From: Mucilaginibacter sp. PPCGB 2223
GTDB lineage: Bacteria > Bacteroidota > Bacteroidia > Sphingobacteriales > Sphingobacteriaceae
NCBI RefSeq assembly: GCF_001705515.1
Contig: NZ_MDJS01000001.1
Location: 1,116,001 to 1,180,000 of the forward strand
Direction: 5' to 3'
DNA length: 64,000 nucleotides
Position numbers and translations under genes: made by a program. Shown here piece after piece: positions 1 through 64,000 of this stretch (positions within the stretch are counted from its first letter, which is position 1; each line of letters starts with the position of its first letter). The notes beneath the pieces were generated by a model. The model was not told where the DNA came from. It was given only the letters and a program-made list of their open reading frames with translations, and searched no databases.

Positions 1-420
1 AGGTTCGCCCAGCTCGCGCAGGGCGCCTTCCATTTTATCAAATTGAATATCCCTCTCTTCGTGCGATACCAGGTCTTCATCAACGGGCAGGTATTCCTGA
101 AAATCGTGGATATCACCTCCGTATTTGCTCATCTGGTTCAAACGTTTTAACCAAAGCCTTCGGCAGATTGAGTAAATATAAGTTTTTAACTTGCTACTTA
201 ACTCAAAGTTACCCGATTTAACCTTATTATAAAGAACGATAATAGCTTCCTGATAAATATCCTTAGCCTCGTCTTCGTTACCGTTATTACTGATAATTAA
301 TTGGAGCACCATCGGAAAGTAGGCTATATATATGCGTTTGAGCATACTTTCCGAATTGTTAAGTATGCCTAAAATAGCTTCGTTGTCGGTTGGTGCTAAA
401 ATATTTGTATTCTTATTCAC
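1..420 (-). CDS. ECF-type RNA polymerase sigma factor, C-terminal part outside the window
   Basis: The reading frame runs off the left edge, leaving 140 codons. The start is a GTG at 420 because an in-frame TAA lies five codons upstream and no ATG lies between. The visible part resembles sigma-70 region 2: a helical segment with an acidic NEDEAKDIYQEA stretch (DIYQEA is a typical ECF core-binding motif), then the LKTYIYSICRRLWLKRL helix that in this family contacts the -10 element. Region 4 is not visible. The gene diverges from the small lipoprotein array. No anti-sigma factor is seen on this side. The family call is fairly safe; the subgroup cannot be given. Confidence 0.8.
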   Translation of the reverse strand, partial: MNKNTNILAPTDNEAILGILNNSESMLKRIYIAYFPMVLQLIISNNGNEDEAKDIYQEAIIVLYNKVKSGNFELSSKLKTYIYSICRRLWLKRLNQMSKYGGDIHDFQEYLPVDEDLVSHEERDIQFDKMEGALRELGEP

Positions 421-686
421 TCTTAATACGCTTTATACCAAATGGTAACCCAATAATTTTTAAATAATGAAGAGTCGCCAGGTTCAAAAAAAACAAAAAA
501 CGAACGTTAATGCCAGTATATTTTGTCAACATCAGGTGCAATGCTGCCTGGTATGAATATAAAGCCGTCATTTTCAATTGATTCTCTTCATAAGTAAAAA
601 AATTAAAAAAAGTAGTTAAATACAAGGTTACCTTTTTAAGAATTGGGTATTAAGGTTAAATTATTAATTAAATAACGAGCAATCCA
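421..686. other. Intergenic region between sigma factor and lipoprotein array
   Basis: AT-rich and without a credible gene. The segment GGTTACCTTTTT (626-637) followed by GGGTATTAA (645-653) recurs in front of the fourth array copy (1613-1640), and GGTTACCTTTT also precedes the third (1308-1318). At the fourth copy this segment is the 3' arm of the preceding terminator, so here it may be what remains of an older array member or part of the duplicated leader unit. Confidence 0.5.
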
Positions 687-866
687 ATGAAAAACTCAAT
701 CAAATTAGGCGCAGTAGCTTTAGTAGTAGCTGTAGCTTTTGCAGCTTGCGGTGGTAATAAATCAGCTTCGACTGTTGATTCAACCGTTGTTAAAAAAGAT
801 TCGACTGTTAAAGTTGACAGCGTAAAAGCCGACACTACTAAAAAAGACACTACTAAAAAAATGTAA
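687..866 (+). CDS. Small lipoprotein, array copy 1 (59 aa)
   Basis: Starts MKNSIKLGAVALVVAVAFAA then Cys21: a short lipoprotein signal peptide with a lipobox-like FAAC. The mature part is a polar tail rich in Asp, Thr, Ser and Lys, with KADTTKKDTTKK near the end, and finishes KKM like the other three copies. It is probably exported and lipid-anchored, and the tail is probably disordered. Function unknown. It is easily missed because it is under 60 residues. Followed by its own terminator at 891-926. It differs from the other copies in Val-rich rather than Leu-Ala signal residues. Confidence 0.8.
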   Translation: MKNSIKLGAVALVVAVAFAACGGNKSASTVDSTVVKKDSTVKVDSVKADTTKKDTTKKM

Positions 867-890
867 TTCATTTTTTTAAGTGATTAATTA

Positions 891-926
891 AAAGGCTGAA
901 CAGATATATCTGTTCAGCCTTTTTTT
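891..926 (+). terminator. Rho-independent terminator after lipoprotein copy 1
   Basis: Perfect 12-bp stem (893-904 with 909-920) around a 4-nt loop, followed by a run of T. Confidence 0.9.
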
Positions 927-1023
927 ATGTATTATTTTTAAAATTTACAGCGTTTTTTTTCTTTTTGATACTAAACTCCTATATTTAAGCATTAAAGTTT
1001 AAACTAATCACAATTAAAAAAAA

Positions 1024-1224
1024 ATGAAAAACACACTAAAATTAGGCGCTTTAGCTTTGGCTTTAGCTGTTTCTTTTGCTTCTTGCTCGGGTTCAAAATC
1101 AACTTCAGCTACCGATTCGACAGCTAAAACCAGCCCGGACACCGCTACCAAACCACACCCGGATACCGCAAAACACGACACCAGCAAAATGAAAATGGCT
1201 GATACTACTAAGAAAAAAATGTAA
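1024..1224 (+). CDS. Small lipoprotein, array copy 2 (66 aa)
   Basis: Signal peptide MKNTLKLGALALALAVSFAS then Cys21, followed by SGSKSTSA and a tail rich in DT/DTAK words (PDTATKPHPDTAKHDTSK) ending DTTKKKM. Same gene plan as its three neighbours: an A-rich leader with ACTAATCACAATTAAAA just before the start, a Cys-anchored disordered tail, and a private terminator. Bacteroidota lipoboxes tolerate Phe at -3. The high hydrophilicity and Lys/Asp pairing suggest a charged periplasmic or surface tether. No function can be assigned. Confidence 0.85.
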   Translation: MKNTLKLGALALALAVSFASCSGSKSTSATDSTAKTSPDTATKPHPDTAKHDTSKMKMADTTKKKM

Positions 1225-1244
1225 TTCTGATCTTACAGAATTAA

Positions 1245-1279
1245 AAAAGGGTAGACAAATTTTTGTTTACCCTTTTTTA
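1245..1279 (+). terminator. Terminator after lipoprotein copy 2
   Basis: Stem of about 13 bp with one G-T pair (1247-1259 with 1262-1274), then T-rich sequence. Confidence 0.85.
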
Positions 1280-1368
1280 TTGGCTGTATTATCAAGCGAT
1301 ATAATTGGGTTACCTTTTAACATCAATGTGTATTAAATAATAATTAATCACAATTAAAAACTTAAAAA

Positions 1369-1557
1369 ATGAAAAAATCGATCAAATTAGGCGCTTTGGC
1401 TCTGGCTTTAGCCGTTTCTTTTGCTTCTTGCGAGGGCAAAAAATCTTCTGCTACAGGTGACACTACTGTTAAAGCTGCAAAAGACAGTGGCACTACAACC
1501 CTTCCTCCGCCAGATACTTCAAAAAAACCGGTCGATACTGCTAAAAAGAAAATGTAA
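1369..1557 (+). CDS. Small lipoprotein, array copy 3 (62 aa)
   Basis: Signal peptide MKKSIKLGALALALAVSFAS then Cys21, EGKKSSATGD, a Pro-containing stretch (TTTLPPPDTSKKP) and the common end DTAKKKM. The leader TTAATCACAATTAAAA is shared with copy 2. It is the most divergent in the tail, having lost the repeated KDTTKKDT words of copies 1 and 4. Predicted lipid-anchored small protein; role unknown. Confidence 0.83.
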   Translation: MKKSIKLGALALALAVSFASCEGKKSSATGDTTVKAAKDSGTTTLPPPDTSKKPVDTAKKKM

Positions 1558-1576
1558 TTTTTAAAGTATTAACAGT

Positions 1577-1626
1577 AAAAAGGTAATCTTTTCATTTTTT
1601 TTCAAATGATTGGGTTACCTTTTTTT
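1577..1626 (+). terminator. Terminator after lipoprotein copy 3
   Basis: AAAAAGGTAA (1577-1586) pairs with TTACCTTTTT (1615-1624) across a T-rich loop. The 3' arm is the GGTTACC segment also present upstream of copies 1 and 3. Confidence 0.7.
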
Positions 1627-1673
1627 ATTTTGGGTATTAAGCGGTAACTATTAATCACTTTAAAACAAAAAAA

Positions 1674-1883
1674 ATGAAAAATTCAATCAAATTAGGTGCT
1701 TTAGCTTTGGCTTTAGCTGTTTCTTTCGCTTCTTGCTCGGGCAAAAAATCAACTTCGGCTGCCGACTCAACTGCTAAAGCTGACTCTGCTGCTAAAATGG
1801 CTGCTGACAGCACTAAGAAAGACACTACCAAAAAAGACACTGCCAAAATGAAAATGGCTGACACTACCAAGAAAAAAATGTAA
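1674..1883 (+). CDS. Small lipoprotein, array copy 4 (69 aa)
   Basis: Signal peptide MKNSIKLGALALALAVSFAS then Cys21, SGKKSTSAADSTAKADSAAK, then KKDTTKKDTAK and KMADTTKKKM, the latter near identical to the end of copy 2. The tail is the longest of the four and made of short Asp-Ser/Thr-Lys words, so length differences between copies probably come from gain and loss of such words. Last member of the array; faces the convergent efflux operon across two terminators. Confidence 0.85.
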   Translation: MKNSIKLGALALALAVSFASCSGKKSTSAADSTAKADSAAKMAADSTKKDTTKKDTAKMKMADTTKKKM

Positions 1884-1907
1884 TCGACCTTTTTCTGGAA
1901 AGAAATC

Positions 1908-1940
1908 AAAAACCGCTGTGAAATTCGCAGCGGTTTTTTT
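1908..1940 (+). terminator. Terminator after lipoprotein copy 4
   Basis: AACCGCTG (1911-1918) pairs with CAGCGGTT (1928-1935) and is followed by seven T. Confidence 0.9.
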
Positions 1941-1961
1941 GTGTCACAACTTATTGATTGC

Positions 1962-1998
1962 AAAAAAAATCCCTGCAAAGGTAATTTGCAGGGATTTT
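1962..1998 (-). terminator. Terminator of the RND efflux operon
   Basis: Perfect 12-bp stem (1968-1979 with 1985-1996) just after the RND stop. On the minus strand it ends in eight T; the plus strand also has a T run, so it may work in both directions. Confidence 0.88.
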
Positions 1999-2020
1999 TA
2001 CCCTTATGCTCAGAACAAGC

Positions 2021-5000
2021 TTATGCCATCTCTGGTTTCAGCTCTTCTTTTTTGACTTCGGGAGTATGGCCACCAAATAATTTTTTAAACCAGTTTTTCA
2101 TGTGTACACGGATGATGTACATACATGGCACCAGGATAAGTGTAATGATGGTTGCAAAGCCTAAGCCGAATATCATGGTCCACGAAAGTGGCCCCCAGAA
2201 TGCAACGTTATCACCACCGAAATAGATATGTGGTTTAAATTCTGTAAATAAGCCCACAAAATCGATATTGAAACCAACAGCCAGGGGTATCAAACCACAG
2301 ATGGCAGCAGTTGCGGTTAACAATACCGGCGTCATCCTTGTACGGGCTGCTTCAACAACCGCATCGTGCAAATTGTTACCCTGCTCCATCAGCATATCGG
2401 TAAACTCAACCAGCAGTATGCCGTTACGCACTACCACACCGGCAAGCGCTATGATACCTACGCCGGTCATTACGATCGAGATCGTCATACCCCACACGCT
2501 TACTCCCAGGAATACACCGATAATGCTAAAGAATATTTCGCTGATGATGATAAACGTTTTACCTACCGAGTTGAACTGGATCATCAGGATGATCAGGATC
2601 AGCCCGAATGATACGCCCAGCGCGGTTAACAGGAACGTTGCTGCCTCAGCCTGATCTTCCTGCCCGCCACCCTGACGGATGGTAATATCATCGGCATGTT
2701 TGAAGCTTTTAATAGCTCTTAATATATTGGCGTTAACATCGTTGGCGTTATATGGCTGTACCACATTTGAGCCGAGCGTTATTACGCGCCTTTGTTGCTT
2801 ACGCTTGATATTGCTATAGGTATTGGTAAACCGGACATCAGTAAAAGCTGATATAGGCACTTGGCGTATTGCCCCGCCCATTGCCATATCGCGGTACGTC
2901 ATTTTAAGATTACGGATAGCATCGATGTTGTTGCGCTGCTGTTCGTTGGCGCGAACGGTTATCTCGTAGTTATCCTCTTTGGTATTCTTAAAGTCGCCTG
3001 CTTTTGCCCCGTAAACCGTGGCGCCCAAAGCCTGCGTTATCGTATTGGTATTCACGCCTTCGCGGTTAGCGCGCTCACGGTCGACATCAAATATGATCTC
3101 CGGTTTATCGCTCTGCACATCTGGCGTGAGTTCTTCGATACCGGCAATATTCTGGCTATTAATGTATTTTTTAAGCCTGTCGGCTGTTTTCACCAACGAG
3201 TCGAGGTTATCTCCGATGATCTCGAGGCTGATATCTTTTTGCGTTGGCGGGCCACCGTGCTCTTGTGCAACAGCAATCTTTACACCTGGCACACCCTGTA
3301 CCTCGCGGCGGATATTGGCCAGTATCTTTTTGGTGTCCTTACCGTTACGTTTGCCAAACTCAACAAACGCTACCGTTATTTTACCCTTGTTTGGGTATTT
3401 TCCCTGATCTTCATCCTGCGGGTCGGTAACGCTTACCGTTACGTTAGATATAATTGACGATACAATGTCTTTATCCGGCTCGACTACTTTAGCTACACGT
3501 TTTTCCAATTGTGCTGTAACCTGGTTGGTGTAGGCCTGGTCGGTACCGATAGGCAAAGTAACATATACATACACAAAGTTAGGGTCGCCGTTGGGGAAGA
3601 ACTCTACTTTAGGCGAACGGATAGCCATAAACACAAAAGTGAAAATGAATAATACAATTGTGCTGATCAATATGGTAATAGGCCTGTGTACGGCCCACTC
3701 GAGGCGGCGCGCATACCACGACTGGAATTTTGGCCAGGCATTATTCTGGAAAGCATCAATGATACGCAGCAACAAAAAGTGGTTAAGCAGGTAAAGGAAA
3801 GCCGCAAACACCACAAAATTACCGATACCCTTATTCATAGCGTAACCCAAAAGTGCTACCACTGCAAAAACGATGAGCGACCTGACAACCTTTTTATCGA
3901 ATTTAGGATTGTCGTGTTCGCCCTCGTGATGCGGTTTCATGAAATCGACTGCAAAAACAGGGTTCATGATGTAGGCAACCAATAACGAAGCAAGCAAGGT
4001 AATGATGAGCGTGATAGGCAGGAAGAACATGAAATGGCCGATCAAGCTGTTCCAGAAAGCCAGCGGAATGAATGGCGCCAAAGTAGTCATGGTGCCCGAG
4101 AATACCGGCAGGAATACCTCGCCGGCAGCTATTTTCGCAGCTTCTTTTATCGGTACCCTGCCATTGGCAAAGATACGGTGCGTGTTTTCGATAACTACAA
4201 TGGCATCGTCAACCACGATACCCAAAGCCAGCAGGAACGAGAACAACACGATCATGTTCAGGGTAAAGCCTATGGCCGGCATTACCAGGAAAGCAACAAA
4301 GCACGACAACGGAACCGAAAGGGCTACAAACACCGCATTGGTCGTCCCCATAAAGAACATGAGGATAACCGTAACCAGTATGAAACCGATAACGATAGTA
4401 TTGATCAGGTCGTTCAGTGTCGAGCGTGTTTTATCGCTCTGATCGCCGGTTACGGTGATATTCAACCCTTTGGGGAAAACAGTTTTTTGCTTTTGAACGA
4501 TAAGGTTATTGATCTTATCAGAAGCCTGGATCAGGTTTTCGCCCGCACGTTTACTTACGTTCAGGGTAATTACATTTTTAAAGTCAGGGTTATCGTTTGT
4601 TTTTAAACGGGCATAACTTTCCTGGTCTTTAAAACCATCCCTGATTTCGGCGATATCGCGTAAGTACACCGCTTTCCCGGCAGGATTGCGAATGATCATA
4701 GCTCCTACTTCATCGGCACTCTTAAAATCCTGTTTGATATCGATCGGGCGCTGCATGCCATCAATAATTACATTACCGGCGGTACTGATGATGTTTTCGG
4801 TACCGATAGCCTGGATGATATCTCCATACCCCAGCTGCGCAGCCGACATTTTATTCAGATCGACGTTAACCTGGATATTGGGCGTAAGCGCCCCTACCTC
4901 TTCAACCTTCGAGATTTCTTTATAGCTTTCAATATCATCTTTTAAGTTATCGGCATACTCCTTTAACTTTTTCAGATCGTAATTGCCCGAAATGTTAATA

Positions 5001-5449
5001 TAGAGGATAGGTAAATCGGCTACGTTGATATCGGATATGGTAGGGTCTTTCAGGTTAGCGTCATTTTGCGGAAGATCGGCCTTGGCTTTATCAACTGCAT
5101 CCTTAACATCCTGCTTGGCATCCTTTATCGCAATATTGGCGTTAAATTCAGCCGTGATTAACGATACGTTCTGCGAAGAGTTGGAAGTAACTTTTTTCAA
5201 ACCTTTAAGCGATTTTAGCTGCTTTTCGATCTGACGGGTTACCAGCAACTCGATGTTCTGCGGCGATTGCCCCTGGTAAATGGTCGTAATAAAAACTTTC
5301 GACTGGGCTATATCCGGAAAGTTTTCTTTCGGCAGGTTATTGTAGCTGATCAAACCCAATACCGTGATCAGGAAAATAAGCACATATACCGCCGTTTTAT
5401 TATCGATGGCCCAACTTGAGGGCTTAAATTCTTTTGCGAGATCTTTCAT
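2021..5449 (-). CDS. RND efflux transporter permease (AcrB/HAE1-like)
   Basis: Inner-membrane proton/substrate antiporter of a tripartite pump; 1142 aa, slightly longer than the usual 1030-1080. TM1 follows a short cytoplasmic N-terminus (VYVLIFLITVLGLI, then NLPKENFPDI, the typical P-x-E-x-FP motif). The TM4 motif LGIVVDDAIVVIENTHR carries the Asp-Asp proton relay near residue 413. Two large periplasmic loops and two blocks of six helices are recognisable. After the first block there is a hydrophilic insert (HHEGEHDNPKFDKK) and an extra hydrophobic pair, which explains the extra length. Last gene of the operon, 28 bp after the adaptor. Substrate unknown; the TetR control suggests a drug or toxic organic compound rather than metal. 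Confidence 0.93.
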   Translation of the reverse strand: MKDLAKEFKPSSWAIDNKTAVYVLIFLITVLGLISYNNLPKENFPDIAQSKVFITTIYQGQSPQNIELLVTRQIEKQLKSLKGLKKVTSNSSQNVSLITAEFNANIAIKDAKQDVKDAVDKAKADLPQNDANLKDPTISDINVADLPILYINISGNYDLKKLKEYADNLKDDIESYKEISKVEEVGALTPNIQVNVDLNKMSAAQLGYGDIIQAIGTENIISTAGNVIIDGMQRPIDIKQDFKSADEVGAMIIRNPAGKAVYLRDIAEIRDGFKDQESYARLKTNDNPDFKNVITLNVSKRAGENLIQASDKINNLIVQKQKTVFPKGLNITVTGDQSDKTRSTLNDLINTIVIGFILVTVILMFFMGTTNAVFVALSVPLSCFVAFLVMPAIGFTLNMIVLFSFLLALGIVVDDAIVVIENTHRIFANGRVPIKEAAKIAAGEVFLPVFSGTMTTLAPFIPLAFWNSLIGHFMFFLPITLIITLLASLLVAYIMNPVFAVDFMKPHHEGEHDNPKFDKKVVRSLIVFAVVALLGYAMNKGIGNFVVFAAFLYLLNHFLLLRIIDAFQNNAWPKFQSWYARRLEWAVHRPITILISTIVLFIFTFVFMAIRSPKVEFFPNGDPNFVYVYVTLPIGTDQAYTNQVTAQLEKRVAKVVEPDKDIVSSIISNVTVSVTDPQDEDQGKYPNKGKITVAFVEFGKRNGKDTKKILANIRREVQGVPGVKIAVAQEHGGPPTQKDISLEIIGDNLDSLVKTADRLKKYINSQNIAGIEELTPDVQSDKPEIIFDVDRERANREGVNTNTITQALGATVYGAKAGDFKNTKEDNYEITVRANEQQRNNIDAIRNLKMTYRDMAMGGAIRQVPISAFTDVRFTNTYSNIKRKQQRRVITLGSNVVQPYNANDVNANILRAIKSFKHADDITIRQGGGQEDQAEAATFLLTALGVSFGLILIILMIQFNSVGKTFIIISEIFFSIIGVFLGVSVWGMTISIVMTGVGIIALAGVVVRNGILLVEFTDMLMEQGNNLHDAVVEAARTRMTPVLLTATAAICGLIPLAVGFNIDFVGLFTEFKPHIYFGGDNVAFWGPLSWTMIFGLGFATIITLILVPCMYIIRVHMKNWFKKLFGGHTPEVKKEELKPEMA

Positions 5450-5477
5450 ATCAGATCGTTTAGTTTAAGTGAGTACT

Positions 5478-6566
5478 TTATTTGGAAACTTTTACCTTAT
5501 CGCCATCCTCGATATCGGACGCGCCTTCGGTGATCAGCTTATCGCCGGGTTCTAAACCAGATAAAATTTCGGACTGGCTGCCATACGTTGTGCCTACTTT
5601 AACAGGCTTACGCTTAGCAATACCATTAACTTCCACAAATACATAATCGCCCTGCTCTGATTTTTGAATTGCTTTTAAAGGTATAACAACGGCGTTGGCG
5701 TGGCTGTAGTCGGCAATTTTAATAATGGCAGTCATGTTCGGACGGAGTTTTTTATTACCGGGTAATTTGATTTCGATCCCAAAACTGCGCGATCCGGGAT
5801 CAATGACTTTGGTAGCAAAGGTTACTTTGGTTACCAATGAATCGTTAGCATCCGGAAACATGACTTTTACTGTCTGACCCTGATTTACACTATTTGAGTA
5901 CGACTCCGGAACATCAGCTTTAACTTTCAGGTTATCGGTATTAACAATACGGATGCCCATTAATGCTGATTGGCCCACTTTAAGATCCATTTGATCGACG
6001 GTCCCGCTTATCGGCGAAATGATGCGGTACTGATCAGACTGTTCTTTTAAAACGGCCAATTGCTTTTCGGCGCTTTGTAAATTGCTTTGTGCTTGCAAAA
6101 ACTGGATCTCCGTACCAATTTTCTGATCCCACAGGTTTTTCTGACGCTCATAAACTGTTTTTAACAGGCCGATATTTACCATTGCCTGAGCCATGCTTTG
6201 TTTTAAAACGCTGTTATCCAATTGTGCCAGCAACTGGCCTTTGGTTACATGATCGCCGGCTTTTACATATAAATTAGTGATCATTCCGGGTGCCTGGGCA
6301 TAGGCTGTAACGTTGTCCTGGGCATCAATCCGGCCTTGCAGCTGAACGTAATTGGTAAAAGTGCCTTTGGTGATTTCGGTTACCGAAACATCGGTCGATT
6401 TGACTGAGTCCTTTGTTCCGATCTTGGCCTCAAGGTCAGATATTTTCTGTGTTATATCTGCCTGTTGTTTTTTCAGATCGGCCAGTTCGGCTTTAGGGTC
6501 TTTGGGTTTATTTGTGCAAGCGGCCAGTAATGCAACGGCGCTTATCAATAATATTTTTGTTTTCAT
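5478..6566 (-). CDS. Efflux RND transporter periplasmic adaptor (HlyD/MFP family)
   Basis: Links the RND permease to the TolC channel. 362 aa from the start MKTKILLISAVALLAAC, a lipoprotein signal with lipobox LAAC. A longer reading from 6614 would overlap the tolC-like gene and bury this signal, so it is rejected. After the Cys come a short coiled coil (ELADLKKQQADITQKISDLEAK), the lipoyl half-motif GDHVTKGQLLAQLDN, an alpha-hairpin rich in Gln and Lys, the second lipoyl half (ISPISGTVDQMDLKVGQ), then beta-barrel and membrane-proximal domains ending LITEGASDIEDGDKVKV. 31 bp separate it from the upstream gene. Confidence 0.92.
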   Translation of the reverse strand: MKTKILLISAVALLAACTNKPKDPKAELADLKKQQADITQKISDLEAKIGTKDSVKSTDVSVTEITKGTFTNYVQLQGRIDAQDNVTAYAQAPGMITNLYVKAGDHVTKGQLLAQLDNSVLKQSMAQAMVNIGLLKTVYERQKNLWDQKIGTEIQFLQAQSNLQSAEKQLAVLKEQSDQYRIISPISGTVDQMDLKVGQSALMGIRIVNTDNLKVKADVPESYSNSVNQGQTVKVMFPDANDSLVTKVTFATKVIDPGSRSFGIEIKLPGNKKLRPNMTAIIKIADYSHANAVVIPLKAIQKSEQGDYVFVEVNGIAKRKPVKVGTTYGSQSEILSGLEPGDKLITEGASDIEDGDKVKVSK

Positions 6567-6597
6567 TGTGTTTATATAAGCTATGTTTGATTGATGA

Positions 6598-7968
6598 TTA
6601 GTTGATTTTACCATATGCCTTATCCATATCTACCTTGCTGTTCAGCGCACTGTACAGCGCCTGGATATAATCGGTATCGGCAGTTTCCAACCCGGTTTGC
6701 GCCTGTGTAACCTCGATGCTCGAGCCTACACCCTGCTGATATTTAATTTTAGATACCCGCAAAACCTCTTCGGCAAGTTCGCGGCTGCGCTTTTGATTGT
6801 TTAACGACTGGACACTGTTATAAAATGTAATGCGGGCAGCGGCAGCTTGCAACGCGATGCCGTTTTTGGCATTCTCCAGATCGTTTTGTGCTTTTTGTAC
6901 GTTTACCTGGCTTTGCTTTAACTGGTAGCTGCGCTGAAAACCACTAAAGATAGGGATGTTGATACCCAAACCGATGTAGCTGTTCATATACATATGATCG
7001 TACAGGTAACGGAAGTGATTTTCCTGGAAAACTCCGCCATAACCGCCGTTTAAAGAAGCGCTTGGTAAAAAGGCAGCTTTTTTATCCTTCACATCGAGCA
7101 TATTCAGCTTCAGGTTGGTTTCGAGCAGGCTGTACTCGATGCGCCTGTGGTAAAAACCGGTATCGATACTGTTTTGCGCAATATCCTGATCCAGCTTAAT
7201 GTTTTCTAACTTATCGGTCAGCGTCAGCTCCTGATCGATAGGCATACCCATCTGGAATTTAAGCATCTGGATGTACAATGTAATAGCCCGGGCCACGTTT
7301 TCGCGGTTGGTAACCAGGTTATCGTATTGTACAGTCAAACGGTCCACATCTATCTTCTCAACAAAACCTTGTTTGTTGGATGCTGTAGTTTGATCGAGTT
7401 GTTGTTTTAACTGTGCAATATTGGCGTCGAGCAGCTTCACCTGTTCGCCGCTAACCAATACCTGGTAATAGGCTTTGGTAACGTTGACATTGGTTTCAAT
7501 TTTAGAACGAACCAAGCTTCTCTGATAAAGTTCTTTGAACGTTTTAACAGCCTGTAATCCAACAATAAACGTTCCGCTGAACAGCAATTGCGACGCCGTA
7601 AGCGAATAAGTATTATTGTATTTTACCGCGCCGAAGGGGAACTGTACTAACGGTGCATTTTGATCGATGGCTCCCGTGGTTGCCAATTTGGTAAAATCGG
7701 GGCCAACCGATGCCGGTGGTTTTAGAAAATCCTGGAAAGAAATCGTACCGTTTACCTGGGGCAAACCAGTGCCGATGGTTTCCTTGATCTTATAATCAGC
7801 GCTCTTTACATCGAGGGTAGCGTTTTTAACAGAATCCTGATGTTCATAGGCATAATTAATACAATCGGCAAGGCTAAAATTGTACGGACCGCTTGTTTGT
7901 TTTGATTGGGCAAAGCTAATATTTGCATATAATATCAGGCATGCGGTTATCAGATATAAATGTTTCAT
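6598..7968 (-). CDS. TolC-family outer membrane efflux protein
   Basis: 456 aa with signal peptide MKHLYLITACLILYANISFA before QSKQT. The first OEP repeat begins FSLADCINYAYEHQDSVKNA, the family's usual opening; a second helical repeat follows around residue 255 (DTGFYHRRIEYSLLETNLKL). Gln/Asn-rich amphipathic helices fit the periplasmic coiled-coil tunnel, and SYIGLGINIPIFSGFQR is the characteristic beta-strand/PIF motif. First structural gene after the regulator, 10 bp downstream of it. Exit duct of the pump encoded by this operon. Confidence 0.92.
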   Translation of the reverse strand: MKHLYLITACLILYANISFAQSKQTSGPYNFSLADCINYAYEHQDSVKNATLDVKSADYKIKETIGTGLPQVNGTISFQDFLKPPASVGPDFTKLATTGAIDQNAPLVQFPFGAVKYNNTYSLTASQLLFSGTFIVGLQAVKTFKELYQRSLVRSKIETNVNVTKAYYQVLVSGEQVKLLDANIAQLKQQLDQTTASNKQGFVEKIDVDRLTVQYDNLVTNRENVARAITLYIQMLKFQMGMPIDQELTLTDKLENIKLDQDIAQNSIDTGFYHRRIEYSLLETNLKLNMLDVKDKKAAFLPSASLNGGYGGVFQENHFRYLYDHMYMNSYIGLGINIPIFSGFQRSYQLKQSQVNVQKAQNDLENAKNGIALQAAAARITFYNSVQSLNNQKRSRELAEEVLRVSKIKYQQGVGSSIEVTQAQTGLETADTDYIQALYSALNSKVDMDKAYGKIN

Positions 7969-7978
7969 GTAGAATATA

Positions 7979-8605
7979 TTAAGGTTTGTTTATTGTTGTT
8001 GTATAAATATTCCGGTAATCGTCTAATATGGCACATCCTTCGGCGGTGCATATCCCGTATAAAAAATGTTCCAGAAACTGCATCTGCACCGTCCAGGTAT
8101 TGTACTCGCTGGGCGGGAACAGGATTGCATTAAAACCGGCCTCAGTTTGCAGCATATGCATTTTCGCCATAATGCGCGGGTTTATGCCTTCGCGGATATA
8201 GCCCTGAGAAATGCCCCGGGTTAAGATATCCGTCAGGTTATCAACCACTACTTCGGCTTTAAATTTTTGCAAGAGTTGCCACGACTCGGGATGATACTTT
8301 TGCATATCGTGTATTAGGATGGGGTTGATCTTTGAAAAAAACTCCTCGGCACATTTCATCATAAAAATGAGTTCTTCCATCACATTGTCCGACGATTCGA
8401 CGATACCGCACATCCTGTCTTTATCCTCCTGCAGTTTTTGATGTACCAGGGCCGTTACCACTTCATCTTTATCTTTAAAAAACACATAAATGGTTTTTTT
8501 GGAGATGCCCAGATGTTTGGCAATATCATCCATGGTTACACTACGTATCCCCGCTTTAAAAAAAAGCTCCTCCGCTCCTGCTAATATTCTCTCTTTTTGA
8601 ATCAT
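7979..8605 (-). CDS. TetR/AcrR family repressor of the efflux operon
   Basis: 208 aa. The N-terminal HTH is textbook: ILAGAEELFFKAGIRSVTMD then DIAKHLGISKKTIYVFFKDKDEVV (residues about 8-50). The C-terminal ligand domain is helical and unassigned. It is the first gene of the operon, so it probably represses itself together with the pump. A promoter with an overlapping inverted repeat lies at 8696-8732. The inducer is probably a pump substrate, by analogy with other TetR-RND pairs. Confidence 0.92.
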   Translation of the reverse strand: MIQKERILAGAEELFFKAGIRSVTMDDIAKHLGISKKTIYVFFKDKDEVVTALVHQKLQEDKDRMCGIVESSDNVMEELIFMMKCAEEFFSKINPILIHDMQKYHPESWQLLQKFKAEVVVDNLTDILTRGISQGYIREGINPRIMAKMHMLQTEAGFNAILFPPSEYNTWTVQMQFLEHFLYGICTAEGCAILDDYRNIYTTTINKP

Positions 8606-8695
8606 GGTTTTTTAAAAGCTTTCGCCAATCCGCTCCTATAACTATCCTATCATCTGAAATTGGACAGCAGGCTGCATAATTTTATTTTAACGAAA

Positions 8696-8726
8696 CAAAA
8701 CTATGGAAACATTTTTCGATTTCAAA
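8696..8726 (-). promoter_or_regulatory. Promoter of the tetR-tolC-adaptor-RND operon
   Basis: Reading the minus strand: TTTG (8726-8723), 19-nt spacer, TAGTTTTG (8703-8696). Both match the Bacteroidota -33 (TTTG) and -7 (TAnnTTTG) elements at the right distance. The predicted start near 8690 leaves an untranslated leader of about 85 nt. Confidence 0.7.
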
Positions 8727-8732
8727 GTTTCC
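8705..8732. promoter_or_regulatory. Candidate TetR operator (inverted repeat)
   Basis: GGAAAC (8705-8710) and GTTTCC (8727-8732) form a perfect inverted repeat with a 16-nt spacer; similarity extends inward (GGAAACATTTT against GGAAACTTTGA). It covers the -33 element and most of the spacer, so a dimer bound here would block polymerase. Confidence 0.5.
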
Positions 8733-8815
8733 AAATATTATCATTACGTTAAGCTGACAATTCGGAAAAGCTAAAGTTTACTGTTTATGAGCTTAGAAGA
8801 GGCTGGCTAATTTGC

Positions 8816-8823
8816 TATATTTG
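8816..8823 (+). promoter_or_regulatory. -7 element of the purB promoter
   Basis: Perfect TATATTTG, 20 bp before the purB start. No clear TTTG at -33. Confidence 0.5.
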
Positions 8824-8843
8824 CGAAAAAATCACCGATCAAA

Positions 8844-10184
8844 ATGCTTTCACCACTTTCGGCGGTATCACCTGTGGATGGCCGTTATCATAACACTACC
8901 AAAGAACTTTCGCCTTATTTTTCAGAAGCCGCGCTGATCAAATACCGGGTTTTTGTTGAGATAGAATATTTTATAGCGTTGTGCGAAATACCGCTGCCTC
9001 AACTGCAGCATTTTGACAGACCACTTTTTAAAAAGTTACGGGATATCTACCAAAATTTTTCGGAGAGTGATGCCCAGGCTATCAAAGACACCGAAAAAAT
9101 AACCAATCACGATGTAAAAGCCGTAGAATATTTCATCAAAAACAAGTTCGATGAGTTTGGCCTTTCGGAGTACAAAGAGTTTATACACTTTGGTTTAACA
9201 TCGCAGGATATTAATAACACGGCTATACCTTACTCATTTAAACTGGCTATCGACGAAGTTTACCTGCCGAACATCAAAGCGGTGACCGATCAGTTAAGAA
9301 GCTATGCCGGCGAATGGAAAGATGTGCCTATGCTGGCACACACGCACGGGCAACCGGCATCACCCACACGGCTCGGCAAGGAAATTATGGTTTTTGTGGA
9401 ACGACTCGAAGCTCAACTCGACTTGCTCGCGCAAATACCTTACTCCGCAAAATTTGGTGGTGCTACCGGGAATTTTAATGCGCATTTTGTGGGATACCCG
9501 GAGCACGACTGGAAAGCTTTCGGCAATCATTTTGTAAACGATATTCTGGGGCTAAAACGCTCGCAGCATACCACACAGATTGAGCATTACGACAATTTTG
9601 CCGCACATTGCGACGCGCTGAAACGTATCAATAACATTTTGATAGATCTCGACCGGGATATGTGGACCTACATATCCATGAATTATTTTAAGCAGAAGAT
9701 CAAAGCGGGCGAGATCGGCTCATCGGCCATGCCGCATAAGGTTAACCCGATTGATTTTGAGAACTCCGAAGGCAACCTGGGTATTGCTAACGCCTTGTTT
9801 GAGCATTTGGCGGCAAAACTACCGATATCTCGCCTGCAGCGTGACCTGACCGACTCGACCGTGTTACGTAACATCGGCGTGCCGGTGGCTCACACACTGA
9901 TCGCGATGAAATCGACCATGAAAGGCCTGGGAAAATTGCTGCTGAACCAACCTGCGTTAAACGCGCACCTCGAAGCAAACTGGGCCGTAGTTGCCGAAGC
10001 GATACAAACCATCCTTCGCCGCGAGGGCTACCCAAACCCATACGAAGCGCTAAAAGAATTGACCCGTACCAACCAGGAGATCAACGCCGCTACGATTGCC
10101 GATTTTGTGGAGACATTACAGGTTGGCGAAGAGGTTAAGGCGGAGATCAGGATGATTAGCCCGGCGACGTATACGGGGATATAG
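8844..10184 (+). CDS. purB: Adenylosuccinate lyase
   Basis: Splits adenylosuccinate to AMP and SAICAR to AICAR, releasing fumarate, in purine synthesis. 446 aa, normal for the E. coli-like long form. Starts MLSPLSAVSPVDGRYHNTTK, the standard purB N-terminus. THGQPASPTRLGKE supplies the catalytic His region and GSSAMPHKVNPIDFENSEGN (about residue 292 onward) is the fumarase/aspartase superfamily signature loop with the catalytic Ser. Stands alone between the divergent efflux operon and the nfu-like gene. Its stop codon directly abuts a palindromic repeat. Confidence 0.96.
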   Translation: MLSPLSAVSPVDGRYHNTTKELSPYFSEAALIKYRVFVEIEYFIALCEIPLPQLQHFDRPLFKKLRDIYQNFSESDAQAIKDTEKITNHDVKAVEYFIKNKFDEFGLSEYKEFIHFGLTSQDINNTAIPYSFKLAIDEVYLPNIKAVTDQLRSYAGEWKDVPMLAHTHGQPASPTRLGKEIMVFVERLEAQLDLLAQIPYSAKFGGATGNFNAHFVGYPEHDWKAFGNHFVNDILGLKRSQHTTQIEHYDNFAAHCDALKRINNILIDLDRDMWTYISMNYFKQKIKAGEIGSSAMPHKVNPIDFENSEGNLGIANALFEHLAAKLPISRLQRDLTDSTVLRNIGVPVAHTLIAMKSTMKGLGKLLLNQPALNAHLEANWAVVAEAIQTILRREGYPNPYEALKELTRTNQEINAATIADFVETLQVGEEVKAEIRMISPATYTGI

Positions 10185-10262
10185 TCCCCACCCAAACCCT
10201 CTTCGGAAGAGCGGGCTTAAAAAATCTCCCCCTGCAGGGGGAGATTTAGACGGGGCTCGGTC
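10185..10262. repeat. Palindromic intergenic repeat, C-rich family copy 1
   Basis: Begins directly at the purB stop. Two hairpins: CTCTTCGGAAGAG, and TCTCCCCCTGCAGGGGGAGA with a perfect 10-bp stem. The layout (CCAAACCCTC, GGGCTTAAAA, CTCCCC hairpin, GATTTAGA, GGGGCT) is shared with 26611-26698. May serve as terminator or as a mobile repeat. Confidence 0.75.
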
Positions 10263-10343
10263 ATTTACAGGTCATACTACCGGCGGAGTGTTTGAAACTG
10301 AAAAAAGCTGAGTAATTTTGTTTATCCTTATTTAAGAAAAGTC

Positions 10344-10892
10344 ATGAATATCAACGTATATACCGAATCGACACCGAACCCCGCAACCATGAAGTTCATC
10401 GTGAACAAGTTGCTGATCAACGGCAGTGTTGACTATCCTACTAAAGAGAGCGCCGAAAAATCGCCATTCGCTAAAGAGCTGTTTAAATTCTCGTTTGTGA
10501 ACGGTGTGTTCTTCGCCAGCAACTTTGTTACGGTTACCAAAACCGAAGGCAGCGACTGGAGCGACCTGGAACCGATTGTGAAAGAGTTTGTAAAAGGCGC
10601 CGTTGAGTCGGAATTACTGGTACAATTAAAAGAGCAGGAGGATGTTGTTTTTGAAGGTACCGAGGCCGAAATTAAAATACAGCAGATATTACAGGATTAC
10701 GTGCGGCCGGCTGTTGAACAGGACGGCGGCGCGATAAGTTATAAATCGTTTAACGATGGTGTGGTAACTGTAGAACTCCGTGGCTCGTGCAGCGGCTGCC
10801 CGTCATCAACCATCACCTTAAAATCGGGCATCGAGAACCTGCTGAAACGCATGGTGCCTGAGGTCACCGAGGTGGTATCGGAAGCGATGTGA
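10344..10892 (+). CDS. NifU-like Fe-S scaffold/carrier protein with Nfu N-terminal domain
   Basis: 182 aa in two domains. Residues 1-90 form the Nfu N-terminal domain (YTESTPNPATMKFIVNKLL is the family opening). Residues about 110-182 form the NifU C-terminal domain with VRPAVEQDGGAISY and CSGCPSST, whose CxxC binds a shared 4Fe-4S cluster at a dimer interface. Predicted cytosolic carrier delivering clusters to target enzymes. Monocistronic, followed by a terminator at 11001. The domain order is that of eukaryotic NFU1 rather than E. coli NfuA, as is usual in Bacteroidota. Confidence 0.9.
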   Translation: MNINVYTESTPNPATMKFIVNKLLINGSVDYPTKESAEKSPFAKELFKFSFVNGVFFASNFVTVTKTEGSDWSDLEPIVKEFVKGAVESELLVQLKEQEDVVFEGTEAEIKIQQILQDYVRPAVEQDGGAISYKSFNDGVVTVELRGSCSGCPSSTITLKSGIENLLKRMVPEVTEVVSEAM

Positions 10893-10895
10893 TTT

Positions 10896-11102
10896 TAGGA
10901 TTACACCGATTGTAAAAAATGATTCCACCGATAAAAATCAGTGGAATCCATACGCAATCGGTGAAATCAATAATAAGATTGTTTTACTATAGTTTGATTG
11001 AATACCAGTTTGTCATTTTGGGCAGGCTGGTATTTTTTGTTTGGGTTGCACTGATTCACTGATGTTTTTCGAATCGGTGTAATCATTTTTCAATCGGTGC
11101 AA
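10896..11102. repeat. Cluster of ATCGGTG-word repeats
   Basis: Words of the type GGATTACACCGAT and ATCGGTG(A/T/C)AATCA occur at least five times on both strands between the nfu-like gene and the NlpC/P60 gene. Similar words recur at 24640-24670 before rnpB. No coding potential seen. Confidence 0.6.
11001..11038 (+). terminator. Terminator of the NifU-like gene
   Basis: AATACCAG (11001-11008) pairs with CTGGTATT (11027-11034), followed by T. Confidence 0.75.
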
Positions 11103-11861
11103 TCACAAATATCTCTTAATGATCCGCAGCTTATGGGTATATTTTTTCTGCTCGGGTGCGTAAATGCCCTGGCCGTCGATCTGGTTAATCTTTACTTTAC
11201 CGGAGGCATGGATGATCATTTCGTTGTTGAGCATGATGCCCACGTGGGTGATACGGCCTTCGTCGTTATCGAAGAAGGCAAGATCGCCCAGGGTGGCGTT
11301 CTGCAAAAAGTCGACCACCTCGCCCTGCTCGGCCTGTTGCCAGGCGTCGCGGCGCAGGCTAACGCCCTGCGTGCGCATTACAGCCTGCGCAAAGCCCGAA
11401 CAATCGATACCAAAATGGGTACGGCCGCCCCAAAGATATGGGCTGTTGATAAAAGAATAGGCAATCTCAAGTAACGTATCTACATTACCCTGTGTATCTA
11501 CCGTAAAGGTTTCATTGCCTGCGGTGATCTTGCCGTTATTTAAAAACGGCAGGGTACTGCCAAACGGCAGGTAGATGATAGAGCTATCCCCCTCCTTTAA
11601 GGCGGCGGTAGCAAAAGTGCGCGTGGTAACCGGTTTATTTTGCGATAGCTTTTGATAAGTTTCGGCATCGATGGACGCATATTGCAGCTCGTTGAGCCAG
11701 CCTTCGTAACCGTCAAACGCATTGATAACGCGCAGCCAGTTCTCAAAACGCTCCATGATCTCGAAAGTTTCGCCAAATAACAGCTGCGAAACCTGCTCGG
11801 CGGCATGTTTGGGTTGTGCACGCAAAGGCGCTATCGCCAAATTTGCTATTCCATATTCCAT
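11103..11861 (-). CDS. C40 (NlpC/P60) peptidase with SH3-like domain
   Basis: 252 aa from MEYGIANLAIAPLRAQPKHA; a longer reading to 11900 would start inside the ferredoxin terminator and adds nothing conserved. The N-terminal part is a bacterial SH3-like domain (LRAQPKHAAEQVSQLLFGETFEI, WLRVINAFDGYEGWL). The catalytic C-terminal domain has WGGRTHFGIDCSGFAQ (Cys), ITHVGIML (His) and a following HASG. No signal peptide is visible, as in the related Bacteroidetes gamma-D-Glu-diamino acid endopeptidases that recycle peptidoglycan peptides. That substrate is inferred. Confidence 0.87.
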   Translation of the reverse strand: MEYGIANLAIAPLRAQPKHAAEQVSQLLFGETFEIMERFENWLRVINAFDGYEGWLNELQYASIDAETYQKLSQNKPVTTRTFATAALKEGDSSIIYLPFGSTLPFLNNGKITAGNETFTVDTQGNVDTLLEIAYSFINSPYLWGGRTHFGIDCSGFAQAVMRTQGVSLRRDAWQQAEQGEVVDFLQNATLGDLAFFDNDEGRITHVGIMLNNEMIIHASGKVKINQIDGQGIYAPEQKKYTHKLRIIKRYL

Positions 11862-11871
11862 ATCGCTAAAA

Positions 11872-11907
11872 TAAAAAAAGGGAACACATACCTGATGCAC
11901 TCCCTTT
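11872..11907 (-). terminator. Terminator of the ferredoxin gene
   Basis: AAAGGGA (11877-11883 on plus) pairs with TCCCTTT (11901-11907). On the minus strand the stem runs into a T run. Confidence 0.65.
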
Positions 11908-11929
11908 ACTATTTATCAAAATAAAAAAC

Positions 11930-12283
11930 TTATCCCTGTATGTGCAGCCATTCTTTTTTGGCCAGCAGTTCTTCTTTGGTTTCGCGCACATCTTCATCAT
12001 CCACACAGCAATCAACCGGGCAAACGGCGGCGCATTGCGGTTCATCGTGAAAACCAACGCACTCGGTACATTTATCGGGTACTATATAATAAACATCGTC
12101 GCTCAAAGCTGCCTGAGTTTCTTCGGCATTTAAAGTGTTACCATCGCCAAAGTCAATAATACCTTTCAAATCGGTACCATCAGAGAAACGCCACGCTGCG
12201 CCTGCATCATAAATAGCGTTGTTTGGGCATTCAGGCTCACAAGCTCCGCAGTTGATGCATTCGTCAGTGATTTTTATAGCCAT
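11930..12283 (-). CDS. 2[4Fe-4S] ferredoxin, Alvin type
   Basis: 117 aa electron carrier. The first cluster motif [12 protein letters not shown] lies near residue 11. The second, [21 protein letters not shown], has the 8-residue insertion typical of Allochromatium-type ferredoxins. Between them is a longer segment than usual (about 45 residues, [15 protein letters not shown] onward). Divergent from a LuxC-like acyl-CoA reductase, an arrangement that suggests a shared redox process; that link is inferred. A perfect -7 box lies 54 bp upstream. Confidence 0.93.
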
Positions 12284-12336
12284 GTTCTTAAAATATATAT
12301 CTAACTAAATTAACTTTGCCCTCGGGCTTTAAGCCG

Positions 12337-12344
12337 CAAATATA
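12337..12344 (-). promoter_or_regulatory. -7 element of the ferredoxin promoter
   Basis: TATATTTG on the minus strand, giving a predicted leader of about 48 nt. No TTTG at -33. Confidence 0.5.
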
Positions 12345-12384
12345 ACAAAAAATCTGTTTTGGAGTTTCATCCAATGCCATTAAT

Positions 12385-13452
12385 ATGTCACAAGCAAAAA
12401 AAATATACTTAATTGATAGACTTTCGCAACTGGGCGACAAATTAAACAACCCCGACGAAGCCCTCAGGGCCCTGATTGAGACCGAACAACATTATAACGC
12501 ATGGTTCACCCCGCTGAATACGATGAACGCTGTGAAAGCCATTGGCGGTATGCTGAACCGGGAGGATCTTGCCGTGTGGTTAAGCCCTGAGCCTGGAGCC
12601 CGGAGCCCGGAGTCAGAAAAACCGGCTCAAGACTCAGGACTCCAGGCTCAGGGCTCAAAAAACGTAGGACTGATACTCGCCGGTAATATTCCATTAGTGG
12701 GTTTTCACGATGTGTTGTGCGTTTTAGTATCGAGGCACCACGCTATGATCAAGGCTTCGACCCAGGATGCAAGGTTGATTAAACATCTTTTGAACATGCT
12801 GGTGGAGATTGCGCCTGAGTTCGCGGGGAGCTTTAGCTTTGTGGAACGGCTGGCCAATTTTGACGCGGTGATAGCTACCGGCAGTAACAATACTTCGCGA
12901 TATTTTGAGTACTATTTCGGCAAAGTGCCGCACATTATCCGCAAAAACCGCAACAGTGTGACCGTACTTACCGGTATAGAAAGCACAGAACAACTGTTCT
13001 TACTGGGACATGATATCTTCGATTTTTTTGGCCTGGGATGCCGCAATGTATCGAAGCTGTGGGTACCTAAAGCCTACGATTTTGTCCCCTTCTTTGAAGC
13101 GATAGAGCCACATGCGGATATTATCAACCATCATAAATACCGCAATAATTACGATTACAACAAATCTATCTACCTGGTAAACGGCGACAAGCACCTGGAC
13201 AATGGTTTTTTACTCGTGAAGGAAGACGAGCGCCTGGCCTCGCCCCTGGCAGTATTATATTTTGAATATTATAACGACCTTGACGACGCACAAATACGCC
13301 TTGCCGGATTAAGTGAGCAGATACAATGTATTGTAAGTGAAACGGAGCTGCACCTTGATAACCAAGTAGTCGGCTTTGGCGAAAGCCAGAAACCTAAATT
13401 GTGGGACTATGCCGATGGTGTGGATACGATGGCGTTTTTGAATACGCTTTAG
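12385..13452 (+). CDS. Acyl-CoA reductase, LuxC-like, with a repeat-derived insertion
   Basis: 355 aa. NAD(P)-dependent reduction of an acyl-CoA or acyl donor to an aldehyde is the family reaction. Recognisable blocks: NVGLILAGNIPLVGFHDVLC, the IKASTQDARLIKHLL region, and VIATGSNNTSRYFEYYFGKVPHIIRKNRNSV. GLGCRNVSKLWVP holds the candidate catalytic Cys. Residues about 67-91 (SPEPGARSPESEKPAQDSG and onward) are unlike the rest. They are encoded by a perfect 16-bp inverted repeat and its interior (12583-12655), which reads through in frame. Divergent from the ferredoxin gene. Confidence 0.85.
   Translation: MSQAKKIYLIDRLSQLGDKLNNPDEALRALIETEQHYNAWFTPLNTMNAVKAIGGMLNREDLAVWLSPEPGARSPESEKPAQDSGLQAQGSKNVGLILAGNIPLVGFHDVLCVLVSRHHAMIKASTQDARLIKHLLNMLVEIAPEFAGSFSFVERLANFDAVIATGSNNTSRYFEYYFGKVPHIIRKNRNSVTVLTGIESTEQLFLLGHDIFDFFGLGCRNVSKLWVPKAYDFVPFFEAIEPHADIINHHKYRNNYDYNKSIYLVNGDKHLDNGFLLVKEDERLASPLAVLYFEYYNDLDDAQIRLAGLSEQIQCIVSETELHLDNQVVGFGESQKPKLWDYADGVDTMAFLNTL
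12583..12655. repeat. Palindromic repeat inside the acyl-CoA reductase gene
   Basis: AGCCCTGAGCCTGGAG (12583-12598) and its exact reverse complement (12640-12655) flank 41 bp that are themselves partly self-complementary. The words GAGCCCGGAG and GACTCAAGACTC-like also occur at 29169-29252. Confidence 0.85.
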
Positions 13453-13597
13453 ATCGCCATACTATTTGTATCTTAGCAGCATCTTACTGTCTTAAATAAA
13501 ATATTGAAAAGCTATTAACACGGGAATCTCTGTCCCGCTGGCCTTGTATTGCTTGCCGATACAGGCTATTTCAATTATTTTTTTAACGACAAAACTC

Positions 13598-14236
13598 ATG
13601 AACCAACATAAAACCATCGCCGTTATCGGCGGTACCGGCAAAGCCGGTAAATACCTCGTTCAGCAACTTTTAAAAAACGGCTACACCGTTAATGCGCTTG
13701 TGCGCACACCCGAAAATTTCGCGCCCTCCCACCCTGCACTTAGTATTGTAAAGGGCGATATCCAAAACATAGCAGCTATCCAAAAGATACTAAAAGGTTG
13801 CAATGCTGTACTCAGTACCCTGGGGCAAACTCAGGGCGAACCGCTGATATCGGCTTTAGCGGCCACAAATATTCTTGCGGTAATGAAAGAATACGGCATT
13901 AAACGCTACATTTTTGTTTGCGGGATGAACATTGATGTGCCGGGCGACAATAAGAACGCGGCGAACATTGCCAAATCTGATTGGATGCGGAACAATTTTC
14001 CGGCCGTGGTTGCAGATAAGCAACGAGCTTATGAGATAGTGGCCGCAAGTGTTGTGGACTGGACTATGGTGCGGGTACCAATGATTGTACAAAGTGACGA
14101 AAAAAACGGGGTAACCAACAGTTTGCAAGATTGCCCGGGCGAAAGCATCAATACCAGTGATCTGGCTGACTTTCTGATCAGTCAGATTGATGATAAACGA
14201 TATATTAGAAAATCGCCGTTTGCAGCGGGCGCTTGA
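13598..14236 (+). CDS. NAD(P)-binding protein, NmrA/atypical SDR family
   Basis: 212 aa from MNQHKTIAVIGGTGKAGKYL; a longer reading from 13544 uses a non-ATG start and would place residues before the Rossmann strand. GGTGKAG is the glycine-rich dinucleotide loop, LVRTPEN follows strand 2, and NAVLSTLGQ follows strand 4. There is no YxxxK pair in the usual place, as in the NmrA-like group. Substrate unknown. Single gene with a strong terminator. Confidence 0.83.
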   Translation: MNQHKTIAVIGGTGKAGKYLVQQLLKNGYTVNALVRTPENFAPSHPALSIVKGDIQNIAAIQKILKGCNAVLSTLGQTQGEPLISALAATNILAVMKEYGIKRYIFVCGMNIDVPGDNKNAANIAKSDWMRNNFPAVVADKQRAYEIVAASVVDWTMVRVPMIVQSDEKNGVTNSLQDCPGESINTSDLADFLISQIDDKRYIRKSPFAAGA

Positions 14237-14260
14237 GTACTGACAGACATAAAAAGCAAA

Positions 14261-14296
14261 GAAAACCCGGTAATGATAATTATCGGCCGGGTTTTC
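14261..14296 (+). terminator. Terminator of the NAD(P)-binding protein gene
   Basis: GAAAACCCGG (14261-14270) pairs perfectly with CCGGGTTTTC (14287-14296). Confidence 0.8.
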
Positions 14297-14300
14297 CTGC

Positions 14301-14403
14301 GTTAGCGATAGAAACGGATACCCGCCCTGTGGCTAATGCCTTGTGCAGTATGAGTGCCTGCCTGCCGGACGGGCAGGGATAGCGCGGGCCGCAGGCAACG
14401 CCC
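14301..14403. repeat. GTTAGCGA interspersed repeat, copy 1
   Basis: Begins GTTAGCGATAGAA, contains CCTGTGGCTAATGCCT, and ends with the palindrome GCCTGCCGGACGGGCAGG followed by AGCGCGGGCCGC. The same order of blocks occurs at 24483-24620. Confidence 0.75.
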
Positions 14404-14629
14404 GATTAAAAGCAAAAAAGTAAAAATTCAAAAGTAAAAATAACCGGCAAAGCTGCTGTGCCAACCGGGGATTGCTTTAACGGAACTATTCGTTACAGGA
14501 TGTACGCTTTTAATAAATTCGAAATCAGGTAAAACCCAATGTTTATAATTTCACTCCCTACTTATTAAACGGATTGCTACCTTTGAATTATAGCTTTAAG
14601 CTTTGTGCTTTTAGCTTTAAGCTTACAAA
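14404..14629. other. AT-rich intergenic region before the ftsE pair
   Basis: No gene seen. Contains a direct repeat TAGCTTTAAGCTT (14591-14603 and 14612-14624) joined by TGTGCTTT, ending six bases before the next start codon. Confidence 0.6.
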
Positions 14630-14833
14630 ATGTATATCATCAAAGTAAAAGGCGTTGCCAAAATACCCGATTATGTACAGCTGCGCGATGAGAAGTTTAC
14701 CCTGCTGGCTTATTTCAGGATCGACAGGCCGGATAAATCGCTCGACAAAGTTGGCCTGGCTGACAAGGCCGAGTATATAATGAATGTTGTAAAAGAGCTG
14801 CCTTTTGGGCAGATACTAAAACTGGAACTGTGA
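14630..14833 (+). CDS. Conserved small protein upstream of ftsE (67 aa)
   Basis: Begins MYIIKVKGVAKIPDYVQLRD and contains LLAYFRIDRPDKSLDKVGL and a C-terminal amphipathic helix KAEYIMNVVKELPFGQILKLEL. No signal peptide or membrane helix. The stop is one base before the ftsE start, so the two genes are almost certainly co-translated. Function unknown; the tight pairing suggests a role linked to FtsE or its transcript. Confidence 0.75.
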   Translation: MYIIKVKGVAKIPDYVQLRDEKFTLLAYFRIDRPDKSLDKVGLADKAEYIMNVVKELPFGQILKLEL

Positions 14834-14834
14834 T

Positions 14835-15518
14835 ATGATCGGTAATTCTGTTATCAAACTCAAAGATGTTGATGTTTTTCAGCAAAAACACCTGGTACTT
14901 TCGGCCGTTGACCTGCATGTGGATAAAGGCGATTTTGTGTGGCTGATAGGGCAAACCGGCTCGGGCAAGAGCAGTTTGCTGAAAGTTATTTACGGCGATC
15001 TGCATATTAACAGCGGCGAGGGCCATGCCTGCGGGTACGATCTGAAAAAACTTACCGATAAAGAAGTGCCTTTTTTGCGCCGCAAGCTGGGGATAGTTTT
15101 CCAGGATTTTCAGTTACTGACAGACCGTACCGTGGCCCAGAACCTGGAGTTTGTAATGAAAGCTACCGGCTGGAAAGATAAGAACCTGATTACCGAACGC
15201 ACCAAAGACGTGCTCGAAAAAGTGGGCCTGCGCTCCAAGATCAATAAAATGCCGCATGAGCTATCGGGTGGCGAGCAGCAACGTGTAGTAGTTGCCCGTG
15301 CGTTGCTGAACGACCCTGAAATCATTTTGGCCGACGAACCGACAGGTAACCTTGACCCCGAAACATCCGAGGACCTGGTGATGCTCCTGAAACAGATCAG
15401 CCAGGCTGGTACTGCTGTGCTGGTGGCTACGCACGATTACCAGATCATCCGGGCTTTCCCCTCGCGCATCATCAAATGCGAAAACGGAAAGGTATTGGAG
15501 GATGTGCAGATAGCTTAA
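14835..15518 (+). CDS. ftsE: Cell division ABC transporter ATPase FtsE
   Basis: 227 aa cytosolic ATPase that with FtsX regulates septal peptidoglycan hydrolysis. Walker A GQTGSGKSSLLK (about residue 39), Q-loop VFQDFQLLTDRTVAQNLEF, signature LSGGEQQRVVVARALL, Walker B IILADEPTGNLDPETSE and switch His ATHDYQ are all present. FRRKLGIVFQDF-like spacing and the overall length fit FtsE better than LolD. No ftsX lies next to it here, and LolD-type ATPases are similar, so the exact partner is less certain than the family. Confidence 0.85.
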   Translation: MIGNSVIKLKDVDVFQQKHLVLSAVDLHVDKGDFVWLIGQTGSGKSSLLKVIYGDLHINSGEGHACGYDLKKLTDKEVPFLRRKLGIVFQDFQLLTDRTVAQNLEFVMKATGWKDKNLITERTKDVLEKVGLRSKINKMPHELSGGEQQRVVVARALLNDPEIILADEPTGNLDPETSEDLVMLLKQISQAGTAVLVATHDYQIIRAFPSRIIKCENGKVLEDVQIA

Positions 15519-15519
15519 T

Positions 15520-15659
15520 AGTGAGTGGTGAATGGTTAGTAAACTTTACCTGTTGTGAAGTTTGTTTTGAATTAAAAACCTATCAGGCGACACCTACCCA
15601 CCAAAAAACAAACGGTTTTAACCAAGCCTCTCATCATTGACTACTCACCACTCACCTGA
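15520..15659. repeat. Palindromic repeat of GTGAGTGGTGA words between convergent genes
   Basis: GTGAGTGGTGA (15521-15531) and its exact reverse complement (15645-15655) border the whole gap between the ftsE and transglutaminase stops. A related word (TTCACCACTCACTAA) lies at 50676-50690. Confidence 0.7.
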
Positions 15660-16508
15660 TCACATATAGGTCAAACCGAAATGTTTTTTACCATCGTAAT
15701 AAACGGGCTCAAATACGGCTTCATCGGCTAACTCGCAACCTGCGGATATTGAACTGCATACCACATTGCCGAATATGGTAGCAATGGCGGTATCGGCAGC
15801 ATCGCGGCCGGTGGCAATCTTAACCAAACCATTTAACGGGGCCAGGTGCGTGGCATCAAATATCACCCACTCGCCACCTAAAAAGGCTTCGAAACAGGCA
15901 TGGAAGTCTTGTGGTTTTAGCTGGTGGCAATAGCCGGTAAAATACCTTGCCGGGATATCCAGCGTACGGCAAAGCGCTATGCCCAGGTGTGCAAAATCGC
16001 GGCAAACGCCGGCCTGCTCGGTAGCCGTATCGTAAGCCGATGTTTGCGAGTTGGTCGATCCGCTCAGGTATTCCACATTATCGTGTATCCACTTGGTGAG
16101 CGCCAGTACTTTTTCGAAAGCATTATTGATCTTGCCAAAACGGCTGTTGGCAAAGCGGTGCAGCTTATCCGACTGGCAGTAGCGGCTTGGGTACAGGTAA
16201 GGCAAAACCGATGGATCGAGCTGCATTACAGGTACGCTGTCGAGCACTTTACCATCCATTTTTTTATAGGACGTATCGACAAGGGCAGTGTAATTAATAT
16301 TAACGAAGCAGGGCTCGGGTACCTCTATCCGCACATAGCGGTTCTCGCCCTGTAAAGGGTTTAGTTCTTCAATCTTAAAATATGGCTCGATATGGAAAGA
16401 TTCTTCGAGCACGGTTTGTGCCGATGTACGCAGGGCATGGATATTTAATATGAACGTTGACGGGCCTTTTACGTCGTACCCTAACTGACCTGCTACTTTA
16501 AATTTCAT
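15660..16508 (-). CDS. Transglutaminase-like cysteine protease family protein, Anbu partner
   Basis: 282 aa, no signal peptide. The N-terminal half is the beta-rich bacterial transglutaminase-like domain. The core has AGVCRDFAHLGIALCRTLDIPARYFTGY (Cys near residue 168), DFHACFEAFLGGEWVIFDAT (His and Asp), so the Cys-His-Asp triad is complete. It overlaps the end of the Anbu gene by 11 bp. Transglutaminase-like proteins are standard members of Anbu operons together with an ATP-grasp and an alpha-E protein, which are absent here. Substrate unknown; a role in peptide ligation or cleavage is inferred from that context. Confidence 0.88.
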   Translation of the reverse strand: MKFKVAGQLGYDVKGPSTFILNIHALRTSAQTVLEESFHIEPYFKIEELNPLQGENRYVRIEVPEPCFVNINYTALVDTSYKKMDGKVLDSVPVMQLDPSVLPYLYPSRYCQSDKLHRFANSRFGKINNAFEKVLALTKWIHDNVEYLSGSTNSQTSAYDTATEQAGVCRDFAHLGIALCRTLDIPARYFTGYCHQLKPQDFHACFEAFLGGEWVIFDATHLAPLNGLVKIATGRDAADTAIATIFGNVVCSSISAGCELADEAVFEPVYYDGKKHFGLTYM

Positions 16509-17259
16509 TCTTTTTTTTGCGTTTTCTGTTGGCTTTGCCGAGTTTATTAAACGCAGTGTCCATCCATTGGTTTGATACTTTTTTCAGGGCCGATTTTAAT
16601 TGCTTATCCCATTGGGCCGAAACCCTTTCGAGATCTTCCTTTTCGTAATGCTGCTCAATCATGTTAAAGCTGCCGTTCTCGTAAAGGGCGATATCAATCG
16701 GGAAATCCACATCGGCAGCGCTGATGCGCGTTGAATCGAACGACAGGAAGCCTGCTTTTAAAGCCAGCTTGAGGCTCGAGTTGGTAGTAAGGCTCCGGTT
16801 AAGTATAGCCTTGCCCTGGGCCGCGTTACCGATGATCACGTAAGGCGCGCCCTCGCCCAGTTCAACCCAGTTGCCTTCGGGATAGAGTAAGAACAATTTA
16901 TGCTCCTCGTCATCCCTCATCTGCCCGCCGATAATGGTGTTCAGGTTAAACTTAAAACCCGATTTCTCGAGCGAGTCCTTATCTTCGATAGCTACGCGTT
17001 TCACCTGTTCGCCAAAGGCATTAACCACTTTATAGAGCTTATCGTAACTGTCGGATTCTTTCTCCAATAACTCGTCAAAATAAACAATGGCCTTATCGCG
17101 TACCGAGCGCAAACCGCTCGTCATGATAAACAGGGAACAGTTCTCTTTTTGAAACACCGATAGTTTCTTTTTAATGGTCACATCGGTACCACTGGTAATG
17201 CGGGTATCGGCAATGGCCACCAGGCCCTTTTTTACTTTGATGCCTAAGCAATAAGTCAT
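16498..17259 (-). CDS. Anbu-type proteasome-like Ntn hydrolase
   Basis: 253 aa. Begins MTYCLGIKVKKGLVAIADTR. After Met removal Thr2 would be the N-terminal nucleophile, with Asp18 and Lys32 (KKKLSVF) in the places expected for a proteasome-fold catalytic set. No propeptide, as in Anbu and HslV. TSGLRSVRDKA matches the Anbu core, as does GNAAQGKAILNR. The C-terminus is an unusual Lys/Arg-rich tail (KANRKRKKK). First gene of a two-gene unit with the transglutaminase. Anbu rings are cytosolic; the natural substrate is not known. Confidence 0.88.
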   Translation of the reverse strand: MTYCLGIKVKKGLVAIADTRITSGTDVTIKKKLSVFQKENCSLFIMTSGLRSVRDKAIVYFDELLEKESDSYDKLYKVVNAFGEQVKRVAIEDKDSLEKSGFKFNLNTIIGGQMRDDEEHKLFLLYPEGNWVELGEGAPYVIIGNAAQGKAILNRSLTTNSSLKLALKAGFLSFDSTRISAADVDFPIDIALYENGSFNMIEQHYEKEDLERVSAQWDKQLKSALKKVSNQWMDTAFNKLGKANRKRKKKNEI

Positions 17260-17383
17260 AACAGATCATAAATTGAGGATAGAAAACTCAACGGCGCAAA
17301 GTAAATTATAATTTAGGTTAACTGAGGCTTGCAAGCAACATTTAATTTTAAACAGCTATATTTAATCAGCAATATCACCAATA

Positions 17384-18121
17384 ATGAAAATCAGGCAATT
17401 TTTGATCGGATCGGTAATAATCCTGCTCTCTTCCTCGGCGAAACCGGTGCTTACCGGTACCGATGTTTTGAAGATGATGTATGCCAAATATGCCGGCAAA
17501 TGGCACCGGGCATTAACGTTTAAGCAAACTACCGAACGCTACCGTAACGATACCCTGCGGTCAAAACAAACCTGGCGCGAATCAATGCTGTATCCTGATA
17601 AATTGCGCATCGACATTGAGCCGCCGGCTGATAATAATTCCATTATCTTCCGTGGTGATTCTACTTACCGTATCACTGCCGGCCAACTCAAAACAGCTGC
17701 AGCACAAGGCAACGATCTGATATTTTTATTGGGCGGCTTATATTCTTATCCTTTAGCCCAAACTATGGATAAACTTAAAAACCTTGGCTACGATGTTAAC
17801 CAGGCACACGAAGATATTTGGAAAGATAAGCCTGTGTACGTGATAGGTGCCGCGAAAGGCGACCTGAAAGTAAGCCAGTTATGGATAGACAAGGAGAACT
17901 TTTACCTGGTGCGGATGATTGAGTTTAATAAGGGCACAAAGGAAGAAGCCTTATTCGATGATCATTTAAAACTGGATAACGCCTGGACAGAAACTAAGGT
18001 ACATTTTTACATCAACGATAAACTGGTACAGGTTGAAAGCTATTACGATGTGAAGGCGGTTGCCGGCCTTGACCCGGCTATTTTCGATCCGGCACATTAT
18101 ATAAAACCTGCCAATCGCTAA
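17384..18121 (+). CDS. LolA-like outer membrane lipoprotein-sorting family protein
   Basis: 245 aa with a hydrophobic N-terminus (MKIRQFLIGSVIILLSSSA) that looks like a signal peptide. DVLKMMYAKYAGKWHRALTFKQTT and YPDKLRIDIEPP fit the opening strands of the LolA/LolB-like half-barrel, and LWIDKENFYLVRMIEF is the usual central strand pair. It is not next to a Lol transporter, so lipoprotein transport is not established. The fold assignment is moderate and the role unknown. Confidence 0.65.
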   Translation: MKIRQFLIGSVIILLSSSAKPVLTGTDVLKMMYAKYAGKWHRALTFKQTTERYRNDTLRSKQTWRESMLYPDKLRIDIEPPADNNSIIFRGDSTYRITAGQLKTAAAQGNDLIFLLGGLYSYPLAQTMDKLKNLGYDVNQAHEDIWKDKPVYVIGAAKGDLKVSQLWIDKENFYLVRMIEFNKGTKEEALFDDHLKLDNAWTETKVHFYINDKLVQVESYYDVKAVAGLDPAIFDPAHYIKPANR

Positions 18122-18126
18122 AGCTT

Positions 18127-18327
18127 TTACGAGGCAGCACTCGACCTGGTCCCTTTAAAACCGTTGCCGTTAAGAGCCGAATTAAAATAGCTTGGAAAAC
18201 TGGCGTTAACATGACCGGTATTTTCGTGTACCGATGGGTGTGCTTTAACGGCCTCGATACTTGCCGAAGATATGATGATGATGACAGGCTCGGCCCATGC
18301 TTTTTTAAGAGGATTTAGGTTCGTCAT
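18127..18327 (-). CDS. Small protein of unknown function (66 aa)
   Basis: From the ATG at 18327: MTNLNPLKKAWAEPVIIIIS, then SSASIEAVKAHPSVHENTGH and a Ser/Asn/Gly-rich end. An extension to 18429 is possible but is Cys-rich and unlike a start region. The plan (KK-x-W-x-x-P followed by an Ile/Val-rich strand and a small-residue C-terminus) resembles short precursor-like proteins common in this family of bacteria. No modification enzyme lies nearby, so a peptide-natural-product reading is speculative. Confidence 0.5.
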   Translation of the reverse strand: MTNLNPLKKAWAEPVIIIISSASIEAVKAHPSVHENTGHVNASFPSYFNSALNGNGFKGTRSSAAS

Positions 18328-18550
18328 AAGGGTTAATTTACGCTGTGATGTTGCGGCAAAAATACATTTTTTGATCGTACCTTCTATATCGGCCTTTCCG
18401 CAACTGCCACGGCAATCAACCAGCTTCAATATTATGCGAAATTAGCTTATCAGTAAACTATTTTGGCAGTTTTAGTGTACTAATCACACTTACTTTTATT
18501 GCTGCTTTAAAAATGTTTAGTTTGCGGCTATAAACCGATTTCCGCATCAA

Positions 18551-20995
18551 ATGTCGTCTGCAAAAAAAAGCCTTTTAGTACTATTATCTTTCTTTGCCGG
18601 ATTTTATCCTGCATTAGCTCAGCAAAGGATACATCTCACCAACAATTGGGAATTTATAAAACAAGACCTTGGCAGTGTTTGGGAAGCTGTTCGCCCGATA
18701 CCCGCACCCGATAACCCCGAAGGTGTACCTGTCTGGGAAAAGGTTACCCTGCCGCATTGCTTTAACAGCCGCGATGCTGTTGACCCTGCGGGGAATTATT
18801 ACCAGGGCCCGGGATGGTATCGCACCAAACTCGATATCCAGAACCCGTATACCAACGGCCGAACTTTGTTACACTTTGAAGGCGCCGGGCAGAAAACGGA
18901 TGTGTATATATACACCACCAAAGTAGGCTCGCATTTGGGCGGTTACGATGAGTGGACGGTTGATATTACCGATGCCGTGGCTGCTTTTAAAAAGACGGAG
19001 GCATTTACCAAGCGATTTAACGGCAAAGTACCTGTAGAGATACGCTGCGACAACTCTCGCGATGTGGAGAGCATCCCTTCGCGCATGTCGGATTTTTGCG
19101 TGTATGGGGGTTTGTACCGCTACCTGAGTTTAGTTTATGCTCCTGCCCTTTCGTTAGATAAAGTTTTCGCTGCTGCGGAAGTAGATAAAGATGGCAAAAT
19201 GGGCAAACTAAATATTAAAGCCCGTTTTTACAATCCGGAGAAGGTTGCCTTGGCCAATGTGCAGGTGGTGATCACCGACCCGCATGGCAAAGTGATCAAT
19301 CAGAACAGCAGCAAGCTTGCCAGCCTGAGCGCCGATGAACCGGTGGGCTTGTTTGCCATAAAAAACCCGGTGATCTGGTCGCCCGCCAGCCCACAATTAT
19401 ATACGGTTGATGTGACCGTAACAAGCGATGCGGGAACTGTGAAACAAACCGAAAAAGTGGGTTTCCGCAATTTTGAGTTTGTGGATAACGGCCCGTTTAT
19501 GCTGAACGGCAAACGGTTATTGCTGCAGGGCACACACCTGCATGCCGACCAGGCCGGTGTGGCCGCGGCCATGACCGAGGATATGACGCGCATCGACCTG
19601 CAGATGATCAAAGATATGGGCGCCAATTTTATCCGTTTGGGGCATTACCAGCAATCAAAACTGGTGCTCGACCTGTGCGACAGCCTGGGCCTTTTAGTTT
19701 GGGAAGAAACGCCCTGGTGCCGCGGCGGCCTTGGCGGCGATGTGTATAAAAACCAGGCACGCAGTATGCTCACCAATATGATCGAGCAGCATTATAACCA
19801 TCCGGCCATCATCATCTGGAGCCTGGGTAACGAGAACGACTGGCCAGGCGATTTTGAGGAGTTCGACAAGCAAAAGATCCGCACCTTTATGAGCGAACAG
19901 AACGACCTGGCGCACCGCCTCGACCCATCGCGCAAAACGGCCATCCGCCGCTGCGATTTTTGCAAGGATATTGTGGATGTATACTCGCCTACCATTTGGG
20001 CCGGCTGGTACGGTAAAGGTTTATATACCAACTATAAAGACCTGGAAGAAAAAGGCTATAAATCGGTCAAGCATTTTTTACATGTGGAATGGGGCGGCGA
20101 CAGCCACCAGTTCCGCTTTTCGGAAAACCCGGAATATGTAAAACCTAAAAATAAAAAACCGGGCGATACCACTAAAGTTGAGGTAAGCTACTCGAAAGAC
20201 GGCGACTGGAGCGAAAGCTATATCTGCAACCTGTTCGACTGGACGCTAAAGGAGCAGGAAAACATGCCCTGGCTAACCGGAACCGCCTTTTGGACATTTA
20301 AAGATTTTGCTACGCCGCTGCGCCCCGATAACCCGGTGCCGTTCATTAACCAGAAAGGCGTTGTAGCGCACGACCAAACACCGAAAGAAGAATATTACGT
20401 AGTACAATCGTACTGGAGCAATAAACCGATGGCGCATATTTACGGGCATACCTGGCCCGTGCGCTGGGGCGATGCCGGTGAAGAAAAAATGGTGAAAGTA
20501 TTTTCGAACTGCGACGAAGCCGAACTGTGGGTGAACGGCAAAAGCTACGGCACTAAAAAACGCAACAGCCAGGATTTCCCGGCTGCCGGCTTGCGCTGGA
20601 ATGTAGTATTTAATAAGGGCGATAACCATATCAAGGTAATCGCCAAAAAAGGTAAGGTTGTAATAACTGATGAACTTGATCAACAATACCAAACCGATAA
20701 ATGGGGCAAACCCGCCAAACTGGTGATGGAAAAGATAGGCGAAAAGGACGGCATAGCTACCGTACAGGTAAAACTGTACGACGCCAGCAACATCCAATGC
20801 CTCGACGCCGCTAACTGGATCAATTTCTCCCTTGCCGGGGACGGTATTTTACTGGATGACCTGGGCACCTCGACCGGCTCGCGCAAGGTGCAGGCTTATA
20901 ACGGCCGCGCGCAGATATCGGTTGATACCCGTAAGGGTAAAAGTGTGGTGGGCGTGGCGAGTACGGGGTTGAAGAGTGTGTTTGTGGAGTTGTAG
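18551..20995 (+). CDS. Glycoside hydrolase family 2 protein (beta-galactosidase-like)
   Basis: 814 aa, exported: signal peptide MSSAKKSLLVLLSFFAGFYPALA before QQRIHL. Jelly-roll sugar-binding domain (VTLPHCFNSRDA, GPGWYRTKL, LHFEGAGQKTDVYI), Ig-like domain, then the TIM barrel with WSLGNENDW holding the acid/base Glu near residue 428 and HVEWGGD holding the probable nucleophile Glu near 513. C-terminal Ig-like DUF4982-type region (VFSNCDEAELWVNGKSYG). Likely periplasmic cleavage of beta-galactosides or related plant glycans. No SusC/SusD pair or other glycosidase lies beside it. The last bases recur downstream at 21642-21680. Confidence 0.88.
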   Translation: MSSAKKSLLVLLSFFAGFYPALAQQRIHLTNNWEFIKQDLGSVWEAVRPIPAPDNPEGVPVWEKVTLPHCFNSRDAVDPAGNYYQGPGWYRTKLDIQNPYTNGRTLLHFEGAGQKTDVYIYTTKVGSHLGGYDEWTVDITDAVAAFKKTEAFTKRFNGKVPVEIRCDNSRDVESIPSRMSDFCVYGGLYRYLSLVYAPALSLDKVFAAAEVDKDGKMGKLNIKARFYNPEKVALANVQVVITDPHGKVINQNSSKLASLSADEPVGLFAIKNPVIWSPASPQLYTVDVTVTSDAGTVKQTEKVGFRNFEFVDNGPFMLNGKRLLLQGTHLHADQAGVAAAMTEDMTRIDLQMIKDMGANFIRLGHYQQSKLVLDLCDSLGLLVWEETPWCRGGLGGDVYKNQARSMLTNMIEQHYNHPAIIIWSLGNENDWPGDFEEFDKQKIRTFMSEQNDLAHRLDPSRKTAIRRCDFCKDIVDVYSPTIWAGWYGKGLYTNYKDLEEKGYKSVKHFLHVEWGGDSHQFRFSENPEYVKPKNKKPGDTTKVEVSYSKDGDWSESYICNLFDWTLKEQENMPWLTGTAFWTFKDFATPLRPDNPVPFINQKGVVAHDQTPKEEYYVVQSYWSNKPMAHIYGHTWPVRWGDAGEEKMVKVFSNCDEAELWVNGKSYGTKKRNSQDFPAAGLRWNVVFNKGDNHIKVIAKKGKVVITDELDQQYQTDKWGKPAKLVMEKIGEKDGIATVQVKLYDASNIQCLDAANWINFSLAGDGILLDDLGTSTGSRKVQAYNGRAQISVDTRKGKSVVGVASTGLKSVFVEL

Positions 20996-21013
20996 GGGCT
21001 GTTAAATCACAGG
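20977..21013 (+). repeat. Direct repeat, left copy (GH2 3' end)
   Basis: GTGTTTGTGGAGTTGTAGG and the following GCTGTTAAATCACA recur, with few substitutions and two one-base insertions, at 21642-21680. The left copy includes the GH2 stop codon. Confidence 0.7.
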
Positions 21014-21076
21014 TGATCAAAAACAGATGCACAAAACGTGCATTATCAGAAAATATCTTATAAGATAGTAAAAAGG

Positions 21077-21084
21077 TATATTTG
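21077..21084 (+). promoter_or_regulatory. -7 element before the 149-aa secreted protein
   Basis: Perfect TATATTTG, 22 bp before the start codon. Confidence 0.45.
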
Positions 21085-21106
21085 AAAATATTGATATCTA
21101 TACCTT

Positions 21107-21556
21107 ATGAAATTTTACATTGGAGTATTACTGGTACTAACTCTTGTGTTAATTGGAGTTATTCCATCTAAAGCACAGAAAAATCACTTTAACAATTCAA
21201 AGCTGGTTCATATACTTAAAGATGATCGCGGAAATATATTAGGCAAGGTGTACATTTCTGACTATCATGATGAGGGCCCTTACAGAACCGATATATTCTA
21301 TAAATTAACCATCGTCAAACAAGATAGAGGAAAAATAGACACGCTGTACTTTATAAACAATACTGTTTGGCGAAACACCAAAGGATTTGATATGAGTGCT
21401 GCGAAAGAAAATTTTTTCGGTTATAAGATCGAAATGATGAAAAATGACTCATTTAGTTTATTTATTCCTTCCCGGAATGGCATTGGAGCTTCGGATCCCG
21501 CTATCATAGTATGGGATTATAAGAAGAAGATTTTTAGGGTATTTACCGAAGAATAA
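21107..21556 (+). CDS. Secreted protein of unknown function (149 aa)
   Basis: Signal peptide MKFYIGVLLVLTLVLIGVIPSKA before QKNHF. The rest looks beta-rich (VYISDYHDEGPYRTDIFYKLTIV, YKIEMMKNDSFSLFIPSRNG). AT-richer than its neighbours. It sits between imperfect direct copies of the GH2 3' end, which suggests it was acquired as an insert. No family recognised. Confidence 0.7.
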   Translation: MKFYIGVLLVLTLVLIGVIPSKAQKNHFNNSKLVHILKDDRGNILGKVYISDYHDEGPYRTDIFYKLTIVKQDRGKIDTLYFINNTVWRNTKGFDMSAAKENFFGYKIEMMKNDSFSLFIPSRNGIGASDPAIIVWDYKKKIFRVFTEE

Positions 21557-21569
21557 AGGCCTTTCGCTA

Positions 21570-21638
21570 GCTATCCGAAGTCTACGACTTCGAAACAGCG
21601 GAAGTTACATTACGTTAAACTTAGAGACTTCGAATAGC
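21570..21638. repeat. Short inverted-repeat element A
   Basis: GCTATCCGAAGTCT (21570-21583) and AGACTTCGAATAGC (21625-21638) are inverted repeats with one mismatch around 41 bp. The interior shares TTACGTTAAACTT-like sequence with the element at 22175. Confidence 0.65.
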
Positions 21639-21641
21639 AGG

Positions 21642-21680
21642 GTGTTTGTGGAGTTATAGGAGCTTGTTAAAATCACAAGT
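21642..21680 (+). repeat. Direct repeat, right copy
   Basis: Imperfect second copy of the GH2 3' end (see 20977). Confidence 0.65.
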
Positions 21681-21743
21681 CAGCAGCTCCGCAGCTACCG
21701 CACAAGACTTGCGTTATGGCAGGAAGAAAAAAACTCAATTTGA

Positions 21744-22121
21744 TTATTCGAATCCGACCCGTTTAATTGTCGTAGAAAAAGTGATAATTAAGACACCTAT
21801 AATGAGCGTTACAAGCTGATTTAAAAATTGATAGAAATTGGCATCACCGAATATGTGCTTATCTTCATCAAGCACAGTACCTAAAATTTGTAATAGACTA
21901 CCTATTACCAAAAACACGATTACCCAAATTAAAATAACTTGTTTGGCATATTTGTTTTTTGTCATTATAAAGATCAATACCAAAGACTGGATACAAATAG
22001 GTATAAGGCCTAAAACATTTTTGCCCATCACAGACACGAATACGTTGTAAACCAACAATATAAGAATATATGCTATCAATAAAATGTAATAAATTTTATT
22101 TGTAAAAACAACTTTTTGCAT
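21744..22121 (-). CDS. Small membrane protein of unknown function (125 aa)
   Basis: Four hydrophobic segments: YILLIAYILILLVYNVFV, GLIPICIQSLVLIFIM, VILIWVIVFLVIGSLLQIL and LNQLVTLIIGVLIITF, separated by short charged loops. No motif recognised. Low GC. Downstream sequence is repeat-rich, suggesting a variable locus. Confidence 0.65.
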   Translation of the reverse strand: MQKVVFTNKIYYILLIAYILILLVYNVFVSVMGKNVLGLIPICIQSLVLIFIMTKNKYAKQVILIWVIVFLVIGSLLQILGTVLDEDKHIFGDANFYQFLNQLVTLIIGVLIITFSTTIKRVGFE

Positions 22122-22896
22122 TTGTTATAAAATTTTAGAGTTTCCTTCGTTATACTATTATAGTGAATTTCTCACTACTGGTCGAAGTTTAAAAATTTCG
22201 ACTTAACATTGTGCAAGCATTCTGCTTGGTTGAGTTGGAAGCTTAACACATTATAGGTCTGAGTTACGCTGCGTTAAACTTTGACCAGTAGTTACTGTTT
22301 TCTTGCTTGTCCCACCAAAAAACCGTATATTTATGCAATTCAGCCGGTTTCGGCTAAAGTTCTTTGATCCGATCGCATACAGGGGTATACCCATTAATAC
22401 CCATGCGATACCCATGTATTTGATGGGTGTTAAATTATACAAAAGTGCCTTTATGGCGTTTCAAGGCATATTTTAGGTAAAATTCGTTTAAAATACCCAT
22501 AAATACCCATGCCTTTTCTGAAGCTACGGTATGCAAAGCATGTGTTTTTATGATGTTTTGAAGCCTGACATGTGAAGCACTCGTTACAAACGAGCGTAAG
22601 ATACGCAAGACATCGGCATACCGATGTGATACCTATGTCATACCGATGTGTTTCATCGGTGCTAAAAACACAAAAAGCCCGAATTTGGGCTTTAAACGAA
22701 GTTTTCAATAAAAAATACGTGAAAATACCGAAGAATACCTATGTCCGTTTGTTTGATTTGTTCACTGGTTCATTGGTCATTGGTTTAGTGAAACTTGCAT
22801 TCTGTTAAGTTCGGGGATGAACTATCCGAATGTCCTTTGTGGAGATTGCTTCAGTGCCGTTTGGAATTACGCGCGGAGATACTTGCACTTTCCATC
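22122..22896. other. Repeat-rich noncoding stretch
   Basis: No convincing gene on either strand. Holds an inverted-repeat element (22175-22291), words of the type ATACCCAT (about 22385-22515) and ATACCGATG/ATACCTATG (about 22615-22750), and a hairpin AAAGCCCGAATTTGGGCTTT (22673-22692) that could terminate minus-strand transcription. Two short frames here (85 and 78 codons) have no protein-like composition. Confidence 0.55.
22175..22291. repeat. Inverted-repeat element B
   Basis: CTACTGGTCGAAGTTTAA (22175-22192) matches the reverse complement of 22274-22291 at 17 of 18 positions; 81 bp lie between. Small MITE-like element with no coding capacity. Confidence 0.7.
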
Positions 22897-23205
22897 TCAA
22901 AACAACTCTTTCGACGAGCCTACCAAAGTGAGCAACTCCTGTTTGGGTGGCTCTTCTAAACCGTGGGCTTTAAGCTGTTGCTGAAAGTGGATAAAAGACG
23001 GTAGTTCGTTCAGCAGTTTTTGCGCTGCTTCGTTTTCCTGGAAAGCGGTATGGATAAACGTTTGCCCGTCGGGACTTAAACAGCAATGGTACATAATACC
23101 CGGCGAGTTCAGCTTCCGCAGGTCGGCCATTACGGCCTGGATATTGATTTGATTCTGGGCCACAAAACCGGCTTTGGCGGTGTAGGTTACTTTGACGATT
23201 CTCAT
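22897..23205 (-). CDS. Conserved hypothetical protein (102 aa)
   Basis: MRIVKVTYTAKAGFVAQNQI, PGIMYHCCLSPDGQTFIHTA and FIHFQQQLKAHGLEEPPKQE suggest the alternating beta-alpha-beta pattern of a dimeric ferredoxin-like barrel, as in antibiotic-biosynthesis-monooxygenase-type proteins. No catalytic residues can be named. Cytosolic. Single gene. Confidence 0.7.
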   Translation of the reverse strand: MRIVKVTYTAKAGFVAQNQINIQAVMADLRKLNSPGIMYHCCLSPDGQTFIHTAFQENEAAQKLLNELPSFIHFQQQLKAHGLEEPPKQELLTLVGSSKELF

Positions 23206-23335
23206 AGTGCATTATTATTTAGTTGAAGCAACTTGAAAAGGTATTTAAAGGTAAAGCATTTATAATATACTTGCTGTTAAACTATTGTAAAACAGCGGAT
23301 ATTCTGTAAGTTAGCTTGCCTTATTTTATCACATT

Positions 23336-24487
23336 ATGCTAAAAAAATCTATCTGTACCCTACCGGGGTTATTGCTTTATGTTATTTGCTGCAGCCAGGC
23401 AGTGTATTTGCCGAAAAACTTAAAGCTCCCTGCGGATTCGGTGCGGTTGATCGACAACCTGAATAATTTTTTGATCCAGCTGCCTAAACCCGACAAAGAT
23501 AACAGCATGGTGCTGAAAGAAAACCTGCTCACCGCCGCTGCTTTGATGGATGAAATGAAAGGTATGACAGATGCAGGCGCGGATAAAAAAGGCGTTTATA
23601 AATGTTATTTGACCAATATAGTACCGCTGGATAGCAATAGTTACGTTATACAGCTTGCGTACATGGGTGTTGATGCCGGCGCTCCGGTTTTAAGGGCGGG
23701 TTTTAAGCTGATCGCGCAAAGGCGGGATGAGCAGTATTACTTTGACAGTCCGCTAAAGCGGAATACGCGTGGCTGGCAGGTTAAAAAAACCGGGAGTTTC
23801 ATCGTCTACCGCAACACTAACAACAAGGTTAGCAAGCTCGATACTTATGTAACCAAAGCCATGGCGTTTGATAAGCAGTTGCACGCGCAAAATTATACTA
23901 CCGAAGTTTACTATTGCGATAACACGGTGGATGCCCTTGAACTATTAGGCATCGACTATAAAAAGGAATATAACAGCCTGCCTTTCGCACACCTTTCGAC
24001 ATTTGAGGGCGGTAACAATCTGCACGTCATCGGCGCACAGCCAACGGAGTACGCAGCCTATGACCTGCACGACCTGTGGCATAACCGTTTGCATCACGTG
24101 GCATCAACCGATGTCATCAACCGCCCGATGGACGAAGCCACTGCCTATTTGCACGGTGGCAGCTGGGATATCAGCTGGCCGGATATCTTTAAAAAGTTTA
24201 AGGCATTTGCGGGCACGAATCACGACTGGTTATCCATTTTTACCGCGCATAGCCGGTTTGGCGATGCCAGGGCGCCGCTGTATACCGATTACGTGATAGA
24301 CGCGCTGATAGCCGAGAAAGTAGAAAAAGAAAAGGGGTTCGAGGCGGTTATGGCGCTGATATGCAGCGGAAAAAAAGAGCCCGACAACGCCGGTTTCTTT
24401 AAGGCGCTGGAAAAAGAAGCAGGGGTTACAAAGGTCAACTTTAATGCAGAGGTGGAGAAGATGGTTCAGCACGAGAACCCGCGTTAG
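23336..24487 (+). CDS. Exported protein of unknown function with His-rich motif (383 aa)
   Basis: N-terminal signal MLKKSICTLPGLLLYVICCSQA. Middle part is beta-rich and resembles an NTF2-like domain in places. Residues about 244-256 read DLHDLWHNRLHHV and are followed some 17 residues later by DEATAYLHGG. That His/His/Glu arrangement could bind a metal, like a degenerate gluzincin-type peptidase, but no HExxH is present. The stop codon TAG lies inside the GTTAGCGA repeat that follows. No enzymatic function is claimed. Confidence 0.7.
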   Translation: MLKKSICTLPGLLLYVICCSQAVYLPKNLKLPADSVRLIDNLNNFLIQLPKPDKDNSMVLKENLLTAAALMDEMKGMTDAGADKKGVYKCYLTNIVPLDSNSYVIQLAYMGVDAGAPVLRAGFKLIAQRRDEQYYFDSPLKRNTRGWQVKKTGSFIVYRNTNNKVSKLDTYVTKAMAFDKQLHAQNYTTEVYYCDNTVDALELLGIDYKKEYNSLPFAHLSTFEGGNNLHVIGAQPTEYAAYDLHDLWHNRLHHVASTDVINRPMDEATAYLHGGSWDISWPDIFKKFKAFAGTNHDWLSIFTAHSRFGDARAPLYTDYVIDALIAEKVEKEKGFEAVMALICSGKKEPDNAGFFKALEKEAGVTKVNFNAEVEKMVQHENPR

Positions 24488-24620
24488 CGATTGAAGCGCC
24501 CGCCTGCCGGACGGGCAGGGATACCGGCCCATTCGACGGGCTCAGGGTGGGCCTGTGGCTAAAGCCTGAAGGCGTATGAGCGCCCGCCTGCCGGACGGGC
24601 AGGAAAAGCGCGGCCCGCGT
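24483..24620. repeat. GTTAGCGA interspersed repeat, copy 2
   Basis: Same block order as 14301-14403, with the palindrome GCCTGCCGGACGGGCAGG present twice (around 24502 and 24583). The 5' end includes the stop codon of the preceding gene. Confidence 0.75.
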
Positions 24621-24679
24621 AGGGAAACGCCTAAATAATCGGCGCAATCGTTTTTATCATCGGTGTAATCTAAAAAGAG

Positions 24680-24687
24680 TATCTTTG
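24680..24687 (+). promoter_or_regulatory. -7 element of the rnpB promoter
   Basis: Perfect TATCTTTG ending 6 bp before the P1 helix of RNase P RNA, which fixes the distance from box to transcription start at about 5-7 nt in this genome. Confidence 0.7.
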
Positions 24688-24691
24688 CAGC

Positions 24692-25073
24692 AAAGCAAAC
24701 CGCTCTATCGCTGCCTTTCGGGGCGGAGGAAAGTCCGGGCAACACAGGGCATCCTGCTTCCTAACGGGAAGGCGCCGCCAGTTGGCGACGGAAAGTGCCA
24801 CAGAAAATATACCGCCGCGGTATTATGCCGGGGTAAGGTTGAAAACGCGAGGTAAGAGCTCACGGCCTTGTATGGTAACATGCATTGCGGTAAACCCCAG
24901 GAGTTGAAAAACCAAATAGGTTACAAAAGCGGAGCTGCCCGCTCCCTTCCGGTGCCCTGCACCGGTATTTGTAATGGGTAGGTTGTTAGAGCCTGACAGC
25001 AATGCCCGGCCCAGATAAATGATAGAGGTCCCGGTTTAACCGGGAAACAGAACCCGGCTTACAGGTTTGCTAC
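24692..25073 (+). ncRNA. rnpB: RNase P RNA (class A)
   Basis: Catalytic RNA that matures tRNA 5' ends. The diagnostic conserved blocks are in order: GGAGGAAAGTCCGGGC near 24725, CCACAGAAA near 24799, GGTAAGAGCTCACGG near 24850, GATAAATGATAGAGG near 25014 and ACAGAACCCGGCTTAC near 25047. P1 is closed by AGCAAACC (24694-24701) pairing with GGTTTGCT (25064-25071). The ends are set from that helix and are good to a few bases. Confidence 0.97.
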
Positions 25074-25082
25074 TGGAATTAA

Positions 25083-25122
25083 AGACCTCTTTTTCCAAAA
25101 AACGGAAAAGAGGTCTTATTTT
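25083..25122 (+). terminator. Terminator of rnpB
   Basis: GACCTCTTTTTCC pairs with GGAAAAGAGGTC (ending 25114), followed by T-rich sequence. Confidence 0.88.
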
Positions 25123-25236
25123 TCTATACTTCTCAAAACATAAGCCTGTAAATGTTGTTAAAAGGTTAAATCACCAAAAGTGTTTAATTTACTATACATT
25201 TTATTTTAACTTAGCAGTTAATACAACGACGACCTT

Positions 25237-26610
25237 ATGGCTAAAATCCTGATAATTGATGATGAACGCGCTATCCGTAATACACTCCGTGAAATTTTAG
25301 AATACGAAGATTACCAGGTTGATGACATAGATAACGGTATTGATGGTTTGGAGATGATGCAGAAAACCGACTACGATCTGGTTTTATGCGATATCAAAAT
25401 GAACCGGATGGATGGTATGGAAGTACTGTCGGAAGGGTTGGCGCTAAGGCCCGATCTGCCGTTTATCATGATATCGGGCCACGGTACGGTCGAGACCGCC
25501 GTTGAGGCCAGCAAAAAAGGCGCGTTCGATTTTATTTCGAAACCACCCGATCTGAACCGTTTACTCATTACGGTACGCAACGCGCTCGATCGCGGGTCGC
25601 TGGTTACCGAAACCAAGGTTTTAAAACGCAAAGTATCAAAAACAAGGGAGATTTTAGGCGAATCGCAGGCAATATCTAAGATCAAGGAAACTATCGACCG
25701 GGTTGCCCCTACTGATGCCCGGGTATTGATCACTGGTGCAAACGGCAGCGGAAAAGAGCTGGTAGCCCGCTGGCTGCACGAAAAATCGCACCGCAACAAC
25801 GCACCGCTGATCGAGGTAAACTGTGCGGCTATCCCGTCTGAACTGATCGAGAGCGAACTGTTCGGCCACGAAAAAGGTTCGTTTACTTCGGCTATCAAGC
25901 AACGTATAGGCAAATTCGAGTCGGCCAGCGGAGGTACTTTGTTTTTGGATGAGATCGGCGATATGAGCCAGTCGGCCCAAGCTAAAGTACTGCGCGCCCT
26001 ACAGGAGAACAAGATAACCCGCGTAGGAGGCGAAAAAGAAATAGATGTTGACGTTCGCGTGATAGCTGCAACCAACAAAGACCTGCTTAAAGAGATCGAA
26101 GCCGGTAACTTCCGTATGGACCTGTACCACCGCCTGAGCGTGATCCTGATCCATGTGCCGCCGCTGACCGAACGCCGGGACGATATCGGCATCCTGTCGC
26201 AAAGTTTTTTAGAGGAAATTTGCAGCGAGTATGGCATCCCGGTAAAGAAAATATCAGAAGCCGGGCTGGAAGCACTGAAAGCCTTACCCTGGACGGGTAA
26301 CATCCGTGAGCTGCGCAACATGATCGAACGTTTGATCATCCTGAGCGATAAAGTAATTACCGATGCTGAGGTGCGGTCGTTCGCCAATCCTTCGGCGCCT
26401 GTTACTGCCAATACCAATACAATTGCCCAGCCCGATTTTGATCAGTTTAAAAACTTCCAGGAGTATAAGGATTTTGCCGAGCGTGAGTATATCAAATTCA
26501 AACTCGAAAAAAATAACTGGAACGTATCAAAAACTGCCGATGATATCGATATACAGCGCAGCCACCTGTACAGCAAGATCGAGAAGTACGCTTTAAAGCG
26601 GGGGGAATAA
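25237..26610 (+). CDS. Sigma-54-dependent response regulator, NtrC family
   Basis: 457 aa. Receiver domain with phosphoacceptor Asp52 (LVLCDIKMNRMDG) and KPPD near 107. The AAA+ domain has Walker A GANGSGKE (about 167), ELFGHEKGSFTSA where most family members have GAFTGA (about 214), Walker B GGTLFLDEIGDMS and the arginine-finger region. A Fis-type HTH closes the protein (WNVSKTADDIDIQRSHLYSKI). It should activate sigma-54 promoters after phosphorylation. No histidine kinase is adjacent, so its partner is elsewhere. The Ser substitutions in the sigma-54 contact loop are conservative. Confidence 0.93.
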   Translation: MAKILIIDDERAIRNTLREILEYEDYQVDDIDNGIDGLEMMQKTDYDLVLCDIKMNRMDGMEVLSEGLALRPDLPFIMISGHGTVETAVEASKKGAFDFISKPPDLNRLLITVRNALDRGSLVTETKVLKRKVSKTREILGESQAISKIKETIDRVAPTDARVLITGANGSGKELVARWLHEKSHRNNAPLIEVNCAAIPSELIESELFGHEKGSFTSAIKQRIGKFESASGGTLFLDEIGDMSQSAQAKVLRALQENKITRVGGEKEIDVDVRVIAATNKDLLKEIEAGNFRMDLYHRLSVILIHVPPLTERRDDIGILSQSFLEEICSEYGIPVKKISEAGLEALKALPWTGNIRELRNMIERLIILSDKVITDAEVRSFANPSAPVTANTNTIAQPDFDQFKNFQEYKDFAEREYIKFKLEKNNWNVSKTADDIDIQRSHLYSKIEKYALKRGE

Positions 26611-26698
26611 TGGCCCCTCCCAAACCCTCCCCGGTAGGGAGGGCTTAAAAATGGTGTTAAAGTCTCCCCTTCTGGGGGAGATTTAGAGGGGGCTTCTT
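26611..26698. repeat. Palindromic intergenic repeat, C-rich family copy 2
   Basis: Starts at the regulator stop and contains CCCTCCCGG-type and TCTCCCCTTCTGGGGGAGA hairpins, then GATTTAGA and GGGGCT as at 10185-10262. It runs into the 3' end of the convergent DUF983 gene and supplies that gene's stop codon (26683-26685). Confidence 0.75.
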
Positions 26699-27093
26699 TC
26701 CCGATGGTAATGCAAGCCCGGGGTTAACCAGTGCAGCAAAGCCACGCGGGAGTACCTGAAATTGAACGGTGATAAGATAACCGAAGCCGACAGTGCCAGT
26801 CCCACGTATAACCAGGGGTTCATACTGCCCGTCAGTACCGACGTAGCCACACAAACAGTCACCATTTCGGCAACGTTCAGGGCATAGCTCACAAACATGG
26901 CCACATAAAAATAGCCCGGTTCGCGTTCGTATGTCAGGCCGCAATGGCTGCAGGTTTTGTTCATTTTTTGTGAATGGAAGCCGTACATGCTATTGGCGAA
27001 TAGATTACCCTGGCGGCAGCGCGGGCATCTGGCGTGTACGATGGCCGGCCAGGCGGCTAATTTGATCTGTGGTTTATCTGTAGTATTCATCAT
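26683..27093 (-). CDS. DUF983 family membrane protein
   Basis: 136 aa. The N-terminal zinc-ribbon-like part has HARCPRCRQGNLF and CSHCGLTYEREPGYFYVAMF, the DUF983 hallmark. Two membrane segments follow (YALNVAEMVTVCVATSVL and LYVGLALSASVILSPFNF). The start overlaps the AraC stop in ATGA, so the two are translationally coupled. The final residues (RERSPL) are encoded by the adjoining palindromic repeat. Function of the family unknown. Confidence 0.87.
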   Translation of the reverse strand: MMNTTDKPQIKLAAWPAIVHARCPRCRQGNLFANSMYGFHSQKMNKTCSHCGLTYEREPGYFYVAMFVSYALNVAEMVTVCVATSVLTGSMNPWLYVGLALSASVILSPFNFRYSRVALLHWLTPGLHYHRERSPL

Positions 27094-27998
27094 GTTGATT
27101 TTAAAGTGTTCTTTCTGAATTCTTCGGGAGTGGTGCCGGTTAATTTCTTGAAAAACTTGGTGAAATAAGAGTTATCGCTAAAGTTCAATTGGAGCGCTAC
27201 ATCGGCAATGCTCAATTGCGGATTGGTAAGCATCCGCTTGGCTTCCAGCAGCACCCGGTTACGGATCACCTCCCCTGCCTGCATACCCAGCAGATCTTTA
27301 CACAAGGCATTGAGGTGGTTGGGCGTGATGTAAAGCAGTTGCGCATAATCCTTTGGATGCTTAAGCTCGGTATAATGCTGTTCTATCAGTTTTTGGAAGC
27401 TTTTGAGCAAAGTATAATTATACGATGCGGCTCCCTTAATTTCGATAACGCCTTGCACCCTGCTGATGTTGATAAACAATTGCAGCATCAGTGTGCGCAG
27501 CATATCTGTTGCCATTGCCTGGGTCAAAGCCGCCTCTTTGATGATCAGTTCAAAAACATCAGTTACCTGCTGGTGAACATCTTCAGGCAGGTCGATCACC
27601 GCAGATTTCAAATCGCCGGAAAAAAAAAGAAAGCTATCCAGGTATTCGGGCCGCAATAAAAACGACTGGAAAAACGAGGTGGAGAAATTGATAATATAGC
27701 CATCGGCGAAACCTTCAAAATCCCAGCTATGCACCTGCCCGGGTATCATAAAGTATACCTGGAAAGGTTTTACTGTAAACGTTTCAAAATCAATGGTGTG
27801 CGTGCCTGCGCCTTTGGTAAAAAGTACCAGGTGATAGAAAGAGTGCCTGTGCGGGAAGACCATGCTCTTATGCTCTTCGAGATATGGCGCAAACCGGCTT
27901 ACGAGCACATCATCCTGTTTACCAGGTGCTAACGAACAAATATCGTATATGGGATAGCTTTGTAACATCGAAACAAATTTAGGTACTATTATATCCAT
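27090..27998 (-). CDS. AraC family transcriptional regulator
   Basis: 302 aa. The N-terminal cupin-like sensor has FPHRHSFYHLVLFTKGAGTHTIDF and YFMIPGQVHSWDFEG. The C-terminal pair of HTH motifs (AQLLYITPNHLNALCKDLLG and SIADVALQLNFSDNSYFTKFFKKLTGTTPEEFR) is canonical AraC/XylS. Effector unknown. Divergent from the aldo/keto reductase gene, a plausible target, and coupled to the DUF983 gene. Confidence 0.9.
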   Translation of the reverse strand: MDIIVPKFVSMLQSYPIYDICSLAPGKQDDVLVSRFAPYLEEHKSMVFPHRHSFYHLVLFTKGAGTHTIDFETFTVKPFQVYFMIPGQVHSWDFEGFADGYIINFSTSFFQSFLLRPEYLDSFLFFSGDLKSAVIDLPEDVHQQVTDVFELIIKEAALTQAMATDMLRTLMLQLFINISRVQGVIEIKGAASYNYTLLKSFQKLIEQHYTELKHPKDYAQLLYITPNHLNALCKDLLGMQAGEVIRNRVLLEAKRMLTNPQLSIADVALQLNFSDNSYFTKFFKKLTGTTPEEFRKNTLKST

Positions 27999-28151
27999 AA
28001 TTATGGTATTTATCTAAGCTTTAGTGGTACTATTCAACGATTGAATGCTTTTACTCAACAAGTGCATCATACTTTTCTCATTTTCAGATATCCTGCTTTA
28101 TAAATGCTTAAAAGGCCATAAATTAGCATCACGAACCAAACATCTGCAACT

Positions 28152-29171
28152 ATGAAATACAACTTTTTCGGTAATACAGGCTTATTGGTATCCGAACTCT
28201 GTTTCGGTACCATGACTTTCGGCGGTAAGGGCATGTGGGAAGCCATAGGCAAAATTCAACAGGCCGAAGTGAACGATCTGATGAAGACCGTGATCGATTC
28301 CGGTATCAACTTTATCGATACGGCCAACGTTTACTCTTACGGCGAATCGGAAACTTTGCTGGGACAATCCATCATCGATAATGGCATTAACCGGCACGAC
28401 CTGGTCATAGCAACCAAAGTTCGCGGAAAAATGAGCGAAAGCAAAAACAATATGGGCTTGTCGCGCTACCATATTTTCCAGTCGGTTGACGAAAGCCTGA
28501 AACGGTTACAGTTGGATCATATCGACATTTTGTATGTCCACGGCGTCGATCCGAAAACACCTGTTGAAGAAACCATGCGTGCTTTAAACGATATTGTACT
28601 GACAGGAAAAGTACGCTATATTTCTGTATGTAACTGGCCGGCATGGATGGTAATGAAGGCACAAGGTATTGCCGCTTTACACGGGTGGAACAAGTTTGAA
28701 GGCCTGCAATACTATTACAGCCTGGCCGGGCGCGATATCGAGCGCGAAGTATTACCCATGGCAGCCGATCAAAAACTGGCCGTAATGCCATGGAGCCCGC
28801 TGGCAGGCGGTTTCCTTTCGGGAAAATACACCCGTAATTCCACAAAAAGTGGTGCTAACCGCCGGGATAACTTTGATTTTCCGCCGGTAAATAAGGAAAA
28901 AGCCTACGATATCATTGATGTCATCGTCGAAACCGGCAAAAGCCACAATGTTTCGGCAGCGCAGATAGCTTTGGCCTGGGTACGCCAGCAACCGGGCATT
29001 ACCAGTACCATTATAGGTGCGAAGACGGCAGACCAATTGCAGGATAACATCAAATCCATTGAGATTACGCTTAGCGCAGACGAACTGAAACGCATCGACG
29101 AAGTAAGCGCATTATCAAAAGAATACCCCGGTTGGATGGTCGAAAGGCAATCGGCGGACAGGGAGTCGTGA
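28152..29171 (+). CDS. Aldo/keto reductase
   Basis: 339 aa NADPH-dependent oxidoreductase. MKYNFFGNTGLLVSELCFGT opening, FIDTANVYSYGESE with catalytic Asp and Tyr, VIATKVRG with catalytic Lys, HIDILYVHGVDP with catalytic His, and the C-terminal cofactor loop TSTIIGAKTADQLQDN. Most like the AKR11/YajO-type general reductases. Substrate unknown. Divergent from the AraC regulator. The stop TGA is the first three bases of a palindromic repeat. Confidence 0.9.
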   Translation: MKYNFFGNTGLLVSELCFGTMTFGGKGMWEAIGKIQQAEVNDLMKTVIDSGINFIDTANVYSYGESETLLGQSIIDNGINRHDLVIATKVRGKMSESKNNMGLSRYHIFQSVDESLKRLQLDHIDILYVHGVDPKTPVEETMRALNDIVLTGKVRYISVCNWPAWMVMKAQGIAALHGWNKFEGLQYYYSLAGRDIEREVLPMAADQKLAVMPWSPLAGGFLSGKYTRNSTKSGANRRDNFDFPPVNKEKAYDIIDVIVETGKSHNVSAAQIALAWVRQQPGITSTIIGAKTADQLQDNIKSIEITLSADELKRIDEVSALSKEYPGWMVERQSADRES

Positions 29172-29252
29172 GCCCGGAGCCTGAAGTCTTGAGCCAAAAG
29201 TATTTTAGTTTTTTGACTCAAGACTCTATACTAAGGACTTTAGACTGGAAAC
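29169..29252. repeat. Palindromic repeat between convergent genes, GAGCCCGGAGCC family
   Basis: AGTCTTGAGCCAAAA (29185-29199) and TTTTGACTCAAGACT (29211-29225) pair at 14 of 15 positions around an AT-rich loop. Flanking words GAGCCCGGAGCC and AGTCTAAAGTCC resemble the in-gene repeat at 12583. Contains the stop codons of both convergent genes; could act as a two-way terminator. Confidence 0.75.
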
Positions 29253-30239
29253 AGCATACTCCACCTGCTCGGGGTGCACATCCAGATGCAGCACAAAGCG
29301 GATTCGGTGCTTGTCGGTAGCATTGGCTTTGATACCTTTTTCTGCGAGTTTTTTAAGCACGGGTTCCGCAGGTTCTACAGTATCAAATAACAAGATATTG
29401 GTATCGGCAGGTATTACGTTACTTATCCAGGGCAGTTTGGCAAGTTCTGCACCCAGTAACGCGGCATGTGCATGGTCGATCTTCAAACGCTCCACATGAT
29501 GATCGAGCGCATAAATTCCGGCCGCAGCCAAGAAGCCTGCCTGGCGCATCCCGCCGCCCATTACCTTACGGATACGGCGCGCATATTTAATGGTTTCTTT
29601 GCTGGCCAACAGTACCGAGCCGACAGGCGCACCTAATCCTTTGGACAGGCATACCGAAATACCATCAAAGTATTGCCCGTAATCGGCAGCCTTATCGCCC
29701 GTGTGCACCAGGGCATTAAAAATCCGTGCACCATCAAGATGCAGCTTTAAACCGCGTTCTTTACATAATTGAGCAATGGGCGCTATCTGCGAAAGCGTAT
29801 AACAGCTGCCGCCGCCTTTGTTTACGGTATTCTCCAGAACAACCAAACTGGTATGCGGAAAGTGGATATTCTCGGCATTGATCTCCGGTTCTATCATTTC
29901 TGCGGTCAGTATGCCACGATCGCCGTATAACAGCCTTGTCGAAACGCCTGAATTAAAAGCGATGCCTCCGCCTTCGTAACGGTACACGTGCGCTGTTTGA
30001 TCGGCTATCAGTTCGTCAAGCGGTTGGGTAAAACATTTGATGGCTATCTGGTTGGTCATCGTCCCCGACGGGCAGAACAGGCCGGCTTCCATGTTAAACA
30101 TAGCCGCGAGTTTGGTTTCGAGAGCGTTTATGGTTTCGTCTTCTCCGAAAACATCGTCGCCAACTTTGGCATTCATCATGGCTTCCAGCATAGCCGGAGT
30201 AGGCTTGGTAACGGTATCGCTCCTTAAATCAACAATCAT
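29226..30239 (-). CDS. Low-specificity L-threonine aldolase
   Basis: PLP enzyme cleaving threonine or allo-threonine to glycine and acetaldehyde. 337 aa from MIVDLRSDTVTKPTPAMLEA; the longer reading to 30269 lacks an ATG. GDDVFGEDETINALE, CPSGTMTNQIAIKCF, LKLHLDGARIFNALV and SVCLSKGLGAPVGSVLLAS (PLP Lys) are all family blocks. The final residues SSLKSLV are encoded within the palindromic repeat at the 3' end, so the natural C-terminus has been replaced or extended. Confidence 0.92.
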   Translation of the reverse strand: MIVDLRSDTVTKPTPAMLEAMMNAKVGDDVFGEDETINALETKLAAMFNMEAGLFCPSGTMTNQIAIKCFTQPLDELIADQTAHVYRYEGGGIAFNSGVSTRLLYGDRGILTAEMIEPEINAENIHFPHTSLVVLENTVNKGGGSCYTLSQIAPIAQLCKERGLKLHLDGARIFNALVHTGDKAADYGQYFDGISVCLSKGLGAPVGSVLLASKETIKYARRIRKVMGGGMRQAGFLAAAGIYALDHHVERLKIDHAHAALLGAELAKLPWISNVIPADTNILLFDTVEPAEPVLKKLAEKGIKANATDKHRIRFVLHLDVHPEQVEYAVSSLKSLV

Positions 30240-30340
30240 TGTAGTAATAACTTGGTGTCTGTCGCCCAATTTTAGGTATTTAATTTGTATTTGCAGCCGT
30301 TTTTATAATTTTACCCAACCTTTATCTCAAACCTGTTACA

Positions 30341-30772
30341 ATGAAAGCTCCTAAAGAAATGATCACCCTTGGTGGTTTACAGTTGAATTTTCTGTTAGAT
30401 GGCGATGATACCGACAACCAGATGGTGATGTTCGAATTCAGCATCAAGCCTGGCTCAAAAGTACCCGTGGCTCATTACCACGTCGACGTCGACGAAGCCA
30501 TTTACGGACTGGAAGGCACCATGACCTCGATTGTTGACGGGCAAACTGTCGAGACCGGCCCCGGCGATCGTTTGTTTATTACCCGCGGGCAGACCCATTA
30601 CCACGATAATTTTACCGACAAAGAAACAAAAGTACTTTGCATACTTACCCCGGCATCGATCGGCCCCGCTTATTTCAGGGAGTTAAAAGCAGTAATTGTT
30701 CCGGGTACGCCTCCCGACCCGAAAATAATCGGTGAGATTATGCTGCGCCACGGGCTGATACCTGCCACCTAA
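30341..30772 (+). CDS. Cupin domain protein
   Basis: 143 aa single-domain cupin. Motif 1 PVAHYHVDVDEAIYGLEGTM gives His, His and Glu metal ligands and motif 2 GPGDRLFITRGQTHYHDNF gives the third His. No signal peptide. Substrate or regulatory role cannot be told from sequence. Divergent from threonine aldolase. Confidence 0.87.
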   Translation: MKAPKEMITLGGLQLNFLLDGDDTDNQMVMFEFSIKPGSKVPVAHYHVDVDEAIYGLEGTMTSIVDGQTVETGPGDRLFITRGQTHYHDNFTDKETKVLCILTPASIGPAYFRELKAVIVPGTPPDPKIIGEIMLRHGLIPAT

Positions 30773-30849
30773 TTGTAATTTGGCCGTTACCCAAACAATA
30801 TTTAAGCAGTTTTGGTGTTTATCACTGCATATAACAATTGATTATTACG

Positions 30850-31560
30850 ATGAAAATTTGGATACTTTCATTCGCATGTACCTTATTGCTGGCCGTTAAT
30901 GCTAACGCGCAAATGTTTGGCGGTAATTTTAAGCAAGGTTACTACTATGATATCAACGGGCAAAAGGTTGAAGGGCTGATCAACGAAAACACTTCGGGCA
31001 AAGGCCCTGTACCTAATGAGGGCTATATTATCTTCAAAGAGAACGATAAAGCCGAAAAGCAAAAACTGAGCGCCAGTATGATACATGGCTTCGTGGTTGG
31101 TGTTGACAGCTTTATTGTGGCACGGGCGCCGCGCGTGGGCGCATGGTCAAAATACGATATGGACTTTTTACGTGTGGTGATCAACGATACTACGAAATTG
31201 TTTACCATTAATGGCAGCGAGCGCGGTAAAGAAGGCCGTGGCGGCGGTGTACGACCTTCTGTATCAACAGGTTTAGGCATTGGCGGCGGCTACGGTGGCG
31301 GCATTGGCATGGGGCTTTCGCTGGGCAGCGGCTTATTTGGCGGTGGTGGTGGCAGTACCCACGCCGTTTACTACTACGGATCGGGAGTGGGCGATATGGT
31401 CGAAATAACCAAACAAAACTTTGTTGCCGCAATGACCGAGGTTTTAGCAGCCGAACCCGAAGCCGTGAAAAAGGTAGTCGACAAAAAATATAAACTTGGC
31501 GATATGGAGGCCCTGCTTAAATACTACAATCAATTGCGCGAAGAACACGGCAACAAGTAA
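30850..31560 (+). CDS. Secreted protein with Gly-rich segment, unknown function
   Basis: 236 aa from the ATG at 30850; a TTG four codons earlier is less likely. Signal peptide MKIWILSFACTLLLAVNANA before QMFGG. YYYDINGQKVEGLI and YIIFKENDKAEKQKLSASMI form a beta-rich domain. Residues about 130-175 are very Gly-rich, made of GGGYGGGIGMG-type runs. The C-terminus is a charged helix. Family not recognised. Confidence 0.75.
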   Translation: MKIWILSFACTLLLAVNANAQMFGGNFKQGYYYDINGQKVEGLINENTSGKGPVPNEGYIIFKENDKAEKQKLSASMIHGFVVGVDSFIVARAPRVGAWSKYDMDFLRVVINDTTKLFTINGSERGKEGRGGGVRPSVSTGLGIGGGYGGGIGMGLSLGSGLFGGGGGSTHAVYYYGSGVGDMVEITKQNFVAAMTEVLAAEPEAVKKVVDKKYKLGDMEALLKYYNQLREEHGNK

Positions 31561-31617
31561 CTAATATACAAGGGTTTTACTAACTTTACTTATCAGTTTT
31601 TTAGTAAATCCCTTACC

Positions 31618-32106
31618 ATGAAAATACCTTTCCTGCCTGCGGCAGTAGTGACAACTGTCATGCTATTGTTTGCCTTTAAACCGCAACCGCTTGCTTCGCA
31701 GTTAATCATCAGGCATCATTTCGAAGCGCTAAACAAACACGACCTGGTTGAGTTAGCTAAAGACTACGCCGGGAATGCTAAAGTACGATCGGCCAGCTGG
31801 GATGGCAACCACATCGGCCCCGAAGCTGTTACCGAAGCTTATGCCCGTTACTTTCATACCTCGCCCGATTTAAAATACACCATAACCGACGTAATTTATA
31901 GCGATACTTCGGCGGTGATCAGCTATACGTCAACAGGTACCATGATCAATCTCGAGGGCGGTTCGCCGGCTTATATGCAGGGTAAACGGTATACCCTCAA
32001 TAACTGTACGGTAATGCATATCAAGGCAGGTAAAATTGTTGATGAGGCTACCTATTTCGACCAGGTATCATTTTTACGGCAAATGGATTTCTTTAACCAG
32101 AAATGA
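31618..32106 (+). CDS. SnoaL-like (NTF2 fold) exported protein
   Basis: 162 aa. Hydrophobic N-terminus (LPAAVVTTVMLLFAF) probably a signal. LIIRHHFEALNKHDLVELAKDYA, GPEAVTEAYARYFHTSPDLKYTI and CTVMHIKAGKIVDEATYFDQVSFLRQM match the SnoaL/nuclear transport factor 2 pattern. The catalytic role, if any, is unknown. Confidence 0.8.
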   Translation: MKIPFLPAAVVTTVMLLFAFKPQPLASQLIIRHHFEALNKHDLVELAKDYAGNAKVRSASWDGNHIGPEAVTEAYARYFHTSPDLKYTITDVIYSDTSAVISYTSTGTMINLEGGSPAYMQGKRYTLNNCTVMHIKAGKIVDEATYFDQVSFLRQMDFFNQK

Positions 32107-32115
32107 TTAAGCCCG

Positions 32116-32148
32116 TTTCGGTACGAATTTACATTATGCCTATCTTTG
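32116..32148 (+). promoter_or_regulatory. Promoter of queG
   Basis: TTTC (32116-32119), 21-nt spacer, perfect TATCTTTG (32141-32148). With the box-to-start distance seen at rnpB, transcription would begin at about 32153-32155, on the start codon itself. Confidence 0.6.
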
Positions 32149-32153
32149 CATAA

Positions 32154-33089
32154 ATGCTGCAAAATAAAGCCAACTATACCAAACTGATCAAAAACTGGGC
32201 CCGCGAGCTTGGCTTTATGGATTGCGGCATAGTACAGGCCGGTTTCCTGGAAGAGGAAGCTCCCAGGCTCGAAGCCTGGCTCAACAATGGTTTCCATGGC
32301 GAGATGCAGTACATGGAAAACCACTTTGATAAACGCCTCGATCCGCGTTTATTAGTTGATGGGGCAAAATCGGTCATCAGTTTAAGCCTTAATTATTATA
32401 CATCCGATCAGCAAGCTGACGAAGGTGCACCGCGTATTTCAAAATACGCTTATGGTGCTGATTATCACCATGTAATTAAAGACAAATTAAAGCAATTACT
32501 TCAGCTGATTACCGATAGCATCGGTGAAGTTAATGGCCGGGTGTTTGTCGATTCGGCACCGGTATTAGACAAGGCCTGGGCAAAAAAAGCCGGCTTGGGC
32601 TGGATTGGTAAAAACGCCAATCTCATTAATAAAAACGCCGGATCGTTTTTCTTTTTGGCCGAGCTGATCGTCGATCTGGAGTTGGAGTACGACGTTCTAC
32701 CTACAGCCGATCATTGCGGCACCTGTACCCGCTGTATAGATGCCTGCCCTACCGAGGCTATTGTTGGCCCCTATTTGGTGGATGGCAGCAAGTGCATCTC
32801 ATACCTCACCATCGAACTTAAAAACGAAATCCCCACGGCTTTTAAGGATAAAATGGATGGTTGGATGTTTGGCTGCGATGTTTGCCAGGATGTTTGTCCA
32901 TGGAACCGCTTTTCGGTAACGAACCAGGAGCCTGCTTTCAAGCCGCATCCGGATCTGCTTGGCATGACCAAACAGGATTGGGAAGAAATTACCGAAGACA
33001 CCTTTAAAAAAGTGTTCAAGGGTTCGGCTGTTAAACGCACCAAATACAGCGGTCTCAAACGAAATATCCAATTCATTAAGCCATGCTGA
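32154..33089 (+). CDS. queG: Epoxyqueuosine reductase
   Basis: Last step of queuosine tRNA modification: reduces epoxyqueuosine, using cobalamin and 4Fe-4S clusters. 311 aa, the short form without C-terminal HEAT repeats. ISLSLNYY and [18 protein letters not shown] are conserved N-terminal blocks; [25 protein letters not shown] carries the catalytic Asp. The cluster motifs are [16 protein letters not shown] (about residue 187) and [10 protein letters not shown]. Overlaps the next gene by 7 bp. Confidence 0.94.
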
Positions 33090-33925
33090 AAGTTTTATTG
33101 GCGAGCATACTCCTTATCGCATTAAACGCACAGGCTCAGACCTTAAAAATAAGGGGTAGAAAACCCGCTGCACTAAATGGCAGTCAATTTGCGGCATCGA
33201 TCAGTGATACCGGGATCAATCTTGCAAAACGCGAAAAAATCATTTTTAAAGCCATCAAAAAGGGGAACGTACCTGAGTTTTACCGCAAACTCGTATTGGT
33301 TACCGACAGCGCAATGATTGACAATAAACCTGCTAAGATCAGTTATTACACCATTCCCGACTATATCGCCATAGGCACCGACACCGATTACTTTTACTGC
33401 CCCATGACGCCGGCTTTGGCACAGCGTGTGGCTAACAAGCTTAAATGCAGCTTGCCTACACGCAAAATGGTAAACGCCATCTATGCAACCGCGTCTATCA
33501 AACTGTCACCAATGCCTCTACTTCCGGGTCCGGCTATGACAACGGTGCCGGTGTTCGTCCATCATAATGAAATCGTGAGGCGGCAGCTGGACAGTTTAGG
33601 TAATCAATTGATGCACGGCGCTTTAGTTGCAGGCGATAAAAAGGATGTGATCATCTCCAACCGGATATATAATGACACTTCGGCCTTTCATGTCGTAATT
33701 TACGGCTGGCATAAAAAAAGTGGTAAAGCTATACAACCCCTGTATGCACGGCACCTCAGCTCCTGGGCCGATTACAGCCACGGTATTCGTTTAATACAAC
33801 GCACGGTATGGGTTAACGGTAAAAAAACGAGCATAAAAAAGGTGCTCCGTTCAGAGCACCTTAATGTTTTATTAAGCGACGAAGGGCCGATCAAAAAACC
33901 CTTTTACCCTACCCACGTAAACTGA
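33083..33925 (+). CDS. Exported protein of unknown function (280 aa)
   Basis: Signal peptide [18 protein letters not shown] before QTLKI. Contains [43 protein letters not shown] and a Trp/His-containing segment ([20 protein letters not shown]). It resembles secreted proteins of unknown role seen in many Bacteroidota and Myxococcota. The start overlaps the end of queG, which implies translational coupling. Codons near 33835-33860 also form the terminator of the convergent exonuclease gene. Confidence 0.78.
33835..33860 (-). terminator. Exonuclease gene terminator embedded in the convergent CDS
   Basis: GGTGCTC (33841-33847) and GAGCACC (33854-33860) form a perfect 7-bp stem with a 6-nt loop; on the minus strand it is followed by TTTTTT. 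It lies 65 bp past the exonuclease stop, inside codons of the gene on the other strand. Confidence 0.8.
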
Positions 33926-34951
33926 TCAGCCTTTTTTAAATTTATCGGCCAGTTGTTTCAGCATATCGTTATCGATAGGTTTGGCCGGCTCTTCTTTTCT
34001 TTCTTTACGTGGTACAAACGCCGGGTTATTGGGCCTTGGCGTAAATGGTTTCTTTGCAACTTGTGTATCGATCTTCTTATTTTCCGGTTGCGGATTAGGT
34101 TGTTGTTTAGGTTCGGCGGTCTTTTGCTCTGGTTTAACCTGGTCCTTCTTCGCATTATAGCGTTTGTATATCTGCTCCAGTTTGCGCTTGGTATACAGCG
34201 GAAAATCGCCCTGCATCATCCAGGCATAGTAGCTTGGCTCTATCTTAAACACGTCTTCAACCTTTTTTCCTTTGTGTTTACCAAAATTGAATACTTCGGC
34301 GCCTGTTTCGTCATACACCATACGGCCCGCAAAATCAACCGGGTTACTCATGTTGGTAAATTTATGTAAGCCCTCCACATCGTTTACTACGGGCTTGGTT
34401 TTCACGCCTTTTTTATCCTCAAATTCGGTATCGGCATAGCGTTCAATCTGGGCGAGCAAAACTTCCATTGTTGCACGTGTATCAGCTTCGGCGCTATGAG
34501 CATTTACAATATCCTTACCGCAATAAAACTGGTACGCAGCACGCAGGGTGCGTTGCTCCATCTGGTGAAATATATTCTGCACATCGATAAAATGACGTGA
34601 TTCGATATCAAACGGATGCTCAACACGCAAAAACTCCTCCATCAGCATCGGTATGTCAAACCTGTTGGAATTATAACCGGCCAGGTCGCTGTCGCCTATA
34701 AAATCGGCTATTTCCTTAGCAGCGTTTTTAAAGGTAGGTGCATTTACGATGTGCTCTTCGTAAATGCCGTGTATCAGCGACGATTCGAGTGCGATCGGGA
34801 TTTCAGGATTGATTTTCCAGGTTTTAACCTCTTCGCCTCCATCCGGGTTCATTTTAATAACGGATATTTCTACTATGCGGTCGACTCCGATATTGGTACC
34901 CGTTGTTTCCAGGTCAAAAAAAGCAAGCGGCCGTTTAAGGTTTAATTTCAT
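33926..34951 (-). CDS. DEDDh 3'-5' exonuclease with ExoX-like C-terminal domain
   Basis: 341 aa from MKLNLKRPLAFFDLETTGTN (ATG at 34951; a TTG five codons upstream is unlikely). Exo I FDLETTGTN gives Asp and Glu; Exo II LAGYNSNRFDIPMLMEEF; Exo III NAHSAEADTRATMEV completes DEDDh. Residues about 215-265 (FNFGKHKGKKVEDVFKIEPS, YYAWMMQGDF) match the ExoX-like/DUF3820 domain. The tail is Lys, Pro and Gln rich and probably disordered. Possible role in DNA repair or RNA trimming; not a Pol III epsilon subunit judging by this architecture. Confidence 0.88.
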   Translation of the reverse strand: MKLNLKRPLAFFDLETTGTNIGVDRIVEISVIKMNPDGGEEVKTWKINPEIPIALESSLIHGIYEEHIVNAPTFKNAAKEIADFIGDSDLAGYNSNRFDIPMLMEEFLRVEHPFDIESRHFIDVQNIFHQMEQRTLRAAYQFYCGKDIVNAHSAEADTRATMEVLLAQIERYADTEFEDKKGVKTKPVVNDVEGLHKFTNMSNPVDFAGRMVYDETGAEVFNFGKHKGKKVEDVFKIEPSYYAWMMQGDFPLYTKRKLEQIYKRYNAKKDQVKPEQKTAEPKQQPNPQPENKKIDTQVAKKPFTPRPNNPAFVPRKERKEEPAKPIDNDMLKQLADKFKKG

Positions 34952-35095
34952 TTGTATGTTTTTCAAAGTGCAAAGGTGGTAAAATCTACAAAAAATTATT
35001 CAAAATTTTAAAAAAGTATCCTAACTAAATTTGAGCGGGTATTTTAATATTTTAGAAAAATAGAGTATGTTTCCAAATAAATTTAACTGCTGGCT

Positions 35096-37069
35096 ATGCG
35101 TAAACTTTTACTCCTGATTTCCATTCTTTCATTCTGCCAACGTATTGTAGCCCAAGACTTTGATTATGGCAAATGTGATGCTGCCGACGTAGCCATGAAA
35201 AAGTATGATAAAGATACTAGCGCACATGCTGTTGTTTTACGCGAATTTGGTAAAGCATGGGTTAGCACTAACGATGGTGTACCCTTAATATATGAATATC
35301 ACATTAAAATTAAACTGTTTGATAGCAAAGCCTTCAGACATGGTGATGTGAGCATCCCGCTTTATATAGGCGATAACGATCATTTTGAAAAAGCGTATGA
35401 TATAGAGGGCGTTACCTTTTATACCGATGATAACGGCGCCACACAACGCATCGATCTTGATAAGAACAAGATATACCACGAGAAGATCAGCAATCACTAC
35501 GAGCGGTTAAAATTTGCCTTGCCTAACCTGCGCCCGGGCTGCATAATAGAGTACAGGTATAAAACCGAATCGCCTTATCATTTTAATTTTCATAAATGGG
35601 TATTTCAGTGGGATATCCCTAAAATCTATTCGGAATATGAAGCCCACATCCCCGCCATTTACGAGTATAACGTGTCAAAGCGTGGCGTTTTGGCTTTAAC
35701 AACCAATAAGGCTGAGCTGGAAAGTGAATGTTTCAGCTATTACGGCACCAAGTGCGACTGCTCCAAACTTACTTATGGAATTAAAGATATACCGGCTTTT
35801 ATTGAAGAGGACGATATGACCTCTCCTGATAATTATATATCGGCCATTTATTTCGAACTCGCCCAGATGACCAACAGTCGTGGTGTGAAAGAGAAAATAA
35901 CAAAAGAGTGGTCGGACATTGATCGCGAGCTAAAACAAAATGAAGACTTTGGCGATCAATACAAACGCAAGGGCCTTTTTAAGGAGCGGCTTATACCTGT
36001 TTTAGCTAACCTTACCGACAGCCTCGATAAAGCCAAAGCGGTGTACAGGTATATTCAAAACTCGTTTAAATGGAATAGGATGTACAATGCTTTCAGCGAT
36101 GATGGCATCAGGAAAGCGCTTGAAAGCCATACCGGGAGCTCGGCCGACATCAACCTGAGCCTGATTGCTGCGCTGAGTGCTGCCGGTATTAATACCGAGG
36201 CGGTTATACTTTCATCGCGCGATAACGGCTTTGTAAATAAGCTGTACCCGGGTGTCAGCAATTTTGATTATGTAATTGCCAAAGTAAACATTGATAATAA
36301 AAGTTACTTGTTAGATGCTACCGATCCGTTATTGGGTTTTGGCATGCTGCCCCTCCGTTGTATAAACGACCAGGGAAGGGTAATGAGCCTTAACAAGCCT
36401 TCGTACTGGATAGATATGGTATCCCCGCAAAAACGAAGTACAACGATGAACCTCGATCTTACCCTGCAGGACAATGGTAAGATCAAAGGTACCATAACAA
36501 CATATTCGCTGGGTTACGCCGCTTACGAAAAACGCAGGGCGATTAAAAAATTCAACTCGGTTGATGAATATGTGGAAAACCTTGGCGAAAAGGACAGTAA
36601 ATTTAAGATACTAAAATCTGAGATTACCGACCTCGACAGCCTTGACAAACCCGTAACCGAAAAATACGAAGTAGAGATCGATGCCTACAACAACCTCAAC
36701 CACGAAAACATTTCGTTTAACCCGGCTTTTTGGGATCATACTTCGGTAAACCCTTTCAAGCTTAATGAGCGCAGTTACCCGGTGGACCTGGGTTCGGCCT
36801 CCGAAGATAAAATGGTAGTCACCTTACATTACCCCGCCAATTTTGAAATTACGGCTCAACCCGCAGCAGTAGCGATAGCTTTACCGATAAAAGGCGGCCG
36901 CTTTTTAACCGACATTAATATTGCCGACAATACTTTGAGCTACTCGCAGATTGAGCAGTTTAATAAAGCAATATACTCGCCCGAAGAATACCCTTATTTA
37001 AAGGAGTTTTTCAATAAAATGATCCAAAATCAAAAAGCCAACGTTGTATTCCACAAAAAAGCTAACTAA
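35096..37069 (+). CDS. DUF3857/transglutaminase-fold protein, probably catalytically inactive
   Basis: 657 aa exported (MRKLLLLISILSFCQRIVAQ). The N-terminal DUF3857 domain is followed by a transglutaminase-like core and a C-terminal beta domain. Aligned with its downstream paralogue, the catalytic Cys is Ser349 (GSSADINLSLIAAL), His is Tyr392 (FDYVIAKV) and only Asp407 (LLDATDP) remains. Likely a periplasmic binding or structural protein rather than an enzyme; this is inferred from the residues. 14 bp before the paralogue, hence co-transcribed. Confidence 0.87.
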   Translation: MRKLLLLISILSFCQRIVAQDFDYGKCDAADVAMKKYDKDTSAHAVVLREFGKAWVSTNDGVPLIYEYHIKIKLFDSKAFRHGDVSIPLYIGDNDHFEKAYDIEGVTFYTDDNGATQRIDLDKNKIYHEKISNHYERLKFALPNLRPGCIIEYRYKTESPYHFNFHKWVFQWDIPKIYSEYEAHIPAIYEYNVSKRGVLALTTNKAELESECFSYYGTKCDCSKLTYGIKDIPAFIEEDDMTSPDNYISAIYFELAQMTNSRGVKEKITKEWSDIDRELKQNEDFGDQYKRKGLFKERLIPVLANLTDSLDKAKAVYRYIQNSFKWNRMYNAFSDDGIRKALESHTGSSADINLSLIAALSAAGINTEAVILSSRDNGFVNKLYPGVSNFDYVIAKVNIDNKSYLLDATDPLLGFGMLPLRCINDQGRVMSLNKPSYWIDMVSPQKRSTTMNLDLTLQDNGKIKGTITTYSLGYAAYEKRRAIKKFNSVDEYVENLGEKDSKFKILKSEITDLDSLDKPVTEKYEVEIDAYNNLNHENISFNPAFWDHTSVNPFKLNERSYPVDLGSASEDKMVVTLHYPANFEITAQPAAVAIALPIKGGRFLTDINIADNTLSYSQIEQFNKAIYSPEEYPYLKEFFNKMIQNQKANVVFHKKAN

Positions 37070-37083
37070 TGCCCCGTTAATTC

Positions 37084-38988
37084 ATGCGATACCTGTATAT
37101 ATTTCTGTTAACCATAGCTGTAAGCCATGTAACGCTTGCCCAGCAGGCTTACGATGCAGCATCAATACCTAAAGAACTCCTTCCGCATGCCAGTTCGGTG
37201 ATCAGGGCCAACGATGTAACCGTTGAAGTAAAAAGTTTGAACGATGTAATTTACCATACCAGGTTGATCGTTACTGTATTAAACAAAAATGGCGATGACG
37301 ATGCTGAAATAGCAATCTACTATAATAAAACCAGCCAGCTAAAATCATTCAGGGGCATTGCCTATAACGAGTTTGGAAAACCTGTTGGAAAGATAGCCGA
37401 ACGCGACCTGCAGGACCGTAATGTGGTTGATGGTTTTTCGCTTTTCAATGACGACCGCGTAAAAACATTCAAACCGGCTATCACAACCTATCCTTATACA
37501 GTTGAGTATGATTATGACACCAACGAAAAACAAACCCTGTTCTTTGCCGACTGGCATCCCGGCCAGGGAGTTGGCACTTCGGTCGAACATAGTTCGTATA
37601 AACTGCTGTGTAAACCCGACTTTAACATACGCTACAAACAGATCAATTTTTCAGGAAATGTAGCTACAAACGAAGCTAAGGACCTAAAAACCTACGAATG
37701 GTCAATCAGTAACTTAAAGGCACTGCGCAGCGAGCCGTACAGCCCCGATCAGGATTTGCTGCTGACATCGGTTAGAATAGCGCCCGAAAAATTTGAGTAT
37801 GAAAACATCAGCGGCTCGTTTACCAACTGGAAAGAGTACGGCAGTTTTATTTACAATAAACTGGTGAAAGACCGGCAAAAACTATCGCCCGAAACCGAGG
37901 CTGCTATAAAGGACTTGGTAAAAGACATCAGCGACCCTAAGCTGAAGGCAAAAAGGATTTATGAATATGTTCAGCAAAAAACACGTTATGTCAGCGTGCA
38001 GATAGGCGTTGGTGGTTATCGTCCGTTTTTAGCGAGTGAAGTAGACCAGCTAAGCTATGGCGATTGTAAGGCCCTGGTAAATTATACGCAAAGCCTCCTG
38101 AACGTGGCCGGCATCCAATCGTACTATGTTTTAAATATGGCGGGAAGCGAAAAAGTTAGTGCCCTGCCCGATTTTGCCAGTATGAACCAATTCGACCATG
38201 TGATACTTTGCATGCCTTTTAAAAATGATACCACCTGGGTCGACTGCACCAGTAAAGAAAATCCTTTTGGGTATCTCGGCGATTTTACCGACGACCGGCT
38301 GGTTGTAGCCTGTACACCTGAAGGTGGGATATTGCTGCGTACACCTAAATATACAACTGCCGATAACACCCAGTTACGCAAGGGCACATTCACCCTGACG
38401 AGTACCGGTGAGCTGCGAGGCGATATGCATACCGAATTCAGGGGAGCACAATATGATAACCGTTACTATATGATCAACGAAACGTTTACCGAACAGGTTA
38501 AAAAATTGAAGGAGCTTTACCCGGTTGAAAACCTGGAGATACAAAGCCTGCAATTAAAGCAGGATAAGAGCCTGAAGCCGGTTACAACCGAAGATATCAA
38601 AATAAGCGCGCGCGATTACGTAGCTCAGAACGGCGGGCGTTTTTTCTTTTATCCCAATACGGCAAACCGCTCAAATCACGTACCTAAGAATGTGACGAAC
38701 CGCGTTAACCCTGTTTATATCAACCGCGGCTACCTGGATGAAGACCAGATTACCTATAGCCTGCCCGATGGATACAGCATTACTTCTAAACCTATTAAAA
38801 TAAACCTGGATAAACCTTTCGGCAAGTACGCGGTAAGTATGAGCATTGTAGGTAATAAGCTGATCTATAAACGCTCGTTACAGATTAATGATGGCACTTA
38901 TGATAAAGATATGTACGCCGACCTGGTTGATTTTTACCAGACGGTTTATGACGGTGATAATTATACCCTGACAATGGAAAAGAAATAG
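37084..38988 (+). CDS. DUF3857 transglutaminase-like protein, triad intact
   Basis: 634 aa exported (MRYLYIFLLTIAVSHVTLAQ). DUF3857 domain with RLIVTVLNKNGDDDAEIAIYY, then the core: QQKTRYVSVQIGVGGYRPF, YGDCKALVNYTQSLL with Cys328, FDHVILCM with His372 and TTWVDCTS with Asp387. So the Cys-His-Asp set is present. Predicted periplasmic or surface protease/acyltransferase; substrate unknown. Second gene of a pair with a paralogue that has lost Cys and His. Confidence 0.88.
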   Translation: MRYLYIFLLTIAVSHVTLAQQAYDAASIPKELLPHASSVIRANDVTVEVKSLNDVIYHTRLIVTVLNKNGDDDAEIAIYYNKTSQLKSFRGIAYNEFGKPVGKIAERDLQDRNVVDGFSLFNDDRVKTFKPAITTYPYTVEYDYDTNEKQTLFFADWHPGQGVGTSVEHSSYKLLCKPDFNIRYKQINFSGNVATNEAKDLKTYEWSISNLKALRSEPYSPDQDLLLTSVRIAPEKFEYENISGSFTNWKEYGSFIYNKLVKDRQKLSPETEAAIKDLVKDISDPKLKAKRIYEYVQQKTRYVSVQIGVGGYRPFLASEVDQLSYGDCKALVNYTQSLLNVAGIQSYYVLNMAGSEKVSALPDFASMNQFDHVILCMPFKNDTTWVDCTSKENPFGYLGDFTDDRLVVACTPEGGILLRTPKYTTADNTQLRKGTFTLTSTGELRGDMHTEFRGAQYDNRYYMINETFTEQVKKLKELYPVENLEIQSLQLKQDKSLKPVTTEDIKISARDYVAQNGGRFFFYPNTANRSNHVPKNVTNRVNPVYINRGYLDEDQITYSLPDGYSITSKPIKINLDKPFGKYAVSMSIVGNKLIYKRSLQINDGTYDKDMYADLVDFYQTVYDGDNYTLTMEKK

Positions 38989-38995
38989 CGGTTTA

Positions 38996-39118
38996 TCAGC
39001 TAAAGATAATGATGCCGAGGATAATACCGATCACCATGATCACGTATAGCAATATCTCGTTCCCGGCGAACTTTTTGTATTTGGTCCAGAAGGAATAGTC
39101 GGTTTTCTTGTCGGCCAT
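38996..39118 (-). CDS. Very small membrane protein (40 aa)
   Basis: MADKKTDYSFWTKYKKFAGN followed by one membrane helix, EILLYVIMVIGIILGIIIFS. The ATG at 39118 is the natural start; a longer reading to 39190 overlaps the C40 peptidase gene and is basic and unstructured. A typical positive-inside single-pass miniprotein. The stop is close to the end of the DUF3857 gene (convergent). Function unknown. Confidence 0.65.
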   Translation of the reverse strand: MADKKTDYSFWTKYKKFAGNEILLYVIMVIGIILGIIIFS

Positions 39119-39146
39119 AGCGGCGCAAAAATACAAAAAAATGCGG

Positions 39147-39710
39147 TTATAACGACGCCCCCTCTGTCGCCGTTGCGATAACAGAGCCACAGCGCGAAAA
39201 GTATTTGTAGGTATAAGGGTCGTGCAGCCTCACCACGATAACGCCTTTACTGGTACTTGCGTGTACAACATAACCATTTTGCAGGTAAACACCCACATGG
39301 CTGAATTTTTTTCCGTCGTAATCCCAAAACACCAGGTCACCCTCTTTCAACTCTTCTTCATATTTACGTTTAATAACCGTAACCTGCTGGCTGGTAACGC
39401 GTGGCAAGGTAACTCCATAAACCTGCTGCTGCAGCAACTGCACAAAGCCGGAGCAGTCGATACCGCTTTTATCCTGCCCGCCAAAATGGTAAGGCGTGCC
39501 GTACCAATCGTCGATAAAGGTATACAGGCGGCCATTGGTAATATCGCTTTTGCTTACGCCCATCATGTCGGCGTACTTATCTGCTATCGATGCCGGCGCT
39601 TTTACTATTTCGCCGGGCTTGCCTTTCATGGCTGCTTTACGCGAGTGGCACGATGATAACACCACCATAAGCCCGATAACTGCAATAAGGTGCAAACGGT
39701 TAAATTTCAT
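39147..39710 (-). CDS. C40 (NlpC/P60) peptidase, lipoprotein
   Basis: 187 aa. MKFNRLHLIAVIGLMVVLSS then Cys: lipoprotein signal. After a short linker comes a single NlpC/P60 domain: WYGTPYHFGGQDKSGIDCSGFVQLLQQQVYGV (Cys), FSHVGVYLQNGYVVHAST (His, His). Likely a peptidoglycan D,L-endopeptidase anchored in the envelope, similar to Spr/NlpC. Probably co-transcribed with the 40-aa protein downstream. Confidence 0.9.
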   Translation of the reverse strand: MKFNRLHLIAVIGLMVVLSSCHSRKAAMKGKPGEIVKAPASIADKYADMMGVSKSDITNGRLYTFIDDWYGTPYHFGGQDKSGIDCSGFVQLLQQQVYGVTLPRVTSQQVTVIKRKYEEELKEGDLVFWDYDGKKFSHVGVYLQNGYVVHASTSKGVIVVRLHDPYTYKYFSRCGSVIATATEGASL

Positions 39711-39759
39711 GCAATAAAAATAGATGGTAATAACGACGGGGAGTAACGGATGTTATTAA

Positions 39760-39855
39760 CATATCAACAGCCACCCGCCACCCTAAAGGGTGAGTTTTTG
39801 ATCAGCAATGTCAATTTTGGTTTAATTGCTCCCCCTTTAGGGGGTCGGGGGGCTA
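39760..39855. repeat. C-rich palindromic intergenic repeat, divergent copy
   Basis: CCACCCTAAAGGGTG and CTCCCCCTTTAGGGGGTCGGGG hairpins. The right end contains the mutS stop codon (CTA on plus, 39853-39855). Confidence 0.65.
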
Positions 39856-42462
39856 ACTCTTGATCATCCTCTGTATCTCGTCCAGCTTCATCATCGCCTC
39901 AACCGGTGTCAGGGTATTCACATCCAGGTTGTTGAGCATATCGCGTATTTTTACCAGTACCGGGTCGTCGATACTGAACATCTGCATCTGTACAGCCTGT
40001 TTTTGTACCTTTTTCATGCTCTCTTTAATGCTTTCTCCGCCGGTACGTTCGGCCTCCAGTTTTTTCAGTATTTCGTTGGCGCGTGCCAGTACTTTTGGCG
40101 GCATCCCAGCCAGCTTGGCCACGTGAATACCAAAGCTGTGCTCGCTGCCGCCCGGAACCAGCTTGCGTAAAAAGATAATCTTATGCCCTATTTCTTTAAC
40201 AGTAACATTATAGTTTTTGATCCGGTTGAATGAATTGCTTAATTCATTCAACTCGTGGTAGTGCGTCGCAAATAAGGTTTTGGCTTTCGCCGATGGATGG
40301 TTATGCAAATATTCGGCAATGGCCCAGGCTATAGATATACCATCGTAAGTGGATGTACCCCGGCCGATCTCATCGAGCAGGATCAAACTCCTGTCGCTCA
40401 GGTTGTTCAGGATGCTTGCCGTTTCGTTCATCTCTACCATAAAGGTCGATTCGCCCGACGACAGGTTATCCGATGCGCCAACACGGGTAAATATCTTATC
40501 TACCAAACCAATGTTAGCCTGTTTGGCAGGCACAAAGCTGCCCATCTGAGCCATCAGCACAATCAGGCCGGTTTGACGCAGCAGGGCCGACTTACCCGCC
40601 ATATTCGGGCCAGTAATAATAATGATTTGCTGTGTTTCCGAATCGAGGAAAACATCATTCGTGATATACTCCTCACCTATCGGCAGGCGCTGTTCTATAA
40701 CCGGGTGCCGACCACCTTTAATATCTATCACCTTACTATCGTCTATCTGTGGCTTAACGTAATAGTATTTGAGTGCGATGGTAGCAAAATTGAGCAGCAC
40801 ATCCAGTTGAGCTATCAGGTGTGCGTTAAGCTGTATAGGTTTAATGTATTCGGTAAGCGCATAAAGCAACTCGTTGTACAGCCTTGTTTCGAGTGCGAGA
40901 ATTTTTTCCTCCGCACCCAATATCTGTTCCTCGTATTCTTTTAATTCAGGTGTGATATAACGTTCGGCATTAACCAGCGTTTGCTTGCGTATCCATTCCG
41001 AAGGTACTTTATCCTTATGCGCATTGCTTACCTCCAGGTAATAGCCGAACACATTGTTAAAAGCCACTTTTAACGATGGTATTTTAGTCAGTTCGGCCTC
41101 ACGCTTTTGTATTTCGAGCAAATACCCTTTGCCGCCAAAAGCTATTTTGCGCAAACGGTCGAGCTCTTCATCAATCCCCTCGGCTATCACACTACCTTTC
41201 AGCACCATTACCGGCGGGTCGGGTTGTATCTCACTTTCAATCCGCTGCCTGATTAATGAACATGGATTCAGCTGCTCCGCTATAGTTTGCAATGCCTTGC
41301 TTTCGGCAGCGCTGCAGATACTTTTGATCTGCTCAATACAGCTCAATGCTTTTCTTAACTGCCACACCTCGCGCGGGTTAGCTTTTTGCAGCCCGATCTT
41401 TGATATCAATCTTTCCAGGTCGCCTATCTGGCGGATCTGTTGCTTCAGTTCTTCACGCAGCTCTTCATGGCCAACCAGGTATTCCACTACGTTCAGCCTG
41501 TCTTCAATAGGTTTGCGTTCTTTCAGCGGCATCACAATCCAGCGGCGCAGCATTCGTGCCCCCATGGGCGAACAGGTATGATCAAGCACGTCGACGAGCG
41601 TAACTGCATTCTCATTCGCCGAACCAACCAGTTCGAGGTTACGGATGCTGTACCTGTCGAGCCATAAATACTTATCCTCTTCAATACGGCTTATGGCCGA
41701 TATATGCTGCAGGTTGCGGTGTTCGGTTTCATTCAAATAGTGCAGCGCAACACCTGCCGCTGTGATACCCAGGCTGAGCTTTTCGATCCCAAAACCTTTT
41801 AACGATCGTACCTCAAAATGCTTCAGCAGCGTTTCGGTAGCGTAATCACCACTATACGGCCATTCATCTAAATAATAGGTATAGAACTTGTCGCCAAAAA
41901 CCTCTTTAAACTCGGCACTGCGGGCTTTGGGCATAATTACCTCGCTGGGGCTAAAACTTTGCAGTAATTTATCAATATAGTCGCTGCTGCCCTGTGCGGT
42001 TAAAAATTCGCCGGTTGAAATATCCAGTAAGGCAATGCCCACACTGTTTTTCTCGAAATGAAGCGATGCCAGGTAATTATTTGATTTTTGCTGAACGATA
42101 TTATCACTGTAGGCAACACCCGGGGTTACCAGTTCGGTAACACCACGCCTTACAATGCTTTTAGTTGCTTTTGGGTCTTCCAACTGGTCGCAAATGGCTA
42201 CCCGCTGGCCGGCGCGTACCAGTTTAGGCAGGTAAGTATCGAGCGAGTGATGCGGAAAACCAGCCAGTTCGATATGTGTTGCCGCTCCGTTTGCCCTCCT
42301 GGTAAGCACGATACCTAAAATACCGGCAGCCTTTACAGCGTCCTCGCCAAAAGTTTCGTAAAAATCTCCTACGCGAAAAAGCAACAAAGCACCAGGGTAT
42401 TTAACCTTGATGGCATTATACTGCTGCATTAATGGTGTTTCTTTAACAGCTTCTTTAGCCAA
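39853..42462 (-). CDS. mutS: DNA mismatch repair protein MutS
   Basis: 869 aa. Recognises mismatches and small loops with MutL. Mismatch-binding [14 protein letters not shown] with the Phe-x-Glu motif near residue 31; connector, lever and clamp domains; ATPase with Walker [14 protein letters not shown] (about 620) and [15 protein letters not shown]-like end. Start is a TTG: it gives the expected [19 protein letters not shown], an in-frame TAA lies five codons upstream, and the first ATG would remove 11 conserved residues. Monocistronic. Confidence 0.96.
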
Positions 42463-42571
42463 AGCAGATCCTGTGATTTATTTAATCCGTAAAGTTAAAT
42501 TAATGCCACGGCTTTGCCCACGATGTTGAAAAGTTGGCGATTTGTGGATTACCTGCTTCTGCAGGTCTGTT

Positions 42572-42934
42572 TCACCTTTTGGCATTCTTCGGTTTTAACG
42601 ATCGTACGTAAGCTATACTCTGTTCAAAATAAGGTTTCAGCTCTGTGGTATTCTTCAACAGATCTGCCGGCACCACTGCATACTCTTTTTGTACAACACC
42701 GTAAGCAGCACACAGCGTGGTATTGTAGGTTCGCAAAAAATCATCAATCATAGTTGCCGGTAAACGTAAGGCCAGCGAGCCGGTTTTATTCATATATGAT
42801 GTCATGTGCCCGTTGAGGGATGTATACGGTACTGCAGCACCTTTACGCTCGATATCCGGCATACCAGCTATCAACCTGTCGTAAGCATCCAGTATATCCT
42901 GATCAATACCTCTGCATTCCTTTTCTTTAGCCAT
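42572..42934 (-). CDS. Conserved hypothetical protein (120 aa), TfoX-like in part
   Basis: Cytosolic. IERKGAAVPYTSLNGHMTSY and GSLALRLPATMIDDFLRTYNT resemble the small alpha-beta domain of TfoX N-terminal or MmcQ-like proteins. The C-terminal KPYFEQSIAYVRSLKPKNAK is a common ending of that group. Function unknown, and the family link is by eye only. Confidence 0.65.
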   Translation of the reverse strand: MAKEKECRGIDQDILDAYDRLIAGMPDIERKGAAVPYTSLNGHMTSYMNKTGSLALRLPATMIDDFLRTYNTTLCAAYGVVQKEYAVVPADLLKNTTELKPYFEQSIAYVRSLKPKNAKR

Positions 42935-43049
42935 TAATAAATTCGGGAGCTTCTGTTTGTGTATTTATAATTAAATAAACCGAATAAATTAACACTGTGC
43001 CGAAACACTCAGCCGGCACCTCGCGTATTACTATCATAAAAGCAGCGTG

Positions 43050-43472
43050 ATGAACAAAACCATATCCTATCTTTTCCTGCTGTTCACGGCCATATTGATG
43101 TTTGCTTGCGAGAAACAAGTTGAACTGCCTGTTAACTCGGCGCTGGTTGGCAAATGGGCTTATACCGGTAACTCGTGCAACTGTACTGCCGAAAGCCCTG
43201 CACCCGTACCCGCTTCGGGGAGCAATACCGTATTATACTTCACGCCCAAATCGTATTATAACTATGTTAACCATGAGGTAACGCAGGCCGGAACCTATGC
43301 CGTGGTTACCGATACCTTATCATACAACCATCAACCCGTAACGCGTATTATATACGATGGTAATACAAATGCGCCCAAGATCTTTTATAAAATTGTTAAC
43401 GGCACGCTAACTTTTTATACAGAAACCCCGGTTGCTTCCGGTGGTACCGAACTTTATTACGTGCAGCAATAA
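43050..43472 (+). CDS. Putative lipoprotein, lipocalin-like (140 aa)
   Basis: MNKTISYLFLLFTAILMFAC is a lipoprotein signal with lipobox MFAC; the GTG directly before the ATG is ignored. Mature part begins EKQVELPVNSALVGKWAY, the typical lipocalin-like G-x-W opening, followed by antiparallel strand patterns (TVLYFTPKSYYNYVN, FYKIVNGTLTFYTE). Function unknown. Confidence 0.75.
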   Translation: MNKTISYLFLLFTAILMFACEKQVELPVNSALVGKWAYTGNSCNCTAESPAPVPASGSNTVLYFTPKSYYNYVNHEVTQAGTYAVVTDTLSYNHQPVTRIIYDGNTNAPKIFYKIVNGTLTFYTETPVASGGTELYYVQQ

Positions 43473-43783
43473 TTGGCCGTTAAAGGCTTTTCTTATTTAT
43501 TCTTTCATTTTCTTAAGCCTCTCCGCACCAGGTTGCGATATACCCGGATATAGCCGATATACGCCGTTTTAAAGGTTTTAGGTGAATTAACTTCGTACAA
43601 CACTGTACAGTGTGGCCCGATCTTCCGGTTAAATCACGATGTAAATACGGTGTTTTCACGGTGTGCCGGCATCGATATCCGCCGTACCTTTACATCAGTT
43701 AATTAAAGGGGATCTGTTACCTGGGCACCATGGCGAATCTTGATTTGCCTGGTGCACACAGGGGCAGAAAAGGGAAGAAAAAA
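43473..43783. other. Upstream region of the signalling cluster
   Basis: No gene seen. TACCTTTA at 43685-43692 is a one-mismatch -7 box. CCTGGGCACCA (43720-43730) and TGGTGCACACAGG (43750-43762) form an imperfect hairpin covering an upstream in-frame ATG at 43730. The purine-rich run AGAAAAGGGAAGAAAAAA precedes the ATG at 43784. Confidence 0.4.
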
Positions 43784-44320
43784 ATGTCTTTGTCAAACAA
43801 AAACAACATCAGGTTCGTCCACCCAAGATTAACGTTTTTAAACTCGTCGAGTAGCCAACCGGTGCCTGGCCAGCCGGATCAACGCACGATTATAGCAGAC
43901 TTAAAAAAACAAAACATGGACTTAACTCCACCATCAGCCGGATCACAGTTTACCTGGACCAAATGGGAAACCAACCAAACAGGCATCTTAAAATCTATCA
44001 AGGATTTTTTTGCCGATCTGTTTGCTGACAAGGATTATCTCCAAAAAAAGGAGCAGTTTATGCTGATTAAGGAGTTGCAGCTTAAAACCTTCGAAATTGA
44101 GCATCTTAAAAGAGAACTGGCCGAAAAAGAAGCAGCACTTAAAAAAATATCATATCATCAAAGCCATACCGTACGCCGTCCGCTGGCTAACATACTGGGA
44201 ATTACCAGATTGATACATGCATATCTCAAAGAACATCCGGATGCCGACCTGTCGCAACTGATCAGTTTCCTGCAACTAAGCTCTAACGAGTTGGATGAAG
44301 CAATAAAAAGCAACAATTAG
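43784..44320 (+). CDS. Histidine kinase dimerisation-domain-only protein
   Basis: 178 aa. The start at 43784 follows an A/G-rich leader; an upstream ATG at 43730 would add 18 mostly basic residues. Residues 1-80 are unassigned. A coiled coil (LIKELQLKTFEIEHLKRELA) leads into an H-box, ISYHQSHTVRRPLANILGIT, with candidate phospho-His128. A second helix (LSQLISFLQLSSNELDEAIK) completes a DHp hairpin. The protein stops there: no HATPase domain is present or lies downstream in another frame. It may be a phosphotransfer protein or a truncated kinase. The lone receiver two genes on is a possible partner. Confidence 0.65.
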   Translation: MSLSNKNNIRFVHPRLTFLNSSSSQPVPGQPDQRTIIADLKKQNMDLTPPSAGSQFTWTKWETNQTGILKSIKDFFADLFADKDYLQKKEQFMLIKELQLKTFEIEHLKRELAEKEAALKKISYHQSHTVRRPLANILGITRLIHAYLKEHPDADLSQLISFLQLSSNELDEAIKSNN

Positions 44321-44417
44321 GATATATCATCTATTAATTGCTTATTTTTACTGTAACAAATTAACACCGTATACATTACAAAAATTCTGATCTGCCTAAG
44401 ATTTTCATAGAACTATC

Positions 44418-44454
44418 CCTTGTATTTTTCGTACAAGGATAATATTTTTTTTGG
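44418..44454 (+). terminator. Candidate terminator after the DHp-only gene
   Basis: CCTTGTA (44418-44424) pairs with TACAAGG (44432-44438), followed after six bases by eight T. It is also 34 bp upstream of the TPR-HTH start, so it could be a regulatory hairpin. Confidence 0.5.
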
Positions 44455-44487
44455 CGCAGAAAAGCTGCTCCGGATCTGAATTTTTTA

Positions 44488-46311
44488 ATGATGCCCGATC
44501 ACCCCCTATTTGCTCCAGGTAATTGTGATACGGATTGGTTTCCTGTTAAACCAAGTCGCTTGCCACTATATAAAATTTTCCTGCTCATTACGCTCTTTTC
44601 AGCAGCATTTGTTAAGGCACAGCCACCTCTGTCTCAAAAAAATCTTCCGGATCTTTTTAAAAAAATCACGGCATTACCGGCCCAGCAAAGAGTAGATACA
44701 GCGCGCGCAATCTATAAGGCAAACTGCCGTAAGATGTCGTTACCTAATGCCATGGCTGCACTAAACGGCTTGACAGATATTGCCCGTAATATCGGCGATC
44801 AACCTTTAGAATGCTCTGTTTACGAAATGCGGGCCGATTACTACTCGGTAAATTACGGCTTTAGCAGTATGGGAGTGTATTATTACGACCAGGCTGTGAA
44901 CTATGCCAGGCAGCGCCAGCTAAAACTCGAAGAAGGAATATATATCCATAAAAAAGCACAATACTATGCCCTGTTTAAGCATAATACCGCAGCCTGCCAG
45001 TATTTTTTGGATGCGCAGGACATTTTCAATACGCTGGGAGTAAACCGAGTGCCCGATATAACCATATATCTATGGGATTTTGCTGCGTTTTATTACAATA
45101 TCGGCGCTTACGAAGATTGCAAAGTTTATTTGACACAGGCCCTCAGGTATGACATTCCAAGGTTACGCAACCGGATAAACATCACCAATACCATAGGCCT
45201 GATTTACCGCAATTACGGGCAATATCAACCTGCACTTACAACCTTTAAAAAAGTACTCAATATTGCCACAGCGGGTAAAGATACAGCCTGGATAGGTATA
45301 GCCAATGGCAATATTGGCTCGGTATATTTTATGCAAAAGCAATATGCAATAGCGTTACCTTATATTGAGAGTGATTATCGCCTGTCGTTAAAATATCATG
45401 AGAATCTAAATGCGGCTATTGCTTTATTGAGATTGGCCAGAATAAGCGTTGAAACCGGTAAAACCAGCGAAGCGCGGCAGCAACTTACTCAAATAGGAAC
45501 TATGCTGCGAATGGAAAAAACAAATGTACTAAAATATCAAACCGAACTTTACAGGCTGGAGGCCGAATATGATGAACATATAGGTAATCTGAGGCAGGCC
45601 CTTATGTTCCGTCAGAAATATGAGGCTGCCAAAGATAGTTTAATAGATCAGGACAACGTTGCGGCTGTCGACCGGGTGGGCCTGCAATGGGAAAAGGATA
45701 AGCACCTTATACAAATCGACGAGCTTAAAAGTAATTCGCGCATTGCTACAATCAGGATGACATTTATTATTGCTTTATTGTTCCTGATACTTGTGGCTTT
45801 TATAATAACGTACAGCCGCCGCATAATACAGGTGAAAAAGGATAAGGATGTTTTAATTACTCAAAAATCAAATGTGGATGAAGACCTCAGAAATGCAACC
45901 GCAGCATTGGCGATCTATACCAAGAGCTTAAAAAACAAGAACGACGTAATTGAGCAATTCCGTAAAAGGATTGAAGAAATGCAATCGCAAACTTATGATG
46001 AGATGGAGATCGAAAAGTTAAGCAACCTGGTGCAGACACACATCATGACCGATGAAACATGGAATGAGTTTAAAAAACTATTCGGCAAAGTGCATACTTC
46101 ATTCTTCTCAAATCTGACCAATAACTATCCCCATATATCGACTGCCGACATCCGGTTGTTGGCGCTTATAAAAATGGGGCTCAACAATCGCGAAATGGCA
46201 AATATGCTGGGTATTACGGTGGAAGGGATTAAAAAAGCCAAGCAAAGACTACGGAAAAAAATGGGCCTTAAGCCCAATCAGGATATTGAAACAGTAATAC
46301 TGGATTTTTAA
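44488..46311 (+). CDS. TPR-repeat transmembrane regulator with C-terminal LuxR-like HTH
   Basis: 607 aa. A hydrophobic signal (LPLYKIFLLITLFSAAFVKA) lies about 25 residues in; an internal TTG at 44560 would give a normal signal peptide and is an alternative start. Periplasmic TPR-like repeats follow (for example NITNTIGLIYRNYGQYQPAL, IANGNIGSVYFMQKQYAIAL). One TM helix (MTFIIALLFLILVAFIITY) leads to a cytoplasmic coiled coil and an HTH, DIRLLALIKMGLNNREMANM, LGITVEGIKKAKQRLRKKMG. A one-component membrane regulator common in Bacteroidota; ligand and targets unknown. Confidence 0.88.
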   Translation: MMPDHPLFAPGNCDTDWFPVKPSRLPLYKIFLLITLFSAAFVKAQPPLSQKNLPDLFKKITALPAQQRVDTARAIYKANCRKMSLPNAMAALNGLTDIARNIGDQPLECSVYEMRADYYSVNYGFSSMGVYYYDQAVNYARQRQLKLEEGIYIHKKAQYYALFKHNTAACQYFLDAQDIFNTLGVNRVPDITIYLWDFAAFYYNIGAYEDCKVYLTQALRYDIPRLRNRINITNTIGLIYRNYGQYQPALTTFKKVLNIATAGKDTAWIGIANGNIGSVYFMQKQYAIALPYIESDYRLSLKYHENLNAAIALLRLARISVETGKTSEARQQLTQIGTMLRMEKTNVLKYQTELYRLEAEYDEHIGNLRQALMFRQKYEAAKDSLIDQDNVAAVDRVGLQWEKDKHLIQIDELKSNSRIATIRMTFIIALLFLILVAFIITYSRRIIQVKKDKDVLITQKSNVDEDLRNATAALAIYTKSLKNKNDVIEQFRKRIEEMQSQTYDEMEIEKLSNLVQTHIMTDETWNEFKKLFGKVHTSFFSNLTNNYPHISTADIRLLALIKMGLNNREMANMLGITVEGIKKAKQRLRKKMGLKPNQDIETVILDF

Positions 46312-46552
46312 AAACCGGGACTTTCTTTTGGTGTTTATTTTATATCGTTAAATATCAATTAATTACAAGAATCATTATATTTATACTTTTTAGTTAAATA
46401 TTTGTCCCCCTTTTGTCCACCCCCAAAATTAGTCCATACAGCATAATAATAATAATTTAGAAACAATATTTACATCTACGAAAAAACTAAGTTGGTTATT
46501 AGTAAACATTCCCCTGGTTTACTTAAATAACACATGATCCATAACATAAAAG

Positions 46553-46918
46553 ATGCCGAGTCTTAACATTTACATTGTTGAAGATGAACCCCTAATTTCA
46601 GCTTCATTGAAACATATTATCTTAGGTGCCGGTCATAAAATTATCGGTATTGCAGCTTCCTATGTACAGGCAGTTCATGATCTGCAAGCTAATAAGGTGC
46701 ACCTTGTTGTTACCGATATTATGCTCGAAGGTACCGAAACCGGTATCGATCTGGCAAAATACATCAACGAGCATTTACATATACCTTTTATATATCAATC
46801 GTCGGTGAGCGATCCCGAGGTTATTAATGAAGCTTTAAAAACAGGACCTTTAGCCTATCTGGTTAAGCCTGTAAACAAAATGGTTTTGTTAAATGCAATA
46901 GCAACTGTAAACACATAG
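46553..46918 (+). CDS. Single-domain response regulator
   Basis: 121 aa, receiver domain only: acidic pair Glu10-Asp11, phosphoacceptor Asp55 (VVTDIMLEG), Ser83/Ser84 at the switch position and Lys105 (YLVKPV). No output domain. The nearest histidine-bearing protein is the DHp-only protein at 43784. A phosphorelay shuttle or CheY-like role is inferred. Confidence 0.88.
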   Translation: MPSLNIYIVEDEPLISASLKHIILGAGHKIIGIAASYVQAVHDLQANKVHLVVTDIMLEGTETGIDLAKYINEHLHIPFIYQSSVSDPEVINEALKTGPLAYLVKPVNKMVLLNAIATVNT

Positions 46919-46959
46919 TTATTTTATTTGTTATAAGTTTAATTTTAATAAGAAACTAT

Positions 46960-47403
46960 ATGAACCAGCAGATATCCAATAGTATCATGATCAAAGCGGC
47001 ACCCAGTGTGATATGGGATGCGATAACACGCGACAGTGTTCTTGTAGATGAAGACCTTACATCCATATCCGACTGGAGCCGTGGCAGCGCCAACGACTAT
47101 TATCTGAACGTTAACCAAAGCAGGTTGAGAATTTGGAAGGGTAAGGTTACTGAAGCAGTTGCTCCTTATTACCTGGAGCAAAAAGTATTCTCAAACCTGT
47201 GGAAGATAGACGACGTTCCGGAAAACTACCTGACCACGCAATACATCGTTTGCCCCGTTAACGACAGTACTATGTTAACCATTATACAAAAGGATTTTAC
47301 ACCGGTGGCTCATGGTGAGCAACGCTATTTATCAGCCGTAAACTGGTGGAAGTTTATTATGCCGAGAATAAAAAGCATGGCCGAAAAGAGACTAACCGAA
47401 TAG
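46960..47403 (+). CDS. SRPBCC (START-like) domain protein
   Basis: 147 aa. SNSIMIKAAPSVIWDAITRD is the typical first strand and helix of the Bet v1-like fold, and VNWWKFIMPRIKSMAEKRL the long C-terminal helix. Related proteins bind hydrophobic ligands or act in stress responses (AHSA1-like). 41 bp after the receiver gene; a functional tie is not shown. Confidence 0.75.
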   Translation: MNQQISNSIMIKAAPSVIWDAITRDSVLVDEDLTSISDWSRGSANDYYLNVNQSRLRIWKGKVTEAVAPYYLEQKVFSNLWKIDDVPENYLTTQYIVCPVNDSTMLTIIQKDFTPVAHGEQRYLSAVNWWKFIMPRIKSMAEKRLTE

Positions 47404-47414
47404 TTATATATCCG

Positions 47415-48323
47415 CTATAAAAGCTCGATAGTTAAAAGCCGGCGCTCGGAATATGGTTTTACCGATGCTGGATTTTGATAATTCGCATCGCAATTGCTCA
47501 TCAGTATAGTATTAATACAATTGAACATTTCTCCTTTTACTATTTTACCATCCGATTTCCGGATGGTATTTGTTATAGTAAAATATTCCCGGCCGTATTG
47601 AATAGTAAACAGGCCATTATCCGCCGGGGCAACCATCTGAAAATTATTGACCGTTCCGGGCACCACGGGTTTATCCATTTCGGACACAATATATGCCAAA
47701 ACCGGTTTATTTAAAGGCATAAACGAAGTACTCAGTATAACATAGCGCTCATTTACATCTTTTATTTTAAAGCCCATAGCCAGTGCGTCCTGCCCTTTCA
47801 GGATCGTAGTTCCGTTCGAAAAATTGCCAATTACCGGGAATCCAACCGCAAGGCTGTCACCCTTTTTGGTCATATCATCCATACCCGGGAATTGTGGGCC
47901 TACAGCTACAAAAAAGGTGTTAAAATCCTGTATGGCCTCCGTCATTTCCCACACATCGATTTTAGGCAGATTTATTAAACCGCGGGTATCCAATGAAATT
48001 CGATAAGGTTTTACCTGTAAGGCTTTATCCGACCGGTCTTTTACTTTTTGACCATCGTAACTGATCTTGTTCGATAACCAGTGTATCTCATCATAAGGTA
48101 CACCTTTTTCATCAGCTACAACCTTCATTTCACAAACGGAAGTACTAACGATGGCCAGTTTATCGTCGTGATATTCTTTTAAGATGAGTTTATAACGATA
48201 AGTTTCGCCAATTGTGTATTTACGGCCAAATACCGGGTTTGGCAAAACACCGAACTGGGCATCCGACTTAATCACAAAGCAAAACCAAAGAATAGCAAAA
48301 ACAAAAAGGGCCTTGTTATTCAT
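47415..48323 (-). CDS. Exported protein of unknown function (302 aa)
   Basis: Signal peptide MNNKALFVFAILWFCFVIKS before DAQFG. Mostly beta: GETYRYKLILKEYHDDKLAI, VCEMKVVADEKGVPYDEIHW, ISLDTRGLINLPKIDVWEMT. It looks like a secreted beta-sandwich or barrel. One strand pair repeats later (YILSTSF, FTIQYGREYFTITN). No catalytic motif. Convergent with the SRPBCC gene, 11 bp between the stops. Confidence 0.72.
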   Translation of the reverse strand: MNNKALFVFAILWFCFVIKSDAQFGVLPNPVFGRKYTIGETYRYKLILKEYHDDKLAIVSTSVCEMKVVADEKGVPYDEIHWLSNKISYDGQKVKDRSDKALQVKPYRISLDTRGLINLPKIDVWEMTEAIQDFNTFFVAVGPQFPGMDDMTKKGDSLAVGFPVIGNFSNGTTILKGQDALAMGFKIKDVNERYVILSTSFMPLNKPVLAYIVSEMDKPVVPGTVNNFQMVAPADNGLFTIQYGREYFTITNTIRKSDGKIVKGEMFNCINTILMSNCDANYQNPASVKPYSERRLLTIELL

Positions 48324-48374
48324 ACAAATATCAAAGCCCTAATGTACAAGGTTTTAAATATGTACAAGAAATTT

Positions 48375-49085
48375 TTATACGACTTTTGCTGCAGCGGCCT
48401 TATCTAAAAACCAATCCACATCTTTACGGATCAGTTGAGCCGGGTATTCGTCTATATCTGTTGCATCTTTCAATACATGGCGTACGGCTTCTGCTTTACC
48501 GTCACCGTAAACAAGGAAAGCTATTTTATATGCCTGATTTATTAATGGTGCTGTAAAACTGATGCGGTACACCTGCTGATCTTCCAGCCAAACATCTTTT
48601 ACTCCTGCAGAATCATCGTGCAATATCGGCGTATGTGGAAATAAAGATGCTGTATGTGAATTATCGCCCAAACCCAGCAATACCAGATCAAAAACCACTT
48701 GTTGATGGTTAAAAAACTGATTAATGCCATCAGTGTATGCTTTGGCGGCATCCGCCGGGGGCAGATCTGTATTTACCTTAAATATTTGTGTCTGATGGAT
48801 CTTTAACGGATCAAACAAAGCGATCTTTGCCATCAAAGCATTACTATCTTTATCGGTATCAGGCACATTACGCTCGTCGCCAAAAAAGAAAAACACCCTT
48901 GGCCAGTCAACCTTAGTATTATAAGTTGACGAAGCTAAAAGCTCGTACAATTTTTTCGGCGAACTTCCGCCCGACAAAGCTACGCTAAACCTGCCGTTGG
49001 CAGCAATTGCTTCATCAGCAGCCCTAACAAAATAATCGGCGAGGCCTTTCAAAACTTCGTCTGTCGTATCAAATATATGCAACAT
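48375..49085 (-). CDS. pgl: 6-phosphogluconolactonase
   Basis: Hydrolyses 6-phosphogluconolactone, second step of the oxidative pentose phosphate pathway. 236 aa from MLHIFDTTDEVLKGLADYFV; the longer reading to 49148 overlaps zwf. RFSVALSGGSSPKKLYELLA is the DevB/SOL phosphate-binding loop, VFFFGDERNVPDTDKDSN and LVLLGLGDNSHTASLFPHT are the other signature blocks. Starts one base after the zwf stop, so the two steps are translated together. Last gene of the cluster. Confidence 0.94.
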   Translation of the reverse strand: MLHIFDTTDEVLKGLADYFVRAADEAIAANGRFSVALSGGSSPKKLYELLASSTYNTKVDWPRVFFFFGDERNVPDTDKDSNALMAKIALFDPLKIHQTQIFKVNTDLPPADAAKAYTDGINQFFNHQQVVFDLVLLGLGDNSHTASLFPHTPILHDDSAGVKDVWLEDQQVYRISFTAPLINQAYKIAFLVYGDGKAEAVRHVLKDATDIDEYPAQLIRKDVDWFLDKAAAAKVV

Positions 49086-49086
49086 G

Positions 49087-50610
49087 CTATTTCTTCTTTT
49101 TACCGTTATTGAGCGGCAATGTAAACCAATGGAAGCCATCGCGGGCAATTAATGCCTCAGCTGTTTCCGGGCCCCACGAGTCGGCTGAGTAATTAGGAAA
49201 GTTGATACTCTTGCGCGATTCCCATGTTTTCAGTATCGGCATAATCAGTTCCCAGGCCTCTTCTACCTGGTCGCCGCGCATAAACAGGGTTTGGTCGCCG
49301 AGCATGGTATCCAGCAATAGTGTTTCGTAAGCCTCGGGTGCATCACTGGTATAAGTACCGCTGTAGTCGAACACCATATCCACGGTATTCAATATCATAT
49401 CCAATCCGGGTCGTTTAGCCTGTACCTGTAACCTGATGCTCATTTCGGGCTGAATGCTAATAATAAGCCTGTTTTGCTGCCAGCTTTCAGTAGCCTCGGC
49501 CGGGAACACCCGGTGTGGTACATCCTTAAACTGGATACTGATAACTGATGATGACTGGTGCAGTCTTTTACCGGTACGCAGGTAAAAAGGTACACCCTGC
49601 CAACGCCAGTTGTCGACAAAAAACTTAATGGCGGCAAAGGTTTCGGTATTCGAATCGGGGTTTACTTTCGATTCTTCGCGGTAGCCGGGCACTTCCTTAC
49701 CTTCAATCCACCCACGGCCATATTGACCGCGCACCGTACTCATACGCACATCCTCGGCCGAAAAACGGCGCATAGCACGTAAAACCTCCACCTTGCGGTT
49801 ACGGAGTTCGTCCGAATTAAAATTGATCGGCGGCTCCATCGCAACTAAGCACAGCAATTGCAAAATATGGTTCTGCACCATATCGCGCAAAGCTCCTGCC
49901 CCATCGTAATAATCGCCCCGCTCGCCCATTCCCAATTGCTCGGTTACCGATATCTGCACGTGCTCAATATTATCACGGTTCCATATCGGCTCCAGTATAG
50001 AGTTGGCAAACCGGAAAGCCATAATGTTTTGCACCGTTTCTTTACCCAGGTAATGATCTATACGGTATATCTGCTTTTCGTCATAGATGTTGCCTAACAA
50101 TTTATTCAGTTCTTTAGCAGTCTCCAAATCGTGACCAAAAGGTTTTTCTATCACGATGCGTGTCTTCTCCGGATTATCGGCCAGGTGCGCTTTTGAAATA
50201 TTAGAAGCTATAATCGGGAAAAAGTTAGGCGATACCGCAAGGTAGTAAATCACATAAGGCTCTTGTCCCCAGGTGGTTTTATACTCTTCAATACGTTTTC
50301 CGAATTCTTTATAGGTTTCAAAATCGTTAATATCCGATACCTGGTAAGCCAGGTGCTTCGAAAAAGAGTCCCATTTGTCTTTTTTAACTTTACCGCTTCG
50401 CGAAAACTGGTTAATCCCCTCTAATACACGGCCGCTAAAGTCTTCATCTGTAAGCTTAGTCCGGCCTGTGCCAATAATGGAAAATTGATCTGGCATCCAG
50501 CCATCTAAAAATAAGTTATACAACGCCGGGCCAATTTTGCGCTGGCTCAGGTCGCCGGTACCTCCAAAAATAACAAATATGGTAGGTTGTGATTTGATGG
50601 TCGATTTCAT
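49087..50610 (-). CDS. zwf: Glucose-6-phosphate 1-dehydrogenase
   Basis: First oxidative step, producing NADPH. 507 aa, usual length. IFVIFGGTGDLSQRKIGPAL is the dinucleotide fold; RIDHYLGKE (about residue 182-190) is the active-site signature; RIVIEKPFGHDLETAKELN another conserved block. 81 bp after gnd with a repeat-like word in the gap, then one base before pgl. Confidence 0.96.
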   Translation of the reverse strand: MKSTIKSQPTIFVIFGGTGDLSQRKIGPALYNLFLDGWMPDQFSIIGTGRTKLTDEDFSGRVLEGINQFSRSGKVKKDKWDSFSKHLAYQVSDINDFETYKEFGKRIEEYKTTWGQEPYVIYYLAVSPNFFPIIASNISKAHLADNPEKTRIVIEKPFGHDLETAKELNKLLGNIYDEKQIYRIDHYLGKETVQNIMAFRFANSILEPIWNRDNIEHVQISVTEQLGMGERGDYYDGAGALRDMVQNHILQLLCLVAMEPPINFNSDELRNRKVEVLRAMRRFSAEDVRMSTVRGQYGRGWIEGKEVPGYREESKVNPDSNTETFAAIKFFVDNWRWQGVPFYLRTGKRLHQSSSVISIQFKDVPHRVFPAEATESWQQNRLIISIQPEMSIRLQVQAKRPGLDMILNTVDMVFDYSGTYTSDAPEAYETLLLDTMLGDQTLFMRGDQVEEAWELIMPILKTWESRKSINFPNYSADSWGPETAEALIARDGFHWFTLPLNNGKKKK

Positions 50611-50691
50611 TTTAACAAATTAAAAGGTTGATGGTCTCTGTTTATAGCGAATGTAAACCACCCACTGTTCAACTATTCACCACTCACTAAA

Positions 50692-52116
50692 TTATTTTGG
50701 CATCCATTGTGTATGGAACACGCCCTCTTTACCGATCAAGGCATAGGTGTGCGCGCCAAAATAATCGCGCTGTGCCTGTGTCAGGTTCGATGGCATGTTC
50801 TCGGTACGGAAGTTATCAAAGTAGCTTAACGATGCTGCGTACGCCGGAATAGCTATACCAACACTTGTAGCTGCGGCTACTAAATTTCGCATGCCTGCCG
50901 AAGCACGTTTAACCAAATTGGCTACGTCGGCGTCCAACAACAAATGCTCCAAGTTTTTATCTTTGCTATATGCACTGTAAATATTTTCTAAAAATGTAGA
51001 ACGTATGATACAGCCCCCACGCCAGATCTTGGCTATTTCATCCAAATGCAGATCGTATTTATATTCAACCGAAGCACGTGATAGCATATGCATACCCTGC
51101 GCATAAGTAATGATCATGCTAAAGAAGTATGCTTCTTCTAAAAATTTCAGACCGTCTTCTTTACCCATCCAGTTGCCATGTTTATAGCCTCTTAAAGAAT
51201 GCGCACTACCATATATTTCAGACGCTTTAGTACGCATGGCTTTATATTTCGACAGATCGCGCATAGATACAGCCGAATCGATAGACGGGATCGGTGTTTC
51301 CAGGTTCATGGCTTCCTGCGAAGTCCATTTACCGGTACCTTTGGCGCGGGCCTCATCCTTTATATCATTAACCAGTAAATGATCGGCGCCTGGTTCTTTG
51401 TAAGTAAAAATATCGCGGGTTATCTCGATCAGAAAAGACGACAAACGGCCTGCATTCCATTTTTCAAAGACACCGTGGATTTCGGTATCACTTAAGCTCA
51501 AACCGTTACGTAGTATCTCATAAGTTTCAGCTATCAGCTGCATCAAAGCGTATTCGATACCATTATGCACCATTTTTACAAAGTGCCCTGAAGCTCCCGG
51601 ACCGATGTAAGTTACGCAAGGCGCACCTTCAACCTTTGCCGCTATCGACTCCAGGATAGGCTTCATCACATTATACGCCTCCTTATCACCGCCCGGCATC
51701 ATGCTCGGGCCTTTGCGCGCGCCTTCTTCGCCACCCGAAACGCCCATACCAAAAAAGTGGAAACCTTTGCTTTCCAGGTAATCAACCCTGCGGTTAGTAT
51801 CGGTAAAGTGCGAGTTACCGCCATCGATCAATATATCTCCTTTATCCAAGAATGGTATCAACTCTTCAATAACTTCGTCTACAATTTTACCCGCAGGTAC
51901 CAGCATCATTACCGCCCTTGGTGTGTTTAAGCTTTCAATAAACGGCTTTACTTCGCTGAAACCCTTTACGTTACCTTGTTTGGCCTCCTGCTCTAATTGC
52001 ACACCTTTAGATGCGTCCTTATCAAAACCGGCGCCATTAACCCCATGATCGGCCATATTGAGCAACAGGTTCCGGCCCATGGTACCCAAGCCTATCATAC
52101 CAAAATCGTATTTCAT
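50692..52116 (-). CDS. gnd: 6-phosphogluconate dehydrogenase, decarboxylating
   Basis: 474 aa, third oxidative step giving ribulose 5-phosphate and NADPH. GMIGLGTMGRNLLLNMADHG is the nucleotide loop; GVSGGEEGARKGPSMMPGG and GHFVKMVHNGIEYALMQL contain catalytic Lys and neighbours; C-terminal NLTQAQRDYFGAHTY is the usual tail. Long dimeric form. Follows the HAD gene by 38 bp. Confidence 0.95.
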   Translation of the reverse strand: MKYDFGMIGLGTMGRNLLLNMADHGVNGAGFDKDASKGVQLEQEAKQGNVKGFSEVKPFIESLNTPRAVMMLVPAGKIVDEVIEELIPFLDKGDILIDGGNSHFTDTNRRVDYLESKGFHFFGMGVSGGEEGARKGPSMMPGGDKEAYNVMKPILESIAAKVEGAPCVTYIGPGASGHFVKMVHNGIEYALMQLIAETYEILRNGLSLSDTEIHGVFEKWNAGRLSSFLIEITRDIFTYKEPGADHLLVNDIKDEARAKGTGKWTSQEAMNLETPIPSIDSAVSMRDLSKYKAMRTKASEIYGSAHSLRGYKHGNWMGKEDGLKFLEEAYFFSMIITYAQGMHMLSRASVEYKYDLHLDEIAKIWRGGCIIRSTFLENIYSAYSKDKNLEHLLLDADVANLVKRASAGMRNLVAAATSVGIAIPAYAASLSYFDNFRTENMPSNLTQAQRDYFGAHTYALIGKEGVFHTQWMPK

Positions 52117-52154
52117 TTTTTACAGATTTTTTGTTTCCACGCCATGCAGACGTA

Positions 52155-52775
52155 TCATTTATTTTCTTTTCTTATTTTTTCAAGTGTCGCCCTGGTCGAT
52201 TCAAAACCGGTATGTTGATAGGCCGTAAATCCTAACCTTTTGGCGGCGTTTACAAACATAATGCGATCATCAAAATACACGCTTTCTTCGGGCGATGCCT
52301 GTGCTATACCCAAAGCCAGTTTAAATATATTAGGATCGGGTTTGCGCATGCCCACCTCGCACGATGATATAAAACCATCAAAAGCTTCGTGCAGCTTAAA
52401 TTTTTTGATGCGATAATCGTTTAGCTCTTTCCCTTCGTTGTTGATGGAGAAAATGCGCAGACCGCAGGTTTTCTTCCATTCTTTTAACCAGGCAAGTGTG
52501 TCTTTCAGTTCGAGCGACTGTTCGTACATAAAGGCCTTAAAGTCTTCGCGCGTAAAATCCCGCGGATGGTTAAACACCACCGTATCCAGGTATTCGTCGA
52601 GTGTGATCGTGCCGGCCTCATACACATTAAAAATAAACGTGTGCAGGCCCGACATCTCTTCATAGTCGATACCGAAGCGCTCTGCCGCTTTATGGCGCGA
52701 CTCGTGCCCCCAGCCATTGGTAAGCAGCACGCCGCCCACATCAAAAAACAGGAATTTAACCGGCGTATCGCTCAC
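52155..52775 (-). CDS. HAD family hydrolase in the pentose phosphate cluster
   Basis: 206 aa from a GTG at 52775: an in-frame TAA lies five codons upstream and no ATG intervenes. Motif I FFDVGGVLL (nucleophile Asp; Gly instead of the usual second Asp, as in YihX-type members), motif II ISSCEVG-like ...SINNEGKE, Lys in VGMRKPDPNIFK, motif IV YFDDRIMFVNAAKRLGF. Cap of the subfamily IA type. Five base pairs after tal. Sugar phosphatase or repair of a side product of this pathway is a guess from context. Confidence 0.88.
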   Translation of the reverse strand: MSDTPVKFLFFDVGGVLLTNGWGHESRHKAAERFGIDYEEMSGLHTFIFNVYEAGTITLDEYLDTVVFNHPRDFTREDFKAFMYEQSLELKDTLAWLKEWKKTCGLRIFSINNEGKELNDYRIKKFKLHEAFDGFISSCEVGMRKPDPNIFKLALGIAQASPEESVYFDDRIMFVNAAKRLGFTAYQHTGFESTRATLEKIRKENK

Positions 52776-52780
52776 AGCAA

Positions 52781-53875
52781 TTATACTTTAGCTTTTTGAT
52801 CTTCAATTGATTGCAAAAGTTTTTCGAATGGTTTGTTGAATTTGTCAATACCCTCATCTTCTAACTGTTGTGTGATCTTGTCAATGTCGATACCTGCTTT
52901 TTTCAACCTGTCTAAAGCTTCGGTTGCTTTATCCAAACCGTCTTCCAAAACATTGGCAGCTATACCATGATCGCGGAAAGCCTCGATAGTTTCCAGCGGA
53001 ACGGTATCCACCGTATCCGGACCGATCAACGCCTCAACATATTTGGTATCTTTAAATGCAGGGTTTTTGCTGCTGGTACTTGCCCAAAGCAAGCGTTGTG
53101 GTTTAGCGCCTTTAGCAGCCAATGCTTTCCAGCGTTCGCTGTTAAATACGCGTTTATAAATTTCGTAAGCTTTTTTTGCTGACGCGATTGCAATTTCTCC
53201 TTTCAGGTCGCCCAGGCCTTTTTCGTCGAGCATCGGGTCGACCAACACATCAATACGGCTTAAAAAGAAGCTGGCAACTGATGATATACCTTCAACAGAT
53301 TTACCCGCTGACACGCGATCCTCTAAACCGCTGATGTAAGCCTCTGCAACTTCTTCGTAACGTGGCAGACCGAATAACAAGGTAACGTTGATATTTAGAC
53401 CTTCGCTGATGGTTTTGCGGATGGCGGCCAACCCTGGTTTAGTACCCGGTATTTTGATCATCACGTTATCGCGGCCAACGGCTTTCCATAACTCTAAAGC
53501 CTGCTTGGTAGTTCCGTCAGTATCTAAAGCCAAAAACGGCGAAACCTCAAGGCTCACGTAACCGTCTTCGCCTTTCGATTCATCATACACGCCTTTAAAA
53601 AGGTCGGTAGCTTTTTGAATATCTTTAATAGCCAGGCTAAAAAACAGCTCTTCGTTGGTCTTACCGCTATCGGCCAAGGCCCTGATATCGGCATCATAAT
53701 CAGAACTGCTGGTTATTGCTTTCTCAAAAATTGCCGGGTTCGAGGTTACACCACGTACGCCGTCATCATCAATTAAGCTTTTCAATTTTCCTGATGTCAT
53801 GATCTGACGGTCAATAAAATCGAGCCAGATGCTCTGTCCGAAGCTGTGTATCAGCTTTACATTGTTAGTTGCCAT
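52781..53875 (-). CDS. tal: Transaldolase
   Basis: 364 aa, the long mycobacterial-type form. SIWLDFIDRQIMTSGKLKSL and DDGVRGVTSNPAIFEKAITS are the opening blocks; NVMIKIPGTKPG carries the Schiff-base Lys near residue 140; PQRLLWASTSSKNPAFKDTK is a third signature. Exchanges three-carbon units between sedoheptulose 7-phosphate and glyceraldehyde 3-phosphate. Confidence 0.94.
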   Translation of the reverse strand: MATNNVKLIHSFGQSIWLDFIDRQIMTSGKLKSLIDDDGVRGVTSNPAIFEKAITSSSDYDADIRALADSGKTNEELFFSLAIKDIQKATDLFKGVYDESKGEDGYVSLEVSPFLALDTDGTTKQALELWKAVGRDNVMIKIPGTKPGLAAIRKTISEGLNINVTLLFGLPRYEEVAEAYISGLEDRVSAGKSVEGISSVASFFLSRIDVLVDPMLDEKGLGDLKGEIAIASAKKAYEIYKRVFNSERWKALAAKGAKPQRLLWASTSSKNPAFKDTKYVEALIGPDTVDTVPLETIEAFRDHGIAANVLEDGLDKATEALDRLKKAGIDIDKITQQLEDEGIDKFNKPFEKLLQSIEDQKAKV

Positions 53876-54006
53876 TTCTATTGGTTTTATTGTTTTTAGT
53901 TTGATCAGGTTATTTTGCGCTACAACCCGATCGGTTTGTTAAAGTTCCTGATTAATATTTAGTTTTTTGTAATTGGTATTTAATTGTTGTGTTAGGCTAA
54001 GGTAAT

Positions 54007-54714
54007 TTAATTATTTGCCGCCAGAATAATCTCCAGTTCGTACCCGATAAAAAGCCCGCTTTCAATAACGCCTGTTATCGATTTTATATCCTTCTCGAGG
54101 GTTTTGCCAACCTCATCAAAATAACAATCGAGTATCAGGTTGTTGTTTTCGGTGATGATCGCTCCGTCTTTTCCCTTTGCCGGCCTTAATACAATGCTGT
54201 TGGCGCCTAATTGTTTCAGTTCGTGCTCAACATGCAGTAAAGCCTGAGGAAAAACCTCTATCGGCACGGGGAAGTTGGTATTCAGCTTTTTCACCACCTT
54301 CGATTCGTCGACTATGATGTAATTTTTAGCGCTCGAACTGATCAGCAGCTTTTCCTTGAACATCGCCCCGCCCCTGCCTTTGATCAGACTGTTGTCCGGG
54401 TCAACTTCATCGGCACCATCGAACAGCCAATCGGGTTTATGCTCAAACAGGGTTGTTAATGGGATGCCCAGTTTACTGCAAAACATCGATATTTCTAATG
54501 ATGTAGGTATGCCTTTTACGTTCAGCTTTTCCCTCTTTATCTTATCGGCTATAGCTAACAGTGCTACATAAACCGTCGAACCCGAACCAATACCAATTAC
54601 ATCGCCATCTTTTACCTTATCAACTATCTGTGCAGCAACTTTTTGCTTGCCGCTGATGTTGATGATCTCGGATGACCACTCGAGGTTACTGATTAAACTG
54701 TTTTGCCAATGCAT
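54007..54714 (-). CDS. rpiA: Ribose-5-phosphate isomerase A
   Basis: 235 aa from MHWQNSLISNLEWSSE; an alternative at 54750 begins inside the repeat upstream and is not an ATG-conserved start. IGIGSGSTVYVALLAI, GIPTSLEISMFCSKLGIP, LFDGADEVDPDNSLIKGRGGAMFKEKLL (Asp, Asp and the catalytic Glu/Lys region) are the RpiA blocks. Interconverts ribulose and ribose 5-phosphate. Confidence 0.94.
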   Translation of the reverse strand: MHWQNSLISNLEWSSEIINISGKQKVAAQIVDKVKDGDVIGIGSGSTVYVALLAIADKIKREKLNVKGIPTSLEISMFCSKLGIPLTTLFEHKPDWLFDGADEVDPDNSLIKGRGGAMFKEKLLISSSAKNYIIVDESKVVKKLNTNFPVPIEVFPQALLHVEHELKQLGANSIVLRPAKGKDGAIITENNNLILDCYFDEVGKTLEKDIKSITGVIESGLFIGYELEIILAANN

Positions 54715-54732
54715 TTTGTTTAGATAAAAGAT

Positions 54733-54796
54733 GAAAGGAACAAGGAGCAAAGATCTTTTAATCCTTATTCCTTGATCCTTAAATCCTTGTTCCTAC
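54733..54796. repeat. Palindromic repeat of AAGGAACAAGGA words between rpiA and tkt
   Basis: GGAACAAGGA (54737-54746) and its exact reverse complement (54784-54793) border a segment built from AAGGAT/AAGGAA words. The right arm overlaps the tkt stop codon (54793-54795 on plus). Confidence 0.75.
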
Positions 54797-56796
54797 AACA
54801 GAGTCTTCGCTTTACTTACCACGTTATCAACCGTAAAGCCAAAGTGCTTATACAACTCCTCAGCCGGTGCCGATTCGCCAAAACCCGGCATGGTTACGGT
54901 ATCGCCTTCGTCGGTAATGTATTTATGCCAGCCTAACGCCGAACCTGCCTCAATAGCCAAACGTTTTTTGAGTTTTTTAGGCAGTACGCTTTCTTTATAA
55001 GCGGCACTTTGTTGCTCGAATAATTCCCAAGATGGCATGCTTACTACACGCGACGCAATGCCCTCTTCTTTCAGTTTGGCCTGTGCTTTCAGAGCCAGGT
55101 CAACTTCCGAACCTGTGGCAATTAAAATCAATTGGGCGTCCTTATCGTCGGATAACACATAAGCGCCTTTAACCAGTTCGGTAGCTTTTCCGTATTTATC
55201 CTGATCTAAAATTGGTAAGCCCTGGCGGGTAAGCACCAAACAAACCGGGCCCCCTACATGCTCTAACGCAACTTTCCACGCCTGTACGGTTTCATTGGCA
55301 TCGGCTGGGCGAATAACCAGGTTATTCGGGATAGAACGTAATGATATCAGTTGTTCAACCGGCTGGTGGGTAGTTCCGTCCTCGCCTAAACCGATACTAT
55401 CGTGTGTGTACACAAATATCGGGCGGATTTTCATAATCGCTGCCAAACGGATGGGCGGGCGCATATATTCGGAGAACATGAGGAACGTAGCGCCAAACGG
55501 AATAATACCCGGTGTTAAAGCCATACCGTTTACAGCACCGCCCATAGCATGTTCGCGGATACCGAAGTGGAAATTGCGGCCCGCACGGTTCTCGAAGGTA
55601 AACGAATCAAACTCTTTTAAATGGGTTTCGGTTGATGGCGCTAAATCGGCCGCTCCACCTATTAAACCCGGAATCTTGGATGCGATAGCATTCAGCACCT
55701 TACCCGAAGCCTGGCGCGTGGCCATTTTACCTGCGTCGGCTTTAAACTCCGGTAAAGAAGCTTCCCAGCCTTTTGGCAGGTCGCCGCTGGCGGCTAATTC
55801 GTACTGAGCGGCCAGTTCAGGGAACTTAGTCTTATAATCGGCAAAAAGCTTGTTCCATTTTTCTTCTTTTTCGATACCTTTCGCGCCGATTTCGTGGTAA
55901 TATTTTAAAACTTCCGGATCTACATCGAACGATTTTTCAGGATCGAATCCAAAGAATTTTTTAACCAGCTTAATTTCATCAGCGCCCAGTGGCGAACCGT
56001 GTGAGCCCGCAGTACCCGATTTGTTCGGACTACCGTAAGCGATCAACGACCGAACACGGATAAATGATGGTTTTTGTTTTTCGGCTTTGGCATTGGTTAT
56101 GGCTTGCTGTAACGCGTGTACATCGTTAACATCGTCAACATGCTGTACGTGCCAGCCATAAGCTTCAAAACGTTTTTCAACATCTTCATTAAATGCAAGG
56201 TCGGTACTGCCTTCAATCGATATCTTGTTGTCATCGTACAAATAAATCAGGTTACCCAGCTCCAAATGCCCGGCTAACGAGGCGGCTTCCGATGCTACAC
56301 CCTCCATCATGTCACCATCGCTGCAAATAGCATAAACATGGTAATCAAAAAGATCGAAACCTGGTTTGTTATAAGTTGCAGCAAGGTATTTTTGAGCGAT
56401 AGCAAAACCAACACCATTTGATACACCTGCGCCCAGCGGGCCGGTAGTGACATCAACACCCGGACACAGACCATACTCGGGGTGGCCGGCGGTTTTGCTG
56501 TTCATCTGGCGAAAGTTCTTGATATCATCCAAACTAACATCGTACCCGGTTAAATACAGGATACTGTATTGCAGCATACAGGCATGCCCTGCCGACAGGA
56601 TAAACCTGTCGCGGTTTGCCCAGTGGGTGTTTTTGGGGTTATAGTTTAAAAACTGTGTCCAAAGCACGTGTGCCATTGGCGCCAAAGCCATTGCGGTACC
56701 CGGGTGACCGGAGTTTGCTTTTTGAACCGCATCTGCCGATAATACCCTGATAGTATCTATACCTTGTTCTTCGATGCTTTTTGTTGTTGTACTCAT
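54793..56796 (-). CDS. tkt: Transketolase
   Basis: 667 aa, TPP-dependent transfer of two-carbon units. TIRVLSADAVQKANSGHPGT start; SAGHACMLQYSILYLTGYDV; TPP/Mg motif GDGDMMEGVASEAAS-like (CSDGDMMEGVASEAASLAGH, then NLIYLYDDNKISI); second domain FHFGIREHAMGGAVNGMALT; C-terminal GWHKYITDEGDTVTMPGFGESA. All of the classical domain order is present. Sits after the ppgK-like gene by 19 bp. Confidence 0.96.
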   Translation of the reverse strand: MSTTTKSIEEQGIDTIRVLSADAVQKANSGHPGTAMALAPMAHVLWTQFLNYNPKNTHWANRDRFILSAGHACMLQYSILYLTGYDVSLDDIKNFRQMNSKTAGHPEYGLCPGVDVTTGPLGAGVSNGVGFAIAQKYLAATYNKPGFDLFDYHVYAICSDGDMMEGVASEAASLAGHLELGNLIYLYDDNKISIEGSTDLAFNEDVEKRFEAYGWHVQHVDDVNDVHALQQAITNAKAEKQKPSFIRVRSLIAYGSPNKSGTAGSHGSPLGADEIKLVKKFFGFDPEKSFDVDPEVLKYYHEIGAKGIEKEEKWNKLFADYKTKFPELAAQYELAASGDLPKGWEASLPEFKADAGKMATRQASGKVLNAIASKIPGLIGGAADLAPSTETHLKEFDSFTFENRAGRNFHFGIREHAMGGAVNGMALTPGIIPFGATFLMFSEYMRPPIRLAAIMKIRPIFVYTHDSIGLGEDGTTHQPVEQLISLRSIPNNLVIRPADANETVQAWKVALEHVGGPVCLVLTRQGLPILDQDKYGKATELVKGAYVLSDDKDAQLILIATGSEVDLALKAQAKLKEEGIASRVVSMPSWELFEQQSAAYKESVLPKKLKKRLAIEAGSALGWHKYITDEGDTVTMPGFGESAPAEELYKHFGFTVDNVVSKAKTLL

Positions 56797-56815
56797 TGCT
56801 TAATGTTATAGTTGA

Positions 56816-57565
56816 TTATTTCTTTTTTACTGATGTGATTAAATGTTCGCGGGTGTCTTCTTTCCAAAGCCGCGCCCCTCCTTTTATGCCGTCGCGGTTT
56901 GACGTAAGTTTAATATTGCCCTCCAGTTTGAAGTTTATTTTCCGGGCGTTTCCACCGCCAATATATAAGGTATCGTAATTAAAAACAGTTTTTAAAATCC
57001 CGATAACTGTTTTAACCCGCTTATTCCATTTTACGTCGCCTTCTTTCTCCAAAGCCTTTTCGCCTATGTAGTCATCATAATTTTTGCCTTTGCGAATGGG
57101 AAGCTGTGATAACTCGAGATGTGGCAGCAAAAAACCGTCGGACAGCAACGCCGTACCAAAGCCGGTACCCAGTGTTACCACCATTTCAAAACCCTTACCG
57201 TCTACTACTCCAAGGCCTTGCATATCGGCATCGTTAACCACGCGCGTGGGTTTACCTAATGCTTTTTCGAGCGCACCGGCCAGATCGAATCCTTTAAAAG
57301 CATCGGTACCCAGGTTGGGCGCTGTAAAAATCACGCCGTTTTTAACATAACCCGGAAAGCCGACCGAAACCTTATCGTAAGCCGGAAATACCTTGATCAG
57401 TTGTTGAATAACCTCGACCAACTGCTTTGGTTTTGGAGACGGCGGCGTAGCGATTTTTTCATAATCCATCAGTAAAGCGCCTTCATGATCAAGGATCGTT
57501 GCCTTTACATGCGATCCGCCAATGTCAACGGAGAGTATTTTATCGCCCGAAGATGATTCTTTCAT
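56816..57565 (-). CDS. ppgK: ROK family kinase, polyphosphate-glucokinase-like
   Basis: 249 aa. SVDIGGSHVKATILDHEG (phosphate loop), VGFPGYVKNGVIFTAPNLGT, RVVNDADMQGLG (catalytic Asp region) and VVTLGTGFGTALLSDGFLLP fit polyphosphate glucokinases best. The usual E-x-G-H sugar-binding signature reads LELSQLPI, so the His is Gln. First gene of the pentose phosphate cluster, where it would supply glucose 6-phosphate. The phosphate donor (polyphosphate or ATP) cannot be told from sequence. Confidence 0.78.
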   Translation of the reverse strand: MKESSSGDKILSVDIGGSHVKATILDHEGALLMDYEKIATPPSPKPKQLVEVIQQLIKVFPAYDKVSVGFPGYVKNGVIFTAPNLGTDAFKGFDLAGALEKALGKPTRVVNDADMQGLGVVDGKGFEMVVTLGTGFGTALLSDGFLLPHLELSQLPIRKGKNYDDYIGEKALEKEGDVKWNKRVKTVIGILKTVFNYDTLYIGGGNARKINFKLEGNIKLTSNRDGIKGGARLWKEDTREHLITSVKKK

Positions 57566-57952
57566 AGATTTTTATTTGCCGCTGCGCTATGGGCTCCAAA
57601 CGTTTATTAATTACAATCCCGCCCGTCTTATGTTTCGGGTTATACCGTATTTAAAGCAGGGCCTAAAATTAGCGCTTTAATTTTAATAATGCAATCGGTT
57701 GCAGAGAATATCTTTCGAAATTTTATCTCGATCGAATTCAGTTGTTAACCACTTCAAAGCTATTATTTAATACCAAAAAGCCGAAAAATATCTTGGATTT
57801 TTACCAAACACCCGTGGAATCTTCCTGATTTTCTTGTTATCCTATCTAATTAATAGGCTAATATAGGGCGTTTGTTTGATTTTTTATGATATATACAATA
57901 AAAAACCCCGATTTCTGTCGGGGTTTTTCTGTTTTTACGCTTTTTTCGAAGT
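57566..57952. other. Intergenic region upstream of the pentose phosphate locus
   Basis: AT-rich. No gene seen and no perfect -7/-33 pair found on the minus strand. Ends with the terminator of the M16 protease gene at 57898-57930. Confidence 0.5.
57898..57930 (-). terminator. Terminator of the M16 protease gene
   Basis: AAAAACCCCGA and TCGGGGTTTTT (stem of about 11 bp, loop TTTCTG). T runs on both strands; placed just after the protease stop. Confidence 0.88.
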
Positions 57953-60886
57953 TTAATACCCAAATATCTCTTTCAGACTCAATTTTTTCAACTCGCCGTA
58001 CTTTTTCAGATCATCGTCACTTACGCGTTTTTCGGAAGCAACAACGCAATAGGTGTAGGGCTTGTCCTTTAATTCTTTATCATGGAACTTTTTGATATCC
58101 TCAAAGCCCATTTTATCTATTGCATCAAAGGTGTTTTTCCGGATATCGTAATTAACGCCAAGGCGCTTTGCAGCTAAATAGTTAAACAATATGCCGTCCT
58201 GCGTTATGCGTTCGGTCTCTAACGATTTACGGATATTATCTTTAGCCGAAGTAACAATCTTTTGCGATTCGGGCAGATCGGTCAATAACTCGTTCATGCT
58301 CTTAATCGCCTCATTAAACTTATCGGCCTGTGTACCTACGTAAGCCTGTATAACGTAACGATCATCCTTTTTTACCGGTTGACTATAAAATGCATAGGTC
58401 GAGTAAGCCAGCGCTTTTGACTCGCGGATGGTTTGGAAAACAACAGCGTTCATCCCTCCCCCATAGTAGTTGTTAAACAGCTCAACCGATGGCGTCATGT
58501 CGGAAGTATAACTGTCAGAATTCCTGATCCAGTCGATCTCGGCCTGTACCATATCATAATTGGCAAAAAGTACCTGCGGTTTTTCCTGGTTAACTTTTGT
58601 AAAAACCTGTGCCTGCGGGTAAGGTTTAAAGCTTGCCGGTATTTTGTGCAGCGGTTTTAGAGCAACAGCAGCCTGCTGAGCGGTTAACGGGCCGTAATAC
58701 AACACCGTGTGATTATAGTTAACCAGATCGTGCAGGATAGCGACCAGGTCATCGGCTTTGACAGCGTCGAGCTCTGCATCCGACAATACGTTATTGAACG
58801 GGTTTTTCTCGCCATACATGGCATAGCTTACCAAACCTTGCATAATAGAGCCTTTGTTCAGTTTCGCGTTTTCGCGCGATTTTTTTAACCGAACTTTTAA
58901 GCTTGCCAATACTGCTTCATCTGGTTTACAGTTGGCAATCAGGTCTTCATATAAAGCAACGGTTTTTGCAAAATTCTCCTGCAGACCATTCATGCTGATG
59001 GTCGTAACTTCGCCGGTTGTCGAGGTGTTGAAACCTGATGCCAATTTATAGAACTGCTTGCTTACATCTTCCGAAGTCATTTTATCAGTACCTAAATACT
59101 GCAGATATTGCGCAGCAAGCGAGAACAGTTTGTTGTTCCAACTACCCATATTATAACGGTAATACAATCTGAAAATACTGTTATCTTTATTTTGAACAGA
59201 TAACAGATCAACACTACCTATTTTTGCCTTTTGAATATCCTTATCATAATCGAGCCAAACAGGTTTTACATTGTTAGCCGGTATATCGTTCACCATTTTC
59301 AAAAACGGCGATTGTGCTTCGCGGTTCACCTCAACAGGTGTAATATGCGGTTTATCAACTTTAACAATGTTTTTGTCTTCGCCCTGGTGCTTGTAAACAA
59401 TAACGTAGTTGTTATCATTCAGCGTTTTATTGGCATAGGCTACAATCTGCGCCTTGGTTACTTTCGAAAGGTCGCTTACATTAGCTACGTCCCGCCGCCA
59501 ATCCACCCCGGTAACAAAATCATTCATCAGGTTGTTTGCACGCGATGTATAGCTTTCGTTTTGCTGTATCACGCTCTTCTTAAAATTATTGATGATCGAA
59601 GCCAGCAGATCGTCAGAGAACTCGCCTTTTCGCAATTTGTCGAGTTCGGCAAGCAGCAAGGCCTTTACATCATCAAGAGATTGCCCCTTTATTGGCTGAC
59701 CGGTAAGGGTTAATACGCTATAATCTTTGTTGATATCCGCTCCTGCCCTCGCGCTCAACAATTTTTGTTTTTTAGTAAGATCCAAGTCGATCAGACCGGC
59801 TTTCCCGTTCGACAGGATCTGGCTAACTAAAGTTAGCATATCCGCATCATGAGTGGGCGCACCGCCAAAACGGAAGCCTATAGTCAGGTTCTCCGGATTC
59901 GGGCCATAAACATCGCGTTGTATAGGCGAGGTTATCGGTTTCTCCGGTGTAAAGGTATAAGGCGGGACAGGCTTTGCTTTCATATACGCAAATTTCTGAT
60001 CGATCTTTTTGATCATCACATCCGGGTTAAAATCGCCCGACATGATCACGCCCATATTGTTCGGAACATAATAGGTATAATAGTAATTGCGGATATGATT
60101 CAATGATGGATTTTTTAAATGCTCAACTGTACCGATGGTAGTTTGCTTACCATAGTTATTGTTAGGGAATATGGCAGCATACAGGCTTTCAAACACCTTT
60201 TCGCCGTCGTTATCCAAACCGCGGTTCTTTTCTTCGTATACTGCTTCGAGCTCGGTATGAAAGAGCCTTAAAACAGGCTTCCTGAAACGTTCGGCCTGCA
60301 GGGTTAAATACTTATCTACTGCTGATGAGGGTATATCGTCGGTATAAACGGTTTCCTCAAGCGATGTAAAAGCATTGGTTCCCTGGCCGCCCATCGAAGC
60401 CATCATCTTATCATACTCGTTTGCGATGGCAAATTTTGCTGCCTTGCCCGAAACCTCGTCAATTTGTGCATAAATGGCACGCCTTTTAGCGGTATCGGTA
60501 GTTGAGTTATATTGCTCGTACAGGGCATCTATCTGGTCGAGCAGGGGTTTTTCTTTAGCCCAGTCGAGCGATCCATATTTATCCGTCCCCTTGAACATCA
60601 TGTGCTCCAGGTAGTGCGCTAAACCTGTATGATCCGACGGGTCGGTTTTACTCCCGGCTTTAACCGCCACATAGCATTGTATGCGCGGCTCTTTGGCTGT
60701 AGGGCTCAACATCACCGTTAAACCATTTTTTAAAACATAAAACCTGGAGTGTGTCGGGTCGCCGCTTACATACTTGTAAGTGTACCCTCCTGATGTGGCA
60801 GTCTTCCATACGAAGCCTGTTTTTTGGGCCATGACGGTAACGCTCAGGCTCAATAATACTGCTGCGAATAAGTATTTAATTTTCAT
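57953..60886 (-). CDS. M16 family metallopeptidase (pitrilysin-like), exported
   Basis: 977 aa with signal peptide MKIKYLFAAVLLSLSVTVMA. First M16 domain with the inverted zinc motif HYLEHMMFKG (about residue 92) and downstream EAVYEEKNRG giving the third ligand Glu. FNPDVMIKKIDQKFAYM and the second, zinc-free half (GGGMNAVVFQTIRESKALAY) are typical of the two-repeat form. Likely periplasmic digestion of peptides. Single gene with its own terminator. Confidence 0.93.
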   Translation of the reverse strand: MKIKYLFAAVLLSLSVTVMAQKTGFVWKTATSGGYTYKYVSGDPTHSRFYVLKNGLTVMLSPTAKEPRIQCYVAVKAGSKTDPSDHTGLAHYLEHMMFKGTDKYGSLDWAKEKPLLDQIDALYEQYNSTTDTAKRRAIYAQIDEVSGKAAKFAIANEYDKMMASMGGQGTNAFTSLEETVYTDDIPSSAVDKYLTLQAERFRKPVLRLFHTELEAVYEEKNRGLDNDGEKVFESLYAAIFPNNNYGKQTTIGTVEHLKNPSLNHIRNYYYTYYVPNNMGVIMSGDFNPDVMIKKIDQKFAYMKAKPVPPYTFTPEKPITSPIQRDVYGPNPENLTIGFRFGGAPTHDADMLTLVSQILSNGKAGLIDLDLTKKQKLLSARAGADINKDYSVLTLTGQPIKGQSLDDVKALLLAELDKLRKGEFSDDLLASIINNFKKSVIQQNESYTSRANNLMNDFVTGVDWRRDVANVSDLSKVTKAQIVAYANKTLNDNNYVIVYKHQGEDKNIVKVDKPHITPVEVNREAQSPFLKMVNDIPANNVKPVWLDYDKDIQKAKIGSVDLLSVQNKDNSIFRLYYRYNMGSWNNKLFSLAAQYLQYLGTDKMTSEDVSKQFYKLASGFNTSTTGEVTTISMNGLQENFAKTVALYEDLIANCKPDEAVLASLKVRLKKSRENAKLNKGSIMQGLVSYAMYGEKNPFNNVLSDAELDAVKADDLVAILHDLVNYNHTVLYYGPLTAQQAAVALKPLHKIPASFKPYPQAQVFTKVNQEKPQVLFANYDMVQAEIDWIRNSDSYTSDMTPSVELFNNYYGGGMNAVVFQTIRESKALAYSTYAFYSQPVKKDDRYVIQAYVGTQADKFNEAIKSMNELLTDLPESQKIVTSAKDNIRKSLETERITQDGILFNYLAAKRLGVNYDIRKNTFDAIDKMGFEDIKKFHDKELKDKPYTYCVVASEKRVSDDDLKKYGELKKLSLKEIFGY

Positions 60887-61040
60887 AATGAGGAGTTAAG
60901 AGTTCTAATATATTAAATAGAATTGAATACTAAAATCATAGTTGCAAGTTCGGAATATTTATGACGATTTGAGGAAGGTTTACCTTACAGTATTTAAATA
61001 TATTCCTGTCGCGCCGCTTACCCAAATAAATTATTTATAG

Positions 61041-61048
61041 CATCTTTG
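61041..61048 (+). promoter_or_regulatory. -7-like element of the argH promoter
   Basis: CATCTTTG, one mismatch to TAnnTTTG. At the rnpB-derived spacing the transcript would start at or next to the argH ATG (61053). Confidence 0.4.
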
Positions 61049-61052
61049 CAAC

Positions 61053-62387
61053 ATGAGCAAATTATGGCAAAAAACTACCAGTGTAGATCAACTGGTGGAA
61101 AGCTTTACCGTTGGCCGCGACCGTGAGTTTGACGAGCAAATGGCCGCATTTGATGTACTGGGCTCGCTGGCACATACGCAAATGCTGCAAAAGGTTGGCT
61201 TACTGGATAAGCAGGACCTGGATATTGTACAAAAAGAACTAAAAAACATTTATGCCGATATAGCCAAAGGCGATTTTAAGATTGAGCCGGAAGTTGAGGA
61301 TATCCACTCGCAGGTTGAGCTGTTGCTTACGCGCCGCATCGGCGAAGCAGGTAAAAAGATTCATAGCGGCCGCTCACGCAACGATCAGGTTCTGGTTGAT
61401 CTGAAACTATTCTTCCGCCACGAGTTACAGGAAGTTGTGACATCCGTACAAACCTTGTTCGATCTGCTCATCAGCTTAAGCGAAAAGCATAAAAACGTTT
61501 TACTGCCTGGCTATACGCATTTGCAGATCGCCATGCCGTCATCATTCGGTTTATGGTTTGGCGCTTACGCCGAAAGTTTGGTCGACGACCTGGAGATGGT
61601 GCTGGCGGCTTATCATATCACCAATAAAAATCCGTTGGGATCGGCAGCAGGGTATGGTTCTTCTTTCCCGCTCGATCGTGCTTTAACAACAAAACTATTA
61701 GGCTTTGAGAGCCTTAACTATAATGTAGTTTACGCACAAATGGGCCGTGGCAAAACCGAGCGCATTATTGCGCAGGCTTTGTCGTCCATCGCTGCAACGC
61801 TTGGTAAAATGGCTATGGACCAGTGCTTATATCTAAGTCAGAACTTCGCCTTTGTGAGCTATCCCGAAAACCTCACCACCGGTTCGAGCATTATGCCGCA
61901 CAAAAAAAACCCCGATGTTTGGGAAATTATGCGCGGCCGTTGCAACCGCCTGCAGGCATTGCCCACCGATGTGGCCATGATGACCACCAACCTGCCATCG
62001 GGTTACCATCGCGAACTGCAATTGTTAAAGGAGTTGCTTTTCCCGGCTTTCGCCGATATCAAAAACTGCCTGCACATGGCAACGTTTATGCTGGAGCACA
62101 TTGAAGTAAAAAACAACATCTTAGACGACCCGAAATATGCATACCTGTTCAGTGTTGAAGAGGTTAACCGCCTGGTATTGAACGGTACGCCTTTCCGCGA
62201 TGCGTACAAGCAGGTTGGCCTGGCTATTGAAAAGGGCGAATTTAAACCTGATCACCACATTAACCATACCCACGAGGGCAGCATCGGGAATTTAGGTAAC
62301 GAGCAGATATCGAAAGCCATGCAGCAAATAGTAGGGCAATTTAATTTTGAGAAGGTTGAACAGGCTGTTAATGAATTAGTACGATAA
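61053..62387 (+). CDS. argH: Argininosuccinate lyase
   Basis: Last step of arginine synthesis, releasing fumarate. 444 aa. SKLWQKTTSVDQLVESFTVG start; IHSGRSRNDQVLVDLKLF; GYTHLQIAMPSSFGLWFGAY; GSSIMPHKKNPDVWEIMRGR (catalytic Ser loop, about residue 277); TTNLPSGYHRELQLLKE. No other arg gene is in the window. Followed by an interspersed repeat. Confidence 0.95.
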   Translation: MSKLWQKTTSVDQLVESFTVGRDREFDEQMAAFDVLGSLAHTQMLQKVGLLDKQDLDIVQKELKNIYADIAKGDFKIEPEVEDIHSQVELLLTRRIGEAGKKIHSGRSRNDQVLVDLKLFFRHELQEVVTSVQTLFDLLISLSEKHKNVLLPGYTHLQIAMPSSFGLWFGAYAESLVDDLEMVLAAYHITNKNPLGSAAGYGSSFPLDRALTTKLLGFESLNYNVVYAQMGRGKTERIIAQALSSIAATLGKMAMDQCLYLSQNFAFVSYPENLTTGSSIMPHKKNPDVWEIMRGRCNRLQALPTDVAMMTTNLPSGYHRELQLLKELLFPAFADIKNCLHMATFMLEHIEVKNNILDDPKYAYLFSVEEVNRLVLNGTPFRDAYKQVGLAIEKGEFKPDHHINHTHEGSIGNLGNEQISKAMQQIVGQFNFEKVEQAVNELVR

Positions 62388-62397
62388 AATAAAGACC

Positions 62398-62490
62398 AAG
62401 CGTCATTGTGCGAGGCACGAAGCAATCCCCGACTTACAGAGCCGCTCTGCATAGCATAGAGATCGCTTAGTGCCTCGCAATCACGAAATA
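62398..62490. repeat. Palindromic interspersed repeat (GCGAGGCACGAAGCAATC type)
   Basis: CATTGTGCGAGGCACGAAGC at the left and GATCGCTTAGTGCCTCGCAA at the right are imperfect inverted repeats around CCCGACTTACAGAGCCG. This word is widely repeated in Bacteroidota genomes. Confidence 0.8.
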
Positions 62491-62499
62491 AATAAACCT

Positions 62500-62700
62500 A
62501 TGAACGGACAAAACCGCAACGATATTTATCCCGGCCTGGAAGTTGATATCATTTTAAAGAAAGATCAGCGCAGCGGCAAGCGTACCCGCGGGTTTGTAAA
62601 AGATCTGCTTACGAGCGCTTCTTTCCACTCGCGCGGGATAAAGGTACGACTGGAAGACGGGCAGGTAGGCCGTGTTATCGAAATTATCGGCGAAGATTAA
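62500..62700 (+). CDS. ywbE: YwbE family protein
   Basis: 66 aa from MNGQNRNDIYPGLEVDIILK; an upstream non-ATG reading at 62470 falls in the repeat. KKDQRSGKRTRGFVKDLLTS and HSRGIKVRLEDGQVGRVIEI are the YwbE blocks. A small beta-barrel-like protein of unknown function. The stop is directly followed by the next start. Confidence 0.9.
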   Translation: MNGQNRNDIYPGLEVDIILKKDQRSGKRTRGFVKDLLTSASFHSRGIKVRLEDGQVGRVIEIIGED

Positions 62701-63402
62701 ATGACCAAAACAAAGGAAACCAGGGGCCCCGGCCTGTTAATGCGTTTGGATGCGCATCACCGCCTGATGATATCGTTAGGCGTTACTGCCATTGTGGTAG
62801 CGCTACTGTGGAATAAAGTATCTGTTCCGGCATTGATCATGTTATCATGGGGAAGTTGCGCTTTAATGATCATTATACTTTGCTGGGCTATCATTTTGAC
62901 AGCACATCCGCGCGAAATGCGGCAGATAGCCCGCTTGCGCGATTCGAACCGCTTTATTGTTCTGCTTTTCGTGATCGTGGCTTCATGCGTCAGCCTGTTC
63001 GCGGTTTTATTTTTATTGCTTAACCACGGCAAGGACGCCCAGCACGCTCACGTTACCAAACATGTCCTCATGTCTATCGGCTCGGTAGTGGTATCGTGGT
63101 TGATGCTGCACACCGTATTTACAATGAGCTACGCCCATATGTACTATACCCTGACGCCCGAAGCTGACGATCCTAAAGATGCCGTTATCGGCGGCCTCCA
63201 GTTTCCGGAAGAGAAGAATCCGGATTATCTCGATTTTGTGTATTTCTCGTTTGTAATCGGCATGACTTTCCAGGTATCCGACGTGGAAATATCATCCCGC
63301 GCTATCCGCCGGCTGGCGTTGCTGCATGCGTTGATATCCTTTGCATTTAATACCGCTATCGTTGCTTTGAGTATTAATGTGATTTCGGGGTTGATTGGAT
63401 AA
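62701..63402 (+). CDS. DUF1345 family membrane protein
   Basis: 233 aa with about five membrane segments: LMISLGVTAIVVALLW, VPALIMLSWGSCALMIIILC, FIVLLFVIVASCVSLFAVLF, HVLMSIGSVVVSWLMLHTVF and the C-terminal AIVALSINVISGLI. The block YLDFVYFSFVIGMTFQVSDV is the DUF1345 hallmark and resembles the pore-lining region of ion channels, though no transport is proven. Start codon directly abuts the ywbE stop. Confidence 0.88.
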   Translation: MTKTKETRGPGLLMRLDAHHRLMISLGVTAIVVALLWNKVSVPALIMLSWGSCALMIIILCWAIILTAHPREMRQIARLRDSNRFIVLLFVIVASCVSLFAVLFLLLNHGKDAQHAHVTKHVLMSIGSVVVSWLMLHTVFTMSYAHMYYTLTPEADDPKDAVIGGLQFPEEKNPDYLDFVYFSFVIGMTFQVSDVEISSRAIRRLALLHALISFAFNTAIVALSINVISGLIG

Positions 63403-63477
63403 TTTATCTTCTATAACCGGTGATTTTAATTATAATTGTCGTTAGTTATATTATACTAATTAAATTTATTTGACGCT

Positions 63478-64000
63478 ATGATTAAACGCTACGCCCTTCT
63501 CCTGCTGTTATTGTTCTTCATCCACATAAAAACACAAGCTCAGGTTACCATTTTAGATACCAAAAAAATCGATCGCATTAAAAATGGTGTTACTTATGTA
63601 CTGGTAAACAGGTTGGATTTCTATGGTGCAAAAAAATATATGGAGGTTCTTAAGAAGAGCTGGACACTAACAAAGGAGCTGCGTTTCATGGCGGTTGACG
63701 ATTTTAGTAAGAATCTGTCGCCCGATGATAGCTTTTTAAGTTTACAAGCGACATTGATACGGATGCCTGTGGGCGCAACCTACTCAGAAAGCCTTAATTA
63801 TTACCTGGCATTTTGGACCTGTGACCCTGCTTACTTTAAGAAGGACAGGGAGCTCAAACTATCGGATGAGGAAATGATCGCAAAGATCGCCATATCCGTC
63901 GATCCTAAAGCGATAGTTGATGTGCCAGATTTCCGCCGCAATGCCAATAGCGTAAAACAAATCCTCGGTAGCATGGACTTTGATGGCAACAACCTGCTGT
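63478..64000 (+). CDS. Exported protein of unknown function, 3' end outside the window
   Basis: 174 codons visible from the ATG at 63478. MIKRYALLLLLLFFIHIKTQ then AQVTI is a signal peptide. Mature part contains ILDTKKIDRIKNGVTYVLVN, KKYMEVLKKSWTLTKELRFM and a Leu-rich segment; Tyr and Lys are frequent. No family recognised. Preceded by 75 bp of AT-rich sequence without a clear promoter box. Confidence 0.75.
   Translation, partial: MIKRYALLLLLLFFIHIKTQAQVTILDTKKIDRIKNGVTYVLVNRLDFYGAKKYMEVLKKSWTLTKELRFMAVDDFSKNLSPDDSFLSLQATLIRMPVGATYSESLNYYLAFWTCDPAYFKKDRELKLSDEEMIAKIAISVDPKAIVDVPDFRRNANSVKQILGSMDFDGNNLL

Follow-up and report, generated by a model that had tools for sequence, protein, structure and literature searches.

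An in-frame palindromic repeat in a LuxC-like reductase gene of Mucilaginibacter, probably a copy of a dispersed element

How does a palindromic repeat come to lie, in frame, inside the gene of an enzyme? The question is raised by a 64,000-nucleotide stretch of the Mucilaginibacter sp. PPCGB 2223 genome (the window, meaning the whole stretch analyzed), in which a LuxC-like acyl-CoA reductase gene contains such a repeat. The answer we consider fairly probable is that a dispersed, non-autonomous Mucilaginibacter element of REP/MITE-like type, which enters variable enzyme loops, has left an in-frame copy here.

The element and its host gene

The features of the window that bear on this question are the following:

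12385-13452, plus strand: LuxC-like acyl-CoA reductase gene, host of the element; open frame of 355 codons
12583-12655, plus strand: whole element, codons 67-91; predicted disordered loop (from pLDDT and the orthologue alignment)
12583-12614, plus strand: left arm, 32 nt, five AGYC words at 7-nt pitch
12615-12623, no strand: loop between the arms, 9 nt, A-rich (from the sequence)
12624-12655, minus strand: right arm, 32 nt, five GRCT words (AGYC words on the minus strand)
29164-29195, plus strand: left arm of an intergenic relative, five AGYC words
29215-29246, minus strand: right arm of this relative, five word positions, one word being TACT

The product of 12385-13452 matched the Pfam LuxC family in a profile search (E 2.6e-7), and the top PDB match of the predicted protein was LuxC (7xc6), in agreement with the assignment made in the initial annotation. 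The perfect 16-bp inverted repeat reported there is present as the outer part of the two arms (12583-12598 / 12640-12655). The segment of about 25 residues, said to keep the frame open between two conserved blocks, was likewise recovered: codons 67-91 sit between ..LNREDLAVWL and VGLILAGNIP and encode the hydrophilic 25-residue peptide SPEPGARSPESEKPAQDSGLQAQGS. Folded as DNA, the element has a z-score of -6.69, and none of 200 shuffles was equally stable. Three of its six frames are free of stops; the figure for 16 other elements, one of them excised a few bases late, is 25 of 96. Elsewhere in the window, positions 890-923 form a perfect, loopless 17-bp inverted repeat (AAAAGGCTGAACAGATA followed by its complement).

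The structural model of the LuxC-like protein has a mean pLDDT of 90.9 and a pTM of 0.87, with block means of 50 and 54 at residues 71-90, and the segment is predicted from it to lie in a disordered, tolerated loop. This loop is 27 residues long; in the 27 orthologues without the insert it measures 11-16 residues (median 13). The net gain is thus only about 14 residues although 25 are encoded, which indicates that the element largely replaces the native loop. The earlier description of the repeat as inserted in frame is correct as to the frame, but replacement and lengthening of a variable loop is the better wording.

A dispersed family with a common word grammar

The words of the reductase repeat had been matched to an intergenic repeat at 29169-29252. 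This relative is real (E 3.8e-13 for the whole element under the covariance model described below), but its arms lie at 29164-29195 and 29215-29246, so that the start first given missed the first word. What the two window elements have in common is the grammar of an AGYC word every 7 nt and not a copied sequence. The family as a whole follows the form (AGYC NNN)x4 AGYC, loop, GRCT (NNN GRCT)x4, with three-base spacers, an AGTC arm standing opposite a GACT arm across an A/T-rich loop. The elements, here 69-105 bp long, have this grammar in common but no master sequence; their spacers tend toward Y-K-G, and the last base of the third spacer is G or T about equally.

The three-word pattern AGYCNNKAGYCNNKAGYC gave 57 + 37 = 94 matches in the genome (5.48 Mb, 8 contigs), and its reversed control gave 0. 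A covariance model built from ten elements gave 67 genome matches up to E 0.1, with most places matched on both strands; because the window copy was in the training set, its own E-value in that search follows by construction. In the loci read, exact runs of two words occurred 29 times, three words 16, four words 12, five words 28 and six words once, with none longer. Since runs end at five words, the unit is a five-word block and not an open-ended tandem array. The AGTC arm leads in 13/13 facing pairs.

Copying of the palindrome as one DNA unit was considered and rejected. Within 15 complete elements, 73 of 180 spacer positions formed Watson-Crick pairs (null mean 76.9, p 0.81), or 103 with G-U pairs included (null mean 103.1, p 0.54), when arms of different elements served as the null, and pair counts between arms showed no covariation above shuffles. 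The two arms of an element are not copies of each other beyond the shared grammar. In the window copy, 9 of 12 spacer positions are complementary between the arms; its palindrome is mostly one of grammar, and the exact spacer complementarity may be partly chance on top of it.

Rfam, searched at gathering scores, matched nothing in seven element loci and only RNase P in the window, where positions 24692-25077 are a bacterial RNase P class A RNA gene (RF00010); for these loci, membership in a known RNA family was rejected on this basis.

Location of copies in the genome

Fifty-two places of the family were collected in its own genome: similarity and pattern searches gave 41, including the two window elements, and the covariance model added 11. 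With a home-made gene caller, 46 of these lie outside open reading frames and 6 inside. A gene 3' end lies within 15 nt of 33 of the 46 extragenic places, a raw count taken without a null. The sixth ORF call, at ubiE (L157), most likely lies upstream of the true start; this copy and one at a PAD-type gene (L163) were not taken as genic because the element overlaps only the called start. Five places (about 10%) were taken as genic, the reductase and four others, so that the further in-frame copies anticipated in the initial annotation do exist:

LeuRS: a single half-unit with five words, GGTC among them, where the editing domain begins
TruA: CAT-spacer form
FolC: related form with GTTGA/ACTCACA words
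Prophage terminase small subunit (TerS), L174:1314-2282: AGYC words in frame, C-terminal part

The LeuRS and TruA frames stay open across the element. When the proteins were aligned with solved structures (LeuRS 1h3n and 2v0c; TruA 1dj0; FolC 1o5z and 1fgs), the repeat-coded parts corresponded to gaps, to the space between two aligned segments, or to loops that align weakly. The in-frame words of TerS indicate that the elements reach phage genes as well.

In 8 of the 51 own-genome sources scanned (L134:1525, L153:1422, L165:1954, L166:2065, L167:2068, L169:2053, L177:2025 and L178:2053), another dispersed repeat, GCGTTAGGGAT..AGCGGATACC..GAGCGGANAGCCCGGC, is found no more than about 110 nt from a heptad element. 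A search of seven of these eight loci against Rfam gave no match.

Carriers and non-carriers among LuxC-like orthologues

Orthologue comparisons covered the LuxC-like gene, LeuRS and TruA. For the LuxC-like gene, 30 loci were aligned (its own and 29 others); ten genomes with LuxC matches had no locus and so fall outside the alignment, and of the 80 loci in the named collection 8 were aligned in one comparison and 42 in another. The closest named records come from an uncultured Mucilaginibacter, M. rivuli and a Mucilaginibacter MAG. The proposed check, absence of the segment from orthologues, bore out the annotation: 27 of the 29 other loci lack it, the two with a longer loop being L020 and L021. 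Nor was the same segment found in distant genera, as all seven aligned loci from other families (L042-L048) are without it. The named collection supplied a further carrier, L049; two more of its loci, L050 and L051, are by their coordinates the same genomes as L020 and L021.

In a 30-row tree computed with the insert removed, the four carriers (the window gene, L020, L021 and L049) form one clade (support 90/99). They lie on one side of a branch, and one gain is therefore enough. The inserts of the four carriers are not identical. Compared in six pairs, their left arms share 90 of 120 positions in the words and 24 of 72 in the spacers, at a third-codon-position identity of 41-54% in the right flank; the words themselves served to fix the register by eye, so this contrast is suggestive only. 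No clean full-length gain at an empty site and no target duplication was seen among the LuxC-like orthologues, where loops are replaced, not split. In L021 this loop contains a further palindrome, distinct from the first (KVSPSGGDLEGA).

A dialect conversion at this site, in which every species would fill in the spacers it currently uses, found no support among the matches listed. Among them, the genome of L049 (G047) has tandem AGA/GGA spacers only at the LuxC locus, and G007 has four pattern matches, one in the LuxC-like gene.

Recurrent repeats in LeuRS and TruA loops

A 7-nt periodicity or an inverted repeat was detected in 16/28 LeuRS loops and 21/28 TruA loops of Mucilaginibacter. A loop was counted when its lag-7 agreement reached 11 of 14 (p < 0.05 relative to codon shuffles) or when it held an inverted repeat of 8 nt or more. 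These figures are to be weighed against a background of 3/27 for the same loose criterion in insert-free LuxC loops (an 8-nt arm in L032 and L041, periodicity in L048), where the stretches were cut long by a regular expression. The partial loci L207 and L208 had been dropped beforehand from the LeuRS set of 28, and the paralogues L237 and L238 were left out for TruA.

At the strict cut of 12 of 14 at lag 7, the counts were 55 of 2285 windows touching LeuRS loops (8 genes) and 102 of 2822 touching TruA loops (14 genes); elsewhere in the same fragments the counts were 0 of 14132 and 0 of 18041. Strict periodicity at lags 5, 6, 8, 9 and 10 occurred nowhere in the LeuRS or TruA fragments, and these lag controls exclude a 7-nt bias across the whole genes for both enzymes.

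Other repeats enter the same LeuRS loop. A palindrome of another kind, CCTCTCCAAAGGAGAGG, is present in the LeuRS loops of G005, G006, G008, G044 and G007 and dispersed in these genomes (43, 57, 22, 9 and 13 matches, control 0; two of the nine in G044 are the LeuRS site itself), with 0 matches in the PPCGB 2223 genome. Its dispersal there and absence here indicate that different dispersed repeats occupy the same LeuRS loop in different species. A palindrome with arms GCCTCACC..TCCTCTCCAAAGGAGAGGACTT was observed in frame in LeuRS (L196, L200, L201, L206) and dispersed in those Mucilaginibacter genomes.

Distribution across genomes

The pattern AGTCNNNAGTCNNNAGTC was matched in 27 of 31 Mucilaginibacter genomes, with strict-pattern counts from 0 to 183, and across the order in 68 of 121 genomes and 7 of 11 genera; one genus of the family (g19) reaches 359 matches per genome. 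Control matches are low in most genomes but not in all, G020 having 46, and spacers vary from genome to genome. Spread driven by a RAYT (Y1 transposase), as in REP systems, was considered through the transposase family PF01797, which is present in 29 of 31 genomes, with 4 matches in the own genome; its counts do not clearly track those of the element over the 31 genomes, G020 kept (rho 0.33, p 0.07). G023 has 28 pattern matches and no PF01797.

Two further kinds of heptad repeat were noted. Homogeneous single-heptad tandem arrays (AGTCATT, AGTCCAT, AGTCAAG and the AGTCAAAA type), unlike the mixed-spacer units, occur in G016 contig 17, G024 contig 7 and G042 contig 1. In some other genera of the family (G051, G072, G121) the reversed control CTGANNNCTGANNNCTGA is itself frequent, with up to 212 + 214 matches, which is compatible with heptamers of the TAACTGA type.

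Origin of the genic copies

In the mechanism proposed here, the elements would be made of 32-nt half-units, each with five AGYC words at 7-nt pitch, usually two facing each other, and would mostly settle beside stop codons. An occasional element would land in, or overwrite, a variable exposed enzyme loop. Such a genic copy would survive only if the resulting frame is free of stops, the peptide it encodes then being hydrophilic and disordered; for the LuxC-like gene, a single gain before the four carrier genomes separated would suffice. We infer that copies move rather than grow in place and that extragenic copies have no essential role; the encoded peptide is probably neutral for the enzyme. 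Several results count against this reading: no clean full-length gain at an empty site or target duplication was seen, copies have no master sequence in common, PF01797 counts do not clearly follow element counts, homogeneous arrays in some genomes resemble slippage, and the loose criterion flags 3 of 27 insert-free LuxC loops.

A local origin is unlikely by our estimate, although it accounts for part of the data. Slippage would grow 7-nt repeats in tolerant loops and template switching would write the inverted arm, under a shared mutational bias. TruA and LeuRS loops often hold just 2-4 heptads with little length gain, homogeneous tandem arrays resembling slippage products occur in several genomes, and template switching has been proposed, in the available part of the source, for the coding palindromes of Nematomorpha (PMC6649704). 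Yet one grammar is common to words at some 50 places and runs stop at five, adjacent spacers differ, unlike fresh slippage products, and full facing pairs lie within genes (the window, L049, L210, L223). The non-heptad dispersed palindromes in the same LeuRS loop also argue against growth in place.

Still less probable is a functional site, in which the words would be bound by a protein or form an RNA hairpin of 4-bp steps, for instance for protecting or ending transcripts, and genic copies would be retained as working sites. The excess of agreement at words over spacers in the LuxC left arms (90/120 against 24/72, flank third positions 41-54%, register by eye) would suit such a site, although this contrast is partly built in by anchoring on the words. 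The many copies that abut stop codons, the fixed size of five words and the fixed polarity would suit it as well. Against it stand the lack of covariation above shuffles and of an Rfam family, strict-pattern counts that range from 0 to 183 among genomes of the genus, and host genes that are unrelated, with no common regulation seen. A chance palindrome, or ordinary loop variation unrelated to the repeat, draws some comfort from the possibly fortuitous spacer complementarity of the window copy, but is already refuted for practical purposes by the 94 matches against 0 in the control, the fold z-score of -6.69 and the five words per arm.

The copy of a dispersed element thus remains the reading we prefer. 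A broader proposal can be put forward tentatively, as possible but rather doubtful: that the element class is set by word grammar and not by sequence, with 32-nt five-word units, free three-base spacers and facing arms that are independent draws. Words would be kept or rewritten while spacers randomize, even within a gene, across species that have diverged at half of their silent sites, and such units, together with other dispersed repeats, would repeatedly overwrite the same loops of universal enzymes.

Comparison with known repeat systems

Protein-coding palindromes have been described for Rickettsia and Wolbachia, where palindromic elements lie in frame in genes (PMC10969869, in the portion accessible). 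The initial annotation had likened the reductase repeat to the Rickettsia elements (RPE) while noting words of a different type, and both points stand: the likeness is one of behavior (dispersed, in frame, in enzyme loops, at recurrent sites), and the words are five AGYC at 7-nt pitch as against the ATGAC motif. As with RPE-4/6/7 (eRPE-4) and the Wolbachia palindromic elements, the palindromes are dispersed and genic copies lie in frame in exposed parts of housekeeping enzymes. Copies occur inside and outside genes of one genome, the genic frames are open, the aligned LuxC-like orthologues of other lineages lack the segment, and the predicted structure of the LuxC-like protein (pLDDT 50-54 in the segment) points to an exposed or tolerated position.

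According to the sections available of PMC3767692, orthologues in R. japonica and relatives have, at shared sites exposed in the protein, insertions that belong to different RPE groups or have diverged, and the ATGAC motif stays frequent in RPE-4/6/7 inserts. RPE length is usually given as 100-150 bp, while Table 1 of that paper lists 68-192. The Mucilaginibacter elements differ in phylum, in length (69-105 bp), in their five AGYC words and non-complementary arm spacers, and in that about 10% of places are genic; the ATGAC motif of RPE-4/6/7 is a different word from AGYC. The element thus behaves like Rickettsia palindromic elements, the nearest known system in this respect, in another phylum, a likeness of behavior and not an identification. 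As its architecture is unlike that of RPE, it is filed under protein-coding palindromic repeats, here in Bacteroidota.

Other systems share single traits, as far as the accessible parts of the sources describe them. REP sequences and GTAG/CGTC-tagged palindromes are short and dispersed near gene ends (PMC12306157, PMC3733652); the present elements are similarly placed but longer and word-periodic, with some genic copies. TAACTGA heptamer repeats, found in Beggiatoaceae, Cyanobacteria and some Bacteroidetes, have the same 7-nt pitch, are mostly intergenic and patchy among species, and are exact direct repeats often upstream of start codons (PMC4679880). Here, in contrast, five words with free spacers form facing pairs, often after stop codons; the repeat is not an exact direct heptamer, since spacers vary from word to word and arms face each other. 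The BrickBuilt MITE of Porphyromonas gingivalis, also from Bacteroidota and with inverted ends to its repeat array, has a 23-nt unit and is described as always intergenic (PMC4596501). The window element has the inverted arms of a MITE, with the loop replaced rather than split. In Nematomorpha mitochondria, inverted repeats are translated inside conserved genes (PMC6649704), with long perfect arms and concerted evolution, whereas the arms here are independent draws of the word grammar. Among titles and abstracts, with most subscription papers outside reach, no description of such elements in Bacteroidota was found.

For Mucilaginibacter, these results carry a warning that orthologue loops can be repeat-derived. 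Because repeats recur in the LeuRS and TruA loops of many species, their tolerance, origin and mobility can be tested directly. If the word-grammar proposal is true, a genome's repeats get written into its proteins. Protein-coding palindromes in a Bacteroidota genus, here in LeuRS, a tRNA-modifying enzyme, a folate enzyme and a reductase, suggest that repeats from outside genes can repeatedly supply proteins with new loops.
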